Shown: positions 1 to 64,000 of the stretch, piece after piece
How positions within the stretch are numbered: the stretch's first letter is position 1
Layout: the number at the start of each line of letters is the position of its first letter
Source: Puniceicoccaceae bacterium Marseille-Q1082
Lineage (GTDB): Bacteria > Verrucomicrobiota > Verrucomicrobiia > Opitutales > Intestinicryptomonadaceae
Length of the DNA stretch: 64,000 bases
Assembly: GCA_904424815.1 (NCBI GenBank)
Contig: CAJGBI010000001.1
Location: forward strand, 1,383,671 to 1,447,670
Direction of reading: 5' to 3'
Position numbers and translations under genes: made by a program
Notes under the pieces: model-generated
Seen by the model: the letters and a program-made list of their open reading frames with translations, nothing else
What the model was told of the DNA's origin: nothing
Databases searched by the model: none

Positions 1-1064
1 GCTTTATCGACCGCGAGGACATGTACTCGCTGATAGAAAACATGCTCAAAAAAGTCTGGAAGGACGTGCTGGGCGTGGACATTCCGACGCCGTTTAAGAG
101 AATGCCCTATTCGGAGGCGATGAACCGCTACGGCGTGGACAAGCCCGACACGCGCTTTGAAATGGAGTTAAACGACCTCACTGACGCGTTCAGGCAGAGC
201 CAGTTTAAAGTGTTCGCGTCGGTCGCCAACGGGGGAGGGGCGGTAAAGGCGATAAACGCCAAGGGCCTCGCAGACATCACTCAGGGAGAGCTCAAAAACC
301 TCGAAGACGTCGCAAAGACCCTCGGGGCAAAAGGGCTGGCTTTCATCAAGGCGGAAAACGGCGCCTGGAAAAGCCCCATACTCAAATTCCTTTCGGAGTC
401 CGAACAGGCGGAGCTCAAAAGCAGGCTGAACATCGAAGACGGCGACATCGTGTTCTTCGCCGCCTGCGAATGGGAGCGGGCGTGCTCGATTCTCGGAAGA
501 GTGCGCCTCGAATGCGCCAGGCTCTTGCAGGCGCGCGGCAAACTTTCGATTCCGTCCGACCAGTTCAATTTCCTCTGGGTCATAGAATTTCCGCTGATGC
601 TCTTCGACGAAGAACAGGGAAGATACGTCTCTGCGCACCATCCCTTCACCTCGCCCGTGGAAGAGGACGTCCAGTACCTAGACTCCGACCCCCTGCGCGT
701 CAGGGGCCAGCACTACGACATAGTTCTCAACGGCGTAGAGCTCGGCGGAGGCTCCATAAGGATACACCAGCCGCAGGTTCAGGAAAAGGTGTTCCGCGAC
801 GTGCTCAAAATTCCGGAAGACGTAATAGAGTCGCGGTTCGGCTACATGCTCAAAGCCTTCAAATACGGCGCCCCGCCGCACGGGGGGATCGCTCTCGGCT
901 TCGACAGGCTCGTGAGCATACTCGCAAACCGCCAGAGCATACGCGACATCATCGCCTTCCCCAAGACCCAGCGCGGGCAGGATCTCATGGCGCAGTCGCC
1001 GTGCCCGGTGACGGAAAAGCAGCTCAAAGACCTGCACATCGCGCTCGCCGACGACGCGCGGTAG
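1..1064 (+). CDS. aspS: Aspartate--tRNA ligase, C-terminal part (5' end outside window)
   Basis: Charges tRNA-Asp with aspartate in the cytoplasm. The open frame is already running at base 3, so only about 353 C-terminal residues of a protein normally near 590 are visible. The bacterial-type GAD insertion is seen (FKVFASVANGGG followed by a kinase-like stretch up to about residue 150). It is followed by the class II core: FLWVIEFPL, AHHPFTSP, YDIVLNGVELGGGSIR, and motif 3 GGIALGFDRL near the C-terminus with its ATP-binding arginine. The GAD insertion separates it from archaeal or eukaryotic AspRS. It could be discriminating or non-discriminating; the anticodon-binding domain that would help decide lies outside the window. 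A terminator hairpin follows. Confidence 0.97.
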   Translation, partial: FIDREDMYSLIENMLKKVWKDVLGVDIPTPFKRMPYSEAMNRYGVDKPDTRFEMELNDLTDAFRQSQFKVFASVANGGGAVKAINAKGLADITQGELKNLEDVAKTLGAKGLAFIKAENGAWKSPILKFLSESEQAELKSRLNIEDGDIVFFAACEWERACSILGRVRLECARLLQARGKLSIPSDQFNFLWVIEFPLMLFDEEQGRYVSAHHPFTSPVEEDVQYLDSDPLRVRGQHYDIVLNGVELGGGSIRIHQPQVQEKVFRDVLKIPEDVIESRFGYMLKAFKYGAPPHGGIALGFDRLVSILANRQSIRDIIAFPKTQRGQDLMAQSPCPVTEKQLKDLHIALADDAR

Positions 1065-1096
1065 TTGGCGCGCCTTATATAATAATGCAGAAACGG

Positions 1097-1128
1097 GCGG
1101 GCTCCCATGTTGGGAGGCCGCTTTTTTT
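1097..1128 (+). terminator. Rho-independent terminator of aspS
   Basis: CTCCCA/TGGGAG stem with a TGT loop, extended by GCGG/CCGC around one mismatch and followed by seven T. It starts 33 bases after the aspS stop. Confidence 0.8.
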
Positions 1129-1506
1129 GCGCGGCGCAAAAAATTGCGGAACCGCGCCTCCGCGGGAGCCGCCATAATAGCGCGGATAATCGCCGGCATC
1201 CGAATATTTTTCACAGCCAATTCATTCCGCATTTTGCGCCGGCGCGCCCGAACCGCGCCTTCGGCGCATACACGCACAGCAGGGGCTGACTCGTGAATAC
1301 GCCGATTTATGCGTGGGGGTATTGGCTGCGCCAGGTTTTCGGCAATGCCGGATGCGCCGCCATAACGATAAATGCGCTCAATTATTTTCCCCGAATGCCC
1401 GCTCGCCGCGGCGGCGGGACAATACGCATGGCGGCTTCCGGCAAAATGGGCCCCGCCTAAACAACTCCCCCGCAGCAAACGGCGCGGCGGAATCCGCCGC
1501 GATTTT
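1129..1506. other. Convergent intergenic region, no gene seen
   Basis: About 380 bases between aspS and the convergent phosphatase gene. No frame has convincing coding character. The only structure I see is a GCGGCGG/CCGCCGC hairpin at 1484-1500 with a T run on the + side, possibly a second, backup terminator. Confidence 0.5.
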
Positions 1507-2280
1507 TTATACCCCGCCGGAAACCGCCGCCAAAACCTTTTTGTGCAGCTCCGGCGTGCAGGAGGCTATCAGCCCCCAGTCGTGGCCTATGTCGCGCCCG
1601 CCCCGCCAGTCGGAATACGCAATGCCCGCGCCCTTCAACGCGGGCAGCAGAGCGGCAAAATCCCATACCTCCAAAAGCGCGTCCGCCATGACGTCGGCGT
1701 ACCCACGGCATAGCAGCATATACCCGTAGCAGTCTCCCCATGTGCGCGAAATCGCCGCGGCGTCCTCGAGCCGCTTCCAGCCGGCCTCCCCCCTGAGCCG
1801 CGAACAGTAGCGAGAATCGGACGTTAGCAGCGTCATGCCCTCGAGCGAAGTCCGCCTGGATGGAGACACCCGCCTGCCGTTGAAAAGGCATTCCTCGCAG
1901 TCGCCCACAATGCGCTCGCGCAAAACGGGCTGGTTTATCGCCCCCAAAACGGGCTCGCCGTTTTTCATTAGCGCAATCAACGTCCCGAAAAGCGGAACCG
2001 CGCTTATGAAAGACTTTGTGCCGTCTATCGGGTCGAGCACCCAAACGTATTCGGCACCCTCTCCGGAATTTCCGTACTCCTCGCCGATTATCCCGTGGTC
2101 CGGAAATTTTTTGGAGATAGCCTCGCGCAGCATGCACTCGACATTTTTGTCCACTTCGGTGACGGGGGAGGAATCCTCCTTGAAATCCACGCTGTGCCGC
2201 TTTCCGAAAGACTTCGCGATGTACTCGCCGCTCATGTCGGCCAGCTCGTTGATAAAAACCTTGAAAGATTGCGTTTGCAT
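1507..2280 (-). CDS. Inositol-monophosphatase-family phosphatase, probably histidinol-phosphatase (HisN type)
   Basis: A 257-residue Mg-dependent phosphatase of the IMPase fold. The metal and catalytic motifs are present in order: GEEYG near residue 70, WVLDPIDGTKSF near residue 83, and WDFAALLPALKGAG near residue 210. The stretch GYMLLCRGYADVMAD before the WD motif is typical of the HisN-type histidinol-phosphatase branch, and hisG and hisI occur elsewhere in the window, so histidinol phosphate is the preferred substrate guess. Inositol phosphate or PAP remain possible. I chose the ATG at 2280 because the frame stays open far upstream but that extension runs through the divergent exonuclease gene and is low-complexity. 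Only 28 bases separate the two divergent starts. Confidence 0.85.
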   Translation of the reverse strand: MQTQSFKVFINELADMSGEYIAKSFGKRHSVDFKEDSSPVTEVDKNVECMLREAISKKFPDHGIIGEEYGNSGEGAEYVWVLDPIDGTKSFISAVPLFGTLIALMKNGEPVLGAINQPVLRERIVGDCEECLFNGRRVSPSRRTSLEGMTLLTSDSRYCSRLRGEAGWKRLEDAAAISRTWGDCYGYMLLCRGYADVMADALLEVWDFAALLPALKGAGIAYSDWRGGRDIGHDWGLIASCTPELHKKVLAAVSGGV

Positions 2281-2308
2281 GGGCGTAATGTAGGCGATTC
2301 TCGCAAAA

Positions 2309-2959
2309 ATGGGCAAGATGAAAAGCATTCCCGTGTTCGCGATAGACTTCGAAGGGTCGTCGAAAATCGGGATAGTCGAATACGGAGTTGCGGAGCTCGC
2401 CGGCGGCGAAATCGTTTCCGCGCATACGCGCATATGCGCGCCCAAGCGCAAAATACCCCGCCGCGACGCCGAGTTCTTCGGAATCTCCAACGATGTAGCC
2501 GAAAAGCGCGCGCCGTTTTCGGACGACCTGCCGCTGTTTTGCCGGATGCGCTCGCGCGGCATATTTATGGCGCACAACGCCTCGGTGGAGGACTCCCTCC
2601 TGCGCGCCGCCCTGCCCTCGCCCGGCATGGTGCCGGACTTCGCGCGCGGAGGGCGCACGCTCGAATGGGCGCCGTGGCTCGACACCTGCGCCCTCGCGCG
2701 CGCCCTGTTTCCGGAAACCGGCGGGGCAAAACTATCCGACTGCGTCCGCGCCTTCGGGTTGCAGGAAAGGCTCGGCGAAGCCGCCGAAAAATTCTGCCCG
2801 CCGCATCGGCGCAAATGGCACTGCGCGCTCTACGACGCAATGGCGTGCGCGCTGCTGCTTGCGCGCTTTTTGGAATTCGACGGAATGGAAAACGCCGGCA
2901 TAGCGTGGTTAGCGCGCTATTCGGGAACCTCCGACGCGGGGCAGGACAGATTGTTTTAA
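2309..2959 (+). CDS. DEDDh-family 3'-5' exonuclease
   Basis: A 216-residue exonuclease of the DnaQ/RNase T fold. Exo I is seen as FAIDFEG near residue 10 (D and E of DEDD). Exo II is AHNASVEDSLL near residue 90 and Exo III is HCALYDAMA near residue 172, where His and Asp have the h-type spacing. The middle motif WLDTCALAR is also typical. It may act in DNA proofreading or repair, or in RNA trimming; the sequence alone cannot separate these. Its start could be the ATG at 2309 or 2318. It is followed one base later by a small gene of unknown function, so the two are probably co-transcribed and translationally coupled. Confidence 0.85.
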   Translation: MGKMKSIPVFAIDFEGSSKIGIVEYGVAELAGGEIVSAHTRICAPKRKIPRRDAEFFGISNDVAEKRAPFSDDLPLFCRMRSRGIFMAHNASVEDSLLRAALPSPGMVPDFARGGRTLEWAPWLDTCALARALFPETGGAKLSDCVRAFGLQERLGEAAEKFCPPHRRKWHCALYDAMACALLLARFLEFDGMENAGIAWLARYSGTSDAGQDRLF

Positions 2960-2960
2960 C

Positions 2961-3380
2961 ATGGCGGACGCGCGGAAAATACGCCTGCTCAACAGGCTTC
3001 TCGCGCGCGCCGCGCCCTGCGCCGCGCTGTGCGCCGACGCCGCGCGCGGAGTGGAGATGGCGCTCGCCCGCCCCGAGAGCACCGGCGCCGACATCGGGAC
3101 TTTCGCCAAGCGCATACTCGCCCTCTACGACCCCGAAGCCGCCGTGGAAACCGTCGAAGTTTCGCCCTCGGAGCCGCTGTTCGCGCTCGCCCCGCTGTCC
3201 GCGGCGGCAAAAAGGCTCGCCGGACACCCGAGGGCGTACCTCGTAGTCTGCGGGCTCGGAGACCTCGGAAAAAAGACGAAAAAGAGGGTCGCCGCCCACG
3301 GGGAGGACGTCGAAACCATTGAGGGATACATCTCGCGCTACGAATCGGCGCTCCCGAACCTCGAAATAATTTTTCTGTGA
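2961..3380 (+). CDS. Small protein of unknown function downstream of exonuclease
   Basis: A 139-residue soluble protein I do not recognise. It starts one base after the TAA of the exonuclease gene, so it is probably translated by coupling. The N-terminal two thirds are Ala/Arg/Leu-rich and probably helical. A central stretch YLVVCGLGDLGKKTKKR could be a beta-alpha unit, and the C-terminus PNLEIIFL is hydrophobic. No signal peptide or membrane segment is evident. A link to nucleic-acid processing is only inferred from its partner gene. Confidence 0.65.
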   Translation: MADARKIRLLNRLLARAAPCAALCADAARGVEMALARPESTGADIGTFAKRILALYDPEAAVETVEVSPSEPLFALAPLSAAAKRLAGHPRAYLVVCGLGDLGKKTKKRVAAHGEDVETIEGYISRYESALPNLEIIFL

Positions 3381-3607
3381 AAAGGGCGAATTTTTGCCGT
3401 CCGAATGGGGGTATCGGGCGGCAGAGCGCCGCGCGCGGCAAATAAAGCGGCGCCGGCGCGCATGGGGCGCCCTCCGGATTCGCGGGCGAAAAATCCCCCT
3501 CCGGCGGAGCCGCGCCCGAATCGCCGCGCCGCAAGCGCAATCGCCGCGGGCTTCCCGTGCCCTGCGGCGCGGGAAAGCCGAGCGCCGCGCTTTCCCCAAA
3601 CGCCAGA

Positions 3608-3618
3608 TTAACTGTTAA
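3608..3618. promoter_or_regulatory. Palindrome TTAACTGTTAA upstream of sugar-acid operon
   Basis: Palindrome TTAACTGTTAA about 52 bases before the dehydratase start. The same motif class (TTWACWGTWAA) occurs at 8060, 9730, 16078 and 54303, mostly ahead of genes. A role as an operator is inferred, not shown. Confidence 0.35.
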
Positions 3619-3670
3619 CTATTTTGCTTCAATCAATGGGTTGACGCGGGCGGGGTTTTGGGGAGATAGT

Positions 3671-5020
3671 ATGGCGCATAAACGCAAATTTCCAATTATG
3701 AAAATCGACCCGTCCACTCTTAAAATTACGGATATGCGCTTCGCGGACATCGACGGCGCGCCGAAACGCTGCACGCTCATCAAAATCTACACCAACCAGG
3801 GAATCGTCGGCTACGGCGAAGTCCGCGACGCGTCGAGCAGGACGTACGCGGCGATGCTCAAAAGCAGGATTCTCGGCGAGAATCCGTGCAACGTAGAAAA
3901 GATTTTCAACCGCATAAAGCAGTTCGGCGGGGACTCCCGGCAGGCGGGCGGCGTCTGCGGCATAGAAGTCGCCCTGTGGGACATCGCCGGCAAGGCGTGG
4001 GGCGTTCCCGTCTGGCAGATGCTCGGCGGAAAATACCGCGACAAAATCCGCATATACTGCGACACCGACAGCGAAGGTGGCGGGCGCGACATGGGCAAGG
4101 CCCTCAAAGACCGCATGGCGCAGGGGTACACATTCCTAAAAATGGACTTGGGCATAGAGCTCCTGGCGGACGTCGAAGGCGCGCTCTGCGCCCCGCTCGG
4201 TTTTTTGGAAAAGATGCGCGAGTACAAAAAGACGGTGTTCTCCACGCCCCACGGCTCGATAGACCCGCGCGCCATGCGCGGCGAAGCGTACGACCTCTTC
4301 AACACCGCCCACCCGTTCACGGGAATCCACATCACGGAAAAGGGGCTCGACTTCCTCGAAAAATACATGGCCGACGTGAGGGCGGAAATCGGGTACGAAA
4401 TCCCGCTGGCGATAGACCATCTGGGGCACATTCCCGTCGAGGACTGCATAAAGCTCGCCAAGCGGCTTGAAAAGTACAACATTTCGTGGATGGAGGATCC
4501 CGTCCCGTGGCAGTACGCCGACCAGTACGTCCGCATGGCGCAGGCTACGACGACTCCGCTTGCGACGGGCGAGGACATTTATCTCAAAGAGGGCTTCAAG
4601 CCGCTTCTGGAATCCGGCGCGCTCGCTGTGGTGCACCCCGACATCCTGACCGCCGGCGGAATCCTCGAAACGAAGAAAATCGGCGACATGGCGGAGGAAT
4701 GCCACACCGCCATGGCAATACACATGGCGGAAAGCCCGATAGCCTGCATGGCCGCAGTCCACGTCGCGGCGGCGACCCGCAATTTCACGGCCCTCGAAGT
4801 GCACTCGGTCGACGTTCCGTGGTGGGACAGCCTCGTGAACGGGCTTCCGAGGCCGCTCGTAAACAACGGCTACATAGACGTCCCGAACGCCCCCGGGCTG
4901 GGGATAGAGTCTCTCAACGAAGACCTCATAAGGGAAAAGCTCCACCCCGACTTCCCAGAGGCGTGGGCCGACACCTCCGAATGGGACAAGGAGTGGGCAA
5001 ACGACCGCCGCTGGTCGTAG
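3671..5020 (+). CDS. Enolase-superfamily (mandelate racemase/muconate lactonizing) sugar-acid dehydratase
   Basis: A 449-residue cytoplasmic enzyme that should abstract the alpha proton of a sugar-acid carboxylate. The capping domain covers about residues 1-130, with ALWDIAGKAWGVPVWQMLGG at the barrel entry. The Mg ligands of the barrel are visible as LAIDHLGH (Asp), WMEDP (Glu) and ATGEDI (Glu), with the likely base in MAIHMAESP (His). I chose ATG 3671 because GGGGAG lies just upstream; an ATG at 3698 is the alternative. It heads a four-gene operon with a carrier, an SDR and an RraA-like protein, which suggests dehydration of a hexonate or hexuronate-derived acid to a 2-keto-3-deoxy acid. 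The exact substrate cannot be read from the sequence. Confidence 0.88.
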   Translation: MAHKRKFPIMKIDPSTLKITDMRFADIDGAPKRCTLIKIYTNQGIVGYGEVRDASSRTYAAMLKSRILGENPCNVEKIFNRIKQFGGDSRQAGGVCGIEVALWDIAGKAWGVPVWQMLGGKYRDKIRIYCDTDSEGGGRDMGKALKDRMAQGYTFLKMDLGIELLADVEGALCAPLGFLEKMREYKKTVFSTPHGSIDPRAMRGEAYDLFNTAHPFTGIHITEKGLDFLEKYMADVRAEIGYEIPLAIDHLGHIPVEDCIKLAKRLEKYNISWMEDPVPWQYADQYVRMAQATTTPLATGEDIYLKEGFKPLLESGALAVVHPDILTAGGILETKKIGDMAEECHTAMAIHMAESPIACMAAVHVAAATRNFTALEVHSVDVPWWDSLVNGLPRPLVNNGYIDVPNAPGLGIESLNEDLIREKLHPDFPEAWADTSEWDKEWANDRRWS

Positions 5021-5125
5021 GCCGCGGCAGAATTTTTCTCCCATCCTCCGCCGCGCGCCAAAAAAATTTTCGCGCGCAAAACCCCAACCCCTCAAACGGC
5101 CCGCCTCCGCGCGGCACTAAAAAAG

Positions 5126-6385
5126 ATGACGACCGGCGCAAAAGACAATTCTATATTCCAGTACAAGTGGATGCTCGTAGGCCTGCTTTGGTTCGCGTAT
5201 TTTCTGAACCAGGGCGACCGGCAGATTTTCAACACCGTAATCCCCCTGATAAAGGAGGACCTCGGGCTGACCGACTACGACATCGGCGACATCGTGATGG
5301 TCTTCACGGCGGTCTACGGCGTGCTGGTTCCGGTGTCGGGATTTTTGGGCGACTTGGTTTCGCGCAAATGGATAGTGGTGTGGTCGCTTCTGATATTCAG
5401 CGCGGGCACGCTCTGCACGGGGTTCGCCGGCGGAATGGCGCTGCTGATACTCTTCCGCAGCGTCGCCACGGGCGGCGGCGAGGCGTTTTACTTTCCGGCT
5501 GCGACGTCGCTTTTGAGCCAGCTGCACTCCCACACCCGCGCGACTGCCCTTTCCATACACCAGACCTCGCTATACGTCGGGATAATCGCAAGCGGCTTCA
5601 TATCGGGATACATCGGCGAGCATTACGGCTGGCGGGCGGCGTTTTACGTGTTCGGCTCGATAGGCGTGCTGTGGGCGGCTCTCTGCACGTTCGCAATGCG
5701 CAACACGCCAATGCCCGCCCCCGCCTGCGGGGAAGCCGAAAAATCCGAAAAGGTGAAATTCTCCAAAATGTTCTCGGCGATTTTGAAAAAGCAGACCTTC
5801 TACTGCCTCGCGTTCGCGTTCGCCTGCCAATGCTTCGTAAACGTCGGCTACAACACGTGGATGCCCTCGTACCTGCACGAAAAATACGAAATGTCGCTTT
5901 CGATGGCGGGGTTGAACTCGATGCTATGGCACTTCGCGTTCGCGTTCTTCGGCGTCATGATAGGCGGAAAGCTATCCGACGCGTTTTCCGAAAAATTCAG
6001 GCAGTCGAGAATGTGGGCGGAATTTCTCGGGCTGTTTTTGGCGGTGCCCTTCATATTCCTCTGCGGCTACACGGACTCTTTCTGGGTGTGCTGCGCTGCG
6101 ATGGCGGGCTTCGGATTCTTCCGCGGCGTATACGACTCAAACCTCTTCGCCGCGCTCTTCGACGTCGTGGAGCCCCGCTACCGCGCGACCGCCTCGGGGC
6201 TGTATCTCTCATTTGCGTTCGTGATGGGGTCGGTCGCCCCGAAGCTCATGGCGTACATCAAGGAAATCGCGGGGTTCAGCGCGGGGATAATGTCGCTTTC
6301 GGCGGCGTTCCTGCTGGGATCGGCGTTCGTGGCGGCGGCGATGCTGTTTTTCTTCGACAAAAACTACTGCGGGGAAAACGGGTAA
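5126..6385 (+). CDS. MFS transporter, anion:cation symporter (hexuronate/sugar-acid) type
   Basis: A 419-residue inner-membrane carrier with about twelve hydrophobic helices in two bundles. The N-terminal YFLNQGDRQIFN and the loop GFLGDLVSRKWIVVWS between helices 2 and 3 match the MFS signature seen in ExuT/GudP-like sugar-acid:proton symporters. A cytoplasmic linker occurs around residues 192-215. Its position between an enolase-superfamily dehydratase and an SDR in the same operon supports uptake of a sugar acid. A 105-base gap precedes it. Confidence 0.88.
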   Translation: MTTGAKDNSIFQYKWMLVGLLWFAYFLNQGDRQIFNTVIPLIKEDLGLTDYDIGDIVMVFTAVYGVLVPVSGFLGDLVSRKWIVVWSLLIFSAGTLCTGFAGGMALLILFRSVATGGGEAFYFPAATSLLSQLHSHTRATALSIHQTSLYVGIIASGFISGYIGEHYGWRAAFYVFGSIGVLWAALCTFAMRNTPMPAPACGEAEKSEKVKFSKMFSAILKKQTFYCLAFAFACQCFVNVGYNTWMPSYLHEKYEMSLSMAGLNSMLWHFAFAFFGVMIGGKLSDAFSEKFRQSRMWAEFLGLFLAVPFIFLCGYTDSFWVCCAAMAGFGFFRGVYDSNLFAALFDVVEPRYRATASGLYLSFAFVMGSVAPKLMAYIKEIAGFSAGIMSLSAAFLLGSAFVAAAMLFFFDKNYCGENG

Positions 6386-6401
6386 ATTTTTTTTAAAGGC
6401 T

Positions 6402-7169
6402 ATGAAGGAATTATTCAACCTTAAAGGCAAAACGGCGCTCGTCACGGGCGGCGGACAGGGCATAGGCCGCGCGATAGCTCTCGCCCTCGCGGAATTCGGG
6501 GCGGACGTGGTCGTAAACTTCCGCGGCAACGAAAAGCTCGCCGAACAGACGGCCTCCGACGCCCGAAAGTTCGGGGCAAAAGCGCTGCTTTGGAAATTCG
6601 ACCTCGCCCGCGCCGACGCCGGAGCGGAATGGAAAAAGTTTTCGGAGGAAAACGCCTGCCCCGCCGACATACTCGTCGCCAACGCCTCCATGCAGGTGCG
6701 CGCGCCGTTCGACGAGGTGACCGACGAAGATTTCGAGGCGCAGATAAACGTGAACTTGCGCTCGACCCTCCGGCTGGTAAGGGAAGTCGTCCCGCACATG
6801 GCGCAAAACCGCTGGGGGAGGATACTCAACATAGGCTCCGTCCAGCAGGCGAGGCCGCACAGGGACATGTGCGTCTACGCGGCGACAAAAGCGGGGCTCG
6901 TGAACCTCGTCAAAAACCTCGCCCCGCGCCTTGCGCCGATGGGGATAACGATAAACAACCTCGCCCCGGGCGCGATAGCTACCGCCCGAAACAAAGACGC
7001 CCTCGCCGACGCCGAATACAGAAAGGCGGTCGAGTCAAACATTCCGCTAGGGTACGTCGGAGAGGCGGAGGACTGCGCGGGCGCCGCCCTCCTGCTGTGC
7101 TCCGACGCCGGCAGGTACATAACCGGCGCGGACTACTTTGTGGACGGCGGGCTGAGCCTCCGCTTCTGA
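6402..7169 (+). CDS. SDR-family NAD(P)-dependent oxidoreductase (FabG/gluconate 5-dehydrogenase-like)
   Basis: A 255-residue classical short-chain dehydrogenase. The nucleotide-binding motif TGGGQGIGRA is at residue 16. A variant NAS motif (ANAS) is near residue 92. The catalytic Ser is in NIGSVQQ, and Tyr/Lys are in YAATKAG. The C-terminal YITGADYFVDGG is the usual SDR tail. It starts 16 bases after the carrier gene. In this operon it most likely oxidises or reduces a sugar acid or keto-acid rather than acting in fatty-acid synthesis, but FabG activity cannot be excluded from sequence. Confidence 0.9.
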   Translation: MKELFNLKGKTALVTGGGQGIGRAIALALAEFGADVVVNFRGNEKLAEQTASDARKFGAKALLWKFDLARADAGAEWKKFSEENACPADILVANASMQVRAPFDEVTDEDFEAQINVNLRSTLRLVREVVPHMAQNRWGRILNIGSVQQARPHRDMCVYAATKAGLVNLVKNLAPRLAPMGITINNLAPGAIATARNKDALADAEYRKAVESNIPLGYVGEAEDCAGAALLLCSDAGRYITGADYFVDGGLSLRF

Positions 7170-7199
7170 AATTTTAAACATGCATAAACCCCAGAAAAA

Positions 7200-7943
7200 A
7201 TGAGCGTAGACCAATACAAAAAAGAAGTCGGGATGATGAATCTCGAAAAACTCATAGAAACGAGAGAATACAAACCGACGTGCGACTTTCCGATACCGGC
7301 AAAAGAACTGCTCGAGCGGTTCGAGCGCCTGTACACCGGCGCGGTTAACGACGTCATGCGGGAGTTCTGCCTGCTCAACCAGGCGCTGCCCGGGCACATA
7401 AAGCCGCTGCGCGAATACCGGACGGTTGCCGGATTCGCCTTCACCGTGAAGAGCTCTCCGAACGTGATGATCCGCGGCGAGATGGAATTCCGGACAAAAA
7501 TGCTCGACGAGCTCGGCGAAGACCACTTTGTGGTCTGGGACACCAGCAGGGACGAAGAAGCCACGCTGTGGGGGGGCGTCATGACCGCAACGGCAAAGGG
7601 CAAGAAAGTCAAGGCCGCGTGCATAGACGGCGGCATACGCGACACCCACCAGATTCTTGAGGCCGACTTCCCCGTGTTCTACAAGTACAGGATTTCCAAC
7701 GGCAGCCTCGGCAGGTGCCTCATAACGCACTACCAAGTTCCGATTCTGATAGGCAAGGTTCTGGTCCGCCCGGGGGACGTCGTGCTCGGAGACATAGACG
7801 GAGTGCTGATAGTCCCGCGCGACGTCGCGTACGACGTGCTGCTGCGCGCCGAGGAAATCAAGGGCAACGAAAAAAAGATTTTCGGCTGGGTAAAAGAGGG
7901 CCAGAGCGTGCGCGAAATCACCGAAAAGGGCGGCTATTTTTAA
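7200..7943 (+). CDS. RraA-like protein, probable class II aldolase/decarboxylase for a keto-acid
   Basis: A 247-residue protein of the RraA / 4-hydroxy-4-methyl-2-oxoglutarate (HMG/CHA) aldolase fold. The substrate and Mg site is visible as DGGIRDTHQI near residue 143, giving the conserved Arg-Asp pair. The C-terminal hallmark GDVVLGDIDGVLIVP is near residue 195. The protein is longer than the ~160 residues of the RNase E inhibitor RraA, and it ends a sugar-acid operon, so retro-aldol cleavage of a dehydrated keto-acid is more plausible than RNase E control. The start is ATG 7200, with ATG 7233 as the alternative. A strong terminator follows. Confidence 0.85.
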   Translation: MSVDQYKKEVGMMNLEKLIETREYKPTCDFPIPAKELLERFERLYTGAVNDVMREFCLLNQALPGHIKPLREYRTVAGFAFTVKSSPNVMIRGEMEFRTKMLDELGEDHFVVWDTSRDEEATLWGGVMTATAKGKKVKAACIDGGIRDTHQILEADFPVFYKYRISNGSLGRCLITHYQVPILIGKVLVRPGDVVLGDIDGVLIVPRDVAYDVLLRAEEIKGNEKKIFGWVKEGQSVREITEKGGYF

Positions 7944-7987
7944 AATTTTCCCTTTACGCCCCGCAATCGGGCGCAGCATTCGGCGGA

Positions 7988-8014
7988 GGCTTCCCCTTGC
8001 GGGAAGCCTTTTTT
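7988..8014 (+). terminator. Rho-independent terminator of the sugar-acid operon
   Basis: Perfect 8-bp stem GGCTTCCC/GGGAAGCC with loop CTTGC, followed by six T, 45 bases after the RraA-like gene. Confidence 0.92.
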
Positions 8015-8059
8015 ATCGGAAGCGGGTGCGGCGGAACCCAAATAGGCGGCGTCCGCAAG

Positions 8060-8072
8060 TTTAACTGTTAAA
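8060..8072. promoter_or_regulatory. Palindrome TTTAACTGTTAAA upstream of PEP-CTERM gene
   Basis: Thirteen-base palindrome about 80 bases before the start of the 8153 gene, in an AT-rich stretch. It is a member of the TTWACWGTWAA set; an operator role is inferred. Confidence 0.35.
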
Positions 8073-8152
8073 ATAAAAAGAGTAAAATAATCATTGAGCC
8101 GGACGAAAACGGAAGGTATATTTATAAAAAATTCAACCCGAATACCACGAAT

Positions 8153-9643
8153 ATGAAAACACAAACATGCAACCGCGTCTTCTTTGACGCCCCCCTCCCC
8201 GAACCTAACGTAAATATAGCCAAATGCTTACGATTAGGGATTTTCGCGGCATCGCTCGCGGCGATTCAGACGGTTTGCGCGCAGTATACCGATTTGTACA
8301 ACTCCAACTCCTCGGCGGATTTCAGCATAAACGACGGTTCCAGCTGGCGCCTCGGTTCCTATGACGGGCAGGTTTACGCGGGTTCGATAAATTCCACAAA
8401 CAACAACCTGCACATACAGGTGGTCGGGAACAACTCAAACATAGGGGAGTTCTCCGAAGCCGTCACCGCGCACGACATCGACTATACCATAGGCTCCGTC
8501 GAGGGCTCCTCGTGGGGAAGAACGCTCTACTTTAACGGCGGCGCGTACGCCACGGGAGATATGGCTTTTGAAAATACGTCCGATTCGGGCTTCGTCATTC
8601 AATTGCGCGGAGGAAGCAGGACATTCAGGATAAGCGGGGATTTCAACGTCGGCGTAAATTCCAACGCAAGCATGATAATACACTCCGCCCAATCCGGCTG
8701 GCAGGTTGGGGGAGACTTCAACATAGGCACGCGCGGGAAATTCTATATATCGGGTTCGTCCACGTCGTCTTTCAGCGTGTCGGGAGTTTTGAACATCGGC
8801 GGAACGACCCTCGACCTGGCCAAGCACGACTCCGGAGGCTCCGGCGAGAAAAACGAGCTCATAGGCGGGCTTTCCGGCAGCGGCAGGCTGCAAATAGGCA
8901 ATACTGCCACATCGCACAATTTGGCGTTCACCAATCAGGGCGTTTCGGAATTTTCCGGCACATACGCGACGCAAAACGGAGTTGGAGAAAGGCTCAACAT
9001 AACAATGAACGCCAATTCGGACTCCGGCAGACAGACGCTGCGCTTCAACACCGTCGCCGACTACACGGACGAGCGCGGCTTCTCCGCCGCCGACCTCGGG
9101 AACGTTTCGGTGCAGTGGGGCGAGCTGAATTTGGGAATGCACTCGGGAATGGGCGCGGGCGCCCTCTCGATTTCAGGCGCCAATTCGACATTCAGCGTCG
9201 CGGGCGTGGACGGAAACGCCGAAGGCGGAACCGCGCGGTTCGCGTCGCTCGACTGGCAGGGCGGGGCGATAAGGGTCGACTTCACTGAGCTCGCCGCCGA
9301 CAGGATAGACGTGGCTGGGGAACTCAACGTCTCGTCTCCGGCGGACTGCGCGCTGGTTCTGAACGTGTCCGCAATAGACCTCGGGCTGTGGCTCGAAGCG
9401 TCGAAAGCCTCGTACCTCGACTACACCATACTGTCGTTCGACGCCGAATCCTCGAACCTGACGCTCGAGATGGCGAATGAAATGCTTTCGCACGATGTCG
9501 AAATAAACGCCCAAATCCTCGAAGGCGACTTCGCAAACGGCCTGTTAACCGTGAGGCTGAGCATGGTTCCCGAACCCGCAACCGTGGCCGCAATCCTCGG
9601 CGCAATCGCCCTGGCTCTCGCAATCCGCCGCAAGGCGCGGTAA
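8153..9643 (+). CDS. PEP-CTERM surface/exported protein (paralogue 1), beta-strand-rich
   Basis: A 496-residue exported protein. It has a long n-region, then the hydrophobic segment LGIFAASLAAIQTVCA and probable cleavage before QYTDLY. The mature part is Ser/Gly/Asn-rich with repeated short beta-strand motifs (GGDFNIG, LNIGG, GSGRLQIG), resembling autotransporter-type passenger repeats. The tail has VPEPATVAAI, a hydrophobic helix and RRKAR, the PEP-CTERM signal that an exosortase would cleave. No exosortase gene lies in the window. It is a paralogue of the genes at 12418 and 16198, sharing GELNLGMHSGM-type and SGANSTFSVAG-type stretches. It lies between two terminators and is probably monocistronic. 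Confidence 0.88.
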   Translation: MKTQTCNRVFFDAPLPEPNVNIAKCLRLGIFAASLAAIQTVCAQYTDLYNSNSSADFSINDGSSWRLGSYDGQVYAGSINSTNNNLHIQVVGNNSNIGEFSEAVTAHDIDYTIGSVEGSSWGRTLYFNGGAYATGDMAFENTSDSGFVIQLRGGSRTFRISGDFNVGVNSNASMIIHSAQSGWQVGGDFNIGTRGKFYISGSSTSSFSVSGVLNIGGTTLDLAKHDSGGSGEKNELIGGLSGSGRLQIGNTATSHNLAFTNQGVSEFSGTYATQNGVGERLNITMNANSDSGRQTLRFNTVADYTDERGFSAADLGNVSVQWGELNLGMHSGMGAGALSISGANSTFSVAGVDGNAEGGTARFASLDWQGGAIRVDFTELAADRIDVAGELNVSSPADCALVLNVSAIDLGLWLEASKASYLDYTILSFDAESSNLTLEMANEMLSHDVEINAQILEGDFANGLLTVRLSMVPEPATVAAILGAIALALAIRRKAR

Positions 9644-9660
9644 AACTTAAAAAAAAACAA

Positions 9661-9700
9661 AAGCGGGCGCGGAAGGTTTCAATTTTCGCGCCCGCTTTTT
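9661..9700 (+). terminator. Rho-independent terminator after PEP-CTERM paralogue 1
   Basis: Stem AAGCGGGCGCG/CGCGCCCGCTT with a ~14-base loop, followed by T residues and preceded by an A run, so it could also stop transcription from the other side. Confidence 0.85.
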
Positions 9701-10003
9701 GTCGAAACGCACCCCGCGGCGCTCCCAGATTTACTGTAAAAATCTGAAAGAACGGCGGCGGCGCTCCCGTACAAGGCGGCCGCCTTGCGGAGATCGGCAA
9801 AGCCAATGCGCCTATCACGCTTTTGCCGGCAACATTGTTTTTTCATTCCCGCAGTCGGGAGCACCCTACCAATCGCCCTTCTCATTCGGATTCAAGCTAT
9901 GCGGGCAGGCGCGGAAAAGCCGCCAAGGGCGCGAGCGCAATCATACGCGGGCGGTCTTGGCGGCGGTTTCCAAGTTATTGCCCAAACAATCCGGCAGGGC
10001 GCG
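9701..10003. other. Intergenic region with nested palindromes
   Basis: No gene seen. It contains TTTACTGTAAA at 9730-9740 inside a larger hairpin (AGATTT/AAATCT) and an inverted repeat GCCGCCAAG (9919-9927) / CTTGGCGGC (9956-9964) around a CATACGCG core. The latter looks like a degenerate member of the palindromic element family described for 25990 and 58108. The region ends at the EF-hand gene stop, which lies in the motif ATTTGGCGAATGA. Confidence 0.45.
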
Positions 10004-10639
10004 TCATTCGCCAAATTGCGGGGGAGGATTGCCTATCATCCGCTTCATCATATTCTGGACTTCGGGATCCTGAATCAGCCTGGTCTTTTCGGCATCGCTG
10101 AGCTTTCCGTCGCCGTCCTTGTCGTATTTTTTGAAAAGCTCTTCGCGCTTTTTGCGGGCCTCCTCAAACATAGAGCGCCGCTCCTGGCGGCTGAGTTTTC
10201 CGTCGCCGTCCTTGTCGAACCTGGCGAGAATCTCCTTCGGCGGGGTGAACTCGCGCCGCGGCCCGCGCCTCTGCCTGCCCGATTCAAACGCCTTGCGCTG
10301 CTCCTCCATAAACTCCATAAGCTCGTTTTCGTCGAGCTTTCCGTCGCCGTCCTTGTCGAATTTGGCAATTATTTCCCTCGCGAACTTTTTGCGCATTTCG
10401 GCGAGGTCGGCGGTCTTTTCCCTTAGCGCCTTCATGGCCTCGGCGCGCTCGCCTTCGCTCAGGCGGCCGTCGCCGTCCCTGTCGAACTGCTTCATAAGCT
10501 GTATGCGCGTCCGGAGGTCGAGGCCGGCTATATCGGCGGCAGGCTCCGCCTTTTCCGCGCCTTTTCCGGCGCTTTCGGACTGGGCGAAAGCCGGCATCGC
10601 CGACATCGCCGCGGCTATTATGAGCACTGTCTTTTTCAT
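10004..10639 (-). CDS. Secreted EF-hand calcium-binding protein
   Basis: A 211-residue protein with an N-terminal signal peptide (MKKTVLIIAAAMSAMPAFA, cleavage likely before QSES). It has four canonical EF-hand loops: DRDGDGRLSEGE, DKDGDGKLDENE, DKDGDGKLSRQE and DKDGDGKLSDAE, each with Asp at positions 1, 3 and 5 and Glu at 12. It probably binds calcium in the periplasm or outside the cell. The hands are separated by Arg/Lys/Glu-rich helices. The frame continues upstream, but the start at 10639 gives a clean signal peptide. The last codons (QFGE, TGA) coincide with the repeat-edge motif TTTGGCGAATG found at other gene ends. Function beyond calcium binding is unknown. Confidence 0.88.
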   Translation of the reverse strand: MKKTVLIIAAAMSAMPAFAQSESAGKGAEKAEPAADIAGLDLRTRIQLMKQFDRDGDGRLSEGERAEAMKALREKTADLAEMRKKFAREIIAKFDKDGDGKLDENELMEFMEEQRKAFESGRQRRGPRREFTPPKEILARFDKDGDGKLSRQERRSMFEEARKKREELFKKYDKDGDGKLSDAEKTRLIQDPEVQNMMKRMIGNPPPQFGE

Positions 10640-10766
10640 GGCGTATATATCTGTTCGCCTAAAAAAAACGCCCTTGCGCCGCAAAAGTTTCACTGCGTTT
10701 TTGTTTGAAGTATTTTTTTTCCGCCTTAGGGTGGCGGGCAAACAAAAATATACAAAGGCGTCAAAA

Positions 10767-11123
10767 ATGTACCAGGTGACTTTCAGCAAACAGGCGATGG
10801 CGGAGCTCAACAAGCTCGGGAAAATCGCCCAGCTCGAAATTATCGACGCATTCGGCTCGCTCACGTCGGAGCAGCTCGAAGGGGGGTTGAAAGAAATCGG
10901 CAGGATACACCGCGAGGGCAAAACATACTACCGCCTCCGCACGGGCGAATACCGCATATACTTCGAACTCCTCGAGGATTCCCAGACTCTGCACGCGCAC
11001 TACATACTCCACCACCGCACGATCGCGGACTTCGTATTCAGGTTCAAACTGCCCTTCAAGGAGGAGACTATGTTCGAGCAGGAGGACAATTTCTGGAAAT
11101 ACCTCGAATCCCTCAAAAAATGA
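10767..11123 (+). CDS. RelE/ParE-like toxin-fold protein, coupled to pssA
   Basis: A 118-residue protein. The first ~95 residues resemble RelE/ParE-fold ribonuclease or gyrase toxins: MYQVTFSKQAMAELNKL at the start, then a helical hairpin, then GKTYYRLRTGEYRIYFELLE matching the conserved central strands with Arg and Tyr. The C-terminus (FWKYLESLKK) extends beyond the usual toxin. No antitoxin-like gene sits next to it. The stop overlaps the pssA start by four bases (ATGA), so the two are translationally coupled. This genomic fixation with an essential lipid gene argues for a regulatory, non-toxic role, but that is inference. Confidence 0.75.
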   Translation: MYQVTFSKQAMAELNKLGKIAQLEIIDAFGSLTSEQLEGGLKEIGRIHREGKTYYRLRTGEYRIYFELLEDSQTLHAHYILHHRTIADFVFRFKLPFKEETMFEQEDNFWKYLESLKK

Positions 11124-12061
11124 GCTCCAACCAAAAGCCGGAACAGTCGCTCTGGGAAAACGTCCACCAGGCGAGCAAAATATACATTTTGCCGAATTCC
11201 TTTACCGCGGGAAACCTGTTTTTCGGGTTCCTGTCGATAATTCTCTGCGTCCAGGGCAGATTCAACGCCGACTCCACTGACAGGACGATAGACCACATCG
11301 CGGCACTCATAACCCCAAATTACACGGCGGGCGCGTCGGCGCCGAGCACGGGGTACTACGTCCTTGCGATAATCTGCATACTCGCGTCGTTTCTGTGCGA
11401 CGCCCTCGACGGCAGGGTGGCGCGCGCGAGCGGCAAGACATCCCTGTTTGGCAAGGAGTTCGACTCCATCGCCGACAGCGTGTCGTTCGGAATAGCGCCG
11501 TGCCTGCTGATGTTCTTCCTGATACTCCAGCCCTCCGCAATGCTCTCCGACACGTGGATAAGGCTGCTGCGCAACACCGGATGGCTGATAGGGTTTATCT
11601 TTATGCTCTGCGCCGCAATAAGGCTGGCGCGTTTCAACGTGCTCACAAACCCCTACATAAACGGGCACGAAAAATACGAAAAGGGGGATTTCAGCGGGTT
11701 GCCCGCGCCCGCCGCGGCGGGCGCGGTGGCGTCGATAGCGCTAACGATGCTGAGCTTCGACCTCCAGGCGTTCACGCCGCTGCTCATTCCGCTGATGCTT
11801 TTGATAGCGTGGCTTATGATAAGCAATTTCCCCTATCCGTCGTTTAAGCACATAAATTGGACGACGAGCATGAGGTTCAGGTCGTTCGTCGCGCTTATAA
11901 TCTGCATAATACTGATAGTCGCCCTGCGCGAATGCAGTTTTGCTATAATATTTTTGGCGTATGTATTTTATCCGCCCATAAAGTATATTCCGCGCGCGCT
12001 GAAAATATTTTCGTATTTGCGCAGGCAGCGCGGGAAAGGCGCGAAGAAAGCCGCCCGCTGA
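11120..12061 (+). CDS. pssA: CDP-diacylglycerol--serine O-phosphatidyltransferase
   Basis: A 313-residue integral membrane enzyme that makes phosphatidylserine from CDP-diacylglycerol and serine, the first step to phosphatidylethanolamine. The CDP-alcohol phosphatidyltransferase signature is visible near residue 94: CDALDGRVAR, then Gly and FDSIADSVSFG with the metal-binding Asp residues spaced as D-x2-DG-x2-AR-x8-G-x3-D-x3-D. Several hydrophobic helices follow and the C-terminus is basic. It is translated by overlap from the RelE-like gene. Phosphatidylserine synthase type II is favoured over PgsA because of the length and N-terminal layout. A terminator hairpin includes its stop codon. Confidence 0.92.
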   Translation: MSSNQKPEQSLWENVHQASKIYILPNSFTAGNLFFGFLSIILCVQGRFNADSTDRTIDHIAALITPNYTAGASAPSTGYYVLAIICILASFLCDALDGRVARASGKTSLFGKEFDSIADSVSFGIAPCLLMFFLILQPSAMLSDTWIRLLRNTGWLIGFIFMLCAAIRLARFNVLTNPYINGHEKYEKGDFSGLPAPAAAGAVASIALTMLSFDLQAFTPLLIPLMLLIAWLMISNFPYPSFKHINWTTSMRFRSFVALIICIILIVALRECSFAIIFLAYVFYPPIKYIPRALKIFSYLRRQRGKGAKKAAR

Positions 12062-12075
12062 TTGGGCGGTTTTTT
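12051..12075 (+). terminator. Rho-independent terminator overlapping the pssA stop
   Basis: CCGCCC/GGGCGG stem with the pssA TGA in its loop, followed by six T. Confidence 0.82.
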
Positions 12076-12367
12076 AGGGGCTCCCCTTCCCTCTTTCCGC
12101 CGAACGGCAAGGCAAAAGCGGCCGCCTGCCGCTTAAACCGGCTGCGCGCCGCGCGGCGCAGGATAAAATTTAATTTTGCCCGCGCGAAAAAAAAGGTGCG
12201 GGAACAAGCCGCAGATTGGGTAATTTTCAGCGGGGCCTGCGGTTTTCGCAACAGAAGGGCGGCGAAAACCGGAAAAAAATTCGCAAGCGCGGCAAAAGCT
12301 TGAATTTTTCTCTTTTGCAGCGCGTTTCGGAAAGGAAATTTTCAACAATATAAGAGATTGTAAAGGC
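12076..12367. other. Intergenic region upstream of PEP-CTERM paralogue 2
   Basis: About 290 bases with no convincing gene. GC-rich at the left and AT-rich at the right, where the promoter at 12368 begins. Confidence 0.4.
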
Positions 12368-12396
12368 TTGAAAATTCTCTTGCAAAAGTTTAATAC
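12368..12396 (+). promoter_or_regulatory. Sigma70-like promoter of PEP-CTERM paralogue 2
   Basis: TTGAAA at 12368-12373 and TAATAC at 12391-12396 with a 17-base spacer, 22 bases before the ATG at 12418. One of the clearest consensus promoters in the window. Confidence 0.6.
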
Positions 12397-12417
12397 ATAA
12401 TTAAGGTTCTAAATACT

Positions 12418-13890
12418 ATGAGTCAATATTTGTACGCAATACGCAAAATCGCCGCTCTGCCGGCATTGTTAGCCTCCTGCGCCCTTTCCCATGCCGCGCA
12501 GGATTTGTATTTTAACGAGAGTTTGAACTCTTCCGATCCCACCCGCTTTTTGGGACAGAGCTCCAACTGGTTCACCAATGCGGAAAGAACCGAACAGTTT
12601 ACGGGAACCCTCGGCTCAGACTACAACGGCATAGTGAATGCCGAAAGCGTAGTCTACGGCACCGTAAGTAGCGCAATCGGACTCAACCTCAACTCGCTAA
12701 CCTACAACTTTTCCAAGGCCGGAATGAACAACGGGTATATGGTTTCGTTCGGATTCGGCGGCGTGGCAAATCTCGCGGAAGACTTTAATTTGAACGTCAC
12801 CCTGGCGCACGTAGGCTCCGGTCCCCTCGAAGAAACAATCAGAATGTACGGCGACAACACATTCAACATTGGCGGGGATTTCAATATTGATTACAGCAGA
12901 AACGGCAGCGGCAGGTATCTCGTCGTCAACATAATAACCGATGCCTCGGCGGCCCACACGTCAAACACTTTCCGCGTCGCGGGCGACATGAATATAATTT
13001 CCCGCCAAGCGGACGCCAGAGTGAGGTTCAATACGAACATAACCCAGTTCACAGTGGACGGCATTGTCGACATGTCGGTTCTCCAGTGGACGATTGGCAC
13101 CCCCGGCGAGGGATACGCTTCCACCGCTTCCGTCGGCGGGCTGACCACAGCAAGCGGTTCCGACGGTTGGCTGAGAACAGCGGGCGGCGCGGGAATGAGC
13201 ACTCTGATATTCACGAATTCCACCCGCCAGGACGCCTCCGTGACGTATGGGTATGTAGATACGGAATCCATGCTCAATATCACGATGAAGGCTTCCAACG
13301 CCCAAAGCGGCTACCAGATTTTGAGGATCCGCTCCGGAGCGTACGACGCCACCGACGCAAATCTGGGAGACGTGATTATCGACACCGGACGCCTCGACCT
13401 GGGGATGCACTCCGACATGAAGGGCGCGCGGCTCTCGCTCTCCGGAACCGAGGCGATGTTCAGCGCGACGGCAATCGACAGCGGGAATATAGGCACCGTC
13501 ACGTTCGACGAGGGCGAATGGTACGCCGGCAAAATCGCCATAGACATAGAAGGCGAACTCGCCTACGACAAAATAGTCTTCAACGGCAGGTTCAACAAGA
13601 CCGGCAGCAACCACGACATGGGCTTTGAATTTGTATTCGACGCATACACTATGAGGGATTTGATTTCCGCAAACAACGGGGAATTTATCCTTGAAGACGT
13701 GATAACCTACGAAACCGGCAGCTCGATGGCGGGCACGGTGTTTGAGGGAAACACAAGCGGAATCCAGTGGGAGGCGGTCTTTGGCGACACTTCGCTATCA
13801 GTCTCCTTCACCGTCCCCGAACCTGCGGCTGTTGCCGCCGTCCTCGGCGCGGCTGCCCTCGCTTTTGCCGCATACCGCAGGAGGAAGTAG
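12418..13890 (+). CDS. PEP-CTERM surface/exported protein (paralogue 2)
   Basis: A 490-residue exported protein with signal segment IAALPALLASCALSHA and likely cleavage before AQDLYFN. The mature part is rich in Ser, Gly, Asn and Thr with beta-type repeats. The C-terminal third holds GRLDLGMHSDM, LSLSGTEAMFSATA, and the EGEWYAGKIAIDIEGELAYD motif shared with the 16198 gene. The tail is VPEPAAVAAVLG, a hydrophobic helix and YRRRK, a PEP-CTERM sorting signal. Its last ~380 coding bases and the downstream hairpin are almost identical to those of the 16198 gene, whereas the N-terminal halves differ widely, which suggests tail exchange. Anchoring depends on an exosortase encoded elsewhere. Confidence 0.88.
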   Translation: MSQYLYAIRKIAALPALLASCALSHAAQDLYFNESLNSSDPTRFLGQSSNWFTNAERTEQFTGTLGSDYNGIVNAESVVYGTVSSAIGLNLNSLTYNFSKAGMNNGYMVSFGFGGVANLAEDFNLNVTLAHVGSGPLEETIRMYGDNTFNIGGDFNIDYSRNGSGRYLVVNIITDASAAHTSNTFRVAGDMNIISRQADARVRFNTNITQFTVDGIVDMSVLQWTIGTPGEGYASTASVGGLTTASGSDGWLRTAGGAGMSTLIFTNSTRQDASVTYGYVDTESMLNITMKASNAQSGYQILRIRSGAYDATDANLGDVIIDTGRLDLGMHSDMKGARLSLSGTEAMFSATAIDSGNIGTVTFDEGEWYAGKIAIDIEGELAYDKIVFNGRFNKTGSNHDMGFEFVFDAYTMRDLISANNGEFILEDVITYETGSSMAGTVFEGNTSGIQWEAVFGDTSLSVSFTVPEPAAVAAVLGAAALAFAAYRRRK

Positions 13891-13944
13891 AAAGCACGCT
13901 GGTTTTCAAATGCAAACAAATAGGGCGGCAAATTTTTGCCGCCC
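13510..13944 (+). repeat. Homology tract shared with 17221-17655 (copy 1)
   Basis: The 435 bases align without gaps to 17221-17655 at a constant offset of 3711. A hand alignment shows roughly 25 to 30 differences. The tract spans the C-terminal coding part, the stop codon and half of the following hairpin. Confidence 0.85.
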
Positions 13945-13957
13945 TATTTGTTTGCAT
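13910..13957 (+). terminator. Long perfect inverted repeat after paralogue 2
   Basis: Perfect 23-bp arms (13910-13932 and 13935-13957) around two T, with GGGCGGCAAA/TTTGCCGCCC at the core. It probably terminates the 12418 transcript and protects its 3' end, although no long T run follows. Confidence 0.65.
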
Positions 13958-14179
13958 GCTCTTTTTAGATAAAGAGCTTTCCGGCTCCGCGCCCGCCGCG
14001 GATTTCCGCATATTCTTAATCTTCCGCGCGCTGCCCCTAATCTCCATTATGCCGCGCCGAGAACGCCGAAAACTTTTCCGCGGACGATTTTATGCTTCAC
14101 AAATACGCAACATAGCGTATAATGCGCGTTTGTGTTTCTTTTTTTATAGAAACGCCTTTTAACGAATCATATTATTGCC

Positions 14180-15451
14180 ATGATAAAGCAAACCTCCGCA
14201 TTATGCGCATTGTTTGGCGCATGCGCGAGTTTTGGTGCAGGTTTCCAGGTTTTGGAACAGGGCGCATCAAACCTCGGCACGGCTCTTGCCGGCTCAACCG
14301 TAAACGCGAATTCGGACGCCTCGTCCGCATTCTGGAACCCCTCGGCTTCCTTTTCAATGGATTTGCGCCCGGGCGACACCGTGATGGACAGCGGCATGAA
14401 TTTCGTGATTCCGTCGTTTTCGTTTTCCGGCAAAAGCTATGCGATGGGACAGGAAGTTTCGGGCTCAGACGGCGGAAACGCCGGCGAAGTCTCATACGTG
14501 CCGAACTTCTACCTCGTCCACCAGTTTACCGAAAGGCTAGCCGGGACGTTTTCGGTAACTTCCCCCTACGGCCTTGAGACCGACTACGACGGCGACTGGG
14601 TGGGCCGCTACCAAGCGCTCAACAGCGACCTCGTAACCGTGGACATAAACCCGAGCGTCGCCTATAAAGTCAACGACTGGCTGTCAATCGGCGGCGGCGT
14701 TTCGCTGCAATACATGCACGCGGAACTTTCGCAGGCAACCCCTCTGGCGCCCGGGAGGGACGCCACCGTCAGCCTGCGCGGACAGAGCTGGGGAGTGGGC
14801 GGAAACGTCGGCTTTACCATACAATACGACGAAGGCGGGCGCATAGGCTTCAATTGGAGAAGCGAAGTCTCGCAGGACGTGGAGGGCAACCAGCACCTTG
14901 AAATGGGCATGACCGACACCATCATGAACCCGATAGAAGCCAACGTCACGCTCCCGCAGACTTTCAACGTCGGCATCTATCAAAGGCTGTGGGGCGCGCT
15001 CGACAGGTTTGCCGTAATGGCCGACTATTCATTCACCTGCTGGAATTCGTTTGACGAGCTCGACATAAAAAACTCCAACAACGGGCAGACTGTCGGCGGC
15101 GAAGCCGTCCATGAAAACTGGAAAAACGTCTCGCGAATTTCGGTCGGGTTCCACTACTATCCGGAGTTTGACGAAAACCTCGTTGTGCGCGTCGGCGCGA
15201 CCTGGGACGAATCACCCGTCACCGGAGCGAAAAACAGAACTGCCAGAATCCCATGTTCCGACAGGGTGTGGCTTTCGGGCGGCCTCGGATACAGGTACAA
15301 GAATATGAACTTCAACATCTCGTACATGTACATATTCTTCTACAACGATTCCGGCATAGACCACAGCACTTCCAACGGCGCGTTCCGCACGGTCGGCAAA
15401 TATACCGGACATGCGCAGGTGGTGTCCATACAGGCCGGAATTTCCTTCTGA
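14180..15451 (+). CDS. OmpP1/FadL/TodX-family outer-membrane transporter
   Basis: A 423-residue outer-membrane beta-barrel for hydrophobic compounds such as long-chain fatty acids. The signal peptide is about residues 1-20 (ALCALFGACASFGA). The mature N-terminus FQVLEQGASNLGTALAGSTV with following DASSAFWNPSAS is the family signature, the segment that plugs the FadL barrel. Later strands include YGLETDYDGDWVGRYQ and LPQTFNVGIYQRLW, and the protein ends in an aromatic residue (GISF), as barrel proteins do. It stands alone between two PEP-CTERM genes; substrate is not readable from sequence. Confidence 0.93.
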   Translation: MIKQTSALCALFGACASFGAGFQVLEQGASNLGTALAGSTVNANSDASSAFWNPSASFSMDLRPGDTVMDSGMNFVIPSFSFSGKSYAMGQEVSGSDGGNAGEVSYVPNFYLVHQFTERLAGTFSVTSPYGLETDYDGDWVGRYQALNSDLVTVDINPSVAYKVNDWLSIGGGVSLQYMHAELSQATPLAPGRDATVSLRGQSWGVGGNVGFTIQYDEGGRIGFNWRSEVSQDVEGNQHLEMGMTDTIMNPIEANVTLPQTFNVGIYQRLWGALDRFAVMADYSFTCWNSFDELDIKNSNNGQTVGGEAVHENWKNVSRISVGFHYYPEFDENLVVRVGATWDESPVTGAKNRTARIPCSDRVWLSGGLGYRYKNMNFNISYMYIFFYNDSGIDHSTSNGAFRTVGKYTGHAQVVSIQAGISF

Positions 15452-15479
15452 GGCGCCCGCCCAGGCTCTATTCCGCCGC

Positions 15480-15505
15480 GCCGCGCCTTAACGCGCGGCT
15501 TTTTT
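15480..15505 (+). terminator. Rho-independent terminator of the FadL-type gene
   Basis: GCCGCGC/GCGCGGC stem, loop CTTAAC, followed by six T, about 30 bases after the stop. Confidence 0.85.
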
Positions 15506-15704
15506 GCGCAACGCGCGCCGCCGCGGAAAAAAATCCTCCTATACACCGGCAAAACCCGCGTTGCCGGCGAATTTCCATTGCGCGCCGCCGCGGGAAATCC
15601 GCCGGCGCGCCGCCGGATTTTCCGGATTTTCATTAAAAAAACCCTTGACGGATAACGACAAGCGCGCAAAATGCTTCTTTTAATTTTTCAAAAGAGGCGA
15701 CATC

Positions 15705-15986
15705 ATGCCGGAAACCGAGACAGTCAGGGTATTATCAGTTCAGAACAAGATGGGCATACACGCCCGTCCCGCGGCTATGATTGTGCGCATTTCCAACAAA
15801 TATCCGTCCACAGAACTCTGGGTGGAAAAGGACGGAGAGGAAGTCAACGGCAAGAGCATAATGAGCCTCATGATGCTCGCGGCGGGCAAGGGTTCCGAAC
15901 TCAAATTTATGGCGCAAGGCGAAGACGCCCCGTCAATGCTCGACGAAATCGAAGACCTCTTCAACCGCAAATTCGACGAAGAATAG
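15705..15986 (+). CDS. ptsH: HPr-family phosphocarrier protein
   Basis: A 93-residue cytoplasmic phosphocarrier. The active-site His lies in MGIHARPAAMIV near residue 20 and the regulatory Ser site is in GKSIMSLMMLAAGKGSE near residue 53. The length fits HPr with a short acidic C-terminal tail. AGAGG upstream of ATG 15705 supports the start. There is no enzyme I or HPr kinase gene next to it, so it may work in regulation (as in bacteria with HprK-type control) rather than in sugar uptake; this is inference. Confidence 0.93.
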   Translation: MPETETVRVLSVQNKMGIHARPAAMIVRISNKYPSTELWVEKDGEEVNGKSIMSLMMLAAGKGSELKFMAQGEDAPSMLDEIEDLFNRKFDEE

Positions 15987-16077
15987 GCGCGGAACGGCTC
16001 TAAAAGCCTTGCGCCCAAAGGCGCGGCGGAGCGCGGAGTTTAAGAGAATGCTCGGGCGGCGGCAAACGCGCCGCGTC

Positions 16078-16092
16078 AGTTTACAGTAAACT
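16078..16092. promoter_or_regulatory. Palindrome AGTTTACAGTAAACT upstream of PEP-CTERM paralogue 3
   Basis: Fifteen-base palindrome 60 bases before the ATG at 16152. It is the most symmetric member of the TTWACWGTWAA set. Confidence 0.35.
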
Positions 16093-16178
16093 AAAAAATT
16101 TCGCTTTTTATCTTTCGCAAAGGCGCGAAATTTTTATATATGGGGAGCGTTATGAAACCGATGATTATGAAATTGTTA

Positions 16179-16189
16179 CCCCCCCCCCC
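16179..16189 (+). repeat. Poly-C tract (11 C) at the 5' end of PEP-CTERM paralogue 3
   Basis: Eleven consecutive C between an ATG with a good ribosome binding site (GGGGAG, ATG 16152) and the main reading frame. With 11 C the ATG frame stops after about 19 codons; with 10 or 13 C it would join the main frame. It is therefore a candidate contingency locus, or a homopolymer sequencing error. Confidence 0.8.
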
Positions 16190-16197
16190 GTTATATA

Positions 16198-17601
16198 TTG
16201 AATTGCAATAACTTATTGCGATTTGCCGCCGTGCTTTCGGCGTTGCCGTTTTTCTGGAGTTCCGCATTCGCGGCGCAGGATTTATACTTCAATACAGCCG
16301 ACTCCCCCGATTTCAACAGGTATTTGAACGACAGTTCAAACTGGTTTACCGACGAGGGGCGCACGCAACAGTTTGAGGGAACTCTTGGCCCAGACTACAA
16401 CGGCATCGTCACGGGCATGACAAACGTGTCGGTGGCGGGCGGTTCTACTTTGAATTTGAATTCCCTCACAATCGACCGCGAAAACATTTCCGCGAGGGAA
16501 AGCTTTATGTTGGCCGTGGGAGGGCGCATAACGCTCGCCGAAAATCTGATTTTCAACATGAACCTGACCGGCGGAACTGGGAATGTAAGGCAAGACACAG
16601 TCCTCTACTCCGATATCGACCTCGGGGGAAACATGATTGTTAATTATTCAAGGGAAAGCGGGGTAAGTTCGTACTGCACTTTCGCCATAGTCTCAGAATC
16701 GTCCGGTCGCCAGCTCCACATAGGAGGAGATTTCTCCGTAAACCTCGGAACCGCCGACACCACCGCGCTGCGCTTTGCCGCAAACGCGAACATCATGGTA
16801 GACGGAATAATGCATATGGACAACTTCGTATGGCAAAATTCAAGCCAGTATAACAGCCATATGCTCGGCGGAATGTCCGGAAGCGGAATGATAGTCGTTT
16901 ACGACGCCGGATACACTTCCATAAATTTGACAAATTCGACCGTCCAGGAAACTTCCCTCACATTCGGAACGACGACCGAAAATTCAAAACTCGATATCTC
17001 CATGAACGGTTCCGCGTCCGGACGGCAGACCATAAGATTCCGCTCCGGAACGTGGGAGGGGACGGACAGCAACATAAACGACGTGACAGTCGGCTCCGGC
17101 AGGCTCGACATCGGAATGCGCACCGGCATGACGGGCAACAGGCTTTCGCTATCCGGAACCGAAGCCGTTTTCAGCGCGACGGCAAGCTACAGCGGAGAGA
17201 TCGGAACGGTCACATTCAACGAGGGCGAATGGTACGCCGGCAAAATCGCCATAGACATAGAAGGCGAACTCGCCTACGACAAGATAGCATTCAACGGCAG
17301 GTTCGAAAAAACAGGCAGCGACCGCGACATGGGTTTTGAATTTGTATTCGACGCATACACTATGAGGGAACTCATCTCCGCGGGCGACGGGGAATTTATC
17401 CTTGAAGACGTGATAACCTACGAAACCGGCAGCTCAATGGCGGGCACGGTGTTTGAGGGAAACACAAGCGGAATACAGTGGGAGGCGGTCTTTGGCGACA
17501 CTTCGCTATCAGTCACTTTCACCGTCCCCGAACCTGCGGCTGTTGCCGCCGTCCTCGGCGCGGCTGCCCTCGCTTTTGCAGCATACCGCAGGAGGAAGTA
17601 G
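16198..17601 (+). CDS. PEP-CTERM surface/exported protein (paralogue 3), possibly phase-variable
   Basis: A 467-residue frame beginning at TTG 16198 that codes for LLRFAAVLSALPFFWSSAFA (signal peptide) and then AQDLYFNTADSP, a beta-repeat body and the tail VPEPAAVAAVLG...YRRRK. TTG 16198 has no ribosome binding site. The better start is ATG 16152, preceded by GGGGAG, but the 11-C tract at 16179 puts it out of frame; removing one C gives a single protein of about 482 residues with an ordinary signal peptide. As written the gene would be off or weakly expressed. The last 380 coding bases are near-identical to the 12418 gene. Exact start is uncertain. Confidence 0.82.
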   Translation: MNCNNLLRFAAVLSALPFFWSSAFAAQDLYFNTADSPDFNRYLNDSSNWFTDEGRTQQFEGTLGPDYNGIVTGMTNVSVAGGSTLNLNSLTIDRENISARESFMLAVGGRITLAENLIFNMNLTGGTGNVRQDTVLYSDIDLGGNMIVNYSRESGVSSYCTFAIVSESSGRQLHIGGDFSVNLGTADTTALRFAANANIMVDGIMHMDNFVWQNSSQYNSHMLGGMSGSGMIVVYDAGYTSINLTNSTVQETSLTFGTTTENSKLDISMNGSASGRQTIRFRSGTWEGTDSNINDVTVGSGRLDIGMRTGMTGNRLSLSGTEAVFSATASYSGEIGTVTFNEGEWYAGKIAIDIEGELAYDKIAFNGRFEKTGSDRDMGFEFVFDAYTMRELISAGDGEFILEDVITYETGSSMAGTVFEGNTSGIQWEAVFGDTSLSVTFTVPEPAAVAAVLGAAALAFAAYRRRK

Positions 17602-17655
17602 GAAGCACGCTGGTTTTCAAATGCAAACAAATAGGGCGGCAAATTTTTGCCGCCC
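17221..17655 (+). repeat. Homology tract shared with 13510-13944 (copy 2)
   Basis: Second copy of the 435-base tract. The match ends in the middle of the right arm of the downstream hairpin, where this copy keeps only GGGCGGCAAA/TTTGCCGCCC (17633-17655), a shorter hairpin that may still terminate. Confidence 0.85.
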
Positions 17656-17859
17656 GCTTTGGTTATAAAAAACAAATCGAAAGCAAATTGACGGCAGCTC
17701 CGCTACCATTAAATCAGGCGCGAAACCCGCCAGCTATAAAAAGGAGAATCCCATACGCCCATTGCTTCGCAATAGGGCTATCTCCCCCCTACCCCATAGA
17801 AACTCCATCGCGGAACGTATTGGCGTACGCGAGCGGTCTTGGCGGATTCACTAACGCGG
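17656..17859. other. Intergenic region with degenerate palindromic element
   Basis: No gene seen. Contains CCCATTGCTTCGCAATAGGG, a near-perfect hairpin at about 17757, and CGTATTGGCGTACG followed by GCGGTCTTGGCGG, which resemble the cores of the palindromic elements at 9919 and 25990. It runs into the 3' end of the cytochrome gene. Confidence 0.4.
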
Positions 17860-20800
17860 CTATTCGCCAAAAGCATTTGCCAAATCAAGCGAATGCCGCT
17901 CTTCCGCTTCATTCGCCCTTCCTTTTGCCTCGTAGTATTTGTAGAATTTCATTTCGGATTCGCTCCACGCGTTGTCCTCGTAATAATCTCCCGCGTAGGG
18001 GACATACAGGTCTATCCATGCGGCGAATTTGTCTATTTCCTCGCGCGAGAGCTTCGCTTTGCCGTGTCCGGTTCTAAGCATATCCATAATGCCGCTTTTG
18101 GCGGAGCCGCGGAAGTAAGGCGGAAGGAGCGTCGGAACCGACTGCGCCCCGGGCCAATTGAGGAGCGGGTTCTTGAAGTCGGCGTACGACGGCCCTCCCC
18201 AGCTCATCCGCGGCTGCAACAGATTGTAATACGCGTCGTTGAAGAACCGTTTCGCCTGCGGATTTTTTACGGGATAGTCGAGCAGGCTGAATGCGCGGAC
18301 GGCGTTTTGCGCGTTTTTCCTCTCGAGCTCCTCCCACTTTTCCCCCCTTGTGGGGGCGAGGTCTGCGACGCTTATTTTTTTTGCGCCGTCGGCGGAGATT
18401 ATGCGCGCCTTGGAACGGTCGTTGTGGCACGACACGCAATGCCTGTCGAGAATCGGCTGTATGTGCTTGCGGAAGGAAAATCCCCCCTTCACGTCGTAGA
18501 ACGGGCGGAGCTTTTCGGGCTTTCTGCCCTTTGCGATGTTGAGCGGCACGGGGTTTGGCGTGTCGCGGTCGCCGTGGCAGCCGAGGCACGAATAAAACTC
18601 GTTCGGCTGCATGGTCGTCCATGAGCGCATGGTGGTGACGGCGCAGCCGTTTTCGTCTATCGGCTGGAAGTAGACGGGAGTCCGCGCGGGAATTTCAAAG
18701 TAGACGCTGCCGTCGGGCGCCACGTCGACTTCTCCGAGAATTTCCTTAACGTCCCACGCCCCTCCGCCGAGGGCGATAGGCGTGCAGTTCATGGCGCTGA
18801 CTTTCACGCCGCCCTCGTCGTTTTCGCTCTCCATTCTGCCGACGGGGGCGCGGCGGTAGCCGATTTTCACAACCCTCACCTTTTTTATAGACCCCTTTTT
18901 AACTCCGGCCACCCCGTCGCCAAAGTAGATGTTGCGGATAAATAGGGTTCCCGTATTTTTGGAATAGTCGAGGCGCGACTTTTCGAGCTTCGGAACCGCG
19001 CGCGGCGCGAGCGCGACAGCCTGCTTGCAGTCGAGGTACGGGTGGGAGACGAGCAGTTCCCGCCGCCCGTCGGGCGACATGAGGTAAAGGCCGTAGGGAG
19101 ACGGATAGGAGCGGTTTGAAGACGGGGCGGGCTCGAACGTCACAAGGAACAGATCCTCGGAGAGCGGGAACGGATACTGGAACTGCTCGCCATGCTGCCC
19201 GTAGCAGTCAATCCGCACCGCCTTCTCCTTTCTGCGCGGCGCGAGCAGCTCGACGCCGGAGTTTTCCTGCCTCCCCTTTGAGGGGTCGATTTCCGCGAGC
19301 TTTCCGCGCTGGGCGGTGTGGTGCCCGTGGAGAACCGCTATGAATTTGCCCGTGCCAGGGACCTGCCTCGCGTGGCCGATCACCGTGGGATACCACGACT
19401 TGTTGCCGTAAAGCTCCGTCTGGAACGAACCGTCGGGCTTCATCGAAAACAGCGCCTGGGGGAAAGTCTGCCCCCTGTCGTTGTAGTCCCAGCGGGTGTA
19501 TACCACATTCCCGTCCTCCGTGACAGTCGGATACGTGGTGCACACCTGGTCGAACCCGACCCTGCGCATAAAGGAGCCGTCGGAACGCATGATGTAGAGG
19601 TTGCTGACTTCCGTCACCCAGCAGTCGGTCGCCTGCTCGCAGCGGGTGGAGTTGAACACGATTTCGCCCGTTGGCAGATATTTGGGCTCGATGTCGGCGC
19701 ATTTGCCGAAAGTGACCTGCCGGATTTTCCGCGAGGCAAAATCCATCTCGTAAATGTGGTAGTCGTCGGCGGCGTCCTTTTTCCATGAGAACAGGATTTT
19801 CTTTCCGTCGTAGGAGACGTCGGGGTCGCGGATCGTGCCGTCGGGGTCGGACAGCAGAACTTCGCGCGATATATCGCCGCCCTCCGAAACCGAGAGGAGG
19901 CACAGCGCGGAGTCGGGGGCGAAAATGCACTCTCCGCGCGCGTCCGAAAGCCCTTCCGTATATCCGTAGAACGACGGGGCGATGGGGTATCTCTCTACAT
20001 AGACGAACCTGCCGCCGCCCATTCGGGATATGAACTCCGCGCGCGCGGCGGAGCATATTTCAACGTAGAGTTTCGCCGCCCCTTCCGCGGACGGATTCGC
20101 CGCAAGGCGGGATTCCGCGGACTTTTCCAAACCTCCGTCGGCGGATTTCAACGCCTTGCGGCAAAGCCGCGCAAAAAACTTCGCCCTCTCCTCCCCGCCT
20201 TCGGGGAGCTTCGAGAGGTCGAACCCCGCGTCGCGCATGAGCCAGTCGCTCTCCACGGGATAGATTTCCTCCAGCATGCGCCACGTCCAGCGGTTGAGGA
20301 TTTTGCTCCGCGGGCGGCGCAGCGCGGCGGCCGCGCTTTCAAACGGCAGTTTACGCCCGTCCTCGCCAAAAGCCTCAAACGGGAGAACTTCCCTGCCCCA
20401 CACCTCGATTCCGCGGGCGGCGCGCCGACTGGCGGGCGAATCCGCAAACGATATTTTTACGCCCGAAACGCGCCGCTTCGGGAAATCGAAAACCCGCGCG
20501 CCGTCCTCCTCCTTAAAGGATACCGGCATTGCCTCCGCCCCCGGGAACTCGAGCTTGCAGTGCGGCAAAATTTCCCCGCCGGCGGAGCCCTCCGCGCCGC
20601 GGACGGCGAGCCTGCCTATTTCTACCTCCCGCCCGAAGTCTATTTTCAGAGACCTTTCCCCGCCGCTTGCGTCCGACATTTCCGCGCGGGGATAGACGCC
20701 AGGCTTTCCAAGAAATCCGCTGGGAACGTGCGCAAGATTGCGGAATTGCGCGAGCTCGGAATAAGCCGGAACCTCGGCAAAAAAACCGACGGGGCGCTTT

Positions 20801-21144
20801 CCGCCCGCGCCGCGGGCCGGCTGAGGCGCGGGAATCGAAAGGCCGAATTTTCCGTCCGGCGAATAGAGAATGCCGCCGTCAGGTTCGCCCGCGCATTTGA
20901 ACCTTAAATACGGCTGGGAGTCGTCCGCGCCGGAAACTAAAATCTCCAACCCTTCCCCTTTCGGGGGAGAAAGAAGCCAATATCCCGCCCCCGCCGGAGA
21001 AACGGCGCGCACTTTGCCGCCGCCATCAATTCCCACGGATATGTTTTTGTAATACCTCTCCGAAAAAGTCCGCGCCTCCGAAACCTGCGCGAAAACGGCG
21101 CATGCGGCGGCGGCGGCGCGCAATAATCTCCCCCATTTAGCCAT
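17860..21144 (-). CDS. Exported PD40-propeller/di-heme cytochrome c protein, hydrazine-synthase-alpha-like (HzsA-related)
   Basis: A 1094-residue exported protein. The signal peptide ends near residue 23. Residues ~110-260 resemble a discoidin (F5/8) type beta-sandwich. Residues ~430-800 hold WD40/PD40 propeller blades (DPDVSYDGKKILFSW, YPTVTEDGNVVYTRWD). Two c-type heme sites follow: CLGCH near residue 853 and CVSCH near 903, the second inside FRKHIQPILDRHCVSCHN, a typical planctomycete/verrucomicrobial cytochrome motif. The architecture matches the HzsA-related family, members of which are common in non-anammox PVC bacteria, so hydrazine synthesis should not be assumed. The C-terminal residues LANAFGE are encoded by the repeat-edge motif. 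ATG 21144 gives the signal peptide; an IclR regulator is divergent. Confidence 0.82.
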   Translation of the reverse strand: MAKWGRLLRAAAAACAVFAQVSEARTFSERYYKNISVGIDGGGKVRAVSPAGAGYWLLSPPKGEGLEILVSGADDSQPYLRFKCAGEPDGGILYSPDGKFGLSIPAPQPARGAGGKRPVGFFAEVPAYSELAQFRNLAHVPSGFLGKPGVYPRAEMSDASGGERSLKIDFGREVEIGRLAVRGAEGSAGGEILPHCKLEFPGAEAMPVSFKEEDGARVFDFPKRRVSGVKISFADSPASRRAARGIEVWGREVLPFEAFGEDGRKLPFESAAAALRRPRSKILNRWTWRMLEEIYPVESDWLMRDAGFDLSKLPEGGEERAKFFARLCRKALKSADGGLEKSAESRLAANPSAEGAAKLYVEICSAARAEFISRMGGGRFVYVERYPIAPSFYGYTEGLSDARGECIFAPDSALCLLSVSEGGDISREVLLSDPDGTIRDPDVSYDGKKILFSWKKDAADDYHIYEMDFASRKIRQVTFGKCADIEPKYLPTGEIVFNSTRCEQATDCWVTEVSNLYIMRSDGSFMRRVGFDQVCTTYPTVTEDGNVVYTRWDYNDRGQTFPQALFSMKPDGSFQTELYGNKSWYPTVIGHARQVPGTGKFIAVLHGHHTAQRGKLAEIDPSKGRQENSGVELLAPRRKEKAVRIDCYGQHGEQFQYPFPLSEDLFLVTFEPAPSSNRSYPSPYGLYLMSPDGRRELLVSHPYLDCKQAVALAPRAVPKLEKSRLDYSKNTGTLFIRNIYFGDGVAGVKKGSIKKVRVVKIGYRRAPVGRMESENDEGGVKVSAMNCTPIALGGGAWDVKEILGEVDVAPDGSVYFEIPARTPVYFQPIDENGCAVTTMRSWTTMQPNEFYSCLGCHGDRDTPNPVPLNIAKGRKPEKLRPFYDVKGGFSFRKHIQPILDRHCVSCHNDRSKARIISADGAKKISVADLAPTRGEKWEELERKNAQNAVRAFSLLDYPVKNPQAKRFFNDAYYNLLQPRMSWGGPSYADFKNPLLNWPGAQSVPTLLPPYFRGSAKSGIMDMLRTGHGKAKLSREEIDKFAAWIDLYVPYAGDYYEDNAWSESEMKFYKYYEAKGRANEAEERHSLDLANAFGE

Positions 21145-21240
21145 AAGAGCGTTGCAACAAACTCGAAACAAAGTTTCAAAAACAATAAAAATGTTGTCAA
21201 GCCTTATAATTTCCGCAATGCTCGCCGCAAAAAACACTCT

Positions 21241-22026
21241 ATGCCAAAGCGCGAAGAAACCAAAACGTACAGAATACCGAACCTCGAAAAAGCGTTCGCC
21301 GCCCTCGAAGCCATCGCGGCCGCACGCGGGGGCCTCGCGTTTCCGCAGCTGCTCGAAAAGGTCGCGTGCAACAAGACCTCCCTTTTCAGGATATCGCTCA
21401 CGCTCGAAAAAATCGGCTACATAAGGAAAAACAGGGAAACCGGCGCCTACTCGATAACGAAAAAAATCCTGCCTCTGGCGTACTCGAGCCTGTGCGACGC
21501 CAACCTCGTCGAGGAGAGCCTGCCCGTAATGCGCAGGCTCCGCGACTCCACGGGGGAAACCGCCATGCTTGGCGCGTACCTGAACGGCGAATGCGTTATG
21601 ATAAGCCAGGAGGGCGGAGAGCACCCGTTCAACTTTATGGGCAGGCTCGGAATGACCTCGCCGCTCCACGCCTCCGCGCCGGGCAAGGCGATTCTCGCCG
21701 CAATGCCCGCAGGGGAAAGGCGGAAAATCGCCGCGCGCCTAAACCTCGAAAAGTTCGCAAAAAACACGATTACCGACTCCGCCGAACTCCTGCGCGCGCT
21801 CGAAGAGTGCGAAAAAAAAGGATATTCCACAGACGAATCGGAAGCTGTGGACGGCGTGAACTGCGTCGCTGCCGCCATATTCGACCGGCACGGCTTCCCC
21901 GCCGCCGCGCTATGGATAACCGCCCCCGCGGGGAGAATCGACCCGAAAGACTTCCCGAAACTCGGAGAACTCGTCAAGGCGGCGGCGGCGGAAATTTCGG
22001 AAAACCTCGGGTACGGCGCGGAATAG
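21241..22026 (+). CDS. IclR-family transcriptional regulator
   Basis: A 261-residue regulator with an N-terminal winged helix-turn-helix (about residues 10-75: NLEKAFAALEAI, then FPQLLEKVACNKTSLFRISLTLEKIGYI). The C-terminal GAF-like effector domain is seen from GETAMLGAYLNGECV through SPLHASAPGKAILA to VDGVNCVAAAIFDRHG. IclR proteins usually control the divergent gene, here the PD40/cytochrome gene 96 bases away; that is an inference from position. The effector is unknown. Basic residues at the N-terminus may add DNA contacts. Confidence 0.92.
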   Translation: MPKREETKTYRIPNLEKAFAALEAIAAARGGLAFPQLLEKVACNKTSLFRISLTLEKIGYIRKNRETGAYSITKKILPLAYSSLCDANLVEESLPVMRRLRDSTGETAMLGAYLNGECVMISQEGGEHPFNFMGRLGMTSPLHASAPGKAILAAMPAGERRKIAARLNLEKFAKNTITDSAELLRALEECEKKGYSTDESEAVDGVNCVAAAIFDRHGFPAAALWITAPAGRIDPKDFPKLGELVKAAAAEISENLGYGAE

Positions 22027-22144
22027 CCCGCCAACGCGCGCAAACCGCGAACCGGCGCGCCGCGCCTCCGGCGAATTGCCTTGACTGCCCGCGCGCGCGC
22101 GATAGTTTCAAGCGAATAATAGACTTCTTCCCAACAGCATCCGC

Positions 22145-23101
22145 ATGAAAATCGATAACCTCAAAATATTTACGGGCAGGGCCCACCCCGCCCTCGCGCA
22201 GTCCATCTGCAAAGAACTGTCGATGCCCATCGGCAACGCCGTCGTGGAATCCTTTCCCGACAGCGAAACCTTCGTGAAAATAATAGACCACATCCGCGGC
22301 GACGACGTGTTCATCATACAGCCCACGAGCAAGCCCTCCAACGAAAGCGTCATGGAGCTGCTCATAATGATAGACGCCGCCCGCCGCGCCTCGGCAAAGC
22401 GCATCACGGCCGTCCTCCCGTTCTTCGGCTACGCCCGCCAGGACAGAAAAGACCAGCCGCGCGTGCCGATCACCGCAAAGCTCATCGCAAACCTGCTCGT
22501 GGCGGCCGGCGCCAACAGGGTGCTCACGCTCGACCTGCACGCCACCCAAATCCAGGGTTTCTTCGACATCCCCTGCGACCACCTCTACGCCTCGCCCGTC
22601 ATCTACGACTATCTTGAAGGGCAGCCCTATATCGACAACCTAACGGTTTTCTCTCCGGACGTCGGAGGGCTCAAGCGCGCCCAAAGCTACGCCACTCTCT
22701 TCGACTGCCCGCTGGGGTTTATCGCAAAGCGCAGGATCAGCGCGGAAGTCGTGGAGGCGACAAGCCTCGTCGGAGAAGTCGAGGGCCGCGACATACTAAT
22801 AGTTGACGATATGACCGAAACCGCCGGCACTCTCACCGCCGCCGCAAAGATACTCAAATCCAAGGGGGCCAAAACCGTGAGGGCGGCCGTCACGCACGCC
22901 ATCCTGACCGAAACCGCCTACGACAGGCTCTCCGAACGCTGGCTCGACGAGCTCATCATAACCGATTCAACCCCTCCGGACGAGCGGTACAAGGAATACC
23001 CCATAACGGTTCTGCCCGTCGGGCACCTGCTCACGGAGGCGATACTGCGCATACACAACAACATGTCTGTGACGTCGCTCTTCAAGGTCAAGGGCTTCTG
23101 A
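22145..23101 (+). CDS. prs: Ribose-phosphate pyrophosphokinase (PRPP synthase)
   Basis: A 318-residue class I enzyme making PRPP from ribose 5-phosphate and ATP for purine, pyrimidine, His and Trp synthesis. Visible motifs are FPDSETFVKI near residue 39, QPTSKPSNESVMELLIMIDA (flexible loop), PFFGYARQDRKDQPRVPITAK near residue 96, DLHATQIQGFFDIP near residue 130 and the PRPP loop ILIVDDMTETAGTL near residue 219. In the loop the usual Asp before Thr-Ala/Gly-Gly-Thr is Glu. A terminator lies 24 bases after the stop. Confidence 0.96.
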   Translation: MKIDNLKIFTGRAHPALAQSICKELSMPIGNAVVESFPDSETFVKIIDHIRGDDVFIIQPTSKPSNESVMELLIMIDAARRASAKRITAVLPFFGYARQDRKDQPRVPITAKLIANLLVAAGANRVLTLDLHATQIQGFFDIPCDHLYASPVIYDYLEGQPYIDNLTVFSPDVGGLKRAQSYATLFDCPLGFIAKRRISAEVVEATSLVGEVEGRDILIVDDMTETAGTLTAAAKILKSKGAKTVRAAVTHAILTETAYDRLSERWLDELIITDSTPPDERYKEYPITVLPVGHLLTEAILRIHNNMSVTSLFKVKGF

Positions 23102-23124
23102 GGCGCGAAGCGCGGAGCCGTAAG

Positions 23125-23149
23125 CCCCGCCGAGCGCGGGGTTTTTTTT
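23125..23149 (+). terminator. Rho-independent terminator of prs
   Basis: CCCCGC/GCGGGG stem, loop CGAGC, followed by eight T. Confidence 0.9.
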
Positions 23150-23220
23150 GCGCCCGCCCAAATCCCCTCTTTATGCTTGAAAAATCGCGGCGATTAAAAA
23201 ATATAAATTTCGGTTTTCAA

Positions 23221-23847
23221 ATGGACGAATTTTACTCGGACAACTTTTTTGACGGCAACGCGCCCATTGGCTGGTCGGAGCGCGACTGGTTCGACTATCT
23301 TAAAAAGTCGGAGAGGGAAATATCCAAATTCGCGTCCGTTTATTCGGTCAACAGGCTGCGCGGCAAGAGCCTCGACGAAATCGCGACAATTGCCGGCTGG
23401 CCGATTCCAAAAGCCGGCGACGAATATTTTGAGGAATCCGACGCCGAGTTCTCCGACGAGCCGTGGACGCTGCTCAACCACCCCGTCTACATAATAACCC
23501 GCGGGCTCATGCGCTGCCTGCAAGAACACCTCGGCCGCGTCATCGCCGAAACGCAAATCTCCCCATCCCTCGTCTGGGACATATCAAAGACAATAGGGGA
23601 GACGTCGTTTTTCATGGCGCTGGGCGCAAACTCAACGGATCTCAGCGAAGACCTGCTTGCGCGGTGCAACTACAAGATGGCGGCGGTGAAACTCAACGAG
23701 ATAATGGCAAAGCTCTCGGAAATCGAAACTCCCGCCTCCATACAGGGGGCGGAGCGCATGAGGCGCATAAACGCCATAGTATTCGACCTGCGCCAGCTCT
23801 GCCTGAACCTCGCCGAAGAATCCGCCGCCAAACCCAACAATTTATGA
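23221..23847 (+). CDS. Conserved-looking protein of unknown function
   Basis: A protein of about 208 residues (ATG 23221; an upstream ATG at 23173 would add 16 basic residues). I do not recognise the family. It is acidic and largely helical, with WSERDWFDYLKKSEREI near the N-terminus and a Trp-rich central part. No signal peptide is visible. Its TGA overlaps the ATG of the PhoD-like gene by four bases, so the two are translationally coupled, although the downstream product is exported. A functional link is only positional. Confidence 0.7.
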   Translation: MDEFYSDNFFDGNAPIGWSERDWFDYLKKSEREISKFASVYSVNRLRGKSLDEIATIAGWPIPKAGDEYFEESDAEFSDEPWTLLNHPVYIITRGLMRCLQEHLGRVIAETQISPSLVWDISKTIGETSFFMALGANSTDLSEDLLARCNYKMAAVKLNEIMAKLSEIETPASIQGAERMRRINAIVFDLRQLCLNLAEESAAKPNNL

Positions 23848-25142
23848 CGACCGCAAAAACTGCCCCGTTTACCCTCGCCCTCCTGTTTTCCACCGCGGGC
23901 CTCGCCGCCGCCCCCTCCATGGTCGGCGACGTCGGAACCCGCGAAGCCCGCGTGTGGGTCGCTGCCGGCTCCGCAAAAGGGATAACCGCCGCGTGCTCCG
24001 AAGGCGGGAAGGCGGCATCTTCCGCCGCCGTTCAAAACCCGCAAAACGGCGGAGCCTCCACAATAATATTTTCGGGCCTGAATCCCGGAGCCAAATACGA
24101 ATTTTCAGTGAAAACCGCCGACGGGGCGGAAATCGCTAAGGGTTCTTTCAAGACCAGGCCCGACTACAAAGACCGGACTCCCCCGCCCGACTTCTCCTTT
24201 GCGGTATTCGGCGAAAACTATCTAAACGACAAACAGTTCGACCCGCCCTACAAGACGCCGGGCGGCGAGTATGAAATCTACGCGGCCGCCGACGCCAAAA
24301 ACCCCGCCTTCTCCATATGGGCGGACGGAATGAACACCCTCCGCAACGCCGATGAAGACTCCGCCTCGGCAAAGTTTTTGAGGGGCGCCGCCGCGAGGGA
24401 AATCCCCGAAATTTCCGCCCTGCTCTCAAAGCGCGCAAACTACGGCGTTGCCGCCCGCGGCTCTTACTACGGAAAGTCAAACGACTCCAATTCCGCAGGC
24501 GCCGTAGGCGCCTCCGCCGCGTTCGACATGCTCTGGGCAAACCCCGCAAGCGGCGCGGGCGGCGCGAAATCCTACTCTTTCCAGTACGCCGACGCGGAAT
24601 TTTTCGTGCTCGACGACTGCTCCAACCGCTCATACCTCGACTACCGCAACTCCCGTCCGGCATATCTCGGCGAAAGGCAGCTTGAATGGCTGATGGGCGC
24701 GCTTCAAAACTCAAAGGCAAACTTCAAGTTTGTGGTGATGAGTTCCCCGTTCGCAAACCCCGCAAATTCGCGCGACAACTTCGCGTTCTCGGCCGACGAG
24801 CGCAAAAGGCTCTCCGAATTTCTCGTGTTCTCAAAAATCCCCGGCATAGTGTTTTTGTCGGCAAACAAGCCCTTCGGCGAACTCTCCCGCCTCGTGCGCG
24901 CGGGAGGATACCCAATATACGACCTCACCGCCGGCCCGTTAACCGGCCGCCCGATAGAAGAAGTGACGGAAATGAACTACTTCCGCGTGCCCAGCAGCGC
25001 AATTACAAAGCGTTCGTTTGCGATAGTAAAAGTCGACGGTCCGGAAAGCGACAGGGCAGTCACATTCTCTTTCTTCGACTCTAAAGGCGCCCAGCTCTTC
25101 TCGACAACCGTCAAACTCTCCGAACTGAAAAAATTCGACTAA
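23844..25142 (+). CDS. Exported PhoD-like phosphoesterase-fold protein lacking its metal ligands
   Basis: A 432-residue exported protein with a signal peptide up to about residue 21 (LALLFSTAGLAAA). A fibronectin-like N-domain (VGDVGTREARVWVAA; LNPGAKYEFSVKT) and a C-terminal phosphoesterase-like domain follow the PhoD layout (FFVLDDCSNRSY, LGERQLEWLMGAL, GYPIYDLTAGPL). The metal and catalytic positions are not preserved: the expected LGDN-type motif reads WADGM, the expected DDHDYG-type motif reads AARGSYYG, and the expected SGDRH reads SANKP. It therefore probably lost phosphodiesterase activity and may bind a ligand instead. The start overlaps the stop of the preceding gene. Confidence 0.8.
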   Translation: MTTAKTAPFTLALLFSTAGLAAAPSMVGDVGTREARVWVAAGSAKGITAACSEGGKAASSAAVQNPQNGGASTIIFSGLNPGAKYEFSVKTADGAEIAKGSFKTRPDYKDRTPPPDFSFAVFGENYLNDKQFDPPYKTPGGEYEIYAAADAKNPAFSIWADGMNTLRNADEDSASAKFLRGAAAREIPEISALLSKRANYGVAARGSYYGKSNDSNSAGAVGASAAFDMLWANPASGAGGAKSYSFQYADAEFFVLDDCSNRSYLDYRNSRPAYLGERQLEWLMGALQNSKANFKFVVMSSPFANPANSRDNFAFSADERKRLSEFLVFSKIPGIVFLSANKPFGELSRLVRAGGYPIYDLTAGPLTGRPIEEVTEMNYFRVPSSAITKRSFAIVKVDGPESDRAVTFSFFDSKGAQLFSTTVKLSELKKFD

Positions 25143-25222
25143 CGCCAATGCCGGTACGGGGCGTGCACGAAGGGCGCGCCAGCCATTGAAAGGTTGGCGC
25201 CGCCAATGCTTCTATTCTCTCC
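25143..25222. repeat. Leader module of repeat array 1
   Basis: Contains the hairpin GGCGCGCCAGCC / GGTTGGCGCCGCC and then CCAATGCTTCTATTC. The latter leader module also precedes the repeats at 42640 and 57650. Confidence 0.5.
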
Positions 25223-26121
25223 ATATCCCCACAAAAAAACGAACCTCCCATGAGAGGTTCGTTAGCACTTCCGAAGTTCGTTCTCCCCAAACCTAAGCTT
25301 CACAGATTTGGCGCAATGATTTTGGAGATAAAAACGGGGCGCAAGCGAAACAAAGGGTTGAAGCGTATTAAACATATGCGAAAGTCGCCGTTATCCGTTC
25401 CCCACAAAAAAACGAACCTCCCATGAGAGGTTCGTTAACACTTCCGAAGTTCGTTCCGAAAAACCAAGGGTATCCGATTTGGCGCAATGATTTTGGAGCT
25501 AAAAACGGGGCGCAAGCGAAACGGCGGGTTGAAGCGTATTAAACATACGCGAAAGTCGCCGTTATCCGTTATCCACAAAAAAACGAACCTCCCATGAGAG
25601 GTTCGTTAGCACTTCCGGAGTTCGTTTCGAAAAACCAAGGGTATCCGATTTGGCGCAATGATTTTGGAGATAAAAACGGAGCGCAAGCGAAACAAAAGAT
25701 CGAGTGTATTGAACATACGCGAAACTCAACGGTTATCCGTTCCCAGCAAAAAACGAACCTCCCATGAGAGGTTCGTTAACACTTCCGAAGTTCGTTCTCC
25801 CCAAACCTAAGCTTCACAGATTTGGCGCAATGATTTTGGAGCCAAAAACGGGGCACACGCGAAACAAAGGATTGAAGCGTATTGGCATACGCGGAACTCA
25901 ACAGTTATCCGTTTCCAGCAAAAAACGAACCTCCCATGAGAGGTTCGTTAGCACTTCCGAAGTTCGTTCTCCCCAAACCAAAGGTTCCAGATTTGGCGCA
26001 ATGATTTTGGAGCTAAAAACGGGGCGCAAGCGAAACGGCGGATTGAAGCGTATTGGCATACGCGAAAGTCGCCGTTATCGCGCAGCAACTCGTTTTTAGC
26101 CCAAAAGCATTCGCCAAATCA
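25223..26121. repeat. Tandem array of five ~172-bp palindrome-bearing units
   Basis: Five imperfect units. Each begins with AACGAACCTC-CCATGA-GAGGTTCGTT, a perfect 10-bp stem, at 25238, 25411, 25582, 25752 and 25924 (spacings 170-173). Each continues with TTCGTT..., GATTTGGCGCAATGATTTTGG, TAAAAACGG and a nested hairpin around GCGTAT/ATACGC. The unit length is not a multiple of three and frames switch, so short open frames in it are not genes. The array ends exactly at the hisG stop. A second array is at 57690-58240. Confidence 0.92.
25990..26120. repeat. ERIC-like ~131-bp nested palindrome at the hisG 3' end
   Basis: Left arm GATTTGGCGCAATGATTTTG...CTAAAAACG and right arm CGTTTTTAG...AAAGCATTCGCCAAATC are complementary over about 30 bases. 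Inside are ACGGCG/CGCCGT and GCGTAT-TGGC-ATACGC. The whole unit can fold into one long hairpin. Its right end carries the hisG stop codon. Confidence 0.8.
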
Positions 26122-26997
26122 GGGGATGATTTTGTTTAGGGGGTATTCTACTATTCCTTCGGCGCCGTTGTCTTTCAGGGTGGGAACGATTTCGCGCACG
26201 ACCTTTTCGTCGACGATGGTTTCGACGGCGACCCAAGCGGGGTCGGAGAGCTGGGAAACGGTTGGCTTGCGGAGCGCAGGCAGGGAGGCTATTACTTTGG
26301 AGAGATTGCCTTTGGGAAGATTCATTTTGAGGCCCACTTTGCTGTTGGCTTCAAGCGCGGCGCGCAGGAGCATGGCGATGGACTCTATCTTCCTGCGCTT
26401 TTCGGGATTTTCCCACGCTGCCTTGTTGGCGATGAACTTGGTGTTCGTGTAGAGCATGGTCTCGATTATGCGCAGGTTGTTGGCGCGCAGCGATGAGCCG
26501 GTCTCGGTAATGTCGGCGATGGCGTCGACGAGATCCGGAACCTTGACTTCCGTCGCGCCCCAAGAAAATTCCACTTCGGCGTCAACCCCGTTGTCGGCGA
26601 GGAATTTCCTGGTGACGTTCATCAGCTCTGTGGCGACGCGCTTGCCTTGGAGGTCTTTCACGGTCTTGATGTCGGAGTCCTCCTTGACGCAGAGAACCCA
26701 CCGCGATTTCAGGGAAGTAGCCTTGCTGTAAACGAGGTCGCATACTTCGACGACATCGCTGGAATTTTCGAGAATCCAGTCGTAGCCGGTGAGGCCGCAA
26801 TCAAAAAAGCCCTGTTCTACATATCTGCTGATCTCCTGGGCGCGGACGAAGCGGCCGTCGAGCTCGGGGTCGTCGATGGAGGGCTTGTAGGAGCGGGAGC
26901 TCTTGGAGATTCGCCAGCCCGCTTTGGCAAAAAGCGCTATCGTTGATTCTTCGAGGCTGCCTTTGGGAAGGCCTATCATTATCAGTGGAGTGCTCAC
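26119..26997 (-). CDS. hisG: ATP phosphoribosyltransferase (long form)
   Basis: A 292-residue enzyme for the first step of histidine synthesis, joining ATP and PRPP. Visible motifs are [12 protein letters not shown] at the start, [12 protein letters not shown] near residue 67, [14 protein letters not shown] near residue 120 and the PRPP-binding [21 protein letters not shown] near residue 153. The C-terminal ~75 residues form the regulatory ACT-like domain of the long form, so no HisZ partner is needed and feedback by histidine is expected. The TGA is the first part of the repeat-edge motif TGATTTGGCGAATG. It is separated from other his genes. Confidence 0.96.
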
Positions 26998-27133
26998 GGT
27001 ATTCTGTATGTTTTTGGATTTCGGCGCGCCGTTTTCCGCAAAAAAAACGCATTTTCGCGAATCCGCGCATTTCCGCGCAGCCGCGAAAACGCCGTTCGGA
27101 CTGCCGCCCGCGCGCCGCGCGCGTCGGCCGGAT

Positions 27134-27207
27134 TGGTGCGGGCAGACGGAATCGAACCGACATCACCAGTTTGGAAGACTGGGGTTTTACCACTAAACTA
27201 TGCCCGC
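27134..27207 (-). tRNA. tRNA-Gly (anticodon TCC), CCA encoded
   Basis: Reading the minus strand from 27207: acceptor GCGGGCA pairs with TGCCCGC at 27138-27144. The D-arm has AGTTTAGTGGTAAAAC. The anticodon loop CTTCCAA sits on a CCAGT/ACTGG-type stem with anticodon TCC. The T-arm holds GGTTCGATTCC. The discriminator A is followed by a genomic CCA. Confidence 0.97.
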
Positions 27208-27262
27208 GATAAATTAAAGCCGTAATATAAATACCAGCCCCAAAGGCGCGTCAAGAATATTT

Positions 27263-27766
27263 TTAGAAGAGGCCGAACACGCCCGCGGAAAACGCGAAAG
27301 CCATGTAGACTACGATCAAAAATTTCAGCATTGAAGCGGCGAGCGAGCCCGCGAACGCCCCCAGCCCCGCCCTGCCCGAGGCTCGCAGTCCCGACCCCCC
27401 GAGCCATTCGCCGAGAAACGCCCCGACCAATGGCGCTATAAAAATCCACAGCGCGGGCGGCGGCAGGAAGATGCCTACGAAAACTCCTATAAACGCGCCC
27501 AGCCCCCCGCGCCAGGTTGCGCCGAACTTCTTGGCGCCCATCCACGACATGAATATGTCCGCGGCCTGTGCGAAAGCTGCAAGCGCCCCGCATATGCCGA
27601 CATTCCACCACCCGAGCTGCGAGTCCGGAAGCGCAAGCTTAAATGCCAATATTGCAGCAAAAGAAAGCAGCGGCCCGGGCAGGACGGGCAAAAACGCCCC
27701 GACCGCCGCGGCCGCGCACGCGGCGTAGACGAGGGCCGCCCCTATAGCGATGTAAGCCGTCTCCAT
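27263..27766 (-). CDS. DUF456-family membrane protein
   Basis: A 167-residue inner-membrane protein with four or five hydrophobic helices. The family hallmarks VGAFLPVLPGPLLSF near residue 22, the Gly-rich GAFIGVFVGIFLPPPALWIFIAPLVGAFLGEWLGG in the middle, and the GAFAGSLAASMLKF helix match DUF456. Function is unknown. It lies alone between tRNA-Gly and a divergent gene. Confidence 0.82.
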   Translation of the reverse strand: METAYIAIGAALVYAACAAAAVGAFLPVLPGPLLSFAAILAFKLALPDSQLGWWNVGICGALAAFAQAADIFMSWMGAKKFGATWRGGLGAFIGVFVGIFLPPPALWIFIAPLVGAFLGEWLGGSGLRASGRAGLGAFAGSLAASMLKFLIVVYMAFAFSAGVFGLF

Positions 27767-27837
27767 TTATTTCTTGAAATATGGACCGAACTCTGGTTTT
27801 ATCAAGAAAAGTTTATAATTTCTAACAGGCGCCGCTC

Positions 27838-28356
27838 ATGGAAAATCCCGACCAAAAATTATTGGAAATACTACGCAACGAAAAGTTCATCGCGTTTTTC
27901 GACCTCGGACTCGTCGGAGAAAACGGCGTCTCCGAAATCGGCGGGCTCTGCAAGGTGGCGATGCCCCGCCAGGTCAGAGACATCGACTACATTTCGCTTA
28001 CTTTCATATTCGACACCCCGAGCGAGGGGACGTTTGCGCTGGCAAAGCGCATAATGTCGAGGCTCACCGCCGAGGCGTTCAAGAAGGCAATCCCCTCCGT
28101 GAGCGCGATAACGAGCGTCCCCGCGACGCTGAGGTCGGGCGACAATTACATACACCAGATAGACGTGATTTTCTCGTCGCACGTTCCGGACGCAAAAGAC
28201 GCCGTAAGCAAAGTCGTCTACGCCGTCCGCTCTTCCGGCGGCCTCAACACCGAGCCGCCGCAGTGGTGGGATGAAAATTCGTCGCCGACGCCCACGGAAG
28301 CCGAAAAGGCAAACTGGGCGGCGCGCATAAAAGCGCTTCTGGGAATTTCCAAGTAG
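27838..28356 (+). CDS. Protein of unknown function upstream of argS
   Basis: A 172-residue soluble protein I do not recognise. It alternates strands and helices (FIAFFDLGLVGENGVSEIGG; DYISLTFIFDTPSEGTFALAKRIMSRL) and has a Trp-rich C-terminal part (PPQWWDENSS, EKANWAARIKALLG). There is no signal peptide or membrane segment. The 69-base gap to argS and same strand suggest co-transcription. Confidence 0.7.
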   Translation: MENPDQKLLEILRNEKFIAFFDLGLVGENGVSEIGGLCKVAMPRQVRDIDYISLTFIFDTPSEGTFALAKRIMSRLTAEAFKKAIPSVSAITSVPATLRSGDNYIHQIDVIFSSHVPDAKDAVSKVVYAVRSSGGLNTEPPQWWDENSSPTPTEAEKANWAARIKALLGISK

Positions 28357-28425
28357 GCGAGAAAGGCTGCGGCACGCCGTTTCAAGAGATTGAAGCGGCT
28401 GTTTTTTTCAGGAAAATTCAGGACA

Positions 28426-30186
28426 ATGGAAATTTGGTTCCACCCCGCAAAGGCGCTCGGCGCCCTAACTAAAAAAGCCGCCGAGGCCGCCGGCTTCGGC
28501 TCCGGCTTCGACCCGATGATACGCCCCGCCGACCCGAAATTCGGCGACTTCCAAGCCAACGGCGCCCTGCAATACGCAAAGGCGCACAGGGAAAACCCGA
28601 GAGCCGCGGGCGAAAGGCTGCTCGCGGCGATAAAGGCGTCCCCCGATTTCGACGAATCGCTCGTCGAAACCTCCGTGGCGGGCCCGGGGTTCGTGAACTT
28701 CGCGCTCACGAAAAAATTTCTCGGGGGGTGGCTTGCAAAGTACAGCGGGGAAAAGGAGCTGCGCGACGCCGCCCGCGGATTTTACGGCGGCAGAAAGACG
28801 GTGGTAGACTACCCGTCGCCGAACACCGCAAAGCAGATGCACGTCGGGCACCTCCGCCCGATGGTAATCGGGGAGGCGGTAAAGCGGCTGCTCGCATTCT
28901 GCGGCGCGGACGTAATCGCCGACAACCACATAGGCGACTGGGGCACGAATTTCGGGATACTCATATACGGAATCAAAACCTCCGGCTACAAGCTCGACCC
29001 GGAGAACGAGAACTCTCTCGAAGAACTCGAACAGATGTACAAGCGCGGCAGCGCGCTGGCAAAGGAATCCCCCGAAGCCGCCGAGGCCGCGCGCGCGGAG
29101 CTCGTGAAGCTCCAAAACGGCGATCCCGAAAACGCGGGGCTGTGGAACAAAATCAACGAGACCAGCTCCGCGGCGTTTGAAAAGATGTACGGGCGCATGG
29201 GGCTTACGATAGACGTGTCGCTCGGGGAATCCTTTTACCGCGACAAGGTGGGCAGAATCTACGCCGAACTCTCGGAATGCGGCATCGCCGAAGAAAACCA
29301 GGGGGCGCTCGTAGTGTTTTTGCGCGAGCACGACCGATTCAAGACGCAGCCTTTCATAATAAGAAAGAGCGACGGGGCGTCCAACTACGCCTCGACAGAC
29401 CTCGCCACCCTCCTCTACCGCGTCGAGCATTTCGGGGCGGAGGAAGTCGTGTACGTCACCGACGGCAGGCAGCAGGACCACTTCCAGCAGCTCTTCATGA
29501 CGGCTGAAAAGTGGTTTGCCTGCAAAGGGTACAAGCTGCCGAAACTCCGCCATGTGTGGTTCGGCACGATCCTTGGCGAAGACGGCAAGGCGATCAAAAC
29601 CAAGAGCGGCGAACCTGTGCGCCTCAAAGCCCTGCTCGACGAAGCCGTCGCCCGCGCCCGCAAAATAGTGCTGGAAAAGAATCCGGACACCCCGCCGGAG
29701 GAGGCGGACAAAATAGCCGAAACCGTCGGGGTCGCCGCGCTCCGCTACGCCGACCTGTCGCAAAACCGCACGAACGACTACCTATTCTCGTGGGACAAGC
29801 TGCTGGCTTTCGACGGCAACACCGCCCCCTACCTGCTCTACGCCGCGGCGCGGATACACTCCATTTTCCGCAGGCTCGGCATATCGCCCGACGCCGACTT
29901 CTCCGCCGCGGGCGAAATGGAAACCGAACAGGAGATTGCGCTCGCGCGCAAGCTCGTGGCGCTGCCCGCCGTGTTTGAGCTCACCCTCGCCGAGCTGCGC
30001 CCGCACTACCTGTGCACATACCTCTACGAGCTCGCCGGAACGTTTTCGACTTTCTACAACGCAAACAAGGTAATGGTGGACGACGAATCCGTGCGGGCGC
30101 GCCGCCTGATGCTGTGCTCGCGCGCGCTGCGCGTGCTGGAAACGGGGCTGCGCGTGCTCGGAATCGAGCCGCTCGAAAAGATGTAG
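28426..30186 (+). CDS. argS: Arginine--tRNA ligase
   Basis: A 586-residue class I synthetase charging tRNA-Arg. The N-terminal Add-1 domain is residues ~1-120. The HIGH-type signature lies in SPNTAKQMHVGHLRP near residue 127. Further motifs are NHIGDWGTNFGILI, YASTDLATLLYRVEHF, VTDGRQQDHFQQLF and VWFGTILGEDGKAIKTKSG (replacing KMSKS). The C-terminal anticodon-binding helices contain DLSQNRTNDYLFSWDKLL and TFSTFYNANKV. I chose ATG 28426, which has AGGA just upstream and a normal N-terminus, over an upstream start at 28390. The next gene starts one base after the stop. Confidence 0.96.
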   Translation: MEIWFHPAKALGALTKKAAEAAGFGSGFDPMIRPADPKFGDFQANGALQYAKAHRENPRAAGERLLAAIKASPDFDESLVETSVAGPGFVNFALTKKFLGGWLAKYSGEKELRDAARGFYGGRKTVVDYPSPNTAKQMHVGHLRPMVIGEAVKRLLAFCGADVIADNHIGDWGTNFGILIYGIKTSGYKLDPENENSLEELEQMYKRGSALAKESPEAAEAARAELVKLQNGDPENAGLWNKINETSSAAFEKMYGRMGLTIDVSLGESFYRDKVGRIYAELSECGIAEENQGALVVFLREHDRFKTQPFIIRKSDGASNYASTDLATLLYRVEHFGAEEVVYVTDGRQQDHFQQLFMTAEKWFACKGYKLPKLRHVWFGTILGEDGKAIKTKSGEPVRLKALLDEAVARARKIVLEKNPDTPPEEADKIAETVGVAALRYADLSQNRTNDYLFSWDKLLAFDGNTAPYLLYAAARIHSIFRRLGISPDADFSAAGEMETEQEIALARKLVALPAVFELTLAELRPHYLCTYLYELAGTFSTFYNANKVMVDDESVRARRLMLCSRALRVLETGLRVLGIEPLEKM

Positions 30187-30187
30187 C

Positions 30188-30724
30188 ATGAAAATATCGA
30201 CAAAAACCGGCGACGCCGGCCGCACGAAGCTCATGTTCGGCAGGGATGTCTCGAAAGCCTCGCAAAGGGTGAGGGCCTACGGGGCGCTCGACGACTTTTC
30301 CGCAACCCTCGGGCTCGCGCGGTCGTTCGCCGGCGGGGAACTCGCGGAGTTTGTCCTCGAATTGCAGAAATCGCTCGTATTTCTCATGACCGAGCTCGCC
30401 ACGGACAAGGCGGATTTCCCGAAGCTCGCCGAAAAAAACATACGCACTCTCGGCGGCGCCGATCTGGAAGTTTTGGAGAAAAAAATCGAGGCCTCCGAAG
30501 CCGCGGGCGACGTTTTCTCGGGCTGGGCGCACTCCGGCGAAACGCATTTGCAGGCCGCCCTCGACATGGCGCGCGCCCGATGCCGCGCCGCCGAGCGCGA
30601 AATCGCAGCCCTCGCCGAGAGCGGGGAGCTCGCCCGCCCCTTTCCGCTCGCCTACATAAACCGACTATCCGACCTGCTCTGGATCCTCGCGCAGCAGTCG
30701 CTCAAAGACGGGCGGAAGGAATGA
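30188..30724 (+). CDS. Cob(I)alamin adenosyltransferase, PduO type
   Basis: A 178-residue enzyme transferring adenosyl from ATP to cob(I)alamin. The PduO-type ATP motif TKTGDAGRTKL is at residue 5. RVRAYGALDDFSATLGLAR near residue 28 is the conserved helix (the usual Asp-Glu is Asp-Asp). The basic helix DMARARCRAAERE and NRLSDLLWILA near the C-terminus complete the five-helix bundle. It starts one base after argS and was probably transcribed with it. The need for B12 enzymes is inferred; none lies in the window. Confidence 0.9.
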   Translation: MKISTKTGDAGRTKLMFGRDVSKASQRVRAYGALDDFSATLGLARSFAGGELAEFVLELQKSLVFLMTELATDKADFPKLAEKNIRTLGGADLEVLEKKIEASEAAGDVFSGWAHSGETHLQAALDMARARCRAAEREIAALAESGELARPFPLAYINRLSDLLWILAQQSLKDGRKE

Positions 30725-30737
30725 TTTCAACCCGAAT

Positions 30738-31403
30738 ATGCATATGAAAAAAATACTCTTTGCGGCGATACTCTCCGCATTCTCCTGCGCGGCGGCGCTC
30801 GCCGCCGGCGACTGGGCAAGCTTCGGCAGATACGCCGAGGCGAACAAAGCCGTCTCCAAGCCGCCCCTTGCGGTGCTTATGGGCGACTCCATAACCGACG
30901 CATGGCCGAAGAAAACGCCCGGCGACTTCTTCGCAAAAAACAATATCGTCGGCCGCGGGATAAGCGGACAGGTGACTTCGCAGATGCTCGCGAGGTTCCG
31001 CCGCGACGTCCTGGACCTGAAACCCAAATACGTGGCGATTCTGGCGGGAACCAACGACATCGCTCAAAACCAGGGCTACATCGCCGTGGAAAACATCTTC
31101 GGCAACATAGTCTCGATGGTCGAAATCGCCAAGGCAAACGGGGTCATTCCGATAGTGTGCTCGGTGCTTCCCGCCAACAAATATCCGTGGAGGCAGGAAA
31201 TCAAGCCCGCGCCGCTCGTGAAGAAACTCAACGAAATGCTGAAAGCCTACTGCGGCAAAAACGCGGTAAAGTATGTGGACTACTATACCCCGATGGCTGA
31301 CGACAAGGACGGACTCCCGAAAAAATACGCCAACGACGGGATACACCCGACGCCCGAAGGGTACGCGGTGATGGAAAAAATCCTTCTTCCCGCGCTGAAA
31401 TAG
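30738..31403 (+). CDS. Exported SGNH/GDSL hydrolase
   Basis: A 221-residue esterase with an N-terminal signal peptide (ILFAAILSAFSCAAALA). Block I is VLMGDSITDAW with the nucleophile Ser, block II Gly lies in GRGISGQ, block III is LAGTNDIAQN and block V DGIHPTPEGY carries the catalytic Asp and His. It belongs to the platelet-activating-factor-acetylhydrolase-like SGNH branch common in carbohydrate-degrading bacteria, and may deacetylate glycans. It starts 13 bases after the PduO gene; ATG 30744 is an alternative start. A terminator follows. Confidence 0.92.
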   Translation: MHMKKILFAAILSAFSCAAALAAGDWASFGRYAEANKAVSKPPLAVLMGDSITDAWPKKTPGDFFAKNNIVGRGISGQVTSQMLARFRRDVLDLKPKYVAILAGTNDIAQNQGYIAVENIFGNIVSMVEIAKANGVIPIVCSVLPANKYPWRQEIKPAPLVKKLNEMLKAYCGKNAVKYVDYYTPMADDKDGLPKKYANDGIHPTPEGYAVMEKILLPALK

Positions 31404-31432
31404 GCCGCGAAACGCAAATTCAGACTTTCCCA

Positions 31433-31458
31433 AAGCCGCCGGCAGGCGGCTTTTTTTT
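31433..31458 (+). terminator. Rho-independent terminator after the SGNH gene
   Basis: GCCGCC/GGCGGC stem with GGCA loop and eight T. Confidence 0.9.
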
Positions 31459-31804
31459 ATGGATAGAAACAACGAATTTTAAGCAATGCCATTGCGCCGT
31501 ATTCGGTTAAATGAAAAAAAATGTAAAATTTCCCGCATTTCAAAGGCAAGACCATTCAGACATTTGCATATTTTGTTAAAACCGGATAAAAACCCCCCTT
31601 CCCGATAACTCGGCAGCTTTGCCAAATATCGCGCAACCCGCAAAAAATTCGGGAAAAATTCAGCTTGCGCCATTTGTATATACTTATATATACATAAAGC
31701 GCAATAATTCATATAATTTTCTTTTTACCTACGCACCGGCATAGGTAAGCCAACCCGTATAATCCCTACAAAATCGCCTGAAAAAAACGGAACATAGCAA
31801 TATT
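31459..31804. other. AT-rich stretch, no gene called
   Basis: About 350 bases, clearly more AT-rich than flanking DNA, with repeated TATATA near 31676-31695. A short minus-strand frame exists, but I see no coding signature. Probably the promoter region of the orphan gene at 31805 and part of an acquired island. Confidence 0.45.
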
Positions 31805-32383
31805 ATGTACAAGCTCTTCAACGCGATAAAACAAAGAATGTCCAAAATGGGAAGGGGAGAAATTATCATAATAGATAATTTCTCCCGCCTGTTGACAGCA
31901 AAACTGGCAGCAGACCAGATAGGAAAACCGTTCAAGTTTGAAAGTGTATCCGATGGCGGCAAACCGTATTGGATAATTTCCGCTGGCGAAGAAAGCGAAT
32001 ATAAGGAAGCGGGAAGGAAAGAATGCGGGCAACAATCTAATTCAAATCCCGAAACGGAAGATCGAATATTCAGGTGTAAAACGCAATACGGACATGTATT
32101 GGTAAAAAATTGCCCGTCCAATCTTGGCGCTTTCAGACAATTCGGATGGCATGAGAAGGATGTCGTCGAAGAGGCGGTAGACAATATAGTTTACAGAAAA
32201 ATATTAAATAAAGTCAGGGCAAATCCGGTCAAAGAAACGGAATTTTTCGCCCCCGAACCGCGCAAGAAAAAAGAACGCGATATGTCATTGGCAAATATCC
32301 TAAATAAGATAAATAAATTGCCGCAATCGGAGCGGGACGCATATATTTCCATGTTAGAATCCGACTCTTCTCCCCAAAAATAA
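31805..32383 (+). CDS. Orphan protein in an AT-rich island
   Basis: A 192-residue protein I do not recognise. The N-terminal part contains RGEIIIIDNFSRLLTAKLAAD, and the middle is polar with Cys and His (KECGQQ, FRCKTQYGHVLVKNC, FGWHEKD). The C-terminus is a Lys-rich linker and a short helix (MSLANILNKINKLPQSERD). AT-rich codon use differs from all neighbours, suggesting recent acquisition. No signal peptide. The start could be 31805 or 31838. A strong hairpin lies downstream. Confidence 0.6.
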   Translation: MYKLFNAIKQRMSKMGRGEIIIIDNFSRLLTAKLAADQIGKPFKFESVSDGGKPYWIISAGEESEYKEAGRKECGQQSNSNPETEDRIFRCKTQYGHVLVKNCPSNLGAFRQFGWHEKDVVEEAVDNIVYRKILNKVRANPVKETEFFAPEPRKKKERDMSLANILNKINKLPQSERDAYISMLESDSSPQK

Positions 32384-32458
32384 ATAAAGGCATTTGCGGA
32401 TTAAATTTAAACCGGCATTTTTTGGACTGCGCGCGGCAAACGCAAAATCTATTAATAG

Positions 32459-32510
32459 AATTTTACGGCGGAGTATTCCATACGCGAGTATGAAATTAGC
32501 CGTAAAATTT
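32459..32510. repeat. Nested palindrome between convergent genes
   Basis: AATTTTACGGC/GCCGTAAAATT arms (11 bp) enclose CATAC-GCGA-GTATG. The architecture (outer arm, CATACGC-like core) resembles the element family at 25990 with different sequence. Confidence 0.6.
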
Positions 32511-32523
32511 GCGCGAAACGGGG

Positions 32524-32557
32524 ACAAAAAAACCGGAACGGAAAACCGTTCCGGTTT
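32524..32557 (-). terminator. Terminator of the pot operon
   Basis: AAACCGGAACGG/CCGTTCCGGTTT stem with four-base loop. On the minus strand it is followed by T residues (32525-32530 read as A on +). It lies 20 bases after the potD stop. Confidence 0.85.
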
Positions 32558-32576
32558 CGAGAAATAGAGAACAATG

Positions 32577-33623
32577 CTACTTGGCGAGCTTTATCTCGTC
32601 CCAGACTTTTATATATTTGGCATTGTCCGCGCCGAGATCCTGGATGATTTCGCCCTTCTTGTACATTTCGTCGGCGATGAACATTCCCGGGTGGTTCCTG
32701 TTTTCCTCGGAAACGAACTCCTTCGCGCCGTCAACCGGACAAGTGAAGCAGGTGAACTCTATATTGCGCGCGGCGTTCTGCGGAGTCATAACGAAGTCGA
32801 TAAACTTGTACGCAAGCTCCTTGTTGCGCGCGGTGACGGGAATCGCCCAGTCGTCGCAGCACATTGTAAACCCTTCCTTCGGGCACATCCACGTAAGTTC
32901 CGGAGCTTCCGCAAAGACCTGGAAGAGGTCGCCGCTGTACCCCTGCACTACCTGGAATTCTCCGGAGCGTATGCCTACCTTGTAGACTTCGTTGTCGAAT
33001 TTCGCGAGATTGCGCTTCCACTCTATGATCTGCTTCTTAGCCTCTTCGAGGTGCTTTTCGTCGGTGGTGTTGATGGAATGGCCCTTGAAGAGCAGCGCGG
33101 CGCCGATGGTCTCGCGCATGTCGTTGAGCATTGTCATGCGGCCCTTGAGCTTGGAGTCGCCGAAAACCGCCCATGTGTCGGGAATTTTTCCGAGCTTGTC
33201 CTTGTTGTAGGCGATGCACGTAAAGCCTATCATGTAGGGGACGCTGTACTCCATTTTCTTGTCGATGGCCAGATTGTCGAGGTACGCCCTGTTGATTTTC
33301 GCGAGGCTCGGAAGCTTGGAATGGTCGAGCTTCTCTATCATCTTCTGCTCGTACATGATTTTCGCCATGTAGCTGGAAGGCTGGATGAGGTCGTAGCCGG
33401 CGCCGCCCGCCTTGAGCTTGGAGTACATGAACTCGTTCGAGTCGAATATGTCGATTACGACCTTGCAGTCGTACTTTTGCTCAAACTCCTTTACGAGGTC
33501 GAGGTCTATGTAGTCGGACCACATATAGACATTGAGTACGGGCTTCGACGGCCCGCAGCCACACATTGCAATCGCCGCGCAGAGGGCGACAGCCGATGCG
33601 ACATATTTGAGTATTTTCTTCAT
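32577..33623 (-). CDS. potD: Spermidine/putrescine-binding lipoprotein PotD
   Basis: A 348-residue periplasmic substrate-binding lipoprotein. The signal peptide ends in a lipobox-like AMCGCG, with the lipidated Cys probably one of the two. The mature part begins LNVYMWSDYIDLDLVKEFE, which matches PotD/PotF, and contains YDLIQPSSYM and YSVPYMIGFTCIAYN. It is the last gene of potABCD, 28 bases after potC, and a terminator follows. Polyamine specificity (spermidine versus putrescine) cannot be decided from sequence alone. Confidence 0.92.
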   Translation of the reverse strand: MKKILKYVASAVALCAAIAMCGCGPSKPVLNVYMWSDYIDLDLVKEFEQKYDCKVVIDIFDSNEFMYSKLKAGGAGYDLIQPSSYMAKIMYEQKMIEKLDHSKLPSLAKINRAYLDNLAIDKKMEYSVPYMIGFTCIAYNKDKLGKIPDTWAVFGDSKLKGRMTMLNDMRETIGAALLFKGHSINTTDEKHLEEAKKQIIEWKRNLAKFDNEVYKVGIRSGEFQVVQGYSGDLFQVFAEAPELTWMCPKEGFTMCCDDWAIPVTARNKELAYKFIDFVMTPQNAARNIEFTCFTCPVDGAKEFVSEENRNHPGMFIADEMYKKGEIIQDLGADNAKYIKVWDEIKLAK

Positions 33624-33651
33624 TTCCTTTTATTTTAGCCTTTTTTTAGGG

Positions 33652-34425
33652 TTAAAACTTTTTGCGCGTCAAAAACTGCCCCGCTATCGCCACGGTGAAC
33701 GTCAGCGCCATAAACACGACGCTCAGGGCGTTTATTATCGCCGGCGGGCCGTGCTTCATCATGCTGTAAACCTTCACCGGCAGGGTTGTGCTCCCCGGGC
33801 CTCCCACAAAGAACGTCACGACAAAGTCGTCCATAGAAAGAGTAAACGCCATCATCGCCCCCGCCGCTATTCCAGGCCCCAAAAGCGGCAGGACGATTTT
33901 CACGAATATCCTGAAATTGCCCGCGCCCAAATCCTGCGCCGCCTGGATTATATTGAAGTCGAAGTCTTGAAGGCGCGCGAGCACCGTGAAAGTGACAAAG
34001 CTCAGGCAGAAAGTCGCGTGCGCGAGAATCACCGTCGCGATCCCCAGATCCACGCGCATGCTCACGAACATCAGGAGCAGGCTGATTCCCATCAGGACGT
34101 CCGGCACGCACATCGGGGCGTACACGAGCACATAATGCGCCGACTGGAGCCTGGAGAGCCTGTACTTGTTCAAAGTCCACGCCGCGCAGGTCCCGACCGC
34201 CGTTGATATGACGGTCGCCGCAAACGCCACGACAAGGGTGTTGACGGTTGCGTTTATGACGGCGGAGTCCCTGAAAAGCGCCTCGTACCATTTCAGCGAA
34301 AACCCCATCCACTTTCCGCCGTAGCGCGACTCGTTGAACGACTGGCTGACGAGCATCACAATCGGCAGGTACATGAAAACCATCACGAATATCGTGACGA
34401 AAAGCGACGTGTAGCGCGATTTCAT
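33652..34425 (-). CDS. potC: Polyamine ABC transporter permease PotC
   Basis: A 257-residue inner-membrane permease with six predicted helices. The EAA loop that contacts PotA is seen as AAQDLGAGNFRIFVKIVLPLLGPGI near residue 160. The N-terminus MYLPIVMLVSQSFNESRYG is typical of PotC. Its start overlaps the potB stop by four bases, so translation is coupled. Confidence 0.92.
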   Translation of the reverse strand: MKSRYTSLFVTIFVMVFMYLPIVMLVSQSFNESRYGGKWMGFSLKWYEALFRDSAVINATVNTLVVAFAATVISTAVGTCAAWTLNKYRLSRLQSAHYVLVYAPMCVPDVLMGISLLLMFVSMRVDLGIATVILAHATFCLSFVTFTVLARLQDFDFNIIQAAQDLGAGNFRIFVKIVLPLLGPGIAAGAMMAFTLSMDDFVVTFFVGGPGSTTLPVKVYSMMKHGPPAIINALSVVFMALTFTVAIAGQFLTRKKF

Positions 34426-35339
34426 TTTGTGGAGTCCCCCGACGACCTGCGTATGTTGATGACGTTTTTCAAAACCCCCTTCTGTTTGAGGAAAACCAGA
34501 AGCACCGGAACGGATATTATTACCGATAGCAGCGCCGCAAGCGCCGCGGCCTCCGGCAGGTTCCTGTTGGCGGAAGCGCGGATCGCGATCTTGTTGCCGA
34601 GCATTTCGCCGTCAACGCCGCCGACGAGGTCCGGAATTGCGTACGAGCCCATCGCGGGAATGAACACCACCATTATCGCCGTGTATATCCCGCGCTTTAT
34701 CCCGGGAATGAATATGGAAACAAACGCCTTGAAGCGCGACGCGCCCAAATCGCGCGCGGCCTCTATCAGGGAGAAATTGAACTTTTCCGCCGCGGCGTAA
34801 ATCGGGAGAATCGCGAAAGGCAGGCAGGTGTAGACCGACACGGTTATGACCGCCCCGAGGTTGTTAAGCAAAAACACGTCGTCGGAAATTATCCCGAGCT
34901 TCAACAGCGCCGAGCGCAAAAATCCGTCGGGGTGCAACAAAACCCTCCACGCGAAAATGCGTATCAGGAAGTTCGTCCAGAGCGGTATTATTATGACAAG
35001 CAGCAGCCAGTAGCGGTACTTCTCGCGCTGCTGGGCTATCCAGTACCCGACGGGAATCCCGAGCAAAAGGCATATAGCCGTTATCGCGCACGAAACCCAC
35101 ACCGTGCGCCACAAAACCGAAACGTAGTCGCTGCGCAGGACGTTGGCAAAAGTATCGAGCGTCCACCCGGGGCCTATTCCGCCCGCGGGATCGGCCGTCT
35201 TGAAGGCGATGGCGAACACCAGCAGGGACGGTATTACGAAAAATACGGCCAACCACAAAAGCGACGGCGCGGTGAACAACCACTCGGTGAACCTCTTTGC
35301 GCCCGCGCGCGCCGAAAAATTCGATTTGTCGTCGGCCAT
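34422..35339 (-). CDS. potB: Polyamine ABC transporter permease PotB
   Basis: A 305-residue permease with a hydrophilic N-terminal tail and about six helices. LLVIIIPLWTNFLIRIFAWRVLL is the characteristic PotB segment. The EAA loop is EAARDLGASRFKAFVSIFIPGIKRGI near residue 200. It lies 12 bases after potA and overlaps potC. Confidence 0.92.
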   Translation of the reverse strand: MADDKSNFSARAGAKRFTEWLFTAPSLLWLAVFFVIPSLLVFAIAFKTADPAGGIGPGWTLDTFANVLRSDYVSVLWRTVWVSCAITAICLLLGIPVGYWIAQQREKYRYWLLLVIIIPLWTNFLIRIFAWRVLLHPDGFLRSALLKLGIISDDVFLLNNLGAVITVSVYTCLPFAILPIYAAAEKFNFSLIEAARDLGASRFKAFVSIFIPGIKRGIYTAIMVVFIPAMGSYAIPDLVGGVDGEMLGNKIAIRASANRNLPEAAALAALLSVIISVPVLLVFLKQKGVLKNVINIRRSSGDSTK

Positions 35340-35351
35340 AGTTTAAGAACC

Positions 35352-36458
35352 CTAATGCGGGGCCTCCTCGGGGAGCGTCGTGACGTCGTCGGGGTGCCAC
35401 GCAACCCACACTTTGTCGTCCCAAGTGGGCTGTTTGTAGTCGAGATAGCAGCGGTTGTGCTGGGTGACGATATTTATGCGGCGCCCGTCGGCGGACTTCA
35501 CCCAATAGCGGGTCTGCGCGCCCTGGTAAACGATGTCGATTACCTGCGCCTCGAACATGTTGAGGTTTTCGTTCTCGGGCTTTTTGTCGAAAATCCTGAA
35601 CTTTTCCGGCCTGATGCTGACCGTCACCCTGTCGCCCACCGACAGGCTGTGCTCGTTGTACGACGGAAATTCGCCGAGCCCGAAAAAGTCTATGCGGCAG
35701 TACTCGCGGTTGGTGACCGACGCGACGGAACCCTCAAAGAAATTGGTGTCGCCGATAAAGGACGCAACGAATTTGGTGCGGGGGTTTTCGTAGATTTCGG
35801 CGGGAGTCCCTATCTGCTCTATGACGCCGCTGTTCATGACGGCGATTCTGTCCGAAAGGCTCATAGCCTCGCCCTGGTCGTGCGTGACGTATATGAAAGT
35901 CGTCCCTACCTCGTCGTGGATTCTGTCGAGCTCGAGCAGCATGTACTGGCGCAGCTTGAGGTCGAGCGCGGCGAGCGGCTCGTCGAGCAGAAGGAGCTTT
36001 GGCTTGTTTATGAGAGCGCGCGCTATCGCTATGCGCTGCTTCTGCCCGCCGCTTATGGTGTCGGTCTTGCGCGAGGCGAGCCCCTCGAGGCGGATGATCG
36101 AAAGCATTTCGTCCACCATTTCCCCGACGCGCTTTTCGTCCACTCCCGCCGTGCGGGGGCCGAACGCGATGTTGTCGAAGACTGTCATGTGGGGGAAGAG
36201 GGCGTAGTTTTGGAACACCGTGTTTATTTTGCGCTTGTTGGGCGCGGTGTCGGTGATGTCCTTTCCGTCGAGAAAAATCTTTCCGGAATCGGGCTCTTCA
36301 AAGCCGCCGGATATTCTCAAAATAGTGGTCTTGCCGCAGCCGCTCGGGCCGAGAAGGGAAAATATTTCGCCGCAGCGCACCCCGAAACTCACGCTTTTTA
36401 CGACATGGTTGTCTCCGAAGCGCTTGTCTACTTTTTCGAGCTCAAAAAATTCAGGCAT
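35352..36458 (-). CDS. potA: Polyamine ABC transporter ATPase PotA
   Basis: A 368-residue ATPase. Walker A is GPSGCGKTT near residue 38, the signature SGGQKQRIAIARAL is near 135 and Walker B LLLLDEPLAALD near 155, followed by the H-loop (YVTHDQGEAMSLSD). The C-terminal TOBE domain has VSIRPEKFRIF and VAWHPDDVTTLP. It is the first gene of the operon. Polyamine uptake is the natural reading given the PotD, PotB and PotC neighbours. Confidence 0.93.
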   Translation of the reverse strand: MPEFFELEKVDKRFGDNHVVKSVSFGVRCGEIFSLLGPSGCGKTTILRISGGFEEPDSGKIFLDGKDITDTAPNKRKINTVFQNYALFPHMTVFDNIAFGPRTAGVDEKRVGEMVDEMLSIIRLEGLASRKTDTISGGQKQRIAIARALINKPKLLLLDEPLAALDLKLRQYMLLELDRIHDEVGTTFIYVTHDQGEAMSLSDRIAVMNSGVIEQIGTPAEIYENPRTKFVASFIGDTNFFEGSVASVTNREYCRIDFFGLGEFPSYNEHSLSVGDRVTVSIRPEKFRIFDKKPENENLNMFEAQVIDIVYQGAQTRYWVKSADGRRINIVTQHNRCYLDYKQPTWDDKVWVAWHPDDVTTLPEEAPH

Positions 36459-36581
36459 TTCCCTTTTTTAAAAAATGAAATCAAGTAAAAAATATATATG
36501 GCGCGAAAATGGAAGCTTTTTTTTTAAAAAAAACGAATTTCTAACAAAACCCGCAGGCTCCGTTATTGCGCGGCGGCAGGC

Positions 36582-36622
36582 AAAAAAAGGGGAGCCTGCG
36601 GGAACGAGTCCCGAGGCTCCCC
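36582..36622 (-). terminator. Terminator of the histone-like gene
   Basis: GGGGAGCCT/AGGCTCCCC stem with an inner CGGGA/TCCCG pairing. On the minus strand it is followed by seven T. Confidence 0.87.
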
Positions 36623-36643
36623 GCAAAAGTCGAAATTTAGCCG

Positions 36644-36958
36644 CTACTTTTTGCAGCCGCACTTTTTCGCGCACGGCTTCTTGGCAACCGATTTCAAAGC
36701 GCAGGCTTTCTTGGCGCAGGCCTTTTTTGCCGGAGCTTTTTTGGCCGCGGCCTTCTTGGCGGGGGCCTTCTTGGCGGCGGCTTTCTTCGCCGGTGCCTTC
36801 TTAACCGCCGCTTTCTTCACGGCCGCCTTTTTCGCCGGCGCCTTTTTAACTGCCGCCTTCTTGGCGGGGGCTTTTTTTGCGGCCGCTTTTTTTGCCGGAG
36901 CCTTCTTTGCCACAGCCTTCTTCGGAGCTGCTTTTTTTACCACTTTTTTTGTTGCCAT
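36644..36958 (-). CDS. Lys/Ala-rich histone H1-like DNA-binding protein
   Basis: A 104-residue low-complexity basic protein built of [10 protein letters not shown]-type repeats, resembling the tails of histone H1 and the chlamydial HctB/AlgP type. The last ~25 residues add five Cys ([23 protein letters not shown]). There is no folded domain or signal peptide. It probably binds DNA or RNA non-specifically and compacts the nucleoid; the Cys tail could bind a metal or form disulphides. The repetitive coding sequence makes copy-number variation likely. Confidence 0.85.
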
Positions 36959-37293
36959 GATCCTATTTTTTTTTGGGTTGTTTTCACGTTAACGTTGCGC
37001 GCGAATTCAGGGAACTTTGCAGCTCCGATGCGCGTTCAACGGAAATACTCGCGCCCGTATCGGGCGAAAACTCCGCGGCTCTTGCGCCGCTCAAAAAAAA
37101 TCCGAATCCGGCAGGCTCTTTAAAAGCGGCGGGGGCGACGCCCGACGGCGTATCTTCAAAAAATACCCCTTCCAAAAACGGTCTGTAAAAAAGCGCCATC
37201 TTAAAGTGCCGACGAGCAAATTTATCAATGCGTTTTTTATATAGAATATGATATGCGAAAGATGCAATATAAAAATTGCGGTTTCGCTAAAAT
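36959..37293. other. Intergenic region between histone-like gene and fmt
   Basis: About 335 bases. It holds the histone-gene promoter side and the fmt 3' side. No gene or clear element seen; AT-rich near 37220-37290. Confidence 0.4.
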
Positions 37294-38259
37294 TTATGGG
37301 CGCAAAAGCGGGCGGGAGTCGAAGCTCTTCAAAACCTTTCCCACTTCAATAGAATTTCCCGCGAAAAATTCCGGCGCGGAAAGCATTTTTGAGCACGGCC
37401 TCTGAATGGCTCCGAACACGATGTCGCCCGCTCCGCACGCGATTCTGAGCCCGTCGGCGCGCGAGGCCGCGACGACCTCGCCGCATTCCGCGCCGCCTTT
37501 CATGCGCGCGGCGGCAAAGGCATTCGAGAGCTTGACAACCTCTCCGCCGATCTCCGCGACGGCGGACGAAAACGCCCGCGCGCGGTTGGCGATTTCCTCC
37601 GCGGGCAGGCGGAAATCCAAAAACAAATCCTCCTTTGCAATCTTGCGAGTGTACGTCGCGCGCGATTCGTCCTGCGGCTCGAATTTCGCCGAGCCGTCCG
37701 CCACGGAGGAAATGTTTTCCGACAGCAGGCGCGCGGCGGCGGCGGCGATTTTTCCGCGCAGGGACGCCGAGCCGTCGGAGGGTGCTATCGCGACCTCCGC
37801 CGCCGCGCACACGGGGCCGGAGTCCATGCGCGGCTCTATCGCCATGAGGCTAACGCCGGTGGATTTGAATCCGAGCGCTATCGCGGTCTCCACGGGCGAC
37901 GCCCCGCGCAGCTGCGGAAGCAGCGAGGCGTGGAGGTTCAGGCACGGATACCTGCCGTACTCCAATACGTTTTTTTTGAGCATCCTCCCGTACGCCATCA
38001 CGACTATCATCTCGACGCCGAGTTCCCTCATGCGCGCGGCGTCGGATTCATCCGGCGAACCCTCGGGGCGCAGGAGCTCCACGCCGTTTTCGAGCGCCCA
38101 CGCGGAGACGTCGTTTGGCGACAATTTTTTTCCCCTTCCCTTTGGCCTGTCGGGGTTGCTGACCACGCACGCGAGCTCGAACCCCGGGCACCCGCCATCA
38201 AACAGCGCCCTTATGGAATCGAGGGCGATGGCGTCGGAAGCCATGAACGCGACCCTCAC
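37294..38259 (-). CDS. fmt: Methionyl-tRNA formyltransferase
   Basis: A 321-residue enzyme formylating initiator Met-tRNA from 10-formyl-THF. Motifs: VSNPDRPKGRGKKLSPNDVSAWA near residue 34, VMAYGRMLKK near 85, LNLHASLLPQLRGASPVETAI near 105 (Asn-His-SLLP catalytic signature) and GVSLMAIEPRMDSGPV near 131. The C-terminal OB-like domain is present but short. The start is GTG 38259, overlapping the der stop by four bases (GTGA), since it gives the usual Met-Arg-Val-Ala-Phe-Met N-terminus; the frame upstream of it lies inside der. Confidence 0.93.
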   Translation of the reverse strand: MRVAFMASDAIALDSIRALFDGGCPGFELACVVSNPDRPKGRGKKLSPNDVSAWALENGVELLRPEGSPDESDAARMRELGVEMIVVMAYGRMLKKNVLEYGRYPCLNLHASLLPQLRGASPVETAIALGFKSTGVSLMAIEPRMDSGPVCAAAEVAIAPSDGSASLRGKIAAAAARLLSENISSVADGSAKFEPQDESRATYTRKIAKEDLFLDFRLPAEEIANRARAFSSAVAEIGGEVVKLSNAFAAARMKGGAECGEVVAASRADGLRIACGAGDIVFGAIQRPCSKMLSAPEFFAGNSIEVGKVLKSFDSRPLLRP

Positions 38260-39665
38260 CTGGCGCCCTTTCCCGCGCCGGCATAGCGTTTGGGCTTGCC
38301 CACGAGCTCGAGCTTTATCGAAACCCCTCCGAGGCGCAGCTTTTCGCGCAGGCCCTTTACGAGGTAGCGGCGGTACGAATCCGCCAGAACGGAGGCGTCG
38401 TTGCAGAACATTCTTATCGTGTACGGGCGCGAGGCCGTCTTGACGCAATAATAAACCTTAAAGCGCTTGTTCGCCACATACTTTGGCGGGTTAGCCGAGA
38501 GCAGCTTGGAGACGCAGGAATTCAGGGCGTTTGTAGAAGGCGCAGAAAGCATTTTTTTGCTCATCGAATACGCGCTTTCGAGCAGGTTTTCTATGCCCGA
38601 ATTTTCCTTCGCCGAGACAAAGTGCACGGGCGCGTCGGCGATGTCCGGAAGCGCGCGGCGCACGGCCTCCTCGAATCCCTTTTTGAACGCGGCGAGATTC
38701 TCGTAGCCGCGCAACGGGGCGCTTTTGAAAGTCTCCGCGGCGTAGTCCCACTTGTTGACGACTATTATGGCGGCGGCTCCGGCCTCCACGATTTCCCCCG
38801 CGAGCCTCTTGTCCAAATCGGCGACGCCCTCCATTGCGTCGAGCACCAGAAACACGACGTCGCTCCCGCCTATCGCCCTGCGCGTGCGCACCGACGACAG
38901 GTAGTCGAGCGAAGAGTTCGTCTTGCGGTTGAGCTTAAGCCCCGCGGTGTCGAACAGCCTGAACTTCATCTCGGCGCCCTTTTTTGAAACAGCGTCGATG
39001 TCGAGCTTGACGCTGTCGCGCGTGGTGCCCGCCACCTGGCTTACTATCATGCGCTCCTCGCCAAGCATCCGGTTTGCGATGGAGCTCTTGCCGACGTTCG
39101 GCCTGCCCGCGACGGTAATTTTGATTCTTCCCTCCCCGCCGTCCGGCGCCGGCTCGATTTTGCCGAAGCGCGCCTCGAGCATTTCCATGAGCGCCTCCAT
39201 TCCGTACCCGTGCTCGGCGGAGACTTCCGCCACATCCGCAAACCCGAGGGAGAAAAACTCGGAGCTTCTCGCGGCGTGCGAGGGAACGTCGACTTTGTTG
39301 ACGGCGAGAATCACGTCCTTGCCAGCGGAGCGCAGGAGGGCGGCGATCTCCTCGTCGAGCGGCGTCAGGCCCTCCTGCGAATCCACCACGAACACCACGG
39401 TGTCGGCGGTGTCTATCGCGAACTTCGCCTGCAAGTTGGTCGCGCGCGCGATTACCTTTTCTCCGCCGGAGGCGGAGGCGAACATGCCGCCGGTGTCCAT
39501 CAGCGCCACGCCCTCCGAAAGGGGTTCCGCGACGATGTCGCGCGTGACGCCCGGCCTGTCGTGCACTATCGAAACGCGCCGGCCGAGAATGCGGTTGAAG
39601 AGCCGGCTCTTGCCGACGTTCGGGCGCCCGACGAGGGCGACGCTCTTTGGTGCGGGCGCGCTCAT
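38256..39665 (-). CDS. der: Ribosome-associated GTPase Der (EngA)
   Basis: A 469-residue tandem GTPase for 50S assembly. Domain 1 carries GRPNVGKSRLFNRI near residue 14 and DTGG, NKVD. Domain 2 has GRPNVGKSSIANRML near residue 195 with DTAG and NKWD. The C-terminal KH-like domain is seen from TNALNSCVSKLLSANPP to RLGGVSIKLELVGKPK. ATG 39665 has AGGGGA upstream; the open frame before it is not coding. It sits between an aminotransferase gene (11 bases) and fmt (overlap). Confidence 0.96.
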   Translation of the reverse strand: MSAPAPKSVALVGRPNVGKSRLFNRILGRRVSIVHDRPGVTRDIVAEPLSEGVALMDTGGMFASASGGEKVIARATNLQAKFAIDTADTVVFVVDSQEGLTPLDEEIAALLRSAGKDVILAVNKVDVPSHAARSSEFFSLGFADVAEVSAEHGYGMEALMEMLEARFGKIEPAPDGGEGRIKITVAGRPNVGKSSIANRMLGEERMIVSQVAGTTRDSVKLDIDAVSKKGAEMKFRLFDTAGLKLNRKTNSSLDYLSSVRTRRAIGGSDVVFLVLDAMEGVADLDKRLAGEIVEAGAAAIIVVNKWDYAAETFKSAPLRGYENLAAFKKGFEEAVRRALPDIADAPVHFVSAKENSGIENLLESAYSMSKKMLSAPSTNALNSCVSKLLSANPPKYVANKRFKVYYCVKTASRPYTIRMFCNDASVLADSYRRYLVKGLREKLRLGGVSIKLELVGKPKRYAGAGKGAR

Positions 39666-39676
39666 AAAATTTTCCC

Positions 39677-40852
39677 CTATTTCAGCTTTGCAACGGCCTT
39701 CTCCATCCTGTCGGCGGCCTCGACGAGATTTTCGTAGCTCGTCGAAAAGCTCGCGCGCAAAAACCCCTCGCCCGACGGCCCGAAAGCAGATCCGGGGACG
39801 ACCGCAACCCGCGCGGACTCGAGAATGTATTTGGCAAACTCCATGGAGTCCATCCCGACGTCCGGAACTTTCGGAAAGGCGTAGAATGTTCCGCGCGGCA
39901 GGCTGCACTCCATGCCCATTTCGTTAAACCTGCGGACGATAAAATCCCTGCGCCTGCGGTATTGGTCGCGCATCTTTTCCATCGAAGGGGCGCCGTTTGC
40001 GAGCGCCTCTATCGCGGCCTCCTGCGAGACTATCGGCGCGCACATGAGCGCGTACTGGTGGGCTTTCATCATGCCCTCTATGAGCTCGCGCGGAGCGCAT
40101 GCGTAGCCTATTCTGAACCCCGTCATCGCAAACGCCTTCGAAAACCCGTGCAGGAAAATCGTGCGCTCCTTCATGCCGTCGATTGCGGCTACCGAATGGT
40201 GAGCGCCCTCGTAGGTGAGCTCGGAATAGATTTCGTCGCTGATTACGAGCATGTCCTTTTCGCGCGCGAATTCCGCAAGCTCCGAAAGCTGCTCCCTGCC
40301 GGCGACGCCGCCCGTCGGGTTTGTGGGGAAGTTTATGACTATCGCCTTGCACCCCGGAACCCACGCGCGGCGCACTTCGTCCATGTTGAACGCAAAACCG
40401 TCCTCGGGGCGGGTCTTTACCGGAACCGGTATCCCGTGGCAGAGCTTCACGCTCGGCGAGTACGACACGAAGCACGGCTCGTGGTACATTATTTTGTCGC
40501 CCGGGTTTATTATCGCCCTGAGCGCGCAGTCGAGAACCTCCGAAACCCCGACGCCGACGAGGATTTCGCCCGCGGGGTCGTAGGACGCGCCGTAGTTTTT
40601 TTCCACATATTTGGAAATCTCGTTGCGCAGGCGGCGCAGGCCGAGATTGTCGGTGTATGAGGTCTTGCCCTTTTCGAGGGCGAATATCGCCGCCTCGCGG
40701 ATGTGCCACGGGGTGACGAAATCGGGCTCGCCTATGCCCAGCGACACGGCGTCCTTCATGTTCGCTGCTATCGCGAAAAATTCGCGTATGCCCGATTTCG
40801 GAAGGGTCGCGACGTGTGAGGCGATAAATTTCGATGGATTGCCGTCTTTCAT
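39677..40852 (-). CDS. PLP-dependent class I/II aminotransferase
   Basis: A 391-residue fold-type I aminotransferase. Visible are SLGIGEPDFVTPWHIREAA near residue 36, SYTDNLGLRRLR, INFPTNPTGG near residue 170, ISDEIYSELTY near 200 and the PLP Lys in HGFSKAFAMTGFRIGY near 235. It resembles the PatA/aspartate-type group often encoded next to an AsnC-type regulator, as here. The amino donor is not readable from sequence. It follows the regulator by 49 bases and precedes der. Confidence 0.9.
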   Translation of the reverse strand: MKDGNPSKFIASHVATLPKSGIREFFAIAANMKDAVSLGIGEPDFVTPWHIREAAIFALEKGKTSYTDNLGLRRLRNEISKYVEKNYGASYDPAGEILVGVGVSEVLDCALRAIINPGDKIMYHEPCFVSYSPSVKLCHGIPVPVKTRPEDGFAFNMDEVRRAWVPGCKAIVINFPTNPTGGVAGREQLSELAEFAREKDMLVISDEIYSELTYEGAHHSVAAIDGMKERTIFLHGFSKAFAMTGFRIGYACAPRELIEGMMKAHQYALMCAPIVSQEAAIEALANGAPSMEKMRDQYRRRRDFIVRRFNEMGMECSLPRGTFYAFPKVPDVGMDSMEFAKYILESARVAVVPGSAFGPSGEGFLRASFSTSYENLVEAADRMEKAVAKLK

Positions 40853-40901
40853 ATTATTGGCCTGAAATGGAAACGAAAAGCTCTGAGGGGAACGCGCCGC
40901 C

Positions 40902-41381
40902 CTACGGGGAATATATGAGCCTGTCGCCGTCCGCGGCCTCGCGGTCTATTATGAACCCCTGTTGCTTGTATGTTTTCAGGAAGAAGTGCGTGGCGGTGGA
41001 AGTCACGCCGCCGATTGTGGCGAGCTTTTCGTATACGAAGCTCGCCACCCCGCGCAGGGATTTTGCGCGGACGAAGATCAGAAGGTCGTAGCCGCCGCTC
41101 ATAAGATAGCAGGAGTCCACCTGGTCGAACCTGCTGACGCGCTGAGCGAGCCTGTCAAAGCCTCCGTCGCGCTCCGGGTTTATGCGCAATTCTATCGCCG
41201 CGTGCACGACGGACTCGTCCGCGTCCGGATTTATCACCGGACGCCACCCGAGCAGCACGCCGTCCTCCGCGAGCTTCTTCATGCGCTCGTCGAGCTCGTC
41301 GCGCGTGAGCCCGAGAATTTTGCCCATCTGCTCGGTGGAGAGCGGCTCGCCGTCGAGCATAAGTTTTAACAGTTTGTCCAT
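40902..41381 (-). CDS. Lrp/AsnC-family transcriptional regulator
   Basis: A 159-residue regulator. The N-terminal winged HTH contains LSTEQMGKILGLTRDELDERMKKLAEDGVLLGW. The C-terminal RAM/ACT domain has the ligand-binding YLMSGGYDLLIFVRAKSL. The start at 41381 gives the normal length; the frame upstream is not coding. It probably controls the aminotransferase gene and senses an amino acid. Confidence 0.88.
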   Translation of the reverse strand: MDKLLKLMLDGEPLSTEQMGKILGLTRDELDERMKKLAEDGVLLGWRPVINPDADESVVHAAIELRINPERDGGFDRLAQRVSRFDQVDSCYLMSGGYDLLIFVRAKSLRGVASFVYEKLATIGGVTSTATHFFLKTYKQQGFIIDREAADGDRLIYSP

Positions 41382-41458
41382 AGGCTGAAAAGAATGACCG
41401 TTTGAGTTTTTTTTTAAACACTTTTTTTCGGCGGCGCGCCAAAAACTGCGGGCGGGCG

Positions 41459-41492
41459 CCAAAAAGCCCCGCGGGGCGATCCTGCGGGGCTC
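41459..41492 (-). terminator. Terminator downstream of the PEP-CTERM remnant
   Basis: GAGCCCCGC/GCGGGGCT stem, followed on the minus strand by a run of T. It remains although the gene upstream is degraded. Confidence 0.75.
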
Positions 41493-41531
41493 TTCCTCTT
41501 GCGAGGTTCCTCTGAAAAAGGAAAGACTCCG

Positions 41532-41777
41532 TCAGCGCCCCTTCGCCCTCCGTGCCGCAAGCGCGAGCGCCACCGCCCCGAGAGCCGCCGCAAACGCTGC
41601 GGGCTCGGGAATGCTCGAGAGGACGAGGTCGTTGCCCCGCCACGCCGCTTCCCAGCGCGTTTCGTCGATCCCCAAAATCTCTATCCCGCCGCCGTCGAAT
41701 CCCTGCACCCCGCCGGCCGCGGAAGCCGAAACTGCGGCAAGAGCGGCAAGCGCGCATATAAAGGCGTTGGGTTTTAT
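41532..41777 (-). pseudogene. PEP-CTERM protein remnant (start lost, internal deletion)
   Basis: An 81-codon open frame that begins at ATA 41777 in the place of a start codon, with a TAA just upstream and no ATG, GTG or TTG at a suitable place. It encodes a complete signal peptide (AFICALAALAAVSASAA), a ~30-residue middle (GGVQGFDGGGIEILGIDET), the RWEAAWRGNDLVLSS stretch matching QWEAVFGDTSLSVSF of the full paralogues, and IPEPAAFAAALGAVALALAA followed by RRAKGR. A full paralogue has ~470-490 residues, so most of the passenger is gone. It may be a dead gene, or a real mini-protein using an ATA start. Confidence 0.75.
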
Positions 41778-41874
41778 AGCGTTATCTTATTGCCTATATT
41801 TTATGCAAAAATGCGCGGAACCTATATGTATGTCAATCAAATTAATCTTCACCTCCCATTGCCAACCTCAATAT

Positions 41875-42480
41875 CTATCGCCCGCGCCCGAAACGCGCGT
41901 AGAATAGAGCCGGCGACCCCGCGTCCGCCGGGTCGGAAATTTCGCATTCGCCAAATGGAATCTCCCTTTCAAAAAGTTCCCCCACAGCCTCAAATTCCTC
42001 CCGCCCTCCCGGGTGTGCGCGGTATGCCGCCACGCTCAAAAAACCGCGCGACTTATCCATCAACTCCACTGCGGCGCGAATAGCGGCGACCGTCGTGGAG
42101 GGCCTCGTAGCCACAGACTTGTCGGACCCCGGCAGCCAGCCGAGATTGAAGAAAACGCATCCCACATTTCCGAATAGAGCGCGCGGAATGAGGTCGGACA
42201 TGTTTTCGTGGCCGGCGTTGAAAAACTCGCACCTGTCCAACAATCCGTTTTTTTCAAAGAGCCCGCGGGAACGCCGGACGGCCTCCGCCTGAATGTCGAA
42301 TCCGTAAACCTTCCCGCCCTCCGATAAGAGAGACGCCAAAAACAAGGCGTCGCGCCCGCCTCCGAGAGTGGCGTCCACCGCGCAGGAAATTTTGCGCTGC
42401 CCGAAAAATTCCGCAGCCAAACCGTGCGACCTTCCGACGACGGAAAACCCGCCGCGCCTAATAGACCCGACAGACGCCAT
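41875..42480 (-). CDS. YtqB-type SAM-dependent methyltransferase
   Basis: A 201-residue class I methyltransferase. Motif I is AVDATLGGGRDALFLASLL, followed by VYGFDIQAEAVRRS, AGHENM, and the family hallmark FFNLGWLPGSDKSVATRPSTTVAAI near residue 120. The C-terminal SVAAYRAHPGGREEFEAV completes the family pattern. It methylates RNA (rRNA or tRNA, family annotated as rRNA/tRNA methylase). I chose ATG 42480, preceded by AGGAG eight bases upstream. Confidence 0.83.
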   Translation of the reverse strand: MASVGSIRRGGFSVVGRSHGLAAEFFGQRKISCAVDATLGGGRDALFLASLLSEGGKVYGFDIQAEAVRRSRGLFEKNGLLDRCEFFNAGHENMSDLIPRALFGNVGCVFFNLGWLPGSDKSVATRPSTTVAAIRAAVELMDKSRGFLSVAAYRAHPGGREEFEAVGELFEREIPFGECEISDPADAGSPALFYARFGRGR

Positions 42481-42589
42481 TTTAAAACTCCTCAAAACAG
42501 ACGCTCGCCGAAAGGCAACACCTCATACCGCGCCGCCGCAATGGCAATAATAATCGCCGCAAAAATAAAAATTCGGTTTGAAAACGGAA

Positions 42590-42830
42590 TGGCGACACAA
42601 TTCCATCGATTGGGCGCAAGGCGCTCCGGCTATCGAAGGGGCGCACAAGCCCTCGCGAAGATTGGCTTTGCCAATGTTTCCATTCCTTTCCATTCCCAAC
42701 AAAAAAATGAACCTTCCAGAAGGGAGGTTCGTTAACATTTCCGGAGTTTATTTTGAAAACTGCGCCCCGACTTGGCGCAATGAAAACGAAAGCCGCTTTT
42801 ATCCGAAACATGGCTAAACTATAAAAATAA
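42590..42830. repeat. Solo, degenerate copy of the array unit
   Basis: Begins with the leader ATTGGCTTTGCCAAT and CATTCC, followed by AATGAACCTTCC...GGGAGGTTCGTT (a decayed version of the 10-bp stem), TTAACATTTCCGGAGTTT and CTTGGCGCAATGAAAACG. It corresponds to one unit of the arrays at 25223 and 57690 and shows the family is dispersed. Confidence 0.7.
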
Positions 42831-43021
42831 GGCTTTCAGGAATGCGTTGGCATTTTATTCGGATATACATAAACTCCATATAGGAAATTTTGGGAATAGG
42901 CGCGGTTGGCTTTGCCAATCGCCGTAGGAGGCTTGCCCGATCTCTTCGGGCAGCGCGCCCCGCTCCCGCGCGGCGCAGCCAAGCGTGCAAATTCCATTTT
43001 GGACGAATAGCGAATATTCGC
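42831..43021. other. Intergenic region with small hairpins
   Basis: No gene seen. Contains GGTTGGCTTTGCCAATC at about 42904 and CCCGATCTCTTCGGG at about 42938, both palindromic and shared in style with 57580-57690. Confidence 0.4.
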
Positions 43022-43068
43022 GGAAAGCCGCCGTCAGGAGCGTTAGCGCCTGACGGCTGCTGCTTTCC
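43022..43068. repeat. Nested hairpin downstream of the isomerase gene
   Basis: GGAAAGC/GCTTTCC outer and GCCGTCAGG/CCTGACGGC inner arms around AGCGTTAGCG. It lies next to the isomerase stop, itself within TTTGGGCGAATGATTTG. It probably protects or ends the minus-strand transcript. Confidence 0.6.
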
Positions 43069-43090
43069 CCGAAACGGAGCTATTTACAAA

Positions 43091-43963
43091 TCATTCGCCC
43101 AAAACGAACGGCGCTTTTTTAAGATAGTCTATGCTCTTTTTGATGCTCTCGGCGGGCGTGAAGCTGTAGCGTTCAACTTCCACGACGGGATATTCCATGC
43201 CCGCTTCGCCGGCGTGCTTGAATATGGCGTCAAATCCCACCATCCCGCTCTCGCCGAGCTCCTTTTCATCCTTGATGTGAAGAAGCTTGAAGCGCTTGGG
43301 ATACTTCTTGAAGTAGTCTACGGGCGCTTTCTGACCCCTCACCGTCCAATAGACGTCCATTTCAAAGAACACGAGGTCGGGGTTGGTGTTTTCGAGCATA
43401 TAGTCGTACATGACCTTGCCTTCGACCTTCTGGAATTCGTGGGCGTGGTTGTGGTAGCCGAAAGATATGCCGGCGGCCTTGCACCTCCTGCCGATTTCGT
43501 TGTAATAATCGCAGTAGGTCTTGAGCTCTTTGAGGGTTTTGGGAACGCTCATCCACGGCGCGACGATATACTTCATGCCGGCAGCCTTGTGGGCGGCGAT
43601 GCATTCGTCCCACCACTTCATGGATTCGGAGAAATCGCCCGTTTCGAGCTCCTTCTTGGAGAGCTGCTTTGTCGTGTGCGAGGAGAGAACCTTCATGCCC
43701 GCCGCCTCTATGCCCGCCTTGAAGTCTTCGGGGGTCTTGCCGTAGAATTTTCCGCCGCCGTATCCGGCCGCCTCCACCGCCGTGAAGCCCATTTCGCCGA
43801 GCTTCTTTATGGAGCCGTCGTAGTCTTTTTTGATGTCGTCGCGCATGGAGTACATCTGGACGGCGATGTTTTTCCTGGGGGCCTTTGCGCAGGCGGAATC
43901 CGTCGCGCATCCCGCCATTGCGAGGGCGGCCGCGGCGATCGCGAGAGTCTTTATTTTCATCAT
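43091..43963 (-). CDS. Lipoprotein of the sugar-phosphate isomerase/epimerase (xylose-isomerase-like TIM barrel) family
   Basis: A 290-residue exported lipoprotein. The N-terminal LAIAAAALAMAGCATDS is a lipobox (AGC). The barrel begins NIAVQMYSMRDDIKKDYDGSIKKLGEMGFTAVEA. Metal-site residues of the family are visible: GYHNHAHEF (His-Glu), FEMDVYW (Glu-Asp), LLHIKDEK and a C-terminal VVEVERY (Glu). Two consecutive ATG codons (43963 and 43960) give the start. Its surface location is unusual for the family and suggests handling of extracellular sugars. The C-terminus LGE plus TGA coincides with the repeat-edge motif. Confidence 0.88.
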   Translation of the reverse strand: MMKIKTLAIAAAALAMAGCATDSACAKAPRKNIAVQMYSMRDDIKKDYDGSIKKLGEMGFTAVEAAGYGGGKFYGKTPEDFKAGIEAAGMKVLSSHTTKQLSKKELETGDFSESMKWWDECIAAHKAAGMKYIVAPWMSVPKTLKELKTYCDYYNEIGRRCKAAGISFGYHNHAHEFQKVEGKVMYDYMLENTNPDLVFFEMDVYWTVRGQKAPVDYFKKYPKRFKLLHIKDEKELGESGMVGFDAIFKHAGEAGMEYPVVEVERYSFTPAESIKKSIDYLKKAPFVLGE

Positions 43964-44207
43964 ATATTTTTGCCTTTTCCGGTTGTTCGTTCGGCGGAGG
44001 CGCGCAAGGCGCCCCGCGCTTTCTTTGCAGATGGGAATGGAAACACAAAACCCGCGCCCTGTCACGCATTTTTTGACTTTCGTCCGGCGCGGAATTTGCG
44101 CCGGATAAAAGCCTCCCGCCCGCGGAAAATTTTAAAACATTGCAAAAAACAAAAAAAACATTCGACCGCCGACCCCGCAAATGTTAGCGTATTCAAACCC
44201 ATTACAT

Positions 44208-45626
44208 ATGAAAACACGCACATTTATTGCAATAACGGCAGCCGCTCTGGCGGGAGCCGCCGCGTTTGCGGAAAGGGCGGAAACGGGCATGAGGGTTTCG
44301 GACGACCTCAGGGCGCTCTGGGACGACCCGTACGTCAAGGCGCGCATAGAGCGCGGGATTGAAGAAAACCGCAAGGGGGATTTCAAAATATCTTTCGACA
44401 AGCCGGTGGAAAACCTCAAAGCCGAGCTCGTCCGCCACGAATTCGTGTTCGGCGCCCCGACTATGGCGCTTGCCGCCACGCGGGGCGAAAGCGGCGGAAT
44501 GGACATGGAGAGGGTCTCGAAGATGAAAAAGCTCGTGTGGGAAGACCTCTTCAACGGGGCGACGATTTCCACGCTCTGGAAATTTTACGAGCCCGAGCCC
44601 GGAAAGTACAGATTTGAGAAGGACGCCCCGTTCATGCGCTTCCGCCCGCCCCCCGCATTCGTGCTCGACGAATTTAAGGATCTCGACCTCACATACCGCG
44701 CGCACTGCCTGGCGTGGTTCAACAGGCAATGGCACTTCCCCGACTGGGTTTCAAAGACGGAAGACGCGAGCGCGGCGGCGGGCGACAGATACTTCGAAAA
44801 ACTGTGCGAACGCTTCGGGGATGAGATACCGTACTGGAACATCGCCAACGAATTTTGCACTTTCTACGACGCCCAGACGCGCAAATACATGCACAAAGAC
44901 CCCGTCTACAAGGCGTTCGTCGAGGCGCGCAAGCATTTGCCCGAAAGCGCGGCGTTCACATACAACGAGCTCTCGGACGCATGGGAGGACGGATACAGAA
45001 ACCGCGAATACAGCCCCCTGTATCTGCTCGTGCAAAACCTGCTTTTGCGCGGCTGCAAAGTGGACGAAATCGGGCTGCAGCTGCACGTGTTTTCCGAAAA
45101 GCTCTGGGCGGACATTTTGCGGGGGAAAGCTTTCCGTCCGGAATTCATGTTCGCGGTTCTCGACTTGTACTCGGAGCTCGGGCTGCCGCTGCAAATCACC
45201 GAAATCACCATACCCGGGCTGCCCGACGGGCCCGAGGGCGAGGAAAACCAGGCGTTTGTCGCCGAAAAATTTTACCGCCTGTGGTTCAGCCACCCGAACG
45301 TCCGCTCGATAACGTGGTGGCACACGGTGGACGGCACGAGCAAAGCCGAGGGCAAATGGAAGTCGGGCATACTGACTTTCGACTTTGAGAAGAAAAAGTC
45401 CTACGAGGTTTTGCGAAAGCTGATAAAGGAGGAATGGACGACGAAAGCCGCCGCCCAATCCCCCGCGCAGTCGCTCGCATTCCGCGGATTCTACGGCAAG
45501 TACAAAATTTCATACACCGCCGGAGGCAAGCCGCGCGAGATCGTCCTGCCCCTGCACGAAAACGGCGTAAAAGAATACAGGCTGGAAGCCGAGCCGGACG
45601 CGCCAAAAGAAATTGCAACCGATTAA
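44208..45626 (+). CDS. Glycoside hydrolase family 10-like endo-1,4-beta-xylanase
   Basis: A 472-residue exported enzyme. The signal peptide is MKTRTFIAITAAALAGAAAFA. An ordered (beta/alpha)8 barrel follows: STLWKFYEPEPGKYRF, LTYRAHCLAWFNRQWHFPDW, the acid/base Glu in YWNIANEFCTFYD near residue 220 and the nucleophile Glu in LPLQITEITIPG near residue 332. RSITWWHTVDGT is the late barrel strand. GH10 enzymes cleave beta-1,4-xylan; this one is somewhat divergent and may act on a related glucuronoxylan or glycan. It is 27 bases before an FAD oxidoreductase gene. Confidence 0.87.
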   Translation: MKTRTFIAITAAALAGAAAFAERAETGMRVSDDLRALWDDPYVKARIERGIEENRKGDFKISFDKPVENLKAELVRHEFVFGAPTMALAATRGESGGMDMERVSKMKKLVWEDLFNGATISTLWKFYEPEPGKYRFEKDAPFMRFRPPPAFVLDEFKDLDLTYRAHCLAWFNRQWHFPDWVSKTEDASAAAGDRYFEKLCERFGDEIPYWNIANEFCTFYDAQTRKYMHKDPVYKAFVEARKHLPESAAFTYNELSDAWEDGYRNREYSPLYLLVQNLLLRGCKVDEIGLQLHVFSEKLWADILRGKAFRPEFMFAVLDLYSELGLPLQITEITIPGLPDGPEGEENQAFVAEKFYRLWFSHPNVRSITWWHTVDGTSKAEGKWKSGILTFDFEKKKSYEVLRKLIKEEWTTKAAAQSPAQSLAFRGFYGKYKISYTAGGKPREIVLPLHENGVKEYRLEAEPDAPKEIATD

Positions 45627-45653
45627 ACCAAAACACCAATCGCATAACGCAGT

Positions 45654-47285
45654 ATGAAAGAAATCACGACATCGCTTCTGGCGGCATCGGCGGTTCTCGC
45701 AATCGCCGCTGCGGGCGCAAACGCCCTGCCCGCCCCGACCACCCCCAACCCGGGACTCAAATACTATTATCCCGTAAAAAAGAGCGCGAATCCCGCCGAA
45801 AGGGAATTTGACGTTGTGGTATATGGGGGCACCCCCGCCGGAGTGGGCGCCGCGGTGCAGGCCAAAAGAATGGGCAAGACGGCCGCCCTCTACGTATTCA
45901 GGCGCCACGTCGGGGGGCTCACCTCCGCGGGCCTCACCGAAACCGACATCGGCAAAAAGAGCGCCATCGGGGGCATGGCGGTTGAGCTCTACAAAAAGAT
46001 AGGCAAAATGACCGGCTTCCGCCCATCCGAGGCGGAGAGAGCCTTTTTGGAGCTGCTCGACGAGGCGGGGGTTCCCGTTTTCTTCGAACACCGTCTCGAC
46101 AAAGTAGAGAAGAAGGGCGGGAAAATCGAGAGAATCGTATTTGAAAACGGCGACAGCGCGAAGGGCAAGATGTTCGTCGACGCGACCTACGAGGGCGACC
46201 TCATGGCAAAGGCGGGAGTATCGTACATGGTCGGGCGCGAAGACAACGCGCGCTTCGGCGAAAAATACAACGGCGTCTATTTTTCAAAGCACAGCCACAT
46301 ACCCAGGTTCGCCGTGGACCCGTACAAAGTTCCGGGCGACCCGTCGAGCGGCCTCATAGAGGGCGTGAGCGGCGCGAAGGCCGACAATATCGGCAAGGGC
46401 GACAAAAAACTGCAATCCTACTGTTTCAGAATGTGGGCGACAAAAAAGGGGGAAAAGGTGCCGTGGCCCAAGCCCGACAACTACCGCCCCGAGAGGTACG
46501 AGCTGCTCAAGCGCTACGTCAATTCCGCCCCGTCCGCCGACTTCTGGGATCTGCGCTACCGCCACGGCCCCGTAAAGATAAACGAGGGCGACTGCAACAA
46601 CGCCGGCCCGATTTCGATAGACCATGTGGGCGCAAACTTCGGATGGGCGGAAGGCTCCTATGAGGAGCGCGAAAAGATCTTCCAGGACCACGTGAACTAC
46701 CAGCAGGGCTTCATGTATTTTCTGGCGAACGACCCGTCCGTCCCCGCCGGCCTGCGTGAGAGGGTTGCCGCCTACGGCCCGGAGGCAAACGAATTTCCTG
46801 AGACCGGGCACTGGCCGCACGAGCTCTACGTGCGCGAGGCGCGCAGGCTGCTTTCCGACTACGTGATGACGCAGGCAAACTGCACCCTCGAAAGAACCGC
46901 CGAAGACTCCGTTGGGCTCGGCAGCTACCAGATGGATTCGCACCACGTCGAAAGGGTCGTAAAAGACGGGAAAGTCGCGGTTGAGGGCGGGTTTGAAAAG
47001 CCCGTCAGGCAGTCGTACCCCGTGAGTTACAAGAGCATCGTCCCGAAAAAGTCCGAGTGCGAAAACCTGTTCGTGCCCGTCGCGCTCTCGGCGTCGCACG
47101 TGGCGTTCGGCTCGATAAGGATGGAGCCGGTGTTCATGATTCTCGGGCAGAGCGCGGCGACCGCGGCGTCGATGGCAATAGACGCCGGCTGCGCCGTCCA
47201 GGACGTCGACTACCCGAAGCTGCGCGAAAGGCTCCTCGCCGACGGGCAGGTTTTGCAGCCCCCGCCGCCGCAAAAGAAAAAGTAG
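45654..47285 (+). CDS. Exported FAD-dependent oxidoreductase (xanthan-lyase-type FAD domain)
   Basis: A 543-residue exported flavoprotein of the FAD-dependent family common in Bacteroidetes and PVC glycan regions. The signal peptide ends near residue 24 (AAAGANA). The dinucleotide-binding fold is FDVVVYGGTPAGVGAAVQAKRMGKTAALYV near residue 52, followed by HVGGLTSAGLTETD and FVDATYEGDLMAKAG. The C-terminal VALSASHVAFGSIRMEPVFMILGQSAATAASMA closes the FAD domain. The substrate is unknown; its pairing with a GH10 gene suggests oxidation of a sugar or polyol. A terminator follows. Confidence 0.85.
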   Translation: MKEITTSLLAASAVLAIAAAGANALPAPTTPNPGLKYYYPVKKSANPAEREFDVVVYGGTPAGVGAAVQAKRMGKTAALYVFRRHVGGLTSAGLTETDIGKKSAIGGMAVELYKKIGKMTGFRPSEAERAFLELLDEAGVPVFFEHRLDKVEKKGGKIERIVFENGDSAKGKMFVDATYEGDLMAKAGVSYMVGREDNARFGEKYNGVYFSKHSHIPRFAVDPYKVPGDPSSGLIEGVSGAKADNIGKGDKKLQSYCFRMWATKKGEKVPWPKPDNYRPERYELLKRYVNSAPSADFWDLRYRHGPVKINEGDCNNAGPISIDHVGANFGWAEGSYEEREKIFQDHVNYQQGFMYFLANDPSVPAGLRERVAAYGPEANEFPETGHWPHELYVREARRLLSDYVMTQANCTLERTAEDSVGLGSYQMDSHHVERVVKDGKVAVEGGFEKPVRQSYPVSYKSIVPKKSECENLFVPVALSASHVAFGSIRMEPVFMILGQSAATAASMAIDAGCAVQDVDYPKLRERLLADGQVLQPPPPQKKK

Positions 47286-47296
47286 CCTGAAATTGA

Positions 47297-47327
47297 AAAG
47301 GCGGAAGGCAAAAGCCTTCCGCTTTTT
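47297..47327. terminator. Bidirectional terminator between convergent genes
   Basis: GCGGAAGGC/GCCTTCCGC stem with AAAA loop, flanked by an A run on the left and six T on the right, so it can serve both the FAD oxidoreductase gene and the minus-strand fusion gene. Confidence 0.9.
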
Positions 47328-47351
47328 TGCGCGCCCCAATACGACGCGGCG

Positions 47352-49439
47352 TCACTTCAAATTGGCGAGGTAGTCCGAAAGCTCGTCGAACATCTTTTCG
47401 GCGGAGCCGTACACGATTTGGCAGTCGAGCTTTTCGGCGGAGCAGATTTCCGCGAATTTCTCGCAGAACTTCGGGGAATGGGTCGGGTCTTTGGAAACCT
47501 CCCCCGCGGCCTCCTTTCTGAAATTTTGCAGGAAAATCTTTTTCGGGCTCCCGCGCCTGGCGGCGCCCGCAACAAGCCCCGCGGGGGAATATTTTTTTAT
47601 GTGCGGCAATAGCTCTTCGCGCGCGGCGAGCCACTCTTTAAAATTCCGCCGCCCGAATGCGTGCGCCCCGTAGGCTATGTTCGGTATCCACTCGCGCATC
47701 TGCGCGGGGTCGAGCGATGTCTGCGGAATGTTCGCGCCTATAGCCGCCACGCTTTCGCAGTCGGGGGAAAGGCCGACATAAAGCGCGGAGCACGCGCCCG
47801 CCGAACCGCCGCTCACGGCGATTCTGTCCGGGTCGACATTCCATTTGCCCGCGTTCTTTTTCACAAATTCCACGACTTTCGCGCAGTCCTCCATTGGGGC
47901 GGCGACGGGCGGAAAAATGCCGACGTCCCGGGCGTCCTGAACGAATCTGTAATTTGCGGCTACGACGGCGACGCCCTTCGACAGGATTTTTTCGAGGGAC
48001 GCCTCCACAAATCTGTCGGCTATCGCTCCGGTAGACCAGCCGCCGCCGTGGAAGTAGATTATGGCGGGCGCCTTTCCCTTTGCGCCCTTCGGCAGCCACA
48101 CGTCCAACTTGTTCTTGTAGTGCGGGCCGTAGGAGACGTTTTCAAAGTCGGCGGCGCGGACGCGGCACTGCTTTTTCGTGGCGCAGTCGAAGTAAACGTA
48201 TTCTCCCGCCGGGCGCCTGCCGAAAACGGACGCCACGGCGCGCAAATAGCCGTCGCCGTCGCGAATGTCGGGCAGCAGGTACGAACCCTCGGTGTATTCG
48301 TTCCACGCGTTTATGAGAACGGCTCCGGGCTTCTTCGGATCCGCGAGCGCGAAAGCCTTCGCCTTTGCCAGAATCTCCCCGAATATGTCGGGGGTGTTGT
48401 TGATATAAAACCCGCCGTACGGATATTTCGCCCCTTCGGGCCACGGCAATTTTACGTCGTTGCGGCAGCGCATAGAGGAATCCCAGCCCATCGTCGCTAT
48501 CGGAATGTCGGGCAGCGGGGATTTCGCCATATTTCGCCAGTGCCTTTCGTGGGCGGGCACGGCGTCGGCGTAGTCGTAGAAAATTCCGTCTACCGGCTCT
48601 TTTTGGAGAAGATCCCTGTGGTATGCGTTTATCCCGTACCTCGTGGTGCTCTCAAATCCGGCGGCTTTCATAATTTCGGCCTCCGGCGCGCTTCCGACCA
48701 TGGCGTTCCAGTGGACGGGCGGCAGGCCGTTTTTGCGCATGGCGCCGGCAGCGGCGTCGAAAAGTTTCTTCACGTTTTGCGCGCCCCCGTGGCGCTTTAC
48801 GAAATCCGGAGCGTTGTATATCGAAAAAAACGGGCGGCCGCCGACCTTGTAATAGTTGGGCTCTTTAAAATAATGCTTTATGCAATAGTCGAGCGCGGCG
48901 AGGAAATCTTCCGGAGCGCTCTCGAGCTTCATGAGAACTTCGCGCGGAGCCGTAGGGTCGGGCCGGAAAGCGTTTACCCTGTCGTGGTAGGCCCACATTA
49001 TTGCGAACTTCATTTTGTCCCGATTGGGAGCCTTCAAAAACCCCTCTTCGAGAGACTCCTGCATCGTGCGCTTTCCGCCGTACCAGTACCAGTCGTACAG
49101 GAACACCGTTATGCCGGCGTTCGATGCAAGGTCGATTTCCTTGGCGACATCGGCTGGATTCTTGCCGTCGAGGTATCCGGGTATCGGGCAGTACGGAAGT
49201 TTGTGCCCCTTGAAGCGCGGCTTGCCCGTCTTTACGAACTCCCATTCCGTCCAGCCTTTCCCGAACCACTTTTCCCCGTAGGGATAGACGTGCCAATGCG
49301 GATAGTAGACGCACAAAACGTCGAGCCCGCCTTCGGGGGCGCCGCTCTCGGAAGCGCAGGCCGCCGGCGAAAAAAAGCGCGCGGCGAGGAAAAAAAGCGC
49401 GGCAAAAATCGGCGATATGGAAAAATATTTCGTTCTCAT
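47352..49439 (-). CDS. WbsX/GH99-like domain fused to alpha/beta-hydrolase esterase
   Basis: A 695-residue exported two-domain protein. A signal peptide precedes residues ~40-400, a WbsX/GH99-like domain (LCVYYPHWHVYPYGEKWFGKGWTEWE; NAGITVFLYDWYWYGG; LINAWNEYTEGSYLLPD). Residues ~440-695 are an alpha/beta hydrolase: IIYFHGGGWSTG (oxyanion), SGGSAGACSALYVG (nucleophile Ser) and DCQIVYGSAEKMFDEL near the C-terminus. The hydrolase joins at the point DVWLPKG. The combination suggests that a glycan is both cleaved and deacylated by one protein. It is convergent with the FAD oxidoreductase and divergent from no partner. Confidence 0.83.
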   Translation of the reverse strand: MRTKYFSISPIFAALFFLAARFFSPAACASESGAPEGGLDVLCVYYPHWHVYPYGEKWFGKGWTEWEFVKTGKPRFKGHKLPYCPIPGYLDGKNPADVAKEIDLASNAGITVFLYDWYWYGGKRTMQESLEEGFLKAPNRDKMKFAIMWAYHDRVNAFRPDPTAPREVLMKLESAPEDFLAALDYCIKHYFKEPNYYKVGGRPFFSIYNAPDFVKRHGGAQNVKKLFDAAAGAMRKNGLPPVHWNAMVGSAPEAEIMKAAGFESTTRYGINAYHRDLLQKEPVDGIFYDYADAVPAHERHWRNMAKSPLPDIPIATMGWDSSMRCRNDVKLPWPEGAKYPYGGFYINNTPDIFGEILAKAKAFALADPKKPGAVLINAWNEYTEGSYLLPDIRDGDGYLRAVASVFGRRPAGEYVYFDCATKKQCRVRAADFENVSYGPHYKNKLDVWLPKGAKGKAPAIIYFHGGGWSTGAIADRFVEASLEKILSKGVAVVAANYRFVQDARDVGIFPPVAAPMEDCAKVVEFVKKNAGKWNVDPDRIAVSGGSAGACSALYVGLSPDCESVAAIGANIPQTSLDPAQMREWIPNIAYGAHAFGRRNFKEWLAAREELLPHIKKYSPAGLVAGAARRGSPKKIFLQNFRKEAAGEVSKDPTHSPKFCEKFAEICSAEKLDCQIVYGSAEKMFDELSDYLANLK

Positions 49440-49744
49440 TAAAAAAATAGTTAACGCACTAAGAGCGAAAAGTCAAACACTTTCCGCCGCGCGCCGGCGC
49501 GCAAACTTGTCTCCGCCGCCGTGGAAAACCTCCGCAATGAGCGCGCGGATTCTCCGCCGATTGCGCGCCCGCGCCGCGCTTGTGCTTCCGGCCAACCTTG
49601 CGGAACCCGCAATGCCGCGCGGAAGCTTTGATTACACTCCGCCAACCTCCCCGCGGCAGGCGCAAACCTCCGCTTTGCAAATCGCGCAAAAAAAGGCGCG
49701 AAGCGGAATGTTTCCGCCGCGCGCCCCTTTTGCAAAAGCGGCCC
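49440..49744. other. Intergenic region, no gene seen
   Basis: About 305 bases, GC-rich, between the fusion gene start and the HEAT gene stop, both on the minus strand. An AT-rich stretch at 49440-49490 may be the promoter of the fusion gene. Nothing else recognised. Confidence 0.4.
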
Positions 49745-51211
49745 TCAAAGTCCGAGCTTAGAGGATATGAACTTGTACTGCTCGCCGCCCTCGTCGGCGT
49801 TGCCTTTCATTATCTGCGGAAGGGCGGAGCGCATGAACGCCTTGTCGCGGCTTTTGGCGAGCTTCTTTATTATGATCTTGGAGGCGTCGGTGGCGAGCGA
49901 CTTGTCGGAGGATTTCAGAAAGCGCGCGAATTCCGGAAGATCCCCGTACGTGATTGTCTTTTCCACGGTCGACGCCACTTGCGGAGAACGGTTCGGGGCG
50001 GCGAACATTTCCCAGAGCTTTTTGCGGGCGTCCACGTCGCCGCGAATCACGAGGATTTCGAGCGCGATAAGGTCGCTTTTTGCCTTTTCCTTCAATATAG
50101 CCGCCATCGCGGGGCTCGGGTTTTCGTTCAGCACATTGCGGGCGAGCGGCGAAAACGGCTTCTGCCACTGCTTGTAAATGTCCCATATTTTGCGCAGGTT
50201 TGCGTCGTCGGTGCAGATGAAGCGCGCCGCGTAAATTGCCTCCGCGCGGATATCGGGATCGGCGGAGTCGAGCTCCGGAGCGATGACCGGATAAAAGCGC
50301 GTGTCGCCGGAGAGCATAAAAGTTCCCATCGCCGCAAGCTTGCCTTCGCGCGGCAACTTCGGGAATGCCGAGATTATTTTCGCCGACTCCGAAAATTCGC
50401 GCCTGCCGTTCATTGCGCGCCCGGCCGGAGCGGAAAGCTTTCCGCCGCCCATTATGAGCTTGTCCAGATACCTGTTGCCGCCCTTTTTGGCGATCAGCGC
50501 GCGCAGCCTTACCGCCGAGCCGCAATCCTCTCCGACCGACGCCAGCGCCCTGCGCGCGCCGCCCCTGTCGCCCGCGGCAAAACGCAGGCGCGCGAAGGAC
50601 ACAAGCGCGTTTTCCGCCGCCTTTTTCACGGCGGGATTTGAACTTTTAACGTTCTTTTCCAGAGTCTCCAAAACGGCCGAATCCCCTATCGTCCCGAGCG
50701 CGACAGTGGCGAATTCCGCGAGCTTCGCGTCGTCCGAGAGAGCGAACGGCGCTATCGCCTCGGCCGCGTCGGAGCCCCCGAAAGACGCTATGGAAGAGAT
50801 TATGGTTTCACGGCAATAGTTGTCGGAAACCGATCCAAGCGCGGATTTGAGGGCGTCAAAACCGTCCGAGCCGAGCCCAATGAGCACATTGCACGCCGAT
50901 GACACGCGCGCCGGATTTTTGAGCGCGGGGGCGAGCGCGGGAATCGTGTCCGAATCCGCGATGGGCTTCAAAATCAGGCAGGCGCCGCGGAACGCCGCGT
51001 CGGATACGGGCTTGGAGGATATCGCCCGCGCGAGGTTTTCGCGCACCTGCGCCGCCGAACCCTTTTTCTGGGCGAGCGCCGAAAGCTCGAAAAACCAGGC
51101 GTTGTCCCTGCCCGCGTCGTATGAGGCAAAGTCGTCGTAGACGTCCGCAAAAGCCGGCGAGAAAGCCGCAGCAGCCGCAAGCGCGGCAAAAAGTCCGAAA
51201 GTTTTCATCAC
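49745..51211 (-). CDS. Exported HEAT-repeat protein
   Basis: A 488-residue exported protein with signal peptide MMKTFGLFAALAAAAAFSPAFA. The mature part consists of repeated two-helix units (DTIPALAPALKNPARVSSACNVLIGLGSDGFDALKSAL; AVLETLEKNVKSSNPAVKKAAENALVSFA), typical of HEAT-like repeats found with Gfo/Idh and cytochrome proteins in PVC bacteria. It gives a binding scaffold with no obvious active site. It follows the Gfo/Idh gene after 22 bases, so they form an operon. Confidence 0.82.
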   Translation of the reverse strand: MMKTFGLFAALAAAAAFSPAFADVYDDFASYDAGRDNAWFFELSALAQKKGSAAQVRENLARAISSKPVSDAAFRGACLILKPIADSDTIPALAPALKNPARVSSACNVLIGLGSDGFDALKSALGSVSDNYCRETIISSIASFGGSDAAEAIAPFALSDDAKLAEFATVALGTIGDSAVLETLEKNVKSSNPAVKKAAENALVSFARLRFAAGDRGGARRALASVGEDCGSAVRLRALIAKKGGNRYLDKLIMGGGKLSAPAGRAMNGRREFSESAKIISAFPKLPREGKLAAMGTFMLSGDTRFYPVIAPELDSADPDIRAEAIYAARFICTDDANLRKIWDIYKQWQKPFSPLARNVLNENPSPAMAAILKEKAKSDLIALEILVIRGDVDARKKLWEMFAAPNRSPQVASTVEKTITYGDLPEFARFLKSSDKSLATDASKIIIKKLAKSRDKAFMRSALPQIMKGNADEGGEQYKFISSKLGL

Positions 51212-51233
51212 TTCAAAAATTCTCCTTTCCGGT

Positions 51234-52553
51234 TTACGCCTGGAGCTGCCACGGCGCGCTGTACGCCCTGTCGCACATGCGGGCGGCCTCGGGGTCTCCG
51301 ACGATTTCCTCTTTTTTGGCGTCCCACTTTATCGGGCGGTTGAGGCGGTACGCGATTTCCGCCAGAAGGCAGCCGGTGTTGGTGCGGTGCGCGATTCCGA
51401 TGTCCGTCACCGCCGCGCGGCGGTCGAGAACGCTGTCGATGAACGCCGTGAAATGGCCGCCGCTGCGTATCGGGAACAGCCTGCTCTCCGTCGGCAAAAT
51501 CCTCGTCTCGGCGATTCCGAGCGGATCGGAATAAAGCGTCTCGCGCGAGACGAAGAGCATGCCCTTTGTCCCGAAGAACTGAACTCCGTTGCGGTTCATG
51601 TCGGATATTTCAATTTCGACGCCGCCCGGGTAGTGCATGACGACCTTGAATTTCAGCGGCTGGTCGGAGAATCCGCTCTTCGGCCATTCTACGAACTCAG
51701 GCACGATCTCCTCGGCTCCGGAATCGTCGTATCCGAGCGCCCAGTGGGCGATGTCGAGGTGGTGCGCGCCCCAGTCGGCGATCTTGCCCGCGCTGTAATT
51801 CGTCACCCCCCTCCATCGCGTGAAGGTTTTGCATGGGTTGTAGTAGCTCGGCTGGGCGGGCCCCTGCCACATCTGCCAGTCGAAGCCTTTGGGCACGGGA
51901 ACGGGTTTGAGGATTTCCGCCTTGAAATTCGACGGCAGGCCTATCTTTACGCGCGTGACGCGCCCGAGATAGCCGTTGCGTATGATCTCCGCCGCCCGGA
52001 CAAAGTCCGGAAGTGACCTCTGCCACGAGCCCGTCTGCCATATCCTGCCGGAATTCAGCACGGCGTCGCGCAAAACTTTGCCCTCGCGTATGGTGCGCGT
52101 GAGGGGCTTTTCGCCGAACACGTCCTTGCCGGCGTTGACGCACGCTATTCCCACTATGGCGTGCCAGTGGTCGGGAAGCGCCGTCATCACGACGTCGACG
52201 TCGGCGTCGGCGAGCATGTCGCGGAAATCCGCGTATACGGGAATGTCCATTCCGAAGAGCTTGCGCGCGTTGCGCAGGCCTTTGGTGTCCTTATTGTCGT
52301 ACCAATAGTACTGTCTGCCCTCGGTGTTGTTGACATCGCAGAGCCCGACTAACTGCACGCGCTTGTCGCCGGTAAAATTCTTGGTGTTGGCGGTTCCCTG
52401 GGTGCCGAGACCTATGCAACCCATCGTCACGCGCTCGCTGGGGGCGGTCGCGCCGCCCTTGCCGAGCGCGGAAGCCGGAATGATCGCGGGCATGCCGATC
52501 GCCGCGGACGCCGACGCAAATGTTTTTAGGAAATCTCTTCTTTTCATATGCAA
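51234..52553 (-). CDS. Gfo/Idh/MocA-family oxidoreductase with Tat signal
   Basis: A 439-residue exported NAD(P)-dependent oxidoreductase. The twin-arginine signal MKRRDFLKTFASASAAIG implies export in folded, cofactor-loaded form. The nucleotide motif is GCIGLGTQGTANTKNF near residue 45, followed by FGEKPLTRTIREG (Lys of EKP) and the YSAGKIADWGAHHLDIAHW dehydrogenase signature. It matches the exported planctomycete/verrucomicrobial Gfo/Idh branch. Start is 52553 or 52547. It forms an operon with the HEAT gene. Confidence 0.92.
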   Translation of the reverse strand: MHMKRRDFLKTFASASAAIGMPAIIPASALGKGGATAPSERVTMGCIGLGTQGTANTKNFTGDKRVQLVGLCDVNNTEGRQYYWYDNKDTKGLRNARKLFGMDIPVYADFRDMLADADVDVVMTALPDHWHAIVGIACVNAGKDVFGEKPLTRTIREGKVLRDAVLNSGRIWQTGSWQRSLPDFVRAAEIIRNGYLGRVTRVKIGLPSNFKAEILKPVPVPKGFDWQMWQGPAQPSYYNPCKTFTRWRGVTNYSAGKIADWGAHHLDIAHWALGYDDSGAEEIVPEFVEWPKSGFSDQPLKFKVVMHYPGGVEIEISDMNRNGVQFFGTKGMLFVSRETLYSDPLGIAETRILPTESRLFPIRSGGHFTAFIDSVLDRRAAVTDIGIAHRTNTGCLLAEIAYRLNRPIKWDAKKEEIVGDPEAARMCDRAYSAPWQLQA

Positions 52554-52826
52554 ATATTTTTTACCATAACGGAAAGCGCGGCGCGCCTCAAACGTTTGAT
52601 TAATTAAGACAATAAAATTCCGAACGGTCGCAAGTCAAGCCCTTTAACGCAAAAAAAAGCGGGCAAAAGGCTCTTCGGAAAAACACTTTTTGAAAACCGC
52701 GCGCGCCGCTTGCCGCCGGACCTCGCCGCGCAAAACTCCTCAATCTTCAAAAAAAACGCCCCCGCTCCGAATTTTTCGGCGCGGGGACGGGCTATGGAAT
52801 ATAAGATAAAAAAATCTTTCCTTGCG

Positions 52827-54245
52827 CTACTCAATCAGCGCGAATCCGTAGGGTTCAAGCGAAACTTTCGCCGAATCCCCGCCGCCCGAAACTTTTGCCC
52901 TCTGCGCGAAATACGCCTTCGGGTTCTCGGAAAGTTTAGCGGAAATCTCAACCGGCTCCGGCGAGGCGCTCACGAACACGAAAGTTTTTGAATCGCCCTT
53001 GGCGCGCTCGAAAGCCAGCACCTTGTCGTTTCCGGAGTCTATCCATTTCAGCTCTCCCGAGAAAAATTCCGGGCGCTCGCGGCGGATTTTGGACATTGCC
53101 TTCACGATTTCCAGCCTGCGCTTTCCGGCGTCGGTGAACGCCGCGGACCAGTCGAGAACGCTGCGGTTGTGGTGCCTGTTTGCGAAAAGGCTGTACTCCG
53201 CCCTGTCGGCGATTTCGTTGCCGGCAAAAAGCATCGGAATGCCGTCGATGGCTATGAGAAAAACCGTCATCGCGTCCGCGGCCTCATAGGGCATCTCCGC
53301 CTCCGGCCTTCCGTGGTCGGTGGAGAGGTCGTGGTTGTCGTAGTGGTACATCACGCGCGCGCCTTTCGGATAGCGCGCCTTGTTTTCCGTAAACCTCTTT
53401 TCGAGATCGCCGGCGGTCTTGAACTTAGCATCCTTGGAGCCCGCGAAGAAATCCTTCATATTTATAGCGATTCCAAAACCGTAGTTGGCGTCGTACGCTT
53501 TGAGCTGGCATACGGCGCGGGTGGACTCGGCTATCAGGGCGATGTCGGGCTTTATCTTTTCGAGCCGCGCGCGCGCGCTTTCCCAAAATTCAATGGGGAT
53601 GTGGCTCTCCGCGTCCGCGCGGTAGCCGTCAACGCCAAATTCGCGGACAAAATATTCCATGTTTGAAATCAGGTATTCGCGCAATTTCGGGTTGTCGAAA
53701 TTGAGCGCCGGAAAGCGCCAAAGACCGTTTTTGACTTTGCCGTTTTCGTCCCGCGTCACGAAATCGGGGTTTGTGGTTATGATGTCGGCAGTCGGCCCGC
53801 AATGGTAGTAGACCAGATCCAATATTACTTTCATTCCCAGTTCGTGGGCGCGGTCCACGAACTTTTTCAGGTCGGCTTCCGTCCCGTATTCGGAATCTAT
53901 TTTAAAATAATTCTTTATCCTGTACGGATTGCACGGGTTGTTCGTGTTGCTCTTTTTCTGGCGGGGGCTCCAAAACTCCCTGTTCTGGTCGGGGTCGGAC
54001 TCGACTATCGGCATGAGGTACACGCAGCCGATTCCCGCGTCCGCGAGGTGCCCGAGCCGCTCGGTAGCCGCCGCAAGCGTGCCCTCCTGCGTAAAGGAGC
54101 GCAGGGGAATTTGGCATATCACGGTTTTAGTCAGCCATTCCGGCGCCTGGCGCGCGGAAAGATCGGAAATTTTTCCGGCGGCGCCGGATGCTGCGGCGAG
54201 CTGCGACGCCAAAAACAATGCGCAAAAGAATTTTTTCATATCCAT
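52827..54245 (-). CDS. GH13-family alpha-amylase-like glycosidase
   Basis: A 472-residue exported enzyme with signal peptide (FFCALFLASQLAAASG). The GH13 conserved regions are present: region I LDLVYYHCG, region II GVDGYRADAES with the nucleophile Asp, region III LIAESTR with the acid/base Glu, and region IV YDNHDLS with the third Asp. A C-terminal beta domain ends at EPYGFALIE. The region I usual Asn-His is Tyr-His-Cys, which is atypical. It probably cleaves alpha-1,4-glucans; exact specificity is open. Confidence 0.88.
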   Translation of the reverse strand: MDMKKFFCALFLASQLAAASGAAGKISDLSARQAPEWLTKTVICQIPLRSFTQEGTLAAATERLGHLADAGIGCVYLMPIVESDPDQNREFWSPRQKKSNTNNPCNPYRIKNYFKIDSEYGTEADLKKFVDRAHELGMKVILDLVYYHCGPTADIITTNPDFVTRDENGKVKNGLWRFPALNFDNPKLREYLISNMEYFVREFGVDGYRADAESHIPIEFWESARARLEKIKPDIALIAESTRAVCQLKAYDANYGFGIAINMKDFFAGSKDAKFKTAGDLEKRFTENKARYPKGARVMYHYDNHDLSTDHGRPEAEMPYEAADAMTVFLIAIDGIPMLFAGNEIADRAEYSLFANRHHNRSVLDWSAAFTDAGKRRLEIVKAMSKIRRERPEFFSGELKWIDSGNDKVLAFERAKGDSKTFVFVSASPEPVEISAKLSENPKAYFAQRAKVSGGGDSAKVSLEPYGFALIE

Positions 54246-54302
54246 ATCCCTGAAAATATTAGGCGGCGCAATCGGAGCAAGAAACTTTGGGCGATTTTTT
54301 AG

Positions 54303-54313
54303 TTAACAGTAAA
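54303..54313. promoter_or_regulatory. Palindrome TTAACAGTAAA upstream of pntAA
   Basis: Member of the TTWACWGTWAA set, 54 bases before pntAA. It is followed by AATGGGTTGA, also seen after the motif at 3608 (AATGGGTTGAC). A shared regulatory function is inferred. Confidence 0.35.
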
Positions 54314-54366
54314 TTTAAAAAATGGGTTGATTTTCATTTTAGGAGGGCGCAACATGGGATATACCG

Positions 54367-55482
54367 ATGAAAACACTATTCGTATCAGCAGAAACAGACC
54401 CGAGGGAGACTCGCGTGGCGGTCACGCCGACGGACGCGAAGAAACTCGGCAAACTCGGCTGGGCCGTAAAAGTCTGCCGCGGAGCGGGCGTGAAGGCCGG
54501 GTTCTCCGACGCGCAGTATTCGGAGGCGGGCGCCGAAATCGCCGATTCCGGAGAGGCGGGCGCGGCGGATTTCGTCGTCGGGGTGCGCAAGCCCTCCGCG
54601 GACGATGTCGCCAAATTAAAGAAGGGCTCCTTCCACCTGAGCCTTCTCGACCCGTTCAACGAAAAGGCGCTCATAAAGGCTTTCGCCGACGCCGGAGTGA
54701 CCGCGGCGAGCTTCGAGATGATCCCGCGCAGCACGATAGCGCAAAAAATGGACGTTCTGAGCTCGCAGTCCAACCTCGCGGGCTACTGCGCGGTGCTGAA
54801 GGCGGCGACTTCCATAAACAAAATAGCGCCCATGATGATGACACCGGCTGGCACGATTTCGCCCCTGAAATTTTTCATAGTCGGCGTCGGGGTCGCGGGA
54901 TTGCAGGCGATAGCCACCGCCAAGCGAATCGGCGCGAGGGTCGAGGCGTTCGACACCCGCCCCGTAGTGGAGGAGCAAGTCAAAAGCCTCGGGGCAAAAT
55001 TCGTTAAAATCGACCTCGGCGAGACGGGCCAGACGGCGCAGGGATACGCCAAGGCTCTCACACCCGAGCAAATCGAGCTGCAGCGCAAGGGAATGGCGAA
55101 AGTTTGCGCCCAGGCGGACGTGGTGATAACCACGGCAAAACTCTTCGGGAGAAAGGCGCCCGTAATAATAACCGCCGAAATGGTCGCCGGAATGAAACCC
55201 GGCAGCGTTGTGGTGGACATGGCGGTCGAGAGCGGCGGCAACGTCGAGGGCTCCAAGCCCGACGAGACCGTAATCTCGCCCAACGGCGTGATGATAATCG
55301 GCAACACCTGCCTCGAGGCCTCCGTGCCCGCGACGGCAAGCCAGATGTACGGGGCGAACGTTTATAATTTCATAGAACACTTCACTTCCGACGGCGAATT
55401 CCGCGTAAATATGGAAGACCCGATTATGAAATCGTGCGTCGTCGCCCGCGACGGCAAGATAACCGACGAACGCTTTATGTGA
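54367..55482 (+). CDS. pntAA: NAD(P) transhydrogenase alpha subunit part 1 (PntAA)
   Basis: A 371-residue soluble NAD(H)-binding subunit (dI). Motifs: SAETDPRETRVAVTPTDAKKL at the start, SQSNLAGYCAVLKAA near residue 134, the Rossmann motif FFIVGVGVAGLQAIATAKRIGARVEAFDTRP near 170, and GSVVVDMAVESGGNVEGSKPDE near 285. It is the first gene of a split pntAA-AB-B operon. A strong AGGAGG lies at 54341-54346, but the well-spaced ATG after it (54354) is out of frame with this gene; ATG 54367 is 20 bases away. Confidence 0.93.
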   Translation: MKTLFVSAETDPRETRVAVTPTDAKKLGKLGWAVKVCRGAGVKAGFSDAQYSEAGAEIADSGEAGAADFVVGVRKPSADDVAKLKKGSFHLSLLDPFNEKALIKAFADAGVTAASFEMIPRSTIAQKMDVLSSQSNLAGYCAVLKAATSINKIAPMMMTPAGTISPLKFFIVGVGVAGLQAIATAKRIGARVEAFDTRPVVEEQVKSLGAKFVKIDLGETGQTAQGYAKALTPEQIELQRKGMAKVCAQADVVITTAKLFGRKAPVIITAEMVAGMKPGSVVVDMAVESGGNVEGSKPDETVISPNGVMIIGNTCLEASVPATASQMYGANVYNFIEHFTSDGEFRVNMEDPIMKSCVVARDGKITDERFM

Positions 55483-55492
55483 GGACATTGCC

Positions 55493-55780
55493 ATGGAACT
55501 GATTCTGTTGCTATTCATATTCACGCTGTCCGTGTTCCTCGGATTCGAGCTGATATCCAAGGTGCCCAGCCAGCTGCACACGCCCCTTATGAGCGGCTCA
55601 AACGCCATAAGCGGCATAACCATAGTCGGCGCTATCATCGCCACGGGCGGCACCGACAACAGCATGTTCGCCACCGCCCTCGGATTTGCGGCGCTTGTGC
55701 TGGCGACTATCAATGTGGTCGGCGGATACCTCGTCACCGACAGGATGCTTGCCATGTTTAAAAAGAAGGGGGACAAATAG
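55493..55780 (+). CDS. pntAB: NAD(P) transhydrogenase alpha subunit part 2 (PntAB), membrane
   Basis: A 95-residue inner-membrane subunit with about three helices (LLLFIFTLSVFLGFELI; SGITIVGAIIATGG; LGFAALVLATINVVGGYLVTDRML). VPSQLHTPLMSGSNAISGI is the family signature. It begins 10 bases after pntAA and 2 bases before pntB. Confidence 0.95.
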   Translation: MELILLLFIFTLSVFLGFELISKVPSQLHTPLMSGSNAISGITIVGAIIATGGTDNSMFATALGFAALVLATINVVGGYLVTDRMLAMFKKKGDK

Positions 55781-55782
55781 CC

Positions 55783-57192
55783 ATGAACCCGCAAATCATA
55801 AACATCGCCTACATAGTTTCAGCCGTAATATTCATTCTGGGCATAAAAATGCTCGGAAAGGCCGAAACCGCCCGAAAGGGCAACATACTGTCCTCGGTCG
55901 GCATGCTCGTGGCGGTAGTGTTCACGCTCTTTGACCACAAGATTCTCGACGCCACCGATAAAATCACATGGGCGATCCTCGCCGGCGGCCTGCTGCTCGG
56001 CGCGCTCGCGGGCTGGATAGCGGCAAAGAAAGTCAAGATGACTTCCATGCCCGAGATGGTCGCCTTGCTCAACGGCTTCGGAGGGCTCGCCTCGCTTCTC
56101 GTGGCGTGGGCGGAATACCATTACGACGGCGTCGCAAATATCGCGGTCGGCGGATTTTCAAAATTTGCAATTATCTCAACGATTCTCATCGGCGGCGTGA
56201 CGTTCACGGGCTCGGCTTACGCATGGGCAAAGCTCTCCGGAAAACTGTCCGGAAAGCCCGCTATCTACGCCGGGCAGAAGGCCGTAAACGCGGCAATCGC
56301 GCTGCTCGCGCTCGCGTCCTCAGCCGCGTTCACGGTCGTCGGAGACTACCAGGTCGGATATGAAATGATGGCCGCCGCGATAGTCCTGTCGCTCGTCCTC
56401 GGCATAGTGGCCGTCATGCCCATCGGCGGGGGCGATATGCCGGTGGTAATATCGCTGCTCAACTCTCTCTCCGGCCTGGCGGCTTGCGCGGCGGGCTTTG
56501 TTATACAAAACAATGTGCTCATCGTCGCGGGCTCCCTCGTCGGCGCAAGCGGCGTCATACTCACCGTCATAATGTGCAAGTCGATGAACAGGACGCTCTC
56601 CAACGTGCTGTTCTCGGGCTTCGGCTCCGCGGCGGGAGGCTCGAAAAACAAAGTCGAGGGCGAGATGAAAGCCATCTCCGCGGACGACGCGTACTACATC
56701 CTCGAAGCCGCCCAGAGCGTTGTGTTCATCCCGGGCTACGGAATGGCGGTGGCGCAAGCCCAGCACGCCGTCAAGGAGCTCGCCGAAATCCTCGAAAACA
56801 ACGGCGCGGAAGTCGCGTTCGCAATACATCCCGTCGCCGGCCGCATGCCCGGGCACATGAACGTGCTGCTCGCGGAAGCCGACGTTCCCTACGAGCAGCT
56901 CAAAGAAATGGAGGAGGCAAACAAAATCCTCGAAAACGCGGACGTTGCGATAGTGATAGGCGCCAACGACGTTGTAAACCCCGCCGCCGCGGAGGACAAG
57001 GGAAGCCCGATCTACGGAATGCCGATAATAGAGGCGTTCAAGGCGAAGACGGTGCTAGCGCTCAAACGCGGCAAGGGGGCGGGATTCTCCGGCCTCGAAA
57101 ACGGGCTGTTCTTCAGGCCGAACACCAGAATGATCTACGGCGACGCAAAAGCCACAATAAACGAGCTCGTCTCAAAATTCAAAGACGCCTGA
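55783..57192 (+). CDS. pntB: NAD(P) transhydrogenase beta subunit (PntB)
   Basis: A 469-residue subunit. The N-terminal ~280 residues form about nine membrane helices of the proton channel. The C-terminal ~180 residues bind NADP(H): VVFIPGYGMAVAQAQHAVKEL, HPVAGRMPGHMNVLLAEADVPY, IGANDVVNPAAAEDKGSPIYGMPI and FFRPNTRMIYGDAKAT. The complete enzyme couples proton entry to NADPH formation. The stop TGA begins the 21-base inverted repeat that encloses the following repeat region. Confidence 0.95.
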   Translation: MNPQIINIAYIVSAVIFILGIKMLGKAETARKGNILSSVGMLVAVVFTLFDHKILDATDKITWAILAGGLLLGALAGWIAAKKVKMTSMPEMVALLNGFGGLASLLVAWAEYHYDGVANIAVGGFSKFAIISTILIGGVTFTGSAYAWAKLSGKLSGKPAIYAGQKAVNAAIALLALASSAAFTVVGDYQVGYEMMAAAIVLSLVLGIVAVMPIGGGDMPVVISLLNSLSGLAACAAGFVIQNNVLIVAGSLVGASGVILTVIMCKSMNRTLSNVLFSGFGSAAGGSKNKVEGEMKAISADDAYYILEAAQSVVFIPGYGMAVAQAQHAVKELAEILENNGAEVAFAIHPVAGRMPGHMNVLLAEADVPYEQLKEMEEANKILENADVAIVIGANDVVNPAAAEDKGSPIYGMPIIEAFKAKTVLALKRGKGAGFSGLENGLFFRPNTRMIYGDAKATINELVSKFKDA

Positions 57193-57242
57193 TTTGGCGA
57201 ATGCTTTTGGCGCAGAGCGAGCGCCTGCCGCTAACGCTCCGT

Positions 57243-57304
57243 TTTGAAAGAGCCCGCTGGCGGGAGCGTACTGGCGTATGCGACCGGCGGCGGGCTCTTT
57301 CAAA
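57243..57304. repeat. 15-bp hairpin downstream of pntB
   Basis: TTTGAAAGAGCCCGC / GCGGGCTCTTTCAAA arms with an inner GCGTAC-TGGC-GTATGC core. It probably shields the 3' end of the pnt transcript. Confidence 0.7.
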
Positions 57305-58107
57305 TTGAACTCGCCGCACAGCAGCGCCCGTCTCGGCGGCAGCGGCGATTCTGTTTTTCGCTGCGCGCTCGTTTTTTTACCCACGGCGATGCGTTGTTCT
57401 TGTAGTTCATATCATATTCCGCAGCGGTTCGTTGCCAACAAAAGTTTCGCTGCGCGGGCTTTTGCGTTCTCGTCTGAGCGGCAACCCAAACGCGAAAGCA
57501 AGGGACAATTGAAGCGGGACTGGCTATTTCCGCCTGAGAAATGAATAAACGGCATTATCGTCAAAACGGGGCAGGCACATTGGCTTTGCCAATCGCCGCA
57601 GGGGGCGGCGGCAGGGCCGCTTCCATTGAAGGGGCTGACGCCCCTTACGAAGATTGGCTTCGCCAATGCTTCTATCCCCTCCCCGTTCCCCACAAAAAAC
57701 GAACCTCCCATGAGAGGTTCGTTAGCTCTTCCGGAGTTCGTTCCACAAAACCCCAACTTCCCCGATTTGGCGTAATGCTTTTGGAGATAAAAACGGGGCG
57801 CAAGCGAAACGGCGGATTGAAGCGTATTAAACATACGCGAAAGTCGCCGTTATCCGTCCCCCACAAAAAAACGAACCTCCCATGAGAGGTTCGTCAGCAC
57901 TTCCGGAGTTCGTTCCGAAAACCGCAGGTTCCCGATTTGGCGCAATGATTTTGGAGCTAAAAACGGGGCGCAAGCGAAACGGCGGATTGAAGCGTATTAA
58001 ACATACGCGAAACTCAACAGTTATCCGTCACCCACAAAAAAACGAACCTCCCATGAGAGGTTCGTTAACACTTCCGAAGTTCGTTCTCCCCAAACCTAAG
58101 CTTCCCC

Positions 58108-58239
58108 GATTTGGCGCAATGATTTTGGAGCTAAAAACGGGGCGCAAGCGAAACAAAGGGTCGAAGCGTATTGAACATACGCGAGAGTCTTTGTTATCGC
58201 GCAGCAACTCGTTTTTAGCCCAAAAGCATTCGCCAAATC
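58108..58239. repeat. ERIC-like palindrome at the fabF 3' end
   Basis: Outer arms as in the copy at 25990. The inner stem here is ACAAAG/CTTTGT, where the other copy has ACGGCG/CGCCGT, so both sides changed together. The core is GCGTAT/ATACGC. Confidence 0.8.
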
Positions 58240-59479
58240 AGAATTTGCGGAAGAGCAGCGCGCCGTTGTGCCCGCCAAACCCGAGATTCGTGCTTATTGC
58301 CACGTTTACGTCGGCTTTGCGAGCGACATTCGGAACGTAGTCGAGGTCGCATTCCGGATCGGGGTGCTCGTAGTTTATCGTGGGGGGCACTATGCCCGTC
58401 TCGATGGTTTTTGCGCAAACCGCCGCCTCGATGGCGCCAGCCGCCCCGAGCATGTGGCCCGTCATGCTCTTGGTAGAGCTCACCATCAGCTTGTCGGCCG
58501 CCGCGCCGAATACCTTGCGGATTGCGGCGGTCTCGAATTTGTCGTTGTATGGGGTGGAAGTGCCGTGCGCGTTTATATAGTCCACCTGTTCGGGCGCAAC
58601 TCCGGCGTCCTCCATCGTGCGGCTGAGGCACTGGGCGAGGCCGCGGCCCTCGATATCGGGGCTCGTGATATGGTAGGCGTCGCAAGTCGCGCCGTATCCG
58701 GAGAGCTCGCAGTAGATTTTTGCGCCGCGCGCGACGGCGTGCTCGTAGCGTTCGAGGACTATAACGCCCGCGCCCTCGCCCATTACAAACCCGCACCTGT
58801 CGGCGTCGAATGGGCGCGACGCGCGCTGGGGCTCGTCGTTGAAATTGGTGGCCATCGCCTTCATCGCGCAGAATCCCGCAAAGCTGAGGGGGGTGACGGC
58901 GGCTTCGCTGCCTCCCGCAAGGATTATGTCTTCTCTGCCCATTTGCAGGTGAAGGAGGGCCTCGCCTATCGCGTGGGTTCCAGTCGCGCAGGCGCTGACA
59001 ACGCTGAAATTGACGCCCTTCGCGCCCACTTCTATCGCAACCACCCCCGAGGACATGTTTGCCAAGAGGTTTGGAATCATGAACGGGGAAACGCGCCTCG
59101 GCCCGCGCTCGATAAACGCGCGCGACTGCTTTTCGATGGTGTCCATTCCCCCGACGCCCGAGCCGATCAGCACGCCGAAGCGCTCCGGGTCTACGTCGCC
59201 CTCTTTGAGGTTGGCGTCCTGCATGGCGAGCTTGGCGGCGGCGACGGCGAAATGCGTGTATCTGTCGCTTCTCTTCGCCTCCTTGGGATCCATGTATTTG
59301 GTTGCGTCGAAGTCCCTGCACTCGGCGGCGACCCGGCAATTGAGCTCGGTGGCGTCGAAGAGGGTGACGTGCCCTATTCCGTTTTTGCCGTTGGATAAGG
59401 CGTCCCAGAAGGGCGCGATTCCGTCGCCGAACGGGGAAATCACCCCGAGACCGGTAATTACAATGCGTTGTTTTGGCAT
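58238..59479 (-). CDS. fabF: 3-oxoacyl-ACP synthase II
   Basis: A 413-residue condensing enzyme of fatty-acid elongation. The catalytic triad is visible: Cys in SACATGTHAIGEA near residue 166, His in NAHGTSTPYND near 307 and His in GFGGHNGALLF near 404. FVMGEGAGVIVLERYEHA and KSMTGHMLGAAG are further signatures. Homodimeric and cytoplasmic. acpP lies upstream on the same strand with a terminator in between, so transcription of fabF may be partly independent. Its stop starts the repeat block. Confidence 0.96.
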   Translation of the reverse strand: MPKQRIVITGLGVISPFGDGIAPFWDALSNGKNGIGHVTLFDATELNCRVAAECRDFDATKYMDPKEAKRSDRYTHFAVAAAKLAMQDANLKEGDVDPERFGVLIGSGVGGMDTIEKQSRAFIERGPRRVSPFMIPNLLANMSSGVVAIEVGAKGVNFSVVSACATGTHAIGEALLHLQMGREDIILAGGSEAAVTPLSFAGFCAMKAMATNFNDEPQRASRPFDADRCGFVMGEGAGVIVLERYEHAVARGAKIYCELSGYGATCDAYHITSPDIEGRGLAQCLSRTMEDAGVAPEQVDYINAHGTSTPYNDKFETAAIRKVFGAAADKLMVSSTKSMTGHMLGAAGAIEAAVCAKTIETGIVPPTINYEHPDPECDLDYVPNVARKADVNVAISTNLGFGGHNGALLFRKF

Positions 59480-59700
59480 AGTTTTTTTGTGTTTGTGCGT
59501 TTGCGTCGCGCGGCCGCGCGGGAAGCCTCCTCCCGCGCGCGATGCGGGCGCCCGCCAATCCGAAAAACTTTCTCCGTCGGTCGGCTTTCAGCCGCGCCGC
59601 CCGTGGCGGGGCGTTTGAGAGCATACTGGAAGTCCGTTTTGCCGGCACAGCGACGGCGCGCGACCGTCCGCATCAGATCTTCGAAGGGGAAATCCCCTCT
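59480..59700. other. Intergenic region upstream of fabF
   Basis: About 220 bases between the acpP terminator and the fabF start. GC-rich, no gene seen; it must contain any independent fabF promoter. Confidence 0.4.
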
Positions 59701-59741
59701 AAAAAAACGACCCGCCCAATGTATGAAACACGGCGGGTCGT
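59701..59741 (-). terminator. Terminator of acpP
   Basis: ACGACCCGCC/GGCGGGTCGT stem with ~15-base loop, followed on the minus strand by seven T. Confidence 0.87.
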
Positions 59742-59759
59742 CGGCAAAATCGCGAGCCG

Positions 59760-60017
59760 CTATTCGGCCTTCGACTTCGACTTGATGTAATCGATAACCT
59801 TGCCGACCGTCGTGAGCTTTTCGGCGTCAGATTCGGGAATCTCCTCCCCGCCCATCTGATCCTTGAACTCTTCTTCGAAAGCCATGATGAGCTCAACGGT
59901 GTCGAGCGAATCGGCGCCGAGGTCGTCTATAAAGCTGGCCTCGGGGGTGATTTGCTCTTCATTGACATTGAGCTGGTTTACGATTATCTCTTTTACTCTT
60001 TGTTCGATATCTGACAT
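59760..60017 (-). CDS. acpP: Acyl carrier protein
   Basis: An 85-residue acidic carrier. The 4'-phosphopantetheine Ser is in [18 protein letters not shown] near residue 38, the standard four-helix arrangement. The N-terminus [18 protein letters not shown] matches bacterial AcpP. It is upstream of fabF, as in many fab clusters. Confidence 0.97.
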
Positions 60018-60407
60018 GTCGTGTCTTGTTGGATGTTTGTCTCGAAAATGAGAATTGTGTTAGAATAGAATCGCATTTGAACGTTTTGTAAAGCTTTTTT
60101 TGGGCGAGCAAGATGCGCAGAAGCACGTATGGATACGCCGTGCAGTGGGAAGAACGGCGACTCCGGCGCGGCGGCGCGCAAGATTTCCGCCCGCAAAGCC
60201 AATCTCTTCCTGCTGCAACAGCTTTACAATGCTCCCCCATTTTTCAACAACATAAGTTATTGCCACATATTAAAATGAGCTACTTACGTTTATGTTTTTA
60301 CGGTAAAATTGAACACCGGAAAGGGAATTTAAACATGCGCCGGCTACGGGCGCGCGCCTGCGTATGCGGGCTGCGGATTCGCCCAAAACGAAGCGCCGGC
60401 CGCGCTT
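60018..60407. other. Intergenic region between acpP and a small membrane protein
   Basis: About 390 bases. The left part is AT-rich and should hold the acpP promoter (around 60040-60090). No RNA gene recognised. A plus-strand open frame runs through it, but its composition is arginine-rich and shows no family. Confidence 0.4.
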
Positions 60408-60635
60408 TCATCCGCCAAATATGTTCCATGCGAGATAGCATTCCCGCACAAACCAAAACAATATGAGCATCAGTGCGATAAATGAAAGCTTTTTGACGCC
60501 GCGCCACAACTCTCCGGGCATGTCGTAGCGTCCGACTTCGCCGCGGGTGGCCTTTTTGAACTCGTATAGGGGATCCTTTGAACGCACGCTCCTAGCGGAT
60601 GGGCTGACTTTAAGCTGTCGTCTTTTCCAAAACAT
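60408..60635 (-). CDS. Small single-pass membrane protein of unknown function
   Basis: A 75-residue protein. A basic N-terminal part (MFWKRRQLKVSPSARSVRSKDPLYEFKKATRGEVGRYDMP) precedes a hydrophobic helix (LSFIALMLILFWFVRECYLAW). The layout, a cytoplasmic basic head with a C-terminal membrane anchor, is coherent. I do not recognise the family. ATG 60635 is the best start. The last codons FGG plus TGA coincide with TTTGGCGGATGA, close to the repeat-edge motif. Confidence 0.6.
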   Translation of the reverse strand: MFWKRRQLKVSPSARSVRSKDPLYEFKKATRGEVGRYDMPGELWRGVKKLSFIALMLILFWFVRECYLAWNIFGG

Positions 60636-60781
60636 GGCGGAAGGCCGCAAAACGGGCGGAAAAAAATTAAAATTTCGGCGGATTCATTTTTGCCGGATAT
60701 GGGGACGGGCGGCAAGAAAATACCGACGGGCGCACAAAAATGTGTTGAAAAAGGGCGCGGCAAACGCAATATGGCGCAAAT

Positions 60782-61213
60782 ATGAGTAAGGAAATAGAAG
60801 AAGGGCTGAATCTCGCGCTCGATTTCACAAAGCTGAAGAAAATCGCCGCATGCGGGGAGGATGTCATACCCGCGATAGCGCAGTGCGCGGACACCGGAGA
60901 GGTGCTCATAGTGGGCTACGCAAACGCCCTCGCGCTCGAAACCGCCGTGCGGGAGGGAATGGCTACATTTTGGAGCACGTCGAGAAACGAACTCTGGATA
61001 AAAGGCAAGACGAGCGGCGACTTCCTCGAAATCGTAGACATACTCGTGAACTGCGAGCAAAACTCGATAGTTTACAAGGTCAGGCTAAAAGGCAAGGGTT
61101 CGTGCCACACCAAAGACAAGTCCGGAAAGCCGCGCAGGGGCTGCTATTACCGCAGAATCAAATTCTCCGGCGGAAAGATACAGGGGCTTGAATTTCTCGA
61201 GGGGGCGGAATAG
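60782..61213 (+). CDS. hisI: Phosphoribosyl-AMP cyclohydrolase (HisI), with variant metal motif
   Basis: A 143-residue enzyme of histidine synthesis that opens the purine ring of PR-AMP. The family core is VGYANALALETAVREGMATFWSTSRNELWIKGKTSGDF, and the zinc Cys residues are seen in NCEQN, SCHTK and GCYY. The usual DCDxD metal motif is NCEQN here, so two or three acidic ligands are changed, while the zinc cysteines remain. It is monofunctional; the HisE part is absent. It stands alone, unlinked to hisG. Confidence 0.88.
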   Translation: MSKEIEEGLNLALDFTKLKKIAACGEDVIPAIAQCADTGEVLIVGYANALALETAVREGMATFWSTSRNELWIKGKTSGDFLEIVDILVNCEQNSIVYKVRLKGKGSCHTKDKSGKPRRGCYYRRIKFSGGKIQGLEFLEGAE

Positions 61214-61329
61214 CCGAAAATTATTCTGGATTTTCCCGCGGGACGGGGTATAACTCTTCTTAAATTGCGCGTCGCAGGGCGGCCGGATTCCGGAACCTGC
61301 GGTTTGCGCGGAAACCAGGAAGCATCAAC

Positions 61330-62460
61330 ATGAAGTTTAAAATCAGCAAGGAACACTTCTCGACCGGCCTGAGGCAGGTCACAAACGTCGTAAGTTCGAA
61401 GCCCCAGATGGCGGTTCTAAACAATGTGCTCATCAAGGCAGAAGGCGGCAGCGTCATGCTGACTACGACGAATCTCGAGCTCGGCATAAGGTGCTCCATA
61501 AAGGCGGAAGTTGAAGAGGCGGGCGAAATCACCCTGCCCGTCAAGAAGCTCGCGGCCATAATAAACTCCATGCCGCAACAGGAGGTGACGGTGGAAAGCG
61601 CCGACGGACAGACCGCAAGAATCCGCTCTGGGCGCTCTGACTTCAACCGCTTCAACGGCCTGAAAGCCGAAGACTTCCCCGCCCTGCCGAGCTTCGTCGA
61701 CCAGCACTCATACGAGCTTCCCCCGCAGGAACTCGCGCTGATGCTGCGCTCGGTGTCCTACGCGCAGAGCACCGACGAAAACAGGTACATATTAAACAGC
61801 GTATTTTTCAGCTTTTCGGAAGGCAAGCTCTCCCTCGTGGCGACCGACGGCAGGAGGCTCGCGCTTATCTCGCGCGACATGAAAATCGACCGCGAGGACG
61901 AGGGCTCCATCATACTCCCCGCCAAGACGGTTACGGAACTCGAAAAACTCCTCTCGCAGGGCAAGATGGTGAAAATAAGCTTCAGCGACCGGCAGGTCGC
62001 CTTCGACATCGAAGTCGGCGAGGAATCCGCCAACAACGGGCTCTCGGGTTCGATATACCTCGTATCGAAAATCGTCGAGGGCAGCTACCCGAACTACAAG
62101 CAGGTAATCCCCAAGGAGGCGGAACACCGCATAAAGGTAGAGCGCGAGCTCATGCTCGAAACCGTCCAGCGCGTAGCCCTGATGACGAACGACAAGCAGA
62201 ACTCCGTAAAGCTGAAAATCGCCGACAACTGCCTCGAAATTTCCGGCGAAAGCGCCGAGCTCGGCGAAGCCAAAGAGCCAATAGAGGTTGAATATTCCGG
62301 TCCGGAAGTCAGGATAGGCTTCAATCCCGAATTCCTGCTCAGCCCCCTGCGCAACCTCACAAAGGACGAGGTGTTCTTCGAGTTCAAAGACGAGATGAGC
62401 CCGGGGGTGTTCAAGACCCTCGACAACTTCCTCTGCGTGGTGATGCCGCTCAGAATTTAG
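61330..62460 (+). CDS. dnaN: DNA polymerase III beta subunit (sliding clamp)
   Basis: A 376-residue clamp of three similar domains. [37 protein letters not shown] is domain 1, [42 protein letters not shown] domain 2 and the C-terminal [13 protein letters not shown]...CVVMPLRI domain 3. It ends in the standard PLRI-type tail. It is not next to dnaA or recF, which is unusual for a replication gene. A terminator follows. Confidence 0.97.
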
Positions 62461-62480
62461 CGCAATCCGTACGAAAGACA

Positions 62481-62508
62481 AAGCGCGTTCGCAACCGAGC
62501 GCGCTTTT
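62481..62508 (+). terminator. Terminator of dnaN
   Basis: AAGCGCG/CGCGCTT stem with a 12-base loop and a short T run. Confidence 0.65.
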
Positions 62509-62519
62509 ATTTTCAAAAC

Positions 62520-63395
62520 ATGGCAATAGAATCCGAAATGTTGGCCGCCGCCGGCGCGCTTTTTGCGGCGTTCGCGCTGCTCGGTCCGCTGTCGCGGGCG
62601 TTTCCGCTGCGCGCGTGGCTGAGGGTCGCGCGCAGGTGGGCGAGGTTTGCGTTCTTTTCGCTCGCCCTCGCGCTCGCGGCGAAAAAATACGCCTTCCCCG
62701 ACGCCGGATTCGCGGAGCTCGCCGCCGCCGGCGCGCTGTCGTACGCGCTCGTCGAAACGCTCATATACTGGCTGCAAATCTGCGCCGCAAGCTCCTCCGG
62801 CCTCCCGCCGTTCGGAACGCGCAAAAAGGCCGAATCCGCGTGGAGCTGCGAACCCTCGATGATAAGGCTGAAACGCAAAATCGAAGCTTTGGGATTCAAA
62901 AAGAGCGGAGCGTTCATAGTGGAATTCGGCGGAGGAATGTCGGCGAAAACCACGATTTTCGACTCCGCCGACGGCAAAACGCGCCTCGACGTGACATTCG
63001 TGCCAATCGGAAATTCTTACATAGTTTCATCGAGCGCGTCGTCCGTCGATTCGGACGGCGCGCGGTGGGCGACCGACGGAAATCCGACGCCGTTCGGGCT
63101 GTCGTTTCCGAGCGAATGGAAAGTCGCGCGCAAGCCGCTCGCGTGCGACCCCTTAAAGCTGCTGAAAATCCACGCCGCGCGTCTGGAAAAGAGCGGCAAA
63201 ACTTTCGTACCGATCTCCGAAACGCCGGATGAGTACGCCGCCGAAACCGCGGGGGGGGTGGAGAGGCAGTCTGCGCGCGACGGGCTGATGAACGCGGGCT
63301 CCGCGGCGGAGGAATCGGGAATTTTCACGCAGGAGGGCAAGACGCGGATTTGGCTCGACATGATTATGACGAACTATTTCCCGTTTCTCAGATGA
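62520..63395 (+). CDS. Membrane-anchored protein of unknown function
   Basis: A 291-residue protein with two N-terminal hydrophobic helices (AAAGALFAAFALLGPLS; FAFFSLALALAA) and a third near residue 75 (AGALSYALVETLIYWLQICA). The remaining ~180 residues are soluble, with EALGFKKSGAFIVEFGG and the C-terminal TRIWLDMIMTNYFPFLR. I do not recognise a family. Its TGA overlaps the next ATG by four bases, so the two are coupled. Confidence 0.72.
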   Translation: MAIESEMLAAAGALFAAFALLGPLSRAFPLRAWLRVARRWARFAFFSLALALAAKKYAFPDAGFAELAAAGALSYALVETLIYWLQICAASSSGLPPFGTRKKAESAWSCEPSMIRLKRKIEALGFKKSGAFIVEFGGGMSAKTTIFDSADGKTRLDVTFVPIGNSYIVSSSASSVDSDGARWATDGNPTPFGLSFPSEWKVARKPLACDPLKLLKIHAARLEKSGKTFVPISETPDEYAAETAGGVERQSARDGLMNAGSAAEESGIFTQEGKTRIWLDMIMTNYFPFLR

Positions 63396-64000
63396 AGGCG
63401 CGCGCAAAAACGCTTGCGGTGCTCTGCTGCGCGCTGGCCGCCGCAACCTTGCGGGGCGCGCAAATCGTCGAAAGCGGCGCGTGCGACATAGCGGTCGTAC
63501 TGCCGCGCAACGCGGGAGAGACCGACGCGCGCGCGGCAAACATCCTGGCGCGCGAGCTCGCAAAACTCGCGCGCTCGGGGCTCGTCAAAGTCTCGTTTTC
63601 CGACGGGGCAAAGGCGGGCGCAAAAACGCGGATTTTTCTGAAAAAGACCGGCGAGCCTTTCGACATAAAGGGAGGAAATTCCATCCGAGTAAAGTCCGGC
63701 TGCGAAAGCGTCGAAATTTCCTACCCCGACGGGTCGCGCGCGATGAACGCAGTAGGCCTTTTTTTGCGAAAGCTGTGCTCCATGCGCTTCTACGCGCCGG
63801 GGGAGCTTGGCACGCACTTTGAAAAACGAGAAAATTTTAAAATACCCGAGGGCGAATTTGCATACAAAGACGCCTTCGCGGGCGCGGGTTTCTATGCGGC
63901 GGTAAAAAATCCGCGGGACGCGGCAAAGGTGCGCGAGTGGCTCGAGCTCAACGGCGCGCGCTCCGCAGGCGGAGGTTTTTCGCACAACATGAAAAACATT
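63392..64000 (+). CDS. Exported protein, partial, DUF4838/alpha-glucuronidase-N-like
   Basis: The first ~203 residues of a protein cut by the window edge. The signal peptide ends near ALRG-AQ (LAVLCCALAAATLRGA). Then a domain with DARAANILARELAKLARSG, a strand, and MNAVGLFLRKLCSMRFYAPGELGTHF follow, which resembles the N-terminal alpha/beta domain of GH67-like and DUF4838 proteins. The family assignment is by appearance only. Translational coupling with the preceding membrane gene is shown by the ATGA overlap. Confidence 0.6.
   Translation, partial: MKARAKTLAVLCCALAAATLRGAQIVESGACDIAVVLPRNAGETDARAANILARELAKLARSGLVKVSFSDGAKAGAKTRIFLKKTGEPFDIKGGNSIRVKSGCESVEISYPDGSRAMNAVGLFLRKLCSMRFYAPGELGTHFEKRENFKIPEGEFAYKDAFAGAGFYAAVKNPRDAAKVREWLELNGARSAGGGFSHNMKNI

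Follow-up and report, generated by a model that had tools for sequence, protein, structure and literature searches.

A poly-C tract near the start of a verrucomicrobial PEP-CTERM gene as a probable slipped-strand switch

Among the Neisseria genes listed as phase-variable are pilC, with a run of 9-20 G, and nalP, with a run of 9-13 C, and in both of them the repeat is genic (PMC5953494). In the meningococcal porA gene a poly-G run is situated between the -35 and -10 elements of the promoter, and the loss or gain of a single base alters transcription (PMC3899988). The Akkermansia genome paper noted homopolymers and suggested mononucleotide phase variation, and listed 21 PEP-CTERM proteins separately from these homopolymers (PMC3048395). 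The G9 tract of the Akkermansia muciniphila gene Amuc_1413 behaves as phase-variable, with a change in 87-91% of the reads and with alleles of 8, 9 and 10 G among genomes; the main text of the paper concerned contains no occurrence of PEP-CTERM (PMC13055324). In addition, PEP-CTERM genes of gut communities are enriched near phase-variable invertons (PMC11892184), and poly-A and poly-T homopolymers at the 5' ends of genes have been described as a general phenomenon (PMC2831843).

The preliminary description of the gene analysed here knew of no established case of such variation for PEP-CTERM proteins. This holds for homopolymers, as the open-access literature searched yielded no description of PEP-CTERM genes being switched by homopolymers, but it is too broad otherwise, since invertons near PEP-CTERM genes (PMC11892184) and the verrucomicrobial G9 tract of Amuc_1413 (PMC13055324) have both been published. 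The mechanism is well known, whereas its aim at a PEP-CTERM surface system appears to be new.

The window, i.e. the whole stretch of DNA that was analysed, comprises 64,000 nucleotides (G000:C1:1383671-1447670; positions given without a contig refer to it) of genome G000, which has 2.7 Mb and is assembled into three contigs. The beginning of the gene, on the plus strand, was found base for base as it had been noted: an ATG at 16152 is preceded by GGGGAG and is separated by 24 nt from a run of eleven C (16179-16189). The early closure of the ATG frame was likewise confirmed, as the assembled sequence (16152-16211) reads MKPMIMKLLPPPPLYIELQ and then TAA, i.e. 19 codons before the stop, and recomputation showed again that one C fewer or two C more joins this frame to the long PEP-CTERM frame. 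The latter (16198-17601, plus strand) extends over 467 codons from a TTG at 16198 to the stop at 17599-17601, has a signal-peptide-like start and ends in a PEP-CTERM sorting signal (residues 443-467, VPEPAAVAAVLGAAALAFAAYRRRK; 17524-17598, plus strand), which consists of a PEP motif, a hydrophobic segment and a basic tail and scores 17.1 bits against the NCBIfam model PEP_CTERM (TIGR02595), the cut-off being 16. The N-terminal signal peptide was read by eye from the sequence and the alignment, and the tract lies within what was judged by eye to be its n-region. A homopolymer in the 5' part of a frame with out-of-frame stops close by is the arrangement of a slipped-strand switch.

We consider it likely that the window gene is a contingency locus, one of several in the genus, in which a tract in the signal-peptide region switches a PEP-CTERM protein on and off. 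Translation would begin at ATG 16152 and would reach the C tract a few codons into the region coding for the signal peptide. Replication slippage would gain or lose single Cs, so that the cells of a clone would come to differ, both the slippage rate and the mixed populations being presumed here. In the ON state, which is one of the three frames, Pro-Pro-Pro would be followed by the signal peptide and then by the whole PEP-CTERM protein, which would presumably be expressed; in the other two frames a stop would be met within about 20 codons, and the assembled state would be such an OFF state. The benefit might be an altered surface facing the host, phage or neighbours. Slipped-strand variation, as it had been proposed beforehand, is retained as the best explanation for a tract that gates the PEP-CTERM frame, on the strength of a second gated paralog, of a paralog that reads in frame through a short tract and of PEP-CTERM genes in sister species that are gated or have poly-G promoters, but not on the strength of the ribosome-binding site, which had been part of the original argument.

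The tract is a real, non-random feature of the genome. G000 contains 22 C/G runs of at least 8 and six of at least 10; five runs are of 11 or more, as compared to about 0.7 to 1.5 expected for a 2.7-Mb genome from Markov models of orders 1-4 that were trained on the window and in which C and G were taken together, and the longest run is 16, a length for which these models give an expected count below 0.002. Besides the window tract, the six comprise a C11 in the second gated PEP-CTERM paralog (C1:154848-154858), a run that is G16 on the plus strand and forms a promoter spacer ahead of a PEP-CTERM ORF (C1:1486989-1487004), a C11 whose first base lies 71 nt ahead of the ATG of a family-8 glycosyltransferase (C1:1545837-1545847), a G11 at a point where two ORFs meet (C2:221407-221417), which we take to resemble chemotaxis receptors, and a sixth run at C2:390731-390740. 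Two of the six start at most 30 nt past the ATG of PEP-CTERM paralogs, and both are out of frame as assembled. Under uniform placement the probability that two of six tracts fall into the first 60 nt of the 63 PEP-CTERM genes (profile matches over the cut-off, fragments among them) is about 3e-5, and that of three of six falling between -120 and +60 of these genes is about 1.5e-6, the spans having been picked post hoc in both cases; for the first 60 nt of all genes, whose total we estimate at about 2300, the value for two of six is 0.03.

The second gated gene, C1:153316-154874 on the minus strand, codes for a PEP-CTERM paralog that is 34% identical to the window gene. It consists of an ATG, 13 nt and a C11, with the frame shut after 14 codons as assembled, and of a main frame of 509 codons. 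Between the upstream stop and a point past the signal-peptide region this main frame lacks any ATG, GTG or TTG, and the route through the tract is therefore its sole evident start. The nearest paralog of this gene, C1:99694-101271, shows 67% identity in 495 aligned columns. The two have the ATG in common and can also be aligned upstream of it, but the paralog carries only six Cs, which are read in frame via ACC CCC CAT. This read-through in the short-tract paralog is the strongest support for a true start via the tract, and the comparison of the two sequences suggests that the tract of C1:153316-154874 arose by lengthening of a short run that was in frame. A third relative, C2:768630-770222, starts with MKTSKTPPPES and has mixed proline codons without any homopolymer.

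A like arrangement has been kept, or has evolved again, in related genes both within this genome and in sister species. Across 19 genomes of the family 74 C/G runs of at least 10 were listed and examined, and six were counted as start tracts; 15 more fit a promoter-spacer pattern (nine in G002, three in G013 and single ones in G000, G004 and G012), and the remaining tracts were not scored as switches. Outside G000 there are three more PEP-CTERM genes with start tracts, in two sister species. One gene of G004 (contig C26) has MKKESCF-C23, out of frame, ahead of a PEP-CTERM ORF over the cut-off, and the other (contig C1) has MNLTKVT-C16, which is in frame, with a PEP-CTERM signal over the cut-off and an ATG of its own downstream. 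The gene of G013 (contig C87) has MKKITFLTNLIIL-G11, with the run out of frame and within the signal peptide, and an IPEPA tail recognised by eye. The remaining start tract, MKLS-C15 in G017 (contig C270), is found out of frame ahead of an acyltransferase (PF01757). The window protein had no homologs at E<=1e-30 in the 13 other genomes of the genus and no relatives in contig searches with the protein or with a seven-member alignment, and the search for conspecific tract alleles gave no match in viral contigs for the window gene and none for the G004 gene, which was searched likewise.

The bare pattern of a poly-C close to an ATG is no proof of switching, since the motif ATGAA...C10 yielded 54 matches over 372 genomes of the order and 37 with the reversed control, which is a weak enrichment. 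The tract leads into an ORF of at least 300 codons in five of eight cases inside the family as compared to three of 25 outside it, the latter being the tracts examined from 45 matches. In a genome of another family, G128:C3:289921 and G128:C12:130175 share an identical 28-base start-plus-C10; one of them was read, and no long ORF follows it.

The other explanation that survives best, although we regard it as rather improbable, is an error of assembly or sequencing, i.e. that the true tract is one base off and fixed and that the gene is simply on. Homopolymers are the usual site of consensus errors, assembled lengths are error-prone, and five of the six start-tract genes of the family, including both of those in G000, are out of frame as assembled. 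However, random phase would by itself leave roughly two thirds of the copies out of frame, the arrangement is common to two G000 genes and to the genomes of three relatives, and even a fixed in-frame tract of such length would be slippery.

Slightly less probable is a start at TTG 16198, or reinitiation past the 19-codon ORF, with the tract as a neutral feature of the leader. A plausible signal peptide can be read from this TTG, similar in length to that of the tract-free paralog at 12418-13890 (plus strand, 57% identical to the window gene, ATG start), and starts without a Shine-Dalgarno sequence are normal in G000. The preliminary description had argued for the ATG from the presence of GGGGAG there and the lack of such a site at the TTG. 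This contrast carries no weight, because G000 makes hardly any use of Shine-Dalgarno sites: the core is present at 6 of 43 window ORFs of at least 200 aa (some of which are not real genes) as compared to 10% of random 15-mers, and at 2 of 21 readable PEP-CTERM starts (23 were listed, two of them being left out as too near the end of a stretch), the window gene being among the two.

Support for the ATG comes instead from the shared 5' control region. The palindrome AGTTTACAGTAAACT (16078-16092, plus strand), predicted to be a probable regulator-binding site, has only three exact copies in the genome, which lie ahead of both poly-C genes and of a gene remnant at C1:95029. Its centre is 66.5 nt from the ATG in the window gene, 65.5 nt in C1:153316-154874 and 66.5 nt in the remnant, and a variant of it is centred 65.5 nt ahead of the ATG in the short-tract paralog C1:99694-101271. 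As the distance is conserved in four homologous 5' regions (65.5-66.5 nt), ATG 16152 is the better supported start. Moreover, C1:153316-154874 has no start corresponding to TTG 16198, and the remnant carries TTA in its place. Just ahead of the start, TATATAT (16135-16141, plus strand) was recognised by eye as a possible -10 element, and TATATA recurs at the matching position ahead of the starts of the paralogs; a promoter scan gave no sigma-70 consensus at 15950-16260. We infer from these regions that the poly-C genes are under a common regulator and that their mRNAs are nearly leaderless.

The window gene could also be a recently inactivated paralog, broken at the tract and fixed in the off state within a partly decaying family, which we think improbable. 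Decayed relatives do exist, namely a C-terminal fragment at C1:1180586 and the remnant at C1:95029. The tract region of this remnant is of equal length but interrupted by four substitutions in twelve bases, and its ATG frame is likewise shut after 19 codons, for which reason the OFF state may be old, a point that tells somewhat against the switch. On the other hand, the main frame of the window gene is stop-free over its 467 codons, the second gated gene is intact too with 509 codons, and in the lineage of the latter a short run that was read in frame appears to have lengthened into the tract. The values of dN/dS are 0.25-0.41 for the window gene against the paralog at 12418 and 0.29 for C1:153316-154874 against its paralog C1:99694-101271, all of them being rough because the synonymous sites are near saturation. 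Slippage of RNA polymerase or of ribosomes on the C tract, by which some full protein would be made in every cell and the tract would be a leaky attenuator instead of a switch, is equally improbable as the explanation. Long homopolymers can slip during transcription, and in a tract of this length DNA slippage might occur alongside it.

Some further observations were made on the paralogs and the remnant. In the remnant, the 5' region of the window gene is kept almost unchanged over about 200 nt, and a large deletion fuses it to a PEP-CTERM tail. When 12418-13890 and 16198-17601 are compared in blocks of 30 codons, DNA identity is 79-97% in the last third and 44-60% before it, the value of 0.49 in the final short block being merely due to its being half filled; the high identity in the last third suggests gene conversion between these neighbours, which probably took place. 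The neighbourhood contains a third PEP-CTERM paralog (8153-9643, plus strand), 32% identical over the matched part and tract-free. An AlphaFold model of the three window paralogs has an all-beta core and a mean pLDDT of 57, and Foldseek returned no match in the PDB at E <= 0.001, the best being autotransporter passengers at 0.13 and 0.25, so that no fold is claimed. A profile search of solved structures returned one match only, at chance level (E 0.97).

In addition to the start tracts, of which the slipped-strand switch of the window gene would be an example, the family contains a second class of tract in the form of poly-G promoter spacers. The genome of one species, G002, has 29 promoters, a family spread over the genome, in which TTGACA is followed after 8-10 nt by 8-10 consecutive G and then by a TA-rich -10; the reversed control gave 0. 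The G run thus sits between the -35 and -10 hexamers, as in porA-type promoters, with spacers of 17-19 nt (17 nt in 2, 18 in 12 and 19 in 15). As two of the 29 are located at contig ends, 27 genes are readable; in 25 of these a PEP-CTERM tail was identified by motif rather than by HMM, and the remaining two are large ORFs with signal-peptide-like starts. The narrow range of G-run lengths in G002 could reflect a fixed promoter motif. The end of G002:C26 and the start of G002:C15 are identical over 103+14+27 nt (before the promoter, from the promoter up to the tract, and after the tract) and differ only as G10 vs G9, as would be expected in an assembly if length alleles coexisted, but sequencing slippage could have the same effect.

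The other 18 genomes of the family together gave 14 poly-G promoter matches as compared to 9 in the control. One in G012 lies ahead of an ORF with a PEP-CTERM tail; three in G013 and one in G004 are such promoters by sequence, with no complete PEP-CTERM gene in view. In G000 the G16 run described above is the spacer of TTGACT-18 nt-TAAATT ahead of a PEP-CTERM ORF; this ORF has an in-frame TAG in its signal-peptide region. A G9 run at C1:1313551, also ahead of a PEP-CTERM gene, was not counted as a switch as it sits outside the promoter spacer. Over the order, at least 91 of the 372 genomes have a poly-G promoter match, and none of the 10 complete ORFs downstream of 22 loci outside the family has a PEP-CTERM tail (three further ORFs ran off the stretch, and nine loci were without an ORF). 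Among the matches listed for relatives in the order, G220 has 9 vs 1 in the control, G172 6 vs 0 and G083 14 vs 10.

A third level may be the sorting machinery. Genome G000 contains two exosortase genes (PF09721, over the cut-off) besides its 63 PEP-CTERM matches. Exosortase systems have up to dozens of substrates per genome, the function of which is mostly unknown. One of the two exosortase genes, C1:1114747-1115661 on the minus strand, has an in-frame run of nine G that occupies codons 17-19 (MPNISNTNPQPEESPSGGGWLEYLAW). Slippage in this run would close the sorting enzyme and could switch the sorting machinery itself. Tentatively, and with somewhat more doubt than confidence, we suggest that the PEP-CTERM repertoire of the genus is diversified by slippage at three levels, i.e. 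at start tracts, at the promoter spacers of 25 genes in one species and at the exosortase G9. If this is true, each cell of a clone would show its own combination of PEP-CTERM proteins, and homopolymer phase variation would no longer be confined to single genes but would take in an entire sorted-surface system. PEP-CTERM substrates that are switched stochastically would behave as contingency loci, which would point to a role in host, phage or neighbour recognition.

Compared with the known systems, the window gene resembles pilC and nalP of Neisseria in being surface-related and having a C/G run of about 9-20 within its frame (PMC5953494). It differs from them in that the proteins are unrelated, that a PEP-CTERM protein is targeted and that the tract codes for prolines in the n-region of the signal peptide. 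Like Amuc_1413 it is a surface-related gene of a verrucomicrobial species with a frameshift at a homopolymer, but Amuc_1413 is an exopolysaccharide gene with its tract at about codon 55 (PMC13055324). The run in the exosortase C1:1114747-1115661 is a G9, as is the slipping Akkermansia tract (PMC13055324). The invertons near PEP-CTERM genes act by DNA inversion, unlike the slipped-strand homopolymer change proposed here (PMC11892184). Finally, the poly-G promoter spacers have the anatomy of porA (PMC3899988), but unlike in porA this anatomy is shared by all 29 of the G002 promoters, with PEP-CTERM tails in 25 of the 27 readable genes behind them.
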